A DNA stretch of 33,684 nucleotides from NCBI GenBank assembly GCA_024694145.1, contig JAILKD010000015.1:1-33684 (forward strand). Direction: 5' to 3'. The notes under the pieces are model-generated. The model ran no database searches, was not told where the DNA came from, and saw nothing but the letters and a program-made list of their open reading frames with translations. The first letter of the stretch is position 1; every line of letters starts with the position of its first letter. Positions 1 to 33,684 of the stretch are shown piece by piece. Position numbers and translations under genes: made by a program. The stretch is from a bacterium (GTDB lineage Bacteria; Bacillota_I; Bacilli_A; Acholeplasmatales; JAEDCM01).

Positions 1-208
1 TTAACCGATATTTTAGTTATTGATTCATATAATAATATTCTTCATTAGAATCATTAATAAATTTAATAGATTTTAAAGCAAGCGAATATACTTTATTATT
101 TTCATATCTTTCTTTATAAAGCATATTAATAAGAAGCCCTGCATATTTAAATTTATTAACATTATTTTGAATATTATTATATGAATCAATAACTAAAATA
201 TCGGTTAA
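1..208. repeat. 40-bp perfect inverted repeat (1-40 vs 169-208), 128-nt spacer, at sequence edge
   Basis: nt 1-40 reverse-complemented equals nt 169-208 exactly. Confidence 0.95.
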
Positions 209-418
209 TATAGGCATTTTACCATCTGTTACAAAGCATTTAACATAATTATAACTTAATATATAACCTTTAAGTTTAGATGTTTGTTTTTTAATGCCTC
301 TACACATAATAGATTCTATTTTATCATCAGTTAGCAAATGCATTATTTGACTTGATTCTTTATAATCAATTACTCTAATTATTAAGCCAATTATTTCTTT
401 AGTCATGATAGTTGCCAT
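17..418 (-). CDS. recO: DNA repair protein RecO, N-terminal part only (C-terminus replaced by inverted-repeat sequence at window edge)
   Basis: RecO-like N-terminal OB-fold sequence (GLIIRVIDYKESSQIMHLLT...), located next to era; last residues (YYYMNQ*) are encoded by the inverted copy of 169-208. Confidence 0.75.
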   Translation of the reverse strand: MATIMTKEIIGLIIRVIDYKESSQIMHLLTDDKIESIMCRGIKKQTSKLKGYILSYNYVKCFVTDGKMPILTDILVIDSYNNIQNNVNKFKYAGLLINMLYKERYENNKVYSLALKSIKFINDSNEEYYYMNQ

Positions 419-1271
419 AGCTTTTTACATCAAGAGCTTTATTACGCCAGTTTTCTTTAACCTTTACCCAAAGCTCTAGATTAATATTTTTTCCAAGTAA
501 TTTATTAATATCAAGTCTAGCTCTTTTACCTATTTCTTTTATCATAGAACCATTATGACCAATAATTATTCTCTTTTGGCTCTCACGTTCAACTATAATT
601 GTTGCGCTTATTGTATTGTTTTCCAAATACAATACATCAACGACTGCAACACTGTGTGGTACTTCTTCATTTGTTAAAAACAATACTTTTTCTCTAATTA
701 GTTCTGAAACAACAAATTTTTCACTTACATCTGTTATTTGATCAGAAGGATAATACAAAGGTCCTTCTGGTAAATATTCATAAACTTTATTTAAAAGTGT
801 ATCAATATTGTCTTTATTTTTAACACTTAAAGGAAATATTTCTTTAAAATTCATTAATTTATTAACTTCTTCTAATCGTTTAATTAGTTCTAACTTTGAC
901 ACTAAATCAATCTTATTTAAAACTAAGAATACTGGAATAGAATAATTTTTAAGTTTATCTATTATTTTCTTTTCATATTCAGTTATAGGCATGCTTATAT
1001 CCATCATTAGAATACATATATCAACGCCCTTAAGTGATTTATAAGTTTCATCAACCATTTTTTCATTAAGTTTGCTTTTAGCATTGTGTAATCCTGGTGT
1101 ATCAATGAAAACTGCTTGCATTAAATCGTTTGTGTATATACCTAATATGTTGTTTCTAGTTGTTTGTGGTTTTGGGCTCATTATAGCGATTTTTTCACCA
1201 ATAATTTCGTTTAGCAAGCTAGATTTTCCAACATTAGGCTTTCCTATTAATGTAATAAATCCACTTTTCAT
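399..1271 (-). CDS. era: GTPase Era
   Basis: GKPNVGKSSLLN, DTPGLH, NKID motifs and C-terminal KH-domain sequence (RIIIGHNGSMIKEIGKRAR). Confidence 0.97.
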   Translation of the reverse strand: MKSGFITLIGKPNVGKSSLLNEIIGEKIAIMSPKPQTTRNNILGIYTNDLMQAVFIDTPGLHNAKSKLNEKMVDETYKSLKGVDICILMMDISMPITEYEKKIIDKLKNYSIPVFLVLNKIDLVSKLELIKRLEEVNKLMNFKEIFPLSVKNKDNIDTLLNKVYEYLPEGPLYYPSDQITDVSEKFVVSELIREKVLFLTNEEVPHSVAVVDVLYLENNTISATIIVERESQKRIIIGHNGSMIKEIGKRARLDINKLLGKNINLELWVKVKENWRNKALDVKSYGNYHD

Positions 1272-1272
1272 A

Positions 1273-1647
1273 TTACACCTCCATTTTAAAATAATCTGGA
1301 AGTAAATCTTTAACTAAATATTCTTTTGTATTTGTTTGTTCATCAGTTAATATAATTACTGTATTAGGATTTAATAATTCAGCCATTACTTGACGGCATG
1401 CCCCACATGGAGTAGATAAATTTTTAGATGCAATGCACATACTTATAATGTCATTTTTCCTATATCCTTTTGAATAAACATTAAATAAGCATACACGTTC
1501 AGCACACATAGATAATCCATAACTTGCATTTTCTATATTTGTACCTACTACAATAGTACCATCTTTTAATAGTGCAGCTGCACCTACTTTAAATTTAGAA
1601 TAAGGACTATAAGAATTATGCATAGCTTCAATTGCACTTCTTATCAT
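1273..1647 (-). CDS. cdd: cytidine deaminase
   Basis: CAERV and PCGACRQV zinc motifs; YSPYSKFKVGAA. Confidence 0.95.
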   Translation of the reverse strand: MIRSAIEAMHNSYSPYSKFKVGAAALLKDGTIVVGTNIENASYGLSMCAERVCLFNVYSKGYRKNDIISMCIASKNLSTPCGACRQVMAELLNPNTVIILTDEQTNTKEYLVKDLLPDYFKMEV

Positions 1648-1648
1648 A

Positions 1649-2095
1649 TTAATCCCTCCTTAAATTAGCATTATTAAGTATTTCATCTTGTTTTTTAAAC
1701 ATTATTTCTTCATCTTCTTTATTCATATGATCATACCCATGTAGGTGAAGATATCCATGAACAGATAAAAAACCTAATTCACGGTTAAGTGAATGACCAT
1801 ATTCAATAGCTTGGCGCTTTGCTTGATCAATATCAATAAATATATCACCAATTTCTTCTGTCTTAATTAGAAAATCTTTTTCATCATTAAGCGCAAAGCT
1901 TATAACATCAGTTACTCTATCAATATTTCTATAATTTTTGTTTATATCTTGTATTTCCTTATCATTTACAAAAATTATATTCATTATATCCTTAGATTTA
2001 TCAAATTTGAAAATATCTCTAATTAATTTCTTATATTCAATTATGTTTTCTTTAGTTTTATTAACAAAATTAATCTTCATATTATTCACCATCAT
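1649..2095 (-). CDS. ybeY: endoribonuclease YbeY
   Basis: HGYLHLHGYDH zinc-binding motif; TDVISFAL. Confidence 0.95.
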   Translation of the reverse strand: MMVNNMKINFVNKTKENIIEYKKLIRDIFKFDKSKDIMNIIFVNDKEIQDINKNYRNIDRVTDVISFALNDEKDFLIKTEEIGDIFIDIDQAKRQAIEYGHSLNRELGFLSVHGYLHLHGYDHMNKEDEEIMFKKQDEILNNANLRRD

Positions 2096-3023
2096 ATCTT
2101 TTTAGTATTTCATTTACTAAAGGATGTCTAATAACATCAACACCCATAAATTCAATAAAACTAATGCCTTTAATATTTCTTAAAATTCTAATAGCATTTT
2201 TTAAACCAGAATTTATTTCACTTGGTAAATCTATTTGTGTAATATCTCCAGTTATAACCATTTTTGAATTATATCCCAAACGTGATAAAATCATTTTCAT
2301 CTGCATTTTTGTTGTATTTTGTGCTTCATCTAAAATAATAAATGCATTATCTAGCGTTCTACCTCTCATATATGCAAGTGGCGCTATTTCAATTGTTTGT
2401 TTATCAATTAGTTCAGTTACTACTTCACGGCCCATACATTCATATAACCCATCATATAAAGGTCTAAGATATGGATCAATTTTTTCTTTTAAATCTCCGG
2501 GTAAGAATCCTAGTGATTCACCAGCTTCAACTGCAGGTCTTGTTAAAATAATTCTTTTTATTTTTCCTTCTTTAAGCATCTTTACAGCAAATACTATTGC
2601 TAAAAATGTTTTACCACTTCCTGCTTTACCGATTGAAAAAATAATATCATTATCATTTATTATTTCTAAATATTTAACTTGATTAATTGTTTTAGGATAA
2701 ATTGGTTTGCCATAAAAATTATTAATGATTGGCTTTCTATTTAAATATAGTTTCTTTAACGATTCTAAATCATCTTTCATTTTTAAAATATACGTAATGT
2801 CTTGAGCTGAAATATTAACGTGCTTAGATATATCAATTAAAAACGTAAATATTCTTTCTAATTCTTCCTTTTGTTCATTACTAATATCTTTAACAATAAT
2901 ATCAGTGCCAGAAATAGTTATATTTGTATTATAAAAGCTAGAAATTATCTTTAATTTTGACTCATTACCACCAGCAATATTTAATACATCTTCATTACTA
3001 TATAGTTTTGTATCTAGAATCAC
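2082..3023 (-). CDS. phoH: PhoH-family ATPase
   Basis: GKAGSGKTFLA, LTRPAVEAGESLGFLPGDLKEKIDPYLRPLYD; GTG start at 3021-3023 with GAGGTGG RBS preferred over the track start at 3053. Confidence 0.93.
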   Translation of the reverse strand: MILDTKLYSNEDVLNIAGGNESKLKIISSFYNTNITISGTDIIVKDISNEQKEELERIFTFLIDISKHVNISAQDITYILKMKDDLESLKKLYLNRKPIINNFYGKPIYPKTINQVKYLEIINDNDIIFSIGKAGSGKTFLAIVFAVKMLKEGKIKRIILTRPAVEAGESLGFLPGDLKEKIDPYLRPLYDGLYECMGREVVTELIDKQTIEIAPLAYMRGRTLDNAFIILDEAQNTTKMQMKMILSRLGYNSKMVITGDITQIDLPSEINSGLKNAIRILRNIKGISFIEFMGVDVIRHPLVNEILKRYDGE

Positions 3024-3053
3024 TAAAACCACCTCAAAATAATTATAACACAA

Positions 3054-3086
3054 AATAAAAAAATGATTAAGATATACTTAATCATT
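3054..3086 (-). terminator. intrinsic terminator between rpsU and phoH
   Basis: 10-bp stem AATGATTAAG/CTTAATCATT (3062-3086) followed on minus strand by a T-rich run. Confidence 0.8.
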
Positions 3087-3117
3087 AATTATCTAGTTTT
3101 ATTAATTATTGGAAGGA

Positions 3118-3291
3118 CTAGTACTTCTTAGCTCTATTTGCTTGACGTTTAAGCTTTCTTGTTACGCTTGGTTTTTGATAATATTCGCGTTTTCTAGCTT
3201 CTTGAAGAGTTCCACTTCTAACGACATCTCTTTTGAAACGTCTTAAAGCGTCATCAATTTTTTCGTTTTCACGAACAACTGTTTTAGGCAT
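3118..3291 (-). CDS. rpsU: 30S ribosomal protein S21 (start MPKTVVREN)
   Basis: S21 sequence with GGAGGG RBS; upstream residues in the ORF track are likely non-coding. Confidence 0.95.
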
Positions 3292-3362
3292 TTTCTGCCC
3301 TCCTTCCAAAATCTAATTCCTTAATTATTATACACAAGTTTTTTTGCATTGTAAAGACATTT

Positions 3363-4643
3363 TTAAATTATTTTTCCATCACAAATAGGAAAATCAGCTT
3401 TTTTTATCAAAATTGAATACATATTACCTATATATTCCTTTTTTCCTTCTACTCTTACCCTTAAATAATTATTCGTATGTCCATATAAATATCCATCAAT
3501 ATATTCTTCAGGAATAAAGTCTAAAGTCTTATCCAAGAATAAATTTGCATATTCTTTAGCAAGCACTAGATTTAGTTCATTTAATTTATTAAATCTAGAT
3601 TTCATAATTATTCCATTTATCTCATTATATTTATCACATTTTGTTCCACTTCTTTTAGAAAATGGAAATATATGCATAAAAGAAAATCTTATTTTAGCGA
3701 CATTTTTTAATGTTTCACTAAAATCTTCATCACTTTCGATAGGATACCCAATAATTATATCTGTTGTAATTGAAATATCAGGTATTATACTTCTAATATA
3801 ATTGATTTTATCAATATATTCTTCTATAGTATAATGTCTATTCATGTCACGTAAAACATGATTTGAACACGATTGAACAGGTAAATGCAAATGATGACAC
3901 ATTACTTTATTATTTTTAATTAACATAAGTAATTCATCATCTATTTGATTTATTTCTATACTAGATATTCTTAAGCGTTCTAATCCTTTAACTTCATCTA
4001 ATATATTTTTTACTAATTTTGAAAACGGATAATTTATATCTGTCCCGTATCCTCCAGTATGAATTCCAGCAAGAACTATTTCTTTATATCCTTTATTAAC
4101 TATTATTTTTGATTCATTAATTACATCAAGTGGATCTTTACTACGCATTCTTCCTCTAGCATAAGGGATTATACAATAACTACAAAAATTATTGCATCCA
4201 TCTTGAATTTTTAAAAATGCTCTAGTATGTTCAAATTCAGTTGCTTCAAGCTTTTCATATTCTTTTATATCTTTCGATTTAGTAATAAGTATTTCCTTAT
4301 GTTTTTCTTTTAATACTTTTTCAACTAATTCTTTTAATTTGCTTCTATTAGATGTACCAAGTATTACATCAGCACCAATTTCAGCACATTTTTCACTATT
4401 AAGTTGTGAAAAGCATCCCATAACAGCAACTATTGCATTTGGATTTTTCCTTTTGCAGCTTCTAATAGCTTTTCTACTTTTAACATCACTTTGATTAGTA
4501 ACACTGCAGGTATTTATAACATAGATATCAGATTCATCGTTAAAATCAACAATATCATATCCATCATTTTTAAACATAAATTCTATAGCCATAAGCTCAT
4601 AGCTATTAACTTTACACCCTAAATTATAAAAAGCTACTTTCAT
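3363..4643 (-). CDS. mtaB: tRNA (t6A37) methylthiotransferase MtaB
   Basis: NLGCKVNSYE, radical-SAM CNNFCSYCIIPYARGRMRS. Confidence 0.93.
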   Translation of the reverse strand: MKVAFYNLGCKVNSYELMAIEFMFKNDGYDIVDFNDESDIYVINTCSVTNQSDVKSRKAIRSCKRKNPNAIVAVMGCFSQLNSEKCAEIGADVILGTSNRSKLKELVEKVLKEKHKEILITKSKDIKEYEKLEATEFEHTRAFLKIQDGCNNFCSYCIIPYARGRMRSKDPLDVINESKIIVNKGYKEIVLAGIHTGGYGTDINYPFSKLVKNILDEVKGLERLRISSIEINQIDDELLMLIKNNKVMCHHLHLPVQSCSNHVLRDMNRHYTIEEYIDKINYIRSIIPDISITTDIIIGYPIESDEDFSETLKNVAKIRFSFMHIFPFSKRSGTKCDKYNEINGIIMKSRFNKLNELNLVLAKEYANLFLDKTLDFIPEEYIDGYLYGHTNNYLRVRVEGKKEYIGNMYSILIKKADFPICDGKII

Positions 4644-5365
4644 TCTTTTATTGCTCCTATTGCTGATAATGTATATAGCCCAGCAGTTTCAGTTCTTAAT
4701 ATTCTTTTACCAAGCGAAGTAGGAATAAATCCTTTACTTATAAGATATTTTGCTTCTTCTTCACTCCATCCACCTTCTGGTCCTATAGCAATAATTACAT
4801 TATCATTTTCTTTAATACTATTAATTAATTCTAGTAATGTTTTATCACTATTTGTTGATAATTTTTCATATGCAAATATTAAAACATTATACTTAGAAAA
4901 ATCAATATCTTTAAGTTTTACTATATCATTAATTTTAGGGATGTAGTTACGTCTAGATTGCTTAGCTGCTTCTTTAGCTATTAGATTAAGTCTAGTAATT
5001 TTATTTTGCTTTTTAGATTCATCTATCTTAACAATTGTTCTTTCTGTGATAGTTGGAATAATTTCATATACACCAAGTTCTGTAGAATGCTTTATAATTT
5101 CTTCTAGTTTATCACCTTTAGGATAACTTTGAAGTAGAGTCACTTTAAAATTAAATTCAGTATCGTAATAAAACTGATCAATTATTTTAAAATTAATTGT
5201 ATCCTTATTAATATTAGTTATTTCAACTTTATAAGTAATATCATTAGAGAATAATTCTACTTCTTCACCTATTTTACACCTATTAACTACAGCAAGATGA
5301 TGATAGTTATCTCCATCAATTATTAAGTTTTTAATGTTAGATTCATCTACAAAGTATCTTGGCAT
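4640..5365 (-). CDS. rsmE: 16S rRNA (m3U1498) methyltransferase RsmE
   Basis: IGPEGGWSEEE, LGKRILRTETA motifs; TGA stop overlaps mtaB ATG. Confidence 0.94.
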   Translation of the reverse strand: MPRYFVDESNIKNLIIDGDNYHHLAVVNRCKIGEEVELFSNDITYKVEITNINKDTINFKIIDQFYYDTEFNFKVTLLQSYPKGDKLEEIIKHSTELGVYEIIPTITERTIVKIDESKKQNKITRLNLIAKEAAKQSRRNYIPKINDIVKLKDIDFSKYNVLIFAYEKLSTNSDKTLLELINSIKENDNVIIAIGPEGGWSEEEAKYLISKGFIPTSLGKRILRTETAGLYTLSAIGAIKE

Positions 5366-6000
5366 AATATTTCCTCAATCATTTTTATTTCTTTTTCAAC
5401 ATTTTCTTTTTTTATTAAATCAGTAATACCATTTACAATATTCTTTAGTGTTTTTAAATCTTTTTCTAATTTATTTATGAATTCTTTAGATCTAGTTTTT
5501 AATAATACTGGTCCAAAATACAATTCATATTCATTATAATTAGAATCACCTTTTTCTAAAACTATTATTTCATAATAATGATTTTTATCATAAATTACTT
5601 CTTCAAAAACAATATTAAATTTATGATTAATATATGTTCTAAGCATTTCATAATCAGTATTAGGACATAATATTAGTCTTTTAAGGTTTTTGGCATTATC
5701 TAGCGTTTTTTCTAATATTTGAATAATTAATTCAGAGCCCATTCCAGCAATTACAATACAATCTGCATTGGTCTTTGGAATTCCATCATAAATAATAGTT
5801 TTAATATCTAAATTATATTTTTTAAAATTCTCTTTTGCCTTAATAAGGGGTTTAAAGTTTATATCTGATGCAATAGCATCTTTAACATAATTATTATTAA
5901 TTGCATAAATAGGAAGTAACCCATGGTCACTTCCTACATCAAGTAATAAATTATATCCTTTAGTATATTTTGAAATACTTATAAGTCTACTAGATATCAT
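5347..6000 (-). CDS. trmK: tRNA (m1A22) methyltransferase TrmK
   Basis: [24 protein letters not shown]; position next to rpoD. Confidence 0.92.
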
Positions 6001-7220
6001 TGTTTATTAATAAAACCTTCTAGCTTCTTTCTCTTATTAGACAATTTATATAGAGCTTTCTTTTCAATTTGTCTTACACGTTCTCTTGTTACTTGGAATC
6101 TATCTCCAACTTCTTCAAGTGTATATTGTTTACCATCATCTAGGCCAAAACGAAGTCTCAAAACCATTTCTTCTCTTGGACTTAATGATTTTAATAAGGC
6201 TGCTATTTCTTTTTTAAGCATTTCATTAGCAGTATATTCATATGGACTAATACCATTTGGATCAGATACGAAATCAGCAAGTGATGAATCATCTTCTTCT
6301 CCAACTGGTTTTTCTAATGAGATTGGTTCTTGAGCTATTTTTTGAATCATTTGAATCTTTTCAGGACTCATCTTCATTCTTTCAGCTAATTCTTCAACAT
6401 TTGGTTCTCTTGATAATTCTTGAACTAATTTTCTTTGTTCCCTAAGTAATTTATTAATTGTTTCAACCATATGAACAGGAATACGTATTGTTCTTGCTTG
6501 GTCAGCAACAGCTCTAGTTATTGCTTGCCTTACCCACCATGTTGCGTATGTAGAGAATTTGTATCCTTTATCTGGTTCAAACTTATCAACAGCTTTCATT
6601 AAACCCATATTTCCTTCTTGAATTAAATCTAAGAAAGGTAAGTTTCTTCCTGTATATCTTTTAGCAATAGAAACAACAAGTCTAAGGTTAGAATCAACTA
6701 GTTTATTTTTAGCATAGTTAGCATCATCTGCAAGCTTTCTATATTTTTCTTCTTCTTTATCAGTTAAATCAATTAAACCATTTTCAAAGTCATTAATCTT
6801 TTCAATAGCTTCTCTACCCTTAACAACAGTGTTAGCTAATTCAGTTTCTGTTTCTATATCAAGTAGAGGAATATTTCCTATATCCTTTAAATACATTCTA
6901 ACAGGGTCATCTGTTCTAACACTATTAACAATTGAATCTAATTCAATAAGTTGTACTTCTTCAATTTCAATGTTTCCAGGGAAGTCTTCTTCTTCCTCTT
7001 CTTCACCTTCTAGTTCCCCATCTAGTGAGATTTCTTCCATTTCATCATCAGAATAGATACTTACATTTGCATCATCAAAAAATTCTTTTACATCATCAAA
7101 ATCATTTGGATTATCTAAAAGTTTTAATACTTCTGATTCTGATGTGAATCCTTTTTCTTTTGAATCTTCAAGTAAACGAGTTAATTTTTCATTTAATTTT
7201 TCCATTCTTTTCTCCTCCAT
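5997..7220 (-). CDS. rpoD: primary sigma factor RpoD/SigA
   Basis: [43 protein letters not shown], region 4 HTH. Confidence 0.98.
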
Positions 7221-7223
7221 TAA

Positions 7224-9074
7224 TTATCCCTTTGAAATAGCTGTTAATTCTAATTTTAATTTAATTATTTCCTGTGAATATTGAGTTTGATCATTAGGGT
7301 TATTCTTAATTAAATCTTTATATTCTTTAATCGCAGAATTAATTATTAAAGAAATTAATTTCTTATAACAATCACTAATTTCTTTTTGTTTTTTTCTTTC
7401 ATCTGTAACAATCGTATTTTTAATTCTATCATTATAGAAATCTTTTAGGTTTGCTGCAAGCGGATCTAAAAACTTCTCTATGATCATAATTTCATTACTC
7501 TTAAAATATACTTGAATCTTACTAATAAATTCTAAATACAAGTCAAAATATTTATCATTTGGGTTAAGATTATAATATTTATATATTAAAGTAATTATTT
7601 GAGTAGGACTAGAATTTGGAATGTATTTAGTTTGTAAGCTTGCTATTTGATCTAATTCACTAGCTATTCTAATTTGGTCATTTCTACTAAACATCATATA
7701 ACGTATTAGTATTTCATATGCCTTTAAAGCTCCATTAGATACAATAGTGCTATCAGTTTTAATTATAGATTTCTTTTCTTCTTTTACAGACTTTCCTTTT
7801 AAATAATTTTCAAAATCGTTATTTATTGTTTTTTTTTCGACTTCTAAATCAAGAGAAAGCTTATCCAAAAATTTTTCTGTAATGATTTGATTTTTTGCTT
7901 TGAAAATCATATCAAATACACTTAATTCAAATCCTTCAATGGCAAGAACATTCGTTTTATCAGTTAGATTAGTTTTATAGTATTCATACATAAATGTATA
8001 TGAATCAACCAATTCTTTTTCAAATATATCTCTAAATTGTTCAGCACCATATTTTTTAATATATTCATCTGGGTCTAGATTATCCTTAAGTAAAACTGCA
8101 TATGCATTTATTCCACTTTTTTGAAGTTGATTAAGTGCTTTTATAGTTGCCATTTTACCAGCATTATCGCCATCTAGACACATGATTATATCACAATTAT
8201 ATTTCTTTAATTTTTCTATATGAGCACTAGTTATAGCTGTACCCATCAAACAAACGCATTCTTTTAATCCTGCTTTATATGCTGTAATAACATCCATAAA
8301 ACCTTCCATTATAATAATACGTTTATTCTTTCTAATAGAATCTAAGGCATTAAATAAGTTATAGATAACTTCACCTTTTTTAAATATTTCATTTTCAAAA
8401 CTATTAAAGTATTTAGCTTCATTTGCTTCATAATATATTCTTCCACTAAAACCAATTACATTGTTTTCTTCATCAGTTATAGGAAACATTATTCTATTAA
8501 TAAATGTATCATGAATATAATCTCCACCGATAGCCATTCCTGATTTAAATATATCACTATCAGTATAGCCTTGACCTACTAGTGTTTTATATAATAAGTC
8601 TTTATTACTTGGAGCTAAACCTATTCTAAAAGTTTTAATTAAATCTAAATCTATTTCTCTATTTTTTAAATATTCCAAGGCAGTTTTACCTGGAAGCGAA
8701 TCAGTTAAATAATAACTATAAAATCCTGCAGCATAATTAGTAATTTGGTATAAACCTTTTTTACTAACATATTTTTTATCTTCTTTAACATCATATTTTA
8801 TTTGATATCTATCAGCTAAGCGTTTAATAGCTTCTTTAGTAGAAATTTTAGCAAGCTTTTCTAAAATTGTAATTGCATTACCACCAGTTCCACAAACCAT
8901 ACATTTAGCAACCTTTTTACTAGGCGAAACGAAAAATGATGGATTAGTATCGCTATGGAAAGGACATAAGCCTTTATAACTTGAACCAGCTTTTTCTAGT
9001 TTAATATAATCACTAACAATACTAACAATGTCAGCTTTTTCTAATATTTCATCAACTATGTTATTAGTGCTCAT
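7224..9074 (-). CDS. dnaG: DNA primase
   Basis: N-terminal zinc finger CPFHSDTNPSFFVSPSKKVAKCMVC; TOPRIM EGFMDV. Confidence 0.97.
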   Translation of the reverse strand: MSTNNIVDEILEKADIVSIVSDYIKLEKAGSSYKGLCPFHSDTNPSFFVSPSKKVAKCMVCGTGGNAITILEKLAKISTKEAIKRLADRYQIKYDVKEDKKYVSKKGLYQITNYAAGFYSYYLTDSLPGKTALEYLKNREIDLDLIKTFRIGLAPSNKDLLYKTLVGQGYTDSDIFKSGMAIGGDYIHDTFINRIMFPITDEENNVIGFSGRIYYEANEAKYFNSFENEIFKKGEVIYNLFNALDSIRKNKRIIIMEGFMDVITAYKAGLKECVCLMGTAITSAHIEKLKKYNCDIIMCLDGDNAGKMATIKALNQLQKSGINAYAVLLKDNLDPDEYIKKYGAEQFRDIFEKELVDSYTFMYEYYKTNLTDKTNVLAIEGFELSVFDMIFKAKNQIITEKFLDKLSLDLEVEKKTINNDFENYLKGKSVKEEKKSIIKTDSTIVSNGALKAYEILIRYMMFSRNDQIRIASELDQIASLQTKYIPNSSPTQIITLIYKYYNLNPNDKYFDLYLEFISKIQVYFKSNEIMIIEKFLDPLAANLKDFYNDRIKNTIVTDERKKQKEISDCYKKLISLIINSAIKEYKDLIKNNPNDQTQYSQEIIKLKLELTAISKG

Positions 9075-9091
9075 ATTAAACCCCCTTTATT

Positions 9092-10480
9092 TTAGAATGA
9101 TAATTTATCTTTAAAATAGTTAACTAATTCAGATATTTTAACACTTTCTTGAGTCATTGTATCTCTGTTTCTTACAGTTACAACATCACTATTTAATGTA
9201 TTTTCATCAATAGTTACACAATAAGGAGTACCGATTGCATCCATTCTTCTATAACGTTTACCGATATTTGCAGCATCATCATAGATTGTCATGTATTCTT
9301 TCTTTAATAAGTCATAAACTTCCATTGCTTTTTCACTATGGAATTTCTTCATTAGTGGGAATACAGCAATTTTATATGGTGCTAAGAATGGATTTAAGTG
9401 TAATACTTCACGTTCTTCACCATTTTCTAAAGTTTCCTTATCATAACTTGAGAATAATACAGTTAAGAATAATCTTTCAACACCTACTGATGGTTCAACT
9501 ACATATGGAATATATCTAGAATTGTCATCTGGATCTACATAATCTAGTTTTTCACCTGAATGATTTTGATGTTGAGTTAAATCGTAATTAGTACGACTTG
9601 CAATACCCCATAATTCACCAAATCCCCATGGGAATCTATATTCAATATCTGTTGTACCATTTGAATAGAATGCTAATTCTTCTTTAGCATGATCTCTAAG
9701 TTGTAAATCATTTTCATTAATTCCTAAATCTTTTAAAAATTGTAAGCAATATTTTCTCCAGTAGTTGAACCAATCAAGTTCTGTTCCTGGTTTACAGAAG
9801 AATTCAAGTTCCATTTGTTCAAATTCTCTTACTCTGAAAATGAAGTTACCTGGAGTAATTTCATTTCTAAATGATTTACCAACTTGGCAAATTCCAAATG
9901 GTATTTTACGTCTACTTGTTCTTTGTACATTTTTAAATTGCACGAAAATACCTTGTGCAGTTTCTGGTCTTAAATATACAGTGTTCTTTTCAGCACTTGC
10001 TGGATCATCGATTACACCTTGAGTTGTCTTAAACATTAAGTTGAACTTTCTAATATCAGTGTAATTTAATTTACCACAGTTAGGACAAACAATATTGTTG
10101 TCATAAATAAATTTTACTAATTTTTCATTTGGCCAGTTATCACCAGTTTCTTTTCCGTTAGTAAAATCTTCAATTAATTTATCAGCTCTATATCTAGTAT
10201 TGCAGCTCTTGCAGTCAATTAAAGGATCACTAAATCCTCCAACATGTCCTGATGCAACCCATACTTCTTTGTTCATAAGAATAGCTGAATCCAAACCAAC
10301 ATTATAAGGATTTTCTTGAACGAATCTCTTCCACCAAGCCTTCTTAATGTTATTTTTTAATTCTACTCCAAGTGGACCAAAATCCCATGCATTAGCAAGT
10401 CCACCATAAATTTCGCTTCCTTGATAAACAAAGCCTTGTTGCTTACAATAAGTTACTAATTGTTCCATATTAATCTTCAT
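9092..10480 (-). CDS. glyQS: glycyl-tRNA synthetase (single-chain alpha2 type); start likely MKINMEQ
   Basis: class II motifs, RPETAQGIFVQFKN, FGICQVGKSFRNEITPGNFIFRVREFEQMELEFF; ORF track start is 10495. Confidence 0.96.
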   Translation of the reverse strand: MKINMEQLVTYCKQQGFVYQGSEIYGGLANAWDFGPLGVELKNNIKKAWWKRFVQENPYNVGLDSAILMNKEVWVASGHVGGFSDPLIDCKSCNTRYRADKLIEDFTNGKETGDNWPNEKLVKFIYDNNIVCPNCGKLNYTDIRKFNLMFKTTQGVIDDPASAEKNTVYLRPETAQGIFVQFKNVQRTSRRKIPFGICQVGKSFRNEITPGNFIFRVREFEQMELEFFCKPGTELDWFNYWRKYCLQFLKDLGINENDLQLRDHAKEELAFYSNGTTDIEYRFPWGFGELWGIASRTNYDLTQHQNHSGEKLDYVDPDDNSRYIPYVVEPSVGVERLFLTVLFSSYDKETLENGEEREVLHLNPFLAPYKIAVFPLMKKFHSEKAMEVYDLLKKEYMTIYDDAANIGKRYRRMDAIGTPYCVTIDENTLNSDVVTVRNRDTMTQESVKISELVNYFKDKLSF

Positions 10481-10599
10481 TGATAAAACCTCCAATAGTT
10501 TATTTATAATCTAAATTAGATTTAAATAAAGCATAACACTATTATTATATCACAATAATTATATTATTGAGTAGTATTTTTTTAAAATTCAAGAAAAAA

Positions 10600-10626
10600 A
10601 TTAAAAACTCTACCGAAAGGTAGAGT
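10600..10626 (-). terminator. intrinsic terminator downstream of the CBM20 gene
   Basis: ACTCTACC-GAAA-GGTAGAGT hairpin (10607-10626) followed by T-run on minus strand. Confidence 0.88.
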
Positions 10627-10652
10627 CTTTATTGTGTTTGTTTAAGAGTTAA

Positions 10653-11009
10653 TTAGTTAAAACGATAAACATCGATTGTAACTGTTTTATCTTCACAAGC
10701 AGTGAATGTATGGTTTGTAAGTTCAGTACCTTCAACAGTTTTTTCAACTGTATCCCAGCTTTGAGCCTTACATACTTTGAATTCAACTACTGTATCTTTT
10801 TCAAATTTAATACCTGTAGAAGCATAAATTCCATTCTTATTCTTCTTTAAAGCTTTTGCTTTAGTTAGATCCCAGTTTCCTAGTTCTTTAGTATTACCTA
10901 CTAAATAAATAGTTTCATCAGCAATAGCCCCTTCAAGATTAATTTCAAATTTTACAGTTACTTTATTATCAACTTTAGCAGTTGTTGTAGTTTTTTTAAC
11001 AGTTGCCAT
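10653..11009 (-). CDS. stand-alone CBM20 (starch-binding domain) protein without signal peptide
   Basis: IYLVGNTKELGNWDLTKAKALKKNKNGIYASTGIKFEKDTVVEFKVCK resembles CBM20; no catalytic domain, no signal peptide. Confidence 0.8.
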   Translation of the reverse strand: MATVKKTTTTAKVDNKVTVKFEINLEGAIADETIYLVGNTKELGNWDLTKAKALKKNKNGIYASTGIKFEKDTVVEFKVCKAQSWDTVEKTVEGTELTNHTFTACEDKTVTIDVYRFN

Positions 11010-11020
11010 TATAAATCATC

Positions 11021-11070
11021 TCCTTCGATATAAAGTATATTACAATTTTATAAGAAATACAAGAAAACCG
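11021..11070 (-). promoter_or_regulatory. promoter of CBM20 gene: TTGTAT-17 bp-TATACT
   Basis: minus strand reads TTGTATTTCTTATAAAATTGTAATATACT before AAGGAG RBS. Confidence 0.65.
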
Positions 11071-11110
11071 CTTATGAAAAAGTTTTCATTAACTTATGAA
11101 AAAGTTTTCA
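11071..11110 (-). promoter_or_regulatory. two tandem cre-like/LacI-family operator-like pseudopalindromes
   Basis: 18-bp direct repeat CTTATGAAAAAGTTTTCA at 11071-11088 and 11093-11110; core TGAAAAAGTTTTCA at 11075-11088 and 11097-11110, 22-bp spacing. Confidence 0.6.
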
Positions 11111-11113
11111 CTA

Positions 11114-13216
11114 TTAGATTTTAGTTAATAAAATCTCATTCTTATAATCCATAACAACTTTATCGTTTGGTTTTAATTCTTCTTTTATGATAGCTTTTGC
11201 TACAATTGTTTCAATATTTTTTTGGATAAAACGTTTAATTGGTCTAGCACCAAATTCAAAACTATATGATTCAGAACAAATGTATTTCTTTAAATCATCA
11301 GTGAATTCAATATGTATTTTGTTATCCATTAAACGCTTTTCAAGTTCATTAAGAAGCTTAGTAACAATCTTAACCGCTACATCTTCACCAAGTGGATTAA
11401 ACATAACAATTTCATCAATACGATTTAAGAATTCAGGTTTGAATTTCTTATGAAGTAATTCTTTGACAAATTCTTTATTTCCGTTAAGTAATTCTTCACT
11501 ACCTAAGTTAGATGTCATAATGATGATTGTGTTTTTAAAATCAACTGTTCTACCTTGGCTATCAGTAATTCTACCATCATCAAGTATTTGAAGTAATAAG
11601 TTAAACACTTCACTATCCGCTTTTTCAATTTCATCAAACAAGACAATCGAATAAGGATTTCGTCTTACAGCTTCAGTTAATTGACCTCCCTCATCATAAC
11701 CTACATATCCTGGAGGTGCACCTATAAGTCTAGATGAACTAAACTTTTCCATATATTCAGACATATCAATTCTTACCATATGAGTTTCGCTATCAAACAA
11801 AGCTTCAGCCAAGCTTCTAGCAACTTCTGTTTTACCTACACCAGTAGGGCCCAAGAATAAGAATGAACCGATTGGTCTATTTTGATCTTTTATTCCAGCA
11901 CGTTGACGTATTATACAATCACTTACTAAGTTGATTGCTTCATCTTGCCCTATAACACGCTTCTTTAAAGTATCGCTTAAAGTAAGAAGTTTTTCTCTAT
12001 CACCTTTTAGTAATTTTGCAACTGGAATTCTAGTCCATTTAGATATAACTTGACATACCATTTCTTCAGTAACTTCTTCTTTTAAAATGTCATTATCATT
12101 ACTTGTTTTTAGTTTTTCTTCTAGCTTAGGAATAATAGAATATTGTATTTCACCAACACGACTATAATTTCCGCTAGCTAAGGCATTATCAAGTTCATTC
12201 TTATACTTTTCAATTTCAAGTTTTGCACTCTTTCTTTCTTCAATAGAAGCTTTCTCTTTATTCCATTTTTCTCTTAAATCTTTTTCTTCTGCTTTGTATT
12301 TTTCAAGGTCATTTAAGATTGTATTTAAACGTTCCTTAGATAGTTCATCAGTTTCTTTTTTTAGAACTGATTTTTCAATTTCAAGTTGTGTAATCTTACG
12401 TTCTAGTTCATCAATTTCTGTTGGAACAGAGTCTAATTGAATACGTATGGAAGCACATGCCTCATCAATTAAATCAATTGCTTTATCAGGTAAAAATCTA
12501 TCTGTAATATATCTATTTGAAAGTGTAGCAGCACTTACAATAGCATTATCAGTAATTTTTACACCATGGAAGCTTTCAAATCTTTCCTTTAAACCACGCA
12601 AAATGCTTATAGTGTCTTCTACTGTTGGTTCTGATACATAAACCTTTTGAAAACGTCTTTCTAAAGCCATATCTGTCTCTATATACTTACGATATTCTTT
12701 TAAAGTAGTTGCTCCTATACAATGTAATTCACCACGTGCAAGCATAGGTTTTAGCATATTAGATGCATCTAGCGCGCCATCACTTCTACCAGCACCAACA
12801 ATTAAGTGAATTTCATCAATGAACATAATTATTTCACCATCAGATTCTTTGACTTTGTTTAAAACTGCTTTTAAACGTTCCTCAAATTCACCACGATACT
12901 TAGCACCAGCTACTAAGGCTCCCATATCTAGTTCATAAATCTTTTTACCTTTAAGTCCTAGTGGTACATCATTTTTAATTATACGGCGTGCTAAGCCCTC
13001 GATAATAGCTGTTTTACCAACACCTGGTTCACCAATTAAAACTGGATTATTTTTAGTTTTCCTTGATAGAATCTTTATGATGTTTCTAATTTCCTCATCA
13101 CGGCCAATTACAGGGTCAATTTTACCTTTTTCGACCTCTTCATTTATTATTCGTCCAAATTTTTTTAAAACATCTGGATCGTTGTTATAATTCATTTCTG
13201 GTTGCATATCATTCAC
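11114..13216 (-). CDS. clpB: ClpB disaggregase, short form lacking the N-terminal domain
   Basis: two AAA+ modules ([30 protein letters not shown]), ClpB coiled-coil M-domain retained; begins directly at the pre-NBD1 linker. Confidence 0.96.
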
Positions 13217-13252
13217 CCCTTTTAGCAGTCTATTCTTTCTACTGCCAATTAT

Positions 13253-13280
13253 ATTATATCACTATTTTTAGCACTGTCAA
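13253..13280 (-). promoter_or_regulatory. clpB sigma-A promoter TTGACA-16 bp-TATAAT
   Basis: minus-strand TTGACA (13275-13280) and TATAAT (13253-13258). Confidence 0.85.
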
Positions 13281-13294
13281 TAGTTGAGTGCTAA
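13268..13294 (-). promoter_or_regulatory. CIRCE element (HrcA operator)
   Basis: TTAGCACTg-N9-GAGTGCTAA, one mismatch from consensus TTAGCACTC-N9-GAGTGCTAA. Confidence 0.93.
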
Positions 13295-13299
13295 TTATT

Positions 13300-13329
13300 T
13301 TATAAAAATAAAACAGCCTATAAAGGCTG
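13300..13329 (-). terminator. intrinsic terminator
   Basis: CAGCCT/AGGCTG hairpin (13314-13329) then TTTTATTTTT on minus strand. Confidence 0.85.
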
Positions 13330-13345
13330 CCTTACTTATATCAAA

Positions 13346-13825
13346 TTATTTTTCTTCTTTTTTTACTTCTTCTTTTGGTTCTTCAACAGCTTTTGTTTCT
13401 TTATCGCATGAACAATTGCATTCACATTCTTTAGTTGAATCAACTAAAGCATAAATTAAGCAAATAGCCATTGTTACATTTCTTCCAATTAAGAACAAAT
13501 TAGAAACAATTGTATTTACCTTAATAGCTGTTTTATTAGTAATTTCAAAAGCAGATAATGCATATCCATAGCATTGAACAGCTAAGTAGCAAGCTACTAA
13601 AATTACCATTACAGTTAAAGATAATTTGCATGCTTTCTTTAAAGCACAATCATTAAAGTAACAGAATGCTAAAAATAAAGCTCCTGCGTATAATAATAGA
13701 GTACCAATTAGTCCAGCTCCACCATTATTAAGTGTTCCTGTTAAATTAACAACAGTAAAAGTAAGTAACCAAATAAGAACGATTAATACGAATCTTAATG
13801 GTGCATTTAATTCAATTTTTTTCAT
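13346..13825 (-). CDS. membrane protein of unknown function with Cys-rich/acidic-basic tail
   Basis: four hydrophobic segments; tail CECNCSCDKETKAVEEPKEEVKKEEK. Confidence 0.75.
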   Translation of the reverse strand: MKKIELNAPLRFVLIVLIWLLTFTVVNLTGTLNNGGAGLIGTLLLYAGALFLAFCYFNDCALKKACKLSLTVMVILVACYLAVQCYGYALSAFEITNKTAIKVNTIVSNLFLIGRNVTMAICLIYALVDSTKECECNCSCDKETKAVEEPKEEVKKEEK

Positions 13826-13933
13826 TTTTGTTAATCCTCCCTTAACAATTCAATTATAACTCAATATTTTTAATAATACAATATTTCTTATAGATACGAA
13901 AAAAAATAAAAAATAGGAGCCTATTTTAAGCTC

Positions 13934-14449
13934 CTATCTATCTGTATCATCTACATCAACAAGTGTGATTTTGCCAGTCCTTCTTGTTTCATTTAAGTCT
14001 ATTACTCTTTGATTTTTAGATCCTCTAAAATTAAGTAATAATGATTTTTCTTCCAGTATAAAAGGTCCATCAACTAATACGTCAACCAAATCTAAGAACT
14101 CCTTTACTTCAGGCTTTTCTAATAGTTCTTCATAAGTAAAACCACTATATGCCCAAACGTTAAGTCCATTTTCTTTTGCCCATTTAGCAATTTTTGCACA
14201 CGGAGTTGGTTGATAAAATGGATCTCCACCTGAGAAAGTTACTCCATCAAGCAGTCCGTTTCTTTTTATTTTTTCTTCTATTTCTTCAATATCCATCAAA
14301 GTTCCTTGGTCCATTGCCCATGTTTCAGGATTATGACATCCCTTACAGTGGTGAAGGCAACCTTGTGTAAATATTACAAATCTAAAGCCTACTCCATCAA
14401 CAATAGAATCATTAGTTAATCCAGCAACTCTAATTTTATTAGATTCCAT
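13934..14449 (-). CDS. nrdG: anaerobic ribonucleotide reductase activating protein
   Basis: radical-SAM CLHHCKGCHNPETW; next to nrdD. Confidence 0.96.
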   Translation of the reverse strand: MESNKIRVAGLTNDSIVDGVGFRFVIFTQGCLHHCKGCHNPETWAMDQGTLMDIEEIEEKIKRNGLLDGVTFSGGDPFYQPTPCAKIAKWAKENGLNVWAYSGFTYEELLEKPEVKEFLDLVDVLVDGPFILEEKSLLLNFRGSKNQRVIDLNETRRTGKITLVDVDDTDR

Positions 14450-16745
14450 GTTTAACTCTATCTTCTACTTCTTTACGTTTTGCATTATTGAAACGATCAA
14501 GTGTTCCTACTAGATAACCTGTGATTCTTCTAATACGTTCAAATTTAACTTCATCTTCATTACGTCCACATCCAGGGCAAACATCGTTAATAACTCCTGA
14601 GTAACCACATTCAGGGTCTCTATCTAGTGGATGGTTAATAGAACCATATCCAATTCCACATTCTTTCATGTGTCTTACAATCTTTTCAAATGCATCTAAG
14701 TTCTTAGTTGGAGAACCATCAAGTTCAATATAACTAATGTGTCCAGCATTTGTTAGTGGATGATATTTAGATTCAATACTAATCTTATCAAATGCAGTAA
14801 TATGATAATATACAGGAACATGGAAACTATTTGTGTAGTAATCTTTATCTGTTACTCCAGGAATAACTCCATATCTTTCTTTGTCTAGTTTAACAAATCT
14901 ACCAGATAATCCTTCAGCAGGTGTAGCTAGTAAACTGAAGTTTAGTCCAGTTCTTTGGCTTTCCATATCTAGACGTTTTCTCATATAACCAATAATTTCT
15001 AATCCTAATTTTTGAGCTTCTGTAGACTCACCATGATGTTTACCAATTAAAGCAATTAAGCATTCAGCAAGTCCGATGAATCCACATGATAAAGTACCAT
15101 GTTTAATTACTTCAGCAACTGAATCATCTCTAGATAACTTTTCACTATCTAGCCATACGCCTTGACCCATTAGGAATGGGAAGTTGTATACTTTCTTAGA
15201 TTGTTGAATTCTAAATCTAGCCATTAATTGATCAATTACTAATTGTAATTTTTCATCTAACATTGTAAAGAATTTCTTAATATCATGATTTGCATCAATT
15301 GCAATTCTAGGTAAGTTAATTGATGTAAAGCTTAAGTTACCTCTACCTGTAACAATTTCTCTTGTTGGATCATATACATTTCCAATTACTCTAGTACGGC
15401 ATCCCATATATGCAACTTCTGTTTTATAATCACCTTTCTTATAGTATTGTAAGTTATAAGGTGCATCAATAAATGAGAAGTTAGGGAATAATCTCTTAGA
15501 ACTTACTCTACAAGCTAATTTAAAGATATCATAGTTAGGATCTCCTGGATTGTAGTCGATTCCATCTTTAATCTTTAAAATTTGAATAGGGAATATTGGT
15601 GTTTCACCATTACCTAAACCAGCTTCAGTAGCAAGTAATAATTGTTTCATAACCATTCTACCTTCGCTTGATGTATCAGTACCATAGTTAATAGACGAGA
15701 ATGGAACTTGAGCACCAGCTCTTGAATGCATTGTATTTAAGTTATGAATTAAAGCTTCCATAGCTTGGTATGTTTGTTTTTCAGTTTCTTTATAAGCTTC
15801 TCTCTTAGCAAAGCTTTGAGCAACAGCAATTTGTTCATCACTTATTAAATCAGCTAAATAAGTTGCTTCAACTTCTTTATATCCATTATTATCATCAATG
15901 ATAGGCCATATCTTATCATTTTCCATTATCTTATTATAAATGTTTTTAGCAGCTTCATCAGCATTTTCAACACCAAAGATAGATAATACTTTACCCATGT
16001 TAGAAACATACATTTTTCTATATGTTTTCATAACACCTGGAGCAATACCATAATCAAAGTTTGGAATTGATTGTCCACCGTGTTGATCATTTTGGTTAGC
16101 TTGAATAGCTATACAAGCAAGTGAAGCATAACTTAAAACACTATTAGGTTCTCTTAAGAATCCATGTCCTGTAGAGAAACCACCTTTAAATAATTCTAAT
16201 ATATCGATTTGGCAACAAGTAAGTGTTAGAGTTAGGAAGTCTAAGTCATGAATATGAATATCTCCAACTCTATGAGCTTTAGCATGTTCAGGAAGTAAAA
16301 CTTGATTTAGATAAAATTCTTTAGCACCTTCTGATCCATACTTAAGCATTGTACCCATGGCTGTATCACCATCGATATTTGCATTTTCTCTTTTTATATC
16401 ATTCTCAAATGCAGACTTAAATGTAATATCATAGTAAGTCTTCATTAATCTTGTATTTCTTTCTCTGACCTTACTTCTTTCAGATCTATAAAGAATATAA
16501 GATTTTGCAACATCAGTTAATCCTGAGTTCATTAATACACGTTCAACTTCATCTTGAACCATTTCTACTGTTGGACTCTTTATATTTTTTCCATCAAAAG
16601 TAGCGCAAACTTTAGCAGCTAAATCTTCTGCTTTTTGGAAATCAGAAAGTCCACATGATTGCATTGCTTTGAAGATGGCACTGGCGATTTTTGTTTCATT
16701 AAATGGAACGGTTCTACCATCTCTTTTAATAATTTCTGAAACCAT
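14439..16745 (-). CDS. nrdD: anaerobic (class III) ribonucleoside-triphosphate reductase
   Basis: ATP-cone N-terminus, C-terminal CGYSG...CPGCGRNE zinc site, RRITGYLVGTLDRFNNAKRKEVEDRVKH. Confidence 0.97.
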   Translation of the reverse strand: MVSEIIKRDGRTVPFNETKIASAIFKAMQSCGLSDFQKAEDLAAKVCATFDGKNIKSPTVEMVQDEVERVLMNSGLTDVAKSYILYRSERSKVRERNTRLMKTYYDITFKSAFENDIKRENANIDGDTAMGTMLKYGSEGAKEFYLNQVLLPEHAKAHRVGDIHIHDLDFLTLTLTCCQIDILELFKGGFSTGHGFLREPNSVLSYASLACIAIQANQNDQHGGQSIPNFDYGIAPGVMKTYRKMYVSNMGKVLSIFGVENADEAAKNIYNKIMENDKIWPIIDDNNGYKEVEATYLADLISDEQIAVAQSFAKREAYKETEKQTYQAMEALIHNLNTMHSRAGAQVPFSSINYGTDTSSEGRMVMKQLLLATEAGLGNGETPIFPIQILKIKDGIDYNPGDPNYDIFKLACRVSSKRLFPNFSFIDAPYNLQYYKKGDYKTEVAYMGCRTRVIGNVYDPTREIVTGRGNLSFTSINLPRIAIDANHDIKKFFTMLDEKLQLVIDQLMARFRIQQSKKVYNFPFLMGQGVWLDSEKLSRDDSVAEVIKHGTLSCGFIGLAECLIALIGKHHGESTEAQKLGLEIIGYMRKRLDMESQRTGLNFSLLATPAEGLSGRFVKLDKERYGVIPGVTDKDYYTNSFHVPVYYHITAFDKISIESKYHPLTNAGHISYIELDGSPTKNLDAFEKIVRHMKECGIGYGSINHPLDRDPECGYSGVINDVCPGCGRNEDEVKFERIRRITGYLVGTLDRFNNAKRKEVEDRVKHGI

Positions 16746-16806
16746 AGTTAATTCTCTCCTTTTTTATATTAAATTTTAAATTGGTTTTTTGCGGAAATGT
16801 ATAAAT

Positions 16807-16836
16807 ATTATATCGTATGATTAACTATATTGTCAA
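16807..16836 (-). promoter_or_regulatory. nrdDG promoter TTGACA-18 bp-TATAAT
   Basis: minus-strand TTGACA (16831-16836), TATAAT (16807-16812). Confidence 0.8.
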
Positions 16837-16860
16837 ACAGCCAAATAGTTTGGAAAACTA

Positions 16861-16925
16861 TGTGGAAAAGTATTGTATTATGGCTTAATATAGCGATAAA
16901 GCTCAAAATGTGGAAATGTGGATAA
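16861..16925 (-). promoter_or_regulatory. cluster of three same-orientation DnaA-box-like sequences
   Basis: minus strand TTATCCACA (16917-16925, perfect), ATTTCCACA (16909-16917), TTTTCCACA (16861-16869). Confidence 0.55.
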
Positions 16926-17029
16926 CTTTATGTTGAATTCTTGATTTTCCTTTTATAAAGCAATTATTTTAATAATAAAAAAAATCGAAATTTTTAAAAA
17001 TTTTTTTTTACTGAAAACTAATGAAAAAT

Positions 17030-17061
17030 GAAAGAAAAACCAGTGAAAATTTTTTCACTGG
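17030..17061 (-). terminator. intrinsic terminator downstream of deoD
   Basis: 10-bp stem CCAGTGAAAA/TTTTCACTGG (17040-17061) followed by T-run on minus strand. Confidence 0.85.
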
Positions 17062-17134
17062 ATAAAATGTTTTTATATAGCCATAATCTATAATTAAATG
17101 CTTTTTCAAATGAGTTTACTTACAAAAAAACAAG

Positions 17135-17851
17135 TTAACATTTAATAGCAACTTCAAGTGCAAGAAGCATCATTTCATTTAATGAATTTTGACGTTCCAA
17201 GCTTGACATTTCTTCATTAGTTTCAAGTGAATTACTAACAGTTAAAATAGTAGCTGCTCTTTTATTTAAAGCCATTGCATTAGCATATAGGGCAAAGGTT
17301 TCCATTTCTACTGCTAAGCATCCATATGTGTCTCTAACTTCTCTATAATAATCTGGTCTAAGTCCATAGAATACATCAGATGTATGAATTCTACATTCAT
17401 TAACATCTATTTCTAAAGATTTTGCTGTATCAACAATTAATTTATTTAATTCAGACGATCCAGCTAAAACATTACTATCAGATAGTCCCATTGTACTTGC
17501 ATAAGTTGATTCACTATACGCATCTTTAGCAAGTAATACATCAAAAAGATTTAAATCTTTTGAATACGCACCTGCTGTTCCTATTCTAATAATAGTTTTT
17601 ACATCATATACTTTGAATAATTCATAAGAATAAATACCCATAGAAGGCATACCCATTCCTGAACCCATTACTGTAATTCTTTTACCTTTATAGTAACCAG
17701 TAAATCCAAGCATATTTCTTGCTTGATTAATTCTAATTACATCTGATAAATATGTATCAGCAATATATTTTGCTCTTAATGGATCACCAGGCATTAAAAC
17801 AACCTCAGCAATCATATTTTTACTTTTTGCATCTATATGTGCAGTAGCCAT
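17135..17851 (-). CDS. deoD: purine-nucleoside phosphorylase (DeoD type)
   Basis: MPGDPLRAKYIA, GSGMGMPSMGIYSYEL, AVEMETFALY. Confidence 0.96.
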   Translation of the reverse strand: MATAHIDAKSKNMIAEVVLMPGDPLRAKYIADTYLSDVIRINQARNMLGFTGYYKGKRITVMGSGMGMPSMGIYSYELFKVYDVKTIIRIGTAGAYSKDLNLFDVLLAKDAYSESTYASTMGLSDSNVLAGSSELNKLIVDTAKSLEIDVNECRIHTSDVFYGLRPDYYREVRDTYGCLAVEMETFALYANAMALNKRAATILTVSNSLETNEEMSSLERQNSLNEMMLLALEVAIKC

Positions 17852-17864
17852 AAAAATTCCTCCC

Positions 17865-18500
17865 TTATACTAAATTTTTACCGTTACTTGTGCCAATGCG
17901 TGTTGCACCTGCATCAATCATCTTTAAAAAATCTTCTTTTGTTTTAATTCCACCACTAGCTTTAATATCAAAATCTCCTACAACACTTTTAATCAATTTG
18001 ATATCACTTTCTTTAGCTCCACCTGTGCCAAAGCCTGTAGAAGTTTTAACAAAGTTGGCATTTGCTTTTTTTACAATTAAACTAACTTCTTTTATTTCTT
18101 CTTCTGTTAAATAACATGTTTCAATAATTACTTTTAGTGTATGATCAGAAATATGGTTTTTAACAGCTTTTATTTCTTCATAAATATAATTGTAATCATG
18201 CTCTTTTGCTTTAGAAATATTTATTACCATATCTATTTCATCAGCACCATTACTAATAGCATCATGTGCTTCAAACACTTTTACTTTAGTAGTATTTGCA
18301 CCTAACGGGAAACCTATAACAGTACAAACTAATACGTCACTACCTTTAAGTAATTCTTTAGCATAACTAACAAAATCTGGATTAACACATACACTTTTAA
18401 AATTATATTCTTTTGCTTCATTGCATAAATTTAATATGTCTTCTTTAGTTGCAAATGCTTTAAGTAGCGTATGATCAATATACTTATTATAATCCATCAT
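17865..18500 (-). CDS. deoC: deoxyribose-phosphate aldolase
   Basis: DHTLLKAFAT, VCTVIGFPLGA, KTSTGFGTGGA, KASGGIKT. Confidence 0.97.
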   Translation of the reverse strand: MMDYNKYIDHTLLKAFATKEDILNLCNEAKEYNFKSVCVNPDFVSYAKELLKGSDVLVCTVIGFPLGANTTKVKVFEAHDAISNGADEIDMVINISKAKEHDYNYIYEEIKAVKNHISDHTLKVIIETCYLTEEEIKEVSLIVKKANANFVKTSTGFGTGGAKESDIKLIKSVVGDFDIKASGGIKTKEDFLKMIDAGATRIGTSNGKNLV

Positions 18501-18508
18501 TATTCCTC

Positions 18509-19402
18509 CTAGTCAATTAATACAGTTTGACTAACAACTTTAAAGTTCTTTCTAATCAATGTAAATCTTGCTTTTTTAAGTGGCTTTTGACATTTAATTA
18601 ATTTCTTTTCACTTATAACTTTTGTTCCTGGTAAAAAGCTTTGAATATTATCTATATGTTTTTTTAGTTGAGTAGTAAATTCTTTAGCTAAAACAATCAT
18701 AGAATCATCATTTGTCTTATAATAGATATAATCAATAAATGGCGGTATTAAAAGATTTGTCACACCATTCCATTCTATTGCAGTACTAACATTACCTGTT
18801 AGTTCATCAACATAATATAATAGTTTAGGAACTGTAATGCCACTATTTTGATAATGTTTAACAGCGTGATTATATTCATTTTCATACATTAAAAAATCAC
18901 TTAATTTTAAACTGTCGACTTTATAATAATTTAAGAATACATCAGGATACTTTTCCATATATGCATGTTTAGTTGTGTTGTATGCATAAATAATATCATC
19001 CTTTTTAAATGCTGATACATCACTAAAGCATTCTGTATAAATATATAAGTCAAACTTTTTAGCCATTAAAGTAATTTTATCAATGAATAAACTAAATTTA
19101 TAATTAGGATATGTTAGGGGTAGTTCTATATGCATATTTATATTTTTATACTGCGCATTAAGCATATGAATATTTGGAATTATAGATTTTTCTTTGATAT
19201 AGATTTTTGCTTCAAAAATCATATTTTTATCATTATAATTTAACACAACATCTTTATCATCAATTAGTTCAAAACTAAACTCTGGATTAGTTAAAGCCAT
19301 ATCTATAAAGTCTTTAGGCATAATGGATTTAGTTCTATCTAATAATAAATATAATTTAAAATTCATAGCGAACACCTCTATATCTATTTTACCACAATAC
19401 AT
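18509..19402 (-). CDS. uncharacterised ~290-aa protein
   Basis: long ORF in consistent strand and spacing; no family recognised; likely start MNFKLYLLLDRTK. Confidence 0.7.
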   Translation of the reverse strand: MYCGKIDIEVFAMNFKLYLLLDRTKSIMPKDFIDMALTNPEFSFELIDDKDVVLNYNDKNMIFEAKIYIKEKSIIPNIHMLNAQYKNINMHIELPLTYPNYKFSLFIDKITLMAKKFDLYIYTECFSDVSAFKKDDIIYAYNTTKHAYMEKYPDVFLNYYKVDSLKLSDFLMYENEYNHAVKHYQNSGITVPKLLYYVDELTGNVSTAIEWNGVTNLLIPPFIDYIYYKTNDDSMIVLAKEFTTQLKKHIDNIQSFLPGTKVISEKKLIKCQKPLKKARFTLIRKNFKVVSQTVLID

Positions 19403-19430
19403 AAAAATATAAAATATAAATATTTTAGTT

Positions 19431-19458
19431 TAAAAAAAAGGATATGCGTTTGCATATC
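19431..19458 (-). terminator. intrinsic terminator downstream of lipoprotein gene
   Basis: GGATATGC-GTTT-GCATATCC then 8 T on minus strand. Confidence 0.88.
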
Positions 19459-19461
19459 CAA

Positions 19462-19839
19462 TTAATTATTTGGAATAATATCAAATATAACATAATTTAT
19501 ATCACTTAAAGCCTTTAATTCAACACTGTTATTACTAAACGATAATGTTTTAGCATTATCTAAGCTATAAACATCATTATAATAACATTCTTTTATATGA
19601 AAACCATCATATACATCTATATTTATTTTTACTAATTCATCTTGCTTACATTTGATAATCCATTTATCAACCTTAGCAAAACTACACCCTTCGTCAATTA
19701 TATCTATACCTGTATAGTTATCTCTTATATTATTATAATCAACAACACATAAATTAATAACAACAGTTTTCTTTTTCTTACATGATGTAAAAGTTATTAA
19801 TGAGACTATAAGAAATATGATTAATAACACTTTTTTCAT
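19462..19839 (-). CDS. small predicted lipoprotein (start MKKVLLIIF)
   Basis: lipobox-like SLITFTSC after hydrophobic signal; ORF track 19462..19854. Confidence 0.75.
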   Translation of the reverse strand: MKKVLLIIFLIVSLITFTSCKKKKTVVINLCVVDYNNIRDNYTGIDIIDEGCSFAKVDKWIIKCKQDELVKINIDVYDGFHIKECYYNDVYSLDNAKTLSFSNNSVELKALSDINYVIFDIIPNN

Positions 19840-19868
19840 ATAACCACTCCCCAAAAATAATTATAGCA

Positions 19869-19894
19869 TAAAAAAAGGATATGATAAACATATC
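19869..19894 (-). terminator. intrinsic terminator downstream of ileS
   Basis: GGATATG-ATAAA-CATATCC hairpin then T-run on minus strand. Confidence 0.85.
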
Positions 19895-22615
19895 CTATTT
19901 TCTAATTAAATCAACAATTTTTCTGCATCTTGGACATAATTCGCCTTCATCAATTGAAGGAACAATTTGCCAACATCTTGAACAAGTAAATCCTGTTGCT
20001 GGAGCCACTTCAATTTTAACTTCATTAGCTACATCTTTTAACTCAAATTGACTTACAATACACATTTGTCCAATGTTAGAATCAAGTTTATCTAATAATT
20101 CTTTGATTTCTTTTGTTGGAGTAATTGTAAGTTTAGCATTAAATGATTTACCAATTACTTTATCATTTCTAGCATCTTCTAGTGCTTTTAAGATGTCATT
20201 TCTAAATTCCATGAATTTATCAAAATTATTCTTAAGTTCATCATAAGCACTATAATCTTTAGCTTCAGGCATATTTTCTAAGTATGCATCAGCAAGTTTT
20301 TCAAGTGGTAATTGATCATAAGCTTCAGTAGCTGTATGAGGAATAATTGGAGTAAGTAGGCTAATTAATGTTTTTGCTGTATGATATAGTACAGTTTGTA
20401 CACCACGTCTAGCTTTTGAATCAGTCTTTTCGATATATAATATATCTTTAGTGAAGTCTAAGTAGAATGGTGATAGAAGTGTTGCTATATAAGCATTAAC
20501 TAATCTATATACTTCATTAAATTCATAATTTTCATATGCTGTTGTTACATCTTTAACTAAATCATTTAATTTAATCATCATGTATTTATCAACATTACAT
20601 AAATCATTAAAATCAACTAATTTGTCTAAATCAGAAATATTAGCAAGTAAGAATTTAAATGTGTTTCTAATCTTACGATATACTTCTGAAACTTGTTTAA
20701 TGATATCATCACTAATTCTTTGGTCAGCTGTATATTCGCAACTAGCTACCCACATACGTAATATATCTGCTCCATATTGATTGACAACTTTTTGTGGATC
20801 AATAGTATTTCCTAGTGATTTAGACATTTTTCTACCCATACCATCAAGAGTAAATCCATGAGATAAAACGGCTTTATATGGTGCTTTTCCTGTAGTAGCA
20901 ACACCAACAATTAAGCTACTGTTAAACCAACCTCTATATTGGTCAGATCCTTCTAAATATAAATCTGCAGGGTATGGAAGATTATAATGTTTTAATACTG
21001 CTTGGCTACTTGAACCAGAATCAAACCAAACATCCATAATGTCTGTTTCTTTAGTAAATTTACCATTAGGTGAATGAATGTTTGTATATCCTTCAGGAAG
21101 TAATTCCTTAGCACCTTTCATAAACCAAATATCAGAACCATATTGTTCAAATAAATCAGCAATATGATCAAATACTTTCTTATCAACTACTGCTTCACCA
21201 TCTTCACAGTAGAAAATTGGAATAGGTACACCCCAAACTCTTTGTCTTGAAATACACCAATCTTTTCTATCTTTAATCATATTAGATATTCTAAGTTCTC
21301 CCCACTTTGGAATCCAATTAGCATTTTTGATTTCTTTAAGTAGAGTCTCTTTTAATTTATCAATTGAAGCAAACCATTGGCTTGTTGCTCTAAAGATAAC
21401 TGGCTTTTTAGTACGCCAATCATGAGGATAGCTATGTGTAATAGGCTTTAATTTAAGAAGTGAACCACAAGCTTTTAAATCTTCAATGATTACATCTTCA
21501 CTTGCATCATAGAATAAGCCTTCATATTTACCAGCTTCTTTTGTTTGATAACCTTTATCATTTACACAAACTAAAATATCTAGTCCATATTCTTTTCCTG
21601 CGATAAAGTCTTCTTCACCATAACCTGGAGCGATATGTACAAATCCAGAACCATCTGTTGTTGTTACATAATCAGCATTAATAGTTGGACTAACTCTATC
21701 AAATAATGGGTGCTTATATTTTAAATTAAGCAAATCTTTACCATATTTTCTATCTAAAACTTTAACATCTTCAAGTTCAAGTTCATCTGTTAATGATTTT
21801 AATAATTCTTCAGCACAAATCATCTTACCCTTATTTGAATCAAATAATACATATTCAATTAGTGGTCCAGCACAAACTGCAAGGTTACCTGGAAGAGTCC
21901 AAGGTGTTGTTGTCCATACTAAGAAGCTTGCATCTTTATATAAACCTTCTCCATTAACGATAGGGAATTTGAAATATATTGATTTAGATGTAATATCTTG
22001 GTATTCAATTTCAGCTTCAGCAAGTGCTGATTCACTAGATGGTGACCAATAAACTGGCTTTAATCCTTTAAAGATAAGGCCATCTAAAGCCATTTTTTCA
22101 AATACTCTGATTTGTTCAGCTTCAAAATAATGTTGTAATGTAATATATGGATCATCAAAGTTTCCAAGTACACCTAAACGCTTAAAGTTTTCTTTTTGCT
22201 TAGCAACTTGGTTATAAGCATATTCTTCACATTTTTTTCTAAATTCAGCAGTAGATATTTCTTTTCTATTTACTCCTGATTTAGTAATAGCAACTTCAAT
22301 TGGAAGTCCATGTGTATCCCATCCTGGTACATATGGAGTATAGAAGCCTTTCATAGTTTTATATCTTAAAACGAAATCTTTTAAAATTTTGTTTAAAGCA
22401 TGTCCAATATGAATGTTTCCATTTGCATATGGAGGTCCATCATGTAAAACGAAGAATGGATGTCCTTCATTTTTCTTTAAAACTTCTTTGTATAAATCCA
22501 TATCATACCATTTCTTTTGAAATAATGGTTCTCTCACGCCTAAATTTCCACGCATTTCAAATGCTGTTTTAGGCATAGCTAATGTGTCTTTGTAATCAAT
22601 AGCCATTTTAATCAC
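19895..22615 (-). CDS. ileS: isoleucyl-tRNA synthetase
   Basis: HIGHALNKILKD, KMSKSLGNTI, C-terminal CSRCWQIVPS...CPRC zinc site. Confidence 0.98.
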   Translation of the reverse strand: MIKMAIDYKDTLAMPKTAFEMRGNLGVREPLFQKKWYDMDLYKEVLKKNEGHPFFVLHDGPPYANGNIHIGHALNKILKDFVLRYKTMKGFYTPYVPGWDTHGLPIEVAITKSGVNRKEISTAEFRKKCEEYAYNQVAKQKENFKRLGVLGNFDDPYITLQHYFEAEQIRVFEKMALDGLIFKGLKPVYWSPSSESALAEAEIEYQDITSKSIYFKFPIVNGEGLYKDASFLVWTTTPWTLPGNLAVCAGPLIEYVLFDSNKGKMICAEELLKSLTDELELEDVKVLDRKYGKDLLNLKYKHPLFDRVSPTINADYVTTTDGSGFVHIAPGYGEEDFIAGKEYGLDILVCVNDKGYQTKEAGKYEGLFYDASEDVIIEDLKACGSLLKLKPITHSYPHDWRTKKPVIFRATSQWFASIDKLKETLLKEIKNANWIPKWGELRISNMIKDRKDWCISRQRVWGVPIPIFYCEDGEAVVDKKVFDHIADLFEQYGSDIWFMKGAKELLPEGYTNIHSPNGKFTKETDIMDVWFDSGSSSQAVLKHYNLPYPADLYLEGSDQYRGWFNSSLIVGVATTGKAPYKAVLSHGFTLDGMGRKMSKSLGNTIDPQKVVNQYGADILRMWVASCEYTADQRISDDIIKQVSEVYRKIRNTFKFLLANISDLDKLVDFNDLCNVDKYMMIKLNDLVKDVTTAYENYEFNEVYRLVNAYIATLLSPFYLDFTKDILYIEKTDSKARRGVQTVLYHTAKTLISLLTPIIPHTATEAYDQLPLEKLADAYLENMPEAKDYSAYDELKNNFDKFMEFRNDILKALEDARNDKVIGKSFNAKLTITPTKEIKELLDKLDSNIGQMCIVSQFELKDVANEVKIEVAPATGFTCSRCWQIVPSIDEGELCPRCRKIVDLIRK

Positions 22616-22621
22616 TCCTTT

Positions 22622-22850
22622 TAATAAAATAAAAAACGTCCTATCTAAGGACGCTAATAACGTGGTACCACCTTAGTTCTAGAATAAATCTAGCACTCAA
22701 ATCCCTTAACGCGGAAAACGTCCTATATTACTATAATTCACATAGGCATTCAAAGATGATATTCATATAATTAAGTGATGCTTTATTTCCACCAACAAAA
22801 GCTCTCTATAATGTTAATTACATAAACGTGTTCTTTTCATCAATTTTATA
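22622..22850 (-). ncRNA. T-box leader of ileS
   Basis: minus strand AAGGTGGTACCACG T-box (22661-22674), terminator CGTCCTTAGATAGGACG-TTTTTT, plausible ATC (Ile) specifier in GAATATCATC. Confidence 0.92.
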
Positions 22851-22891
22851 TCCTTAATTATTATATCACAAGTTTTTATAATTTAAATACT

Positions 22892-23209
22892 TTATTTAAA
22901 ATTATTCAAAAATTCATTTAAAGAGCCATCCAAAAACTCTTCTTTTCTTGCGAATAAAAATGCATTGTCATTTAGTTTTTTAGCTACACCATCAACCGCA
23001 TAAACAACACCTGATAAAAACGCAATAATTTTATTTGCTTCATCAATGTCAAGTTCACCAAATCCTAAGCATAGAGGAATACCTTTAAGTAAGCTATCAG
23101 CATAACCTACTGCCTTATCAGGATCTGTTAAGTTTTCCATAATCATTTTTTGTCTAGCAGGTGTATTATCTACTGGTTTTTCTTCTTTTTTCTTTGAAAA
23201 TATTCCCAT
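22892..23209 (-). CDS. sepF: cell division protein SepF (start MGIFSKKKEEK)
   Basis: SepF core: DPDKAVGYADSLLKGIPLCLGFGELDIDEANKIIAFLSGVVYAVDG. Confidence 0.88.
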   Translation of the reverse strand: MGIFSKKKEEKPVDNTPARQKMIMENLTDPDKAVGYADSLLKGIPLCLGFGELDIDEANKIIAFLSGVVYAVDGVAKKLNDNAFLFARKEEFLDGSLNEFLNNFK

Positions 23210-23210
23210 A

Positions 23211-23825
23211 TTAATATTCTCCCTTCCATAAAATAGAACCAAGTCTAATATGAGTTGCTCCACACTCTAGTGCTATTTTATAATCATTAGACATTCCCAT
23301 TGATAGATATAGTGATTTATCAATTGAATCTCTAAAGTCTTTTAAACGCAAAAATACGCCTTTTATTACATTTTCTTCATCTGTGTTTGGTGCCATAGTC
23401 ATAAAGCCAACAACTTCTATTTTAGAATACTTTTTAAGTTCGTTATAAAAGTTTAATGCATCATTATAATCTATACCACTTTTAGATTCTTCACCACTAT
23501 TAATTTCAATAAAACATTTTAATTTCTTATTAGAATATTTTTCTATTTCATTAGCTAGCTTTATTGAATCAAGAGAATGTAAATAATCTATTTTATTTAT
23601 GACATCTTTAACTTTATTAGTTTGTAAGTGTCCAATAAAGTGCCAAGTGATATCTAAATCTTTTAATTCATCATATTTTTCTAGGAAAGCTTGAGCTCTA
23701 TTTTCACCCATGTTTTTAATTCCTAAATCATACATTTTTCTTATTGAACTACTACCTACATATTTACTAGCACAAACAATTGTTGCTCCTTTAGGATCTA
23801 TTTCATTTAGATTATCTTTAAGCAT
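23211..23825 (-). CDS. ylmE: PLP homeostasis protein YggS/YlmE family
   Basis: ENRAQ, WHFIGHLQTNKVK, HSLDSIKLA, GMSNDYKIALECGATHIRLGS. Confidence 0.95.
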   Translation of the reverse strand: MLKDNLNEIDPKGATIVCASKYVGSSSIRKMYDLGIKNMGENRAQAFLEKYDELKDLDITWHFIGHLQTNKVKDVINKIDYLHSLDSIKLANEIEKYSNKKLKCFIEINSGEESKSGIDYNDALNFYNELKKYSKIEVVGFMTMAPNTDEENVIKGVFLRLKDFRDSIDKSLYLSMGMSNDYKIALECGATHIRLGSILWKGEY

Positions 23826-24922
23826 TATCTATTAAACCTAAATAACATGATGTCTCCATCTTGGACAACATATTCTTTTCCTTCACTACGCATCTTACCA
23901 GCATCACGCGCTTGTAAGTTACCACCTAAAGTAACAAAATCATTATAGCTTATTACTTCAGCTCTAATAAATCCTTTTTGGAAGTCAGTATGAATTATAC
24001 CAGCACATTCTGGTGCCTTCATACCTTTTTTAAATGTCCATGCTCTTACTTCATCAGGTCCTTCAGTAAAATATGTAGCTAAGCCTAATAAATCATATGT
24101 TTCTTTAATTAGATTATCTAATCCAGATTGTTCTAATCCATAACTTTCTAAAAACATAGTCTTTTCTTCATCAGATAAGTCTGCAAGTTCACTTTCAAGT
24201 TCAGCAACAATAGGAATTACCTTTTTACCATTAACACATTTTTTTAATTCTTCATAGTTTTTATTATAATCAATTCCATCACCAGTTGCATTTATACCTA
24301 AGTTAGCTATATAAATGATTGGTTTTAAGCTTAAAAAGCAAAATGAAGATAATGCTTTCTTTTCATCATCACTTAAAGTTAAATCACGTAAAGAAATACC
24401 ATTTAAAAGGGCTTCTTGTAGCCTTTTCATTAATGCTAGTTCATCTCTAGCACCTTCTTCATTAGCTTGTGCTTTTTTAACTATTTTTTCTATTCTTTTT
24501 TCTACAATATCTAAATCAGCAAATATTAATTCTAAATCGATAACTTCAACATCTCTTTTAGGATTTACTGATCCATCTACGTGTACAATATTTCCATCTT
24601 CAAAGCATCTAACAACTTCAACAATAGCATCACAATTTCTAATGTTACTTAAAAATTGGTTACCTAGTCCTTCACCTTTAGAAGCTCCTTTAACTAAACC
24701 GGCAATATCAGTAAATTCAACTGTTGCATATATAGTTCTTTTAGGGTTAGCCATTTTAGTTAGAACATCTACTCTTTCATCTGGTACTTCAACTACTCCA
24801 ACATTTGGATCAATAGTTGCAAAAGGATAATTTGCAGCTAATACTTTTGTTTTTGTAATTGCATTAAATAAAGTTGATTTACCTACGTTAGGTAGCCCAA
24901 CAATTCCGGCAGTTAATGCCAT
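23825..24922 (-). CDS. ychF: YchF/Obg-family GTPase/ATPase (start MALTAGIVG)
   Basis: GIVGLPNVGKSTLFNAITKTKVLAANYPFATIDPN, C-terminal TGS domain. Confidence 0.97.
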   Translation of the reverse strand: MALTAGIVGLPNVGKSTLFNAITKTKVLAANYPFATIDPNVGVVEVPDERVDVLTKMANPKRTIYATVEFTDIAGLVKGASKGEGLGNQFLSNIRNCDAIVEVVRCFEDGNIVHVDGSVNPKRDVEVIDLELIFADLDIVEKRIEKIVKKAQANEEGARDELALMKRLQEALLNGISLRDLTLSDDEKKALSSFCFLSLKPIIYIANLGINATGDGIDYNKNYEELKKCVNGKKVIPIVAELESELADLSDEEKTMFLESYGLEQSGLDNLIKETYDLLGLATYFTEGPDEVRAWTFKKGMKAPECAGIIHTDFQKGFIRAEVISYNDFVTLGGNLQARDAGKMRSEGKEYVVQDGDIMLFRFNR

Positions 24923-24933
24923 AAAAATCACTC

Positions 24934-25719
24934 CTACTTCTTCTTACCTAATTCATATGCACGATTAACACATGCATCAAAACAATCTTTTACGATTTTA
25001 TCCATATTATAATTGTCAAAGACTTTTACACCTTCAATAGTTGTTCCACCAGGTGAACATACATCTTTGATTAATTGTTCTATTGGTTTATCACATTCTA
25101 AAATCATATTAGCAGAACCAATCATAGAACCACATACTAGCTTTTTACATTGTTCATATGTAAATCCTGCTTCCATGCCTGCTTTAATAAATGAAAGTGC
25201 AAAATAATATCCATATGCTGGAAAAGAACCGTTTAAAGGGATAACTTCATTCATCTTATCCTCAGTAATTATAGTTACAGAGCCAACACTTTCAAATATT
25301 TTAACTACAGTTTCATTTACTTTATCATCAAAACATATAGCGCTTGTACCATAATTAATTAAAGCTGGTGTATTTGGCATAACACGTGCTACATTAACAT
25401 CTTTTAAATATGATTTAATGTAATCAATTGATATACCAGCAGCAATAGTAATTATTGTTTTAGCATGATTAGTTATTTTGCTTAATTCTTCTAATATTTC
25501 ATTAATTTGTTGTGGCTTAACAGCAAGTAAAACTATATCAGCATTTTGATATAGTTCTACATTATTCATGGTTTTATAGCCACTATTATTTAATTCTTCC
25601 ATTCTAGGTGCGTAACTATCTGCAAAAATTACTTCATCTTTTTTAAATAGTCCACTTTTAATTACGCCAAATCCAATGGCACTACCCATCTTACCAGCGC
25701 CTATAATACCAAATTTCAT
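24934..25719 (-). CDS. proC: pyrroline-5-carboxylate reductase
   Basis: GAGKMGSAI, ARVMPNTPALI, SPGGTTIEGV. Confidence 0.95.
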   Translation of the reverse strand: MKFGIIGAGKMGSAIGFGVIKSGLFKKDEVIFADSYAPRMEELNNSGYKTMNNVELYQNADIVLLAVKPQQINEILEELSKITNHAKTIITIAAGISIDYIKSYLKDVNVARVMPNTPALINYGTSAICFDDKVNETVVKIFESVGSVTIITEDKMNEVIPLNGSFPAYGYYFALSFIKAGMEAGFTYEQCKKLVCGSMIGSANMILECDKPIEQLIKDVCSPGGTTIEGVKVFDNYNMDKIVKDCFDACVNRAYELGKKK

Positions 25720-25737
25720 TTTAATTACCTCTATTTA

Positions 25738-26025
25738 TTAAATAATACTTCCAAATACTACACATACTAGGAATACTATTACAATTACCCAGTAGATTAC
25801 TTTTACTGTAGTACTCTTACCTTTAGTAAATCCATATGCAACAACAGCAACAACGATAAATGTTAAAACTGTTGCAACTAATTGTAACCCTCCAATTAGT
25901 TTTCCGCTAAATTTAATTGCCTCGATATGGTTATTTAAACCAATTAATAACCATGCAATAGCACTTACAACGATTGCGACATAAGCAAAAATCTCTAATA
26001 AATCATTTTTACTACTCTTACTCAT
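25738..26025 (-). CDS. small membrane protein, unknown function
   Basis: three hydrophobic helices; RBS upstream. Confidence 0.65.
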   Translation of the reverse strand: MSKSSKNDLLEIFAYVAIVVSAIAWLLIGLNNHIEAIKFSGKLIGGLQLVATVLTFIVVAVVAYGFTKGKSTTVKVIYWVIVIVFLVCVVFGSII

Positions 26026-26079
26026 TTTATATTTCCTCCTAAATTTTATATTAAAACATTTTTAAAATGCATTAACCAA

Positions 26080-27060
26080 TTAAATTTCTCCCCATTCAGA
26101 TGTAGTTTCAACACCATTTAGTTTATCAAGATATTCTTTAGCTTCATCATTACCAAGGTTAGAAGCCATCATATAATATTCTTTAGCTTTTTCAATGTCT
26201 TTTTCTACACCTTGACCAAATTCATAGCATAAACCTAAATTCTTTAATGCTGATGAGTTGTTTTGATTTGAAGCACGTTTAAACCAACTTGCAGCTTCTT
26301 TATAATCTTTTTTAACTCCTTCACCATGCTTAAAACAATAACCAACATTGTTTTGTGCAGGAGCGTATCCTTGATCTGCAGCTAATTTATAATACTTAAA
26401 TGCTTCTTCATAATCTTTTTTTACGCCAATACCATAATAATAGCTATTAGCTAATGAGCATTGTGCTTTTGCATATCCTTGATCTGCTGCTTTTTTATAC
26501 CAAGCAACAGCTGCATCATAATCATAATCAACACCATTACCTGTTTCACAGCATATAGCCAAGTTATACTCAGCAGGAGCATAATCTTGATCAGCCGCTT
26601 TCTTAAACCAAGTTGTTGCAGTTGTTGAATTCTTTTCTACACCATATCCATAATCATAACATAAACCTAAATTATTTTGCGCTGGTGCATAATTTGCTTC
26701 TGCTGCTTCTTTAAAGCATTTGAAAGCAAATATTAAATCAACTAACACTCCATAACCATCTCTATAACATATACCTAAAAAGTTTTTGCTTTCTAAATCA
26801 TTTTGTTCACTAGCCTTTGTAAGCCAAATAATTGCTTTTGAATAATCTTGAGCGATTCCATTACCTAAAAAATATGCTTTTCCAAGATTTCTTTGAGCAA
26901 CTACATTACCAAGCATTGCACATTTAGTATACCAATAAATTGATTGTCTAATGTTTTTTTCAACGCCACTACCCTTTTTATATGCTTCAGCTATTTCTAA
27001 CATAGCATTAACATCATCATTTTCTGCTTTTTTCATTAAAGAATTTAAATCGATAGCCAT
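26080..27060 (-). CDS. Sel1-like (TPR-type) repeat protein
   Basis: ~8 Sel1 repeats, e.g. YAPAQNNLGLCYDYGYGVEKN, KAAAWYKKAADQGYAKAQ-like units. Confidence 0.93.
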   Translation of the reverse strand: MAIDLNSLMKKAENDDVNAMLEIAEAYKKGSGVEKNIRQSIYWYTKCAMLGNVVAQRNLGKAYFLGNGIAQDYSKAIIWLTKASEQNDLESKNFLGICYRDGYGVLVDLIFAFKCFKEAAEANYAPAQNNLGLCYDYGYGVEKNSTTATTWFKKAADQDYAPAEYNLAICCETGNGVDYDYDAAVAWYKKAADQGYAKAQCSLANSYYYGIGVKKDYEEAFKYYKLAADQGYAPAQNNVGYCFKHGEGVKKDYKEAASWFKRASNQNNSSALKNLGLCYEFGQGVEKDIEKAKEYYMMASNLGNDEAKEYLDKLNGVETTSEWGEI

Positions 27061-27129
27061 ATTTATACCTCCGTAAACTAATACATTATTATTTTATCAT
27101 ATAATTGTTTTATTTTATATATATAAAAA

Positions 27130-27155
27130 TAAAAAATCTAAGAATATTCTTAGAT
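27130..27155 (-). terminator. intrinsic terminator downstream of nnr
   Basis: ATCTAAGAAT/ATTCTTAGAT stem, T-rich run on minus strand. Confidence 0.8.
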
Positions 27156-28604
27156 CTTTATAACTTGACTTATAGCTTTTGGAATATTTATTATTGTATC
27201 TCTTGCTATTAAAGATATTTCATTAATTTCTTCAACACCAAGTTCTCCTGCAAGTCCATTTACATATGCAGCTGCAGCAACACTTAATAATAAATCAGAT
27301 TTTGCATATGCAAGTATTCCTGCAAGTATTCCACTTAATACATCTCCACTTCCTGCTGTTGACATTCCAACCGTTCCTTTATTAACTAAATATGTTTTAA
27401 ATCCATTAGTTATTATAGTTGTAGGTCCTTTTAAAAGTAATATACAATTATTTTTTTTAGCAAACTCCATACTATATTCAATTAAATGATTTTTTATATC
27501 AGATATTTCTTTATTAATTAGTCTAGAAAACTCTTTTAAATGTGGCGTAAGTACGACATTTTCACTTAATTTTATATCTTTGTTATTTGCTAATGTATTA
27601 AGTCCATCTGCATCTATTATTATAGGGCATTTATAATTATCGATAATATATTTTATTATATCTTTATAAGAATTACTACTACCCATACCCATACCTATAC
27701 ATATAGAATCCATATTAGTTAATACTTTAAAATCATCAGTAAATTCCATATGTCCATCTTTATCATTAATAGGAACCAATATTGATTCTAAAATATATGG
27801 TTTAACAGAATCTTCTATTGATTTAGGTACATAAAGCTTTGCTATACCGCATCCACTTCTAAGAGCTGAATAACTTAAATTTGATAGTTTAACTGCACCA
27901 CTATATTCAGCAGATCCACCAATTATTGCAGTATAGCCAAAGCTCTTTTTATTTGAGTTTTCATTTCTTTTGCTAAATATATGTTTAATATCATTTTTAT
28001 CAATTAAATAGGAGCAATCTCCAACTAAATTAATATCAATATTATTATTTATGATTTTTCCTGTATAGTTTTTAGCATCATTTAATAATAAACCATATTT
28101 TATAAATCCAATAGATATAGTTAAAGTAGCTTTAATACAAGTTTTAGCAATTCCTGTTGTTCCATTTAAACCACTAGGTATATCACAGCTTATAATAAAT
28201 GCTTTTGATTTATTAATGTTATTTATTATTGACTTATATGGTTCTTCAACTTCCCTATTAAAACCAGTACCAAATATACAATCAACTATTATATCAAAAT
28301 CTTTAAAGTCATAAGATTCATCAATATAAATTACTTCATTTTTTAGTTTATTAAAGAAGAAAAGCGCATCATCACTTATTTTTCTAGTAATTCTTAATAC
28401 TTTTGCACCAGGTATGAAGCTAGCAAGTACATAACCATCACCTGCATTATTACCTGAGCCACAAACTATTGCCACATTTCCTTTATAATCATATGATTCA
28501 TATAATTTCTTACCTGCTTCATACATTAAATTTGTTGAACCAACTTCTTGTATTTTAGAACTATCACTATTTCTCATAGTAATAACATCAACTACTTTTT
28601 CCAC
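27150..28604 (-). CDS. nnr: bifunctional NAD(P)H-hydrate epimerase / dehydratase
   Basis: YjeF-N (GSGNNAGDGYVLA, DCIFGTGF) and YjeF-C (GTVGMSTAGSGDVLSGILAG). Confidence 0.93.
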   Translation of the reverse strand: MEKVVDVITMRNSDSSKIQEVGSTNLMYEAGKKLYESYDYKGNVAIVCGSGNNAGDGYVLASFIPGAKVLRITRKISDDALFFFNKLKNEVIYIDESYDFKDFDIIVDCIFGTGFNREVEEPYKSIINNINKSKAFIISCDIPSGLNGTTGIAKTCIKATLTISIGFIKYGLLLNDAKNYTGKIINNNIDINLVGDCSYLIDKNDIKHIFSKRNENSNKKSFGYTAIIGGSAEYSGAVKLSNLSYSALRSGCGIAKLYVPKSIEDSVKPYILESILVPINDKDGHMEFTDDFKVLTNMDSICIGMGMGSSNSYKDIIKYIIDNYKCPIIIDADGLNTLANNKDIKLSENVVLTPHLKEFSRLINKEISDIKNHLIEYSMEFAKKNNCILLLKGPTTIITNGFKTYLVNKGTVGMSTAGSGDVLSGILAGILAYAKSDLLLSVAAAAYVNGLAGELGVEEINEISLIARDTIINIPKAISQVIKI

Positions 28605-28918
28605 TATATCACCTCTAAATAAAATATAACAGGGCGAAATCCATCAGAGCAAGCTACCATTGCACTTTTAGGATCTTTCATCCAACCATTATATAAATTG
28701 AATATTCCATTAGATAATTTTTCAATATATGGTTTTAAGTCATACCATGCAGAATCACAAAAGCCTTTTGGCTTCTTTCCATTTTTAGATATAAATGTCA
28801 TATCTAATTTCATAGGGCATAAGTTTATAGGATCATTAGCAAATTCTATATTTTCATACATTTCACTTAATTCATTATTATCTAATATTTTTTTAACTGT
28901 TATTTTAATATCATACAT
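28604..28918 (-). CDS. TIGR04076-like small protein (start MYDIKITVKK)
   Basis: CP...GKKPKGFCDSAWYDLKPY...MKDPKSAMVACSDGFRPVIFYLE pattern. Confidence 0.7.
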   Translation of the reverse strand: MYDIKITVKKILDNNELSEMYENIEFANDPINLCPMKLDMTFISKNGKKPKGFCDSAWYDLKPYIEKLSNGIFNLYNGWMKDPKSAMVACSDGFRPVIFYLEVI

Positions 28919-28952
28919 AGTATCACCAATTAAATTATACTTTATTTTTATT

Positions 28953-28978
28953 AAAAAAAACACATTGTTTCCAATGTG
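28953..28978 (-). terminator. intrinsic terminator
   Basis: CACATTG/CAATGTG hairpin then 8 T on minus strand. Confidence 0.88.
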
Positions 28979-28993
28979 CTAAAAATAATTTTT

Positions 28994-29635
28994 TTAATTT
29001 TTTTCTTCTTTTTCTTTCTTTTCGATTTTGTAGTGACCAACTTTAAATAAATATTCATGCCATACATTACTATTTAGATTACTATCTATATATCTACATA
29101 ATGTTCCATGTAAGAATATTCTATCTGTATATAAGTTTAATACAACACCTTTAATTGATAAGCCATCAGCACCATAAGTTTTGCCTTTAACATAATCATT
29201 ATATATATCTTTAATACTCTTCTTTAAAATTGTATAATGTTTTATTTCTTCATTATCAATTAATTCTTCTACATATTTACATAAATCTTCTTTATTAGTA
29301 AATATTGGATAATAATATCCTCTATAGCTATCTTGTAGATGCTTTACTCTATAACAATTAATATTTTTATTAACAGAATTATCTTTAAGAATTTGTCTAT
29401 CATTTATTTCTCCGTTATCATAAAGCTTTTCCATTTTTGCATTTGGAAATTCATAACCAACTACACAGTACACTTCACCTGTTGCAAGTGTATCAACATA
29501 ATCTCTAAGTGTGGCATAGTAATTATCATCCAAGTTGGAGAAGGACTCGCTTCTTAAATTAATATAATTGGCTGTCTTTTTCACTACATAATCACTGATT
29601 GAAAAAACTAAATCATTTAGTCTCATCTTCATCAT
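28994..29635 (-). CDS. uncharacterised ~210-aa protein
   Basis: ORF with extended -10 (TGCTATAAT) and GGGGGAG RBS upstream; family not recognised. Confidence 0.7.
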   Translation of the reverse strand: MMKMRLNDLVFSISDYVVKKTANYINLRSESFSNLDDNYYATLRDYVDTLATGEVYCVVGYEFPNAKMEKLYDNGEINDRQILKDNSVNKNINCYRVKHLQDSYRGYYYPIFTNKEDLCKYVEELIDNEEIKHYTILKKSIKDIYNDYVKGKTYGADGLSIKGVVLNLYTDRIFLHGTLCRYIDSNLNSNVWHEYLFKVGHYKIEKKEKEEKN

Positions 29636-29699
29636 CTCCCCCGACTATATTATAGCATAAACATTTGATATATATAATAAAATAAAGAATGAAAACGGC

Positions 29700-29724
29700 T
29701 TCACAAGGCTTAAACCCTTGTGAA
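29700..29724. other. 9-bp stem hairpin TTCACAAGG/CCTTGTGAA in pckA 3' intergenic region
   Basis: perfect inverted repeat with 7-nt loop, distinct from the pckA terminator. Confidence 0.6.
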
Positions 29725-29733
29725 AGCGATGCA

Positions 29734-29760
29734 CAAAAAAGAGCATTAATTAAAATGCTC
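29734..29760 (-). terminator. intrinsic terminator of pckA
   Basis: GAGCATT/AATGCTC hairpin then TTTTTT on minus strand. Confidence 0.88.
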
Positions 29761-29769
29761 TTAATTCAT

Positions 29770-31377
29770 TTATTTTACAATTGGACCAGCACTTACTAAT
29801 GCTTTACCTTTTGCATTTCCTTCATATTTAACGAAGTTCTTGTTGAATCTATTAGCTAAATCAATTGCCTTAGTTTCCCAATCTTTAGCATTTGCATATG
29901 TATCTCTAGGATCTAGGATATTTGTTGCAACTCCTTCAAGTTCTGTTGGTACTTCGAAGTTGAAGTAAGGAATCTTCTTAGTTGGAGCTTTGTTAATAGC
30001 ACCATTTAGAATTGCGTCAATAATTCCTCTTGTATCTTTAATAGAAATACGTTTACCAGTTCCATTCCATCCAGTATTAACTAAGTAAGCTTTAGCTCCA
30101 TTAGCTTTCATCTTCTTAACTAATTCTTCTGCATATTTAGTTGGATGTAATTCAAGGAATGCTTGACCGAAGCAAGCACTAAATGTTGGAGTTGGTTCAG
30201 TAATACCACGTTCAGTACCAGCAAGTTTTGCAGTGAATCCTGATAAGAAATAATATTGAGTTTGTTCAGGAGTTAAAATTGATACTGGAGGTAATACTCC
30301 AAATGCATCTGCACTTAAGAAGATAACGTTCTTAGCAGCTGGTGCACTAGAAATAGGTTTAACAATATTCTTGATATGGTTAATTGGATAGCTTACACGA
30401 GTATTTTCAGTTACACTCTTATCAGCAAAATCAATTTTACCATTCTTATCAACTGTAACATTTTCTAGTAATGCATTTCTCTTAATTGCATTATAGATAT
30501 CAGGTTCTGATTCTTTATCAAGGTTAATAACTTTAGCATAGCATCCACCTTCAAAGTTGAATACGCCATTGTCATCCCATCCGTGTTCATCATCACCGAT
30601 TAATAAACGTTTAGGATCTGTAGAAAGTGTTGTTTTACCTGTTCCTGATAATCCGAAGAAAATAGCTGTATTTTGTCCATTCATATCAGTATTAGCAGAG
30701 CAGTGCATTGAAGCAATTCCCTTTAGTGGTAAATAGTAGTTCATCATTGAGAACATACCTTTCTTCATTTCTCCACCATACCAAGTATTGATAATTACTT
30801 GTTCTCTACTTGTAATGTTGAATACTACTGCAGTTTCACTATTTAATCCTAATTCTTTATAGTTAGTAACTTTTGCTTTAGAAGCATTGTAAACGATGAA
30901 ATCTGGTTCAAAGTTTTCTAATTCAGCTTCTGTTGGCTTAATGAACATATTCTTAACGAAATGAGCTTGCCAAGCAACTTCCATAATGAATCTAACTGCC
31001 ATTCTTGTGTCTTTATTAGCTCCACAGAATGCATCAACTACATAAAGTTTCTTTCCAGATAATTCTTTTTGAGCAATTTCTTTAACAGCCTTCCATGCTT
31101 CTTGACTAGCTGGATGGTTATCATTTTTATATTCATCAGATGTCCACCATACAGTATCTTTTGAATTTTCATCCATAACAATGAATTTATCTTTAGGTGA
31201 ACGTCCAGTATAAATACCAGTCATTACGTTAACAGTATCAAGTTCTGTTAATTGTCCCTTTTCATAGCCTTCAAGGTTTTTATCCATTTCATCCTTGAAT
31301 AAATCTTCATAACTTGGATTATAAATGATTTCTTTTACATTTGTAATTCCATACTTTGTTAAATCAATTTTTTTCAT
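29770..31377 (-). CDS. pckA: phosphoenolpyruvate carboxykinase (ATP)
   Basis: [46 protein letters not shown]. Confidence 0.98.
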
Positions 31378-31436
31378 ATTTACCCTCCTATTGATTTCAA
31401 TGTATTTTTATTTATATAAAAATTCATTCCTCAATT

Positions 31437-31465
31437 ATTATATAATAAATGAATATCTATGTCAA
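31437..31465 (-). promoter_or_regulatory. pckA promoter TTGACA-17 bp-TATAAT
   Basis: consensus sigma-A hexamers with 17-bp spacer on minus strand. Confidence 0.85.
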
Positions 31466-31486
31466 TTTATGTATGAATAATTTTAA

Positions 31487-31516
31487 CAAAAAAATAAGTA
31501 GATAAAAATCTACTTA
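31487..31516 (-). terminator. intrinsic terminator of the decayed gene
   Basis: TAAGTAGAT-AAAA-ATCTACTTA then T-run on minus strand, overlapping the stop codon. Confidence 0.75.
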
Positions 31517-32085
31517 CTTATGATAATGTACTAATATTAAAATTGTATCTTTAGCAATTGCAATATTTTCTTTTTTTCTAATATTATAATCCATTATATC
31601 AATATTAGATTTATCTATAGGGCTATCTGTTGGTGAATCATTTAAAGATATAGCACTACTAATAGTATTAACTAATTTATCAGTGATATTTTTAGCACTA
31701 TCAATAACATTTGTTACGTTTGATGTAACAGTTGAAATAATACCTTGTTTTTTATCAACCTTAACTACAAAGCCTATTGGTAAATATTCATAATTGCTTG
31801 ATTCATATAAAGCATTCATAAATTCTAATTTTGAGTTAAATACTAAATCTTCTTTAATATCTATTAATTCCTTGTTTAATTATTTCAGCACTTAATTTTC
31901 AAGATTGGTCAAGTTATTAGTAACATTGGTAACGTTACCGTTTTTACCATAATTTGCATTGTAAATTGTTACCATAAAAAATCCATTATTGTTGTAGTAT
32001 TCAACATGGTAACATTCATCATTGAATAATCTTCCGTTTCATCAGTTATTTTCTTTAAGCCAAATCCACTGAGTGGCTTATGTGA
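31514..32085 (-). pseudogene. decayed gene of unknown function (frameshift plus two in-frame TAA)
   Basis: minus-strand frame ...NGRLFNDECYHVEYYNNNGFFMVTIYNANYGKNGNVTNVTNNLTNLEN*VLK*LNKELIDIKEDLVFNSKLEFMNALYE... is continuous with ORF 31514..31819; an adjacent frame upstream encodes SHKPLSGFGLKKITDETEDYSMMN. Confidence 0.65.
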
Positions 32086-32116
32086 CCAACATATTTTCAA
32101 TAAAGAAAAGAAACAA

Positions 32117-32395
32117 ATGAAGTATGAAGATTACATGAATGAATATGTTGAATTGGTTAAAAGATTTACCAAAACTCAAGACGAATATAATAAGCTCATG
32201 ACTGAACGGGTAAATAGAAATTGGAAATCCATTAAGCTTCAAGCATTCATCAATGAAATTAAAGCTACCGATGCACTAAATTTAGAATTTAACGATAAAC
32301 TTTTCAATTTAACAATAATCAACATAAAAGTATATAAAGATAGCCACCTCAAATTTAATTTCAAAGATGGCTCAATAATTGATATCGAACTCTAG
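32117..32395 (+). pseudogene. C-terminal fragment of a large serine recombinase
   Basis: coiled-coil region then FNDKLFNLTIINIKVYKDSHLKFNFKDGSIIDIEL, matching the C-terminal pattern of large serine recombinases; catalytic and zinc-ribbon parts absent. Confidence 0.65.
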
Positions 32396-32416
32396 TTAGT
32401 TTAGCTAGAGTTTTTT
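32388..32416 (+). terminator. intrinsic terminator after recombinase fragment
   Basis: AACTCTAG/CTAGAGTT stem followed by T-run on plus strand. Confidence 0.75.
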
Positions 32417-32924
32417 ACTTCATTTCTTTTTCAAATTCAAACATTCCTTCAAAATTATCATCAATAAAATCTTCTGGCATGTTTGGATCAGGATGATATT
32501 TATTTCAAAATTCAATAATATGGAATTTCAATCTATTAACATAAAAATGAATATTTCTAACATCAAAATATGGAGTACAAGTAATCCATTTTTTTGTTTC
32601 AGGATATAAAGATTCTATTTCTTTCCATATTGCTTGACCTATTTCTTTTGATTGTACTCCTACTTTAACAAATAAGAAATCTAAATGATTGAATTGAGTA
32701 TCTGGATTAATATTAACAATAGCACCTCCAAGAATAGAGTCATCATCATCTATCATTTCGTAAGCAAGTCCATTAGGATTATTTAAACAATCGTCAATAT
32801 CTTTTTCAAATAGAACTTGCTCTTCTTTTTGCTTAGTATATGATTCAAATCCATATTGAAATGCTTCTTGCATAAGCTTTTTAAATTCAATTACATCTTC
32901 TTTTCTTAATTTGATTAATTTCAT
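32415..32924 (-). CDS. GNAT-family N-acetyltransferase interrupted by in-frame TGA at 32505-32507
   Basis: ORF 32505..32924 ends ...FYVNRLKFHIIEF*; same frame continues NKYHPDPNMPEDFIDDNFEGMFEFEKEMK to TAA at 32415. Confidence 0.75.
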
Positions 32925-32940
32925 ATTTACCTCCTCAAAT

Positions 32941-33036
32941 AAAAAAGCTCGAAATAATGGTATTAACCAAATATTTCGAGCTCACTCGACACCTAATCAA
33001 CTATCGTGCTACGGCACTAGTTCTCCGGTGACCATT
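32941..33036 (-). ncRNA. structured leader RNA with terminator/antiterminator-like architecture upstream of GNAT gene (unassigned)
   Basis: terminator GCTCGAAATA/TATTTCGAGC + T6; mutually exclusive hairpin TCGAG-TGAG-CTCGA; upstream domain CACC/GGTG, AACTA/TAGTT, GTGC-CGTA-GCAC. Confidence 0.5.
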
Positions 33037-33047
33037 TTATAAAATTA

Positions 33048-33401
33048 TTAATTATGATGATGTTCTCCACTATGTGAACATGAATGCATCGCATTTGGAT
33101 TTCCAACTAGGCTACCATCTTTAAATTCCTTAATTACATCTTTAACATCTCCAAATGCTCCTGGAATCAATTTTAATCCAGCTGATTCTACTGCTTCAAC
33201 ACCATGAGAACCAATTCCACCACATATTAATGTGGATACACCAAGTGATTTTAAATATGGTGCTAGATCATGGTGAGAATATCCACCATTATCTATAATC
33301 TTTTCTTCACCAGTTTCTTCATGAAATAAATAAAAATACTCAGTTCTTCCAAAATGTTGGAATACAGAATTTGTTTCTTTATCATAAGTAATTGCTATCA
33401 T
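33048..33401 (-). CDS. dinitrogenase iron-molybdenum cofactor (NifX/NifB C-terminal-like) family protein
   Basis: MIAITYDKETNSVFQHFGRTEYFYLF, LGVSTLICGGIGSHGVEAVESAGLKLIPGAFGDVKDVIKEF, His/Cys-rich tail. Confidence 0.85.
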   Translation of the reverse strand: MIAITYDKETNSVFQHFGRTEYFYLFHEETGEEKIIDNGGYSHHDLAPYLKSLGVSTLICGGIGSHGVEAVESAGLKLIPGAFGDVKDVIKEFKDGSLVGNPNAMHSCSHSGEHHHN

Positions 33402-33537
33402 ATTATCTTCCCTCCCAATGAAATTACGTTTATATTATATCATAAAAACAACTATATTACTATTTTAATAGTAAAAATATCTGTTACGTGGGGTATTTAT
33501 AAAAATTTATAGTTCTTAAATAGTTCGTCTATAAGCT

Positions 33538-33684
33538 TCATGAAATGATTTTTACGTCAGGCCCAATTAATACATCATCTTCTATTTCAACAATGCCAGC
33601 AGAAAAGATAGTAGCTCCCTTATTTATAATTATATTTTTACCTAATTTAAGTCGAATACCAAAATCACAATAAAACGGAGATAC
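33538..33684 (-). pseudogene. hexapeptide-repeat (maltose/galactoside-type) O-acetyltransferase fragment, 3'-truncated and running off the window edge
   Basis: VSPFYCDFGIRLKLGKNIIINKGATIFSAGIVEIEDDVLIGPDVKIIS*; ORF stops where family members continue. Confidence 0.65.

Follow-up and report, generated by a model that had tools for sequence, protein, structure and literature searches.

A transcription-terminating leader RNA upstream of a GNAT gene, a likely Gd4v-type member of the guanidine-IV/Gd4v riboswitch superfamily

Positions 32941–33036 of the window, read on the minus strand, carry a real and conserved riboswitch-type attenuator (the window is the whole 33,684-nt stretch of DNA analysed, positions 1–33,684 of contig JAILKD010000015.1, assembly GCA_024694145.1). 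The RNA is likely an ON riboswitch that acts through transcription termination and belongs to the guanidine-IV/Gd4v superfamily, where Gd4v is the most likely type; the acetyltransferase gene behind it is probably transcribed only when a guanidine-related small molecule is present. An earlier note on this DNA had described a ligand-responsive transcription attenuator or protein-responsive leader of no recognizable class. The first of these readings draws good support from covariation, from homologues preceding varied genes and from the promoter–leader–gene order found elsewhere, while nothing points to a protein-responsive leader. The RNA need not remain unassigned, however, as its architecture, gene context and ON-switch layout fit the published superfamily; we hold with good confidence that it is a new example of a published ligand-less riboswitch family, not a new class.

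Structure and covariation of the leader

The elements of the region are as follows.

32941–33036, minus strand: whole riboswitch-type leader (aptamer plus terminator), defined by covariance models, folding and covariation
33027–33030, minus strand: P1 5' strand CACC, partner of GGUG at 32990–32993, paired in 39 of 39 aligned sequences (partly by construction, see below)
32990–32993, minus strand: P1 3' strand GGUG, from the 39-sequence alignment
33023–33026, minus strand: internal loop, 5' side GGAG, near-invariant in the 39-sequence alignment
32994–32998, minus strand: internal loop, 3' side GAUUA (GAUAA in most relatives), conserved in the alignment
32999–33022, minus strand: hairpin 1, consisting of the P1b and P1a stems, from sequence and covariation
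33022–33018 with 33003–32999, minus strand: P1b of hairpin 1, AACUA with UAGUU
33017–33006, minus strand: P1a of hairpin 1, GUGC-CGUA-GCAC, with the bulge GA at 33005–33004
33010–33013, minus strand: loop 1, CGUA
32976–32989, minus strand: P2 hairpin UCGAG-UGAG-CUCGA, from covariation
32981–32984, minus strand: loop 2, UGAG, possible kissing partner of loop 1
32947–32981, minus strand: intrinsic terminator stem-loop GCUCGAAAUA...UAUUUCGAGC, from sequence and folding
32941–32946, minus strand: terminator U-run, U6, from sequence
32930–32935, minus strand: GNAT ribosome-binding site AGGAGG, from sequence
32505–32924, minus strand: GNAT acetyltransferase ORF (PF00583), 139 aa, ATG at 32924
33048–33401, minus strand: NifX/NafY-like gene (PF02579), directly upstream of the leader

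The CACC/GGUG and AACUA/UAGUU pairings and the GUGC-CGUA-GCAC hairpin with its GA bulge, all described in the earlier note, were each found in their places on the minus strand. Folding of the 117-nt region gave z = −4.95, with none of 200 shuffles equally good, and the terminator by itself gave z = −7.89. The aptamer part by itself reached z = −1.64, with 14 of 200 shuffles as good, so that the aptamer is not proven by single-sequence energy; its proof comes from comparative sequence evidence, namely the pairs that are kept and the changes that occur on both sides. Across 39 sequences the stems covary strongly, as the attenuator reading had called for. P1, P1a and P2 keep 98.9% of their pair cells, against 28–36% in a control with slid partners, and two-sided changes were observed in 126 cells against 36 ± 9 in shuffles; P1a, P1b and the P2 stem had been left free by the retrieval pattern. 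The P1b strands also vary in step in the alignment rows compared, which were all but the last few, and the P2 hairpin is present in 39 of 39. The third pair of P1 changes from C-G to U-A in 31 relatives. The invariance of P1 is partly by construction, since a pattern fixing it as CAUC/GAUG served to retrieve about 24 of the 39.

Loop 1 (CNNA) and loop 2 (UGNG) could form four pairs: C-G in 39 of 39, A-U in 38 and C/U-G in 37, loop 2 being invariant partly because the sequence filter demanded xGNG there. The middle pair is G-C, C-G or U-A in 24 sequences and a mismatch in the other 15, the window among them. A kissing contact between the two loops is thus plausible from the aligned sequences. 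The pairing of UGGU near the 5' end with ACCA in the terminator loop (33034–33031 with 32961–32958), also proposed in the earlier note, is real and invariant in four close relatives; among the more distant homologues inspected, a single one by reading shows it again (L055, as AGGU/ACCU). A three-way junction closed by the longer AAUGGU/ACCAUU stem was rejected as a general feature, being exact in close relatives and mostly absent elsewhere. A different three-way junction arises in L042, L049, L072, L106, L201 and L205, where an extra GGGG...CCGCC hairpin lies inside hairpin 1; several of these members precede GNAT genes and others MATE genes.

Gene context and the link to GNAT

With covariance models built from the leader, the RNA was also detected ahead of genes for GNAT, MATE-efflux and cytidylate-kinase-like proteins in Bacilli, Clostridia and Negativicutes. 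Model R1, searched against the order, found copies before GNAT (L042, L049) and MATE (L043–L047) genes; model R2 added copies in the class and others in the class to which an Anaerovibrio genome belongs, and the matches of both models 5' of GNAT and MATE genes span many genera. Scanning genome contigs with a pattern yielded at least 119 stretches, some of them chance matches inside genes, and located the same RNA in many Clostridia. The downstream genes that were scanned encode GNAT, MATE or cytidylate-kinase-like proteins, the last directly behind the motif in L081, L084, L100, L120 and L187 (PF13189 shown for L081); to our knowledge, this kinase-like family has no role in guanidine or amine metabolism. 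GNAT relatives on Ruminococcus, Selenomonas and Treponema plasmids carry no such leader detectable by R2 or R3. About 10 of the 39 aligned homologues have a promoter immediately before them that matches the consensus at 10–11 of 12 bases, which identifies the RNA as a 5' leader.

In the window itself the leader lies 12 nt behind the stop codon of the NifX-like gene; the strongest promoter match runs into the 3' end of that gene, and the number of matches in the stretch is near chance. For these reasons the leader is probably cotranscribed with the NifX-like gene, and not expressed from a promoter of its own. This arrangement, with no convincing promoter for the leader, is what would be expected if the element were merely the 3' terminator or 3' UTR of the NifX-like gene and regulated nothing, a possibility raised in the earlier note, and the good conservation of the leader where GNAT is broken fits it as well. 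Such a role is nevertheless very improbable: distant homologues need no NifX-like gene upstream and precede genes of the GNAT, MATE and kinase families, often with a promoter immediately before them, and both hairpin 1 and P2 covary.

Close relatives bear on the same question. The genome has one copy of the 117-nt leader. Three genomes from a different family of the order also carry it, at 89–94% identity, and in each the leader sits between the NifX-like gene and GNAT or what remains of GNAT. At 90–97% in a further comparison it is better conserved than its neighbors, the NifX-like gene being 84–88% and GNAT about 84–85% identical (except for a 53-nt remnant at 98%). One of these genomes (G080) encodes an intact GNAT of 169 aa. 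The window has a premature TGA at 32507–32505 where G080 has TGG, and past this codon the homology runs on in the same frame as far as about 32415; by this comparison the window GNAT is probably a pseudogene. Reading TGA as tryptophan was rejected, as TGA ends other genes of the window and tryptophan is written TGG. In G090 only the first 53 nt of GNAT align, while in G061 the gene has an internal deletion and stops. From the G061 leader the GG of CGGAG, invariant in the others, is missing, and the NifX-like gene of that genome is intact, which argues against a 3' UTR of the latter and ties the RNA to GNAT instead. The joint decay of leader and GNAT amounts to a natural experiment.

The NifX–leader–GNAT block (32320–33489, about 1.2 kb) is 84–87% identical to the other-family genomes. 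The large gene at 19895–22615 is only 72–73% identical to the same genomes, against 89% within the genus of the window; by this disparity the block has probably moved horizontally. Upstream of this 906-aa ORF lies an ordinary T-box leader (RF00230, 110.9 bits; 22644–22849, minus strand).

Mutually exclusive folds and the proposed switch

The overlap of UCGAG-UGAG-CUCGA with the 5' arm of a terminator just before the GNAT ribosome-binding site, noted earlier, is borne out by the sequence: the 3' strand of P2 is the terminator 5' arm, with 32976–32981 common to both, so P2 and the terminator are mutually exclusive. In energy modelling the aptamer with P2 came to −18.0 kcal/mol, or −21.5 kcal/mol once the additional AAUGGU/ACCAUU stem was included, and hairpin 1 with the terminator reached −30.7 kcal/mol (minimum −34.7). 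Because the terminator fold outcompetes the aptamer-with-P2 fold, OFF is the default state of the leader in the model, and the ligand and kissing contact would therefore have to act cotranscriptionally, before the terminator is complete. In guanidine-IV the ligand acts during transcription, ahead of terminator completion (PMC11611296), and by analogy we infer the same for the window RNA.

We propose a model whereby, with no ligand, the CUCGA strand of P2 is pulled into the terminator and transcription ends at the U-run; in this OFF state the upstream NifX-like transcript would end there too. The ligand, which is probably guanidine-like or an amine, would stabilize the GGAG/GAUUA internal loop of hairpin 1 as well as the kissing contact between loop 1 (CGUA) and loop 2 (UGAG). 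P2 would then be retained, the terminator blocked and GNAT transcribed. The ON direction of this switch is carried over from the published family.

The choice between P2 and the terminator could in principle be made by a ribosome on a short frame, as in leader-peptide or other attenuators, and the frame AUG GUC ACC GGA GAA CUA GUG CCG UAG (MVTGELVP*) does start at 33035. This frame is not conserved, as L041 breaks it after three codons and L042 and L049 have no start codon for it, nor is a Shine-Dalgarno sequence visible before it; the peptide was rejected as a candidate, and attenuation of this kind is hardly credible.

Class assignment and comparison with guanidine-IV and Gd4v

The guanidine-IV riboswitch is the GGAM-1 or mepA motif (Lenkeit et al. 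2020, PMC7736828; PMC11611296), and Gd4v is a guanidine-IV variant, an orphan riboswitch candidate whose ligand is unknown (Lenkeit et al. 2022, PMC9788692). Both types are described as having two hairpins joined by a pseudoknot, with a Rho-independent terminator, and as accompanying MATE and GNAT genes (PMC7736828, PMC9788692); Gd4v is further described by a D1 position that is never G, a D2 hairpin to which P2 may correspond and a gene context in which transaminases are commonest, followed by GNAT and MATE (PMC9788692). The window RNA has two hairpins with conserved bases and a possible loop–loop pseudoknot, and its 3' hairpin serves as a Rho-independent terminator ahead of a coding gene, as it does, by reading, in most relatives. 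The database scan suggested in the earlier note gave no match for the leader in Rfam 15 at gathering or relaxed thresholds. No member tested matches any Rfam 15 family, which accounts for the class match missed earlier and means that such a scan could not have settled the class; for the same reason genome annotation will keep missing members.

Membership of the superfamily is better supported than the assignment to Gd4v as against guanidine-IV, an inference of moderate strength that turns on a few positions. Positions D1–D4 were placed by published residue numbers alone: alignment columns 84, 85 and 90 were taken as G66, U67 and G72 of L. lactis and G71, U72 and G77 of C. botulinum, and Cloacibacillus G57 and U58 as the first two of these columns. 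Mapped in this way, the three columns read G, U and U/C in the window group, a Gd4v-like set, and column 90, the presumed D1, is U in 24 sequences, C in 15 and G in none of the 39. Attempts to fix D1 with sugE-linked guanidine-IV examples from Bacilli and plasmids yielded none that was usable; a Paraclostridium sugE leader matches neither R2 nor R3 and by eye resembles a guanidine-I riboswitch.

Should the leader be a true guanidine-IV riboswitch, guanidine, which that class binds at roughly 60–250 µM, would be the ligand, and the GNAT would belong to a guanidine or canavanine response. The shared architecture, the GNAT and MATE genes that also accompany guanidine-IV, and the acetylation of canavanine by a guanidine-IV-linked GNAT agree with this; the non-G residue at the mapped D1 and the ever-present P2 hairpin, both reported Gd4v features, speak against it, as does the lack of a sugE/SMR gene behind any member seen, and we regard it as decidedly unlikely. 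Doubtful, too, is the reading that the GNAT/MATE-linked CNNA–UGNG RNAs, the window included, form a separate specificity group that is neither guanidine-IV nor transaminase-linked Gd4v; a ligand of their own, for instance an agmatine- or canavanine-derived compound, is equally doubtful as part of that reading.

A second set of RNAs, found with model R3 (L071, L112, L128, L210–L218 and others), precedes MATE genes in Bacilli and Clostridia. It shares with the window group the CGGAGG/GGAUAAG core and P1 (CAUC/GAUG), and it builds its terminator with the GGAUAAG strand, which part of the window group does too. It differs in loop 2, which is mostly UGRRA instead of UGNG; R3 does not find the window, and R3-group members score weakly with R2. 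Their loops 1 and 2 seem to covary (UUC/GAA, UCC/GGA, CUC/GAG). In nine further MATE-linked leaders (L098, L111, L117, L147, L150, L154, L157, L167 and L176) P2 is replaced by a second, nested CGGAG–hairpin–GGAUAAG module; CGUA stands in both hairpin loops, recalling the paired ACG loops of guanidine-II, and these leaders are possibly a double-module variant.

The Gd4v-type assignment matters because the ligand of Gd4v has resisted identification. GNAT-linked members from small gut Bacilli whose genes are intact (L055, L056, G080) are added here, together with a covariation-tested secondary structure and a concrete loop–loop hypothesis for a likely Gd4v-type RNA; the new members, the structure and the co-decay with GNAT help in choosing constructs and ligands. 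With guanidine-IV the leader has in common the general layout, the ON-switch terminator and the proposed kissing loops; the two differ at the mapped D1, in P2 and in the sugE genes. From Gd4v it departs in that the homologues found include no transaminase-linked member and that the terminator uses P2's own 3' strand. The features that unite it with Gd4v, judged from the published description, are the two hairpins, the possible pseudoknot, the Rho-independent terminator, the hairpin at the terminator and a putative D1 other than G (by residue-number mapping), in a shared setting of downstream GNAT and MATE genes in gut Firmicutes.
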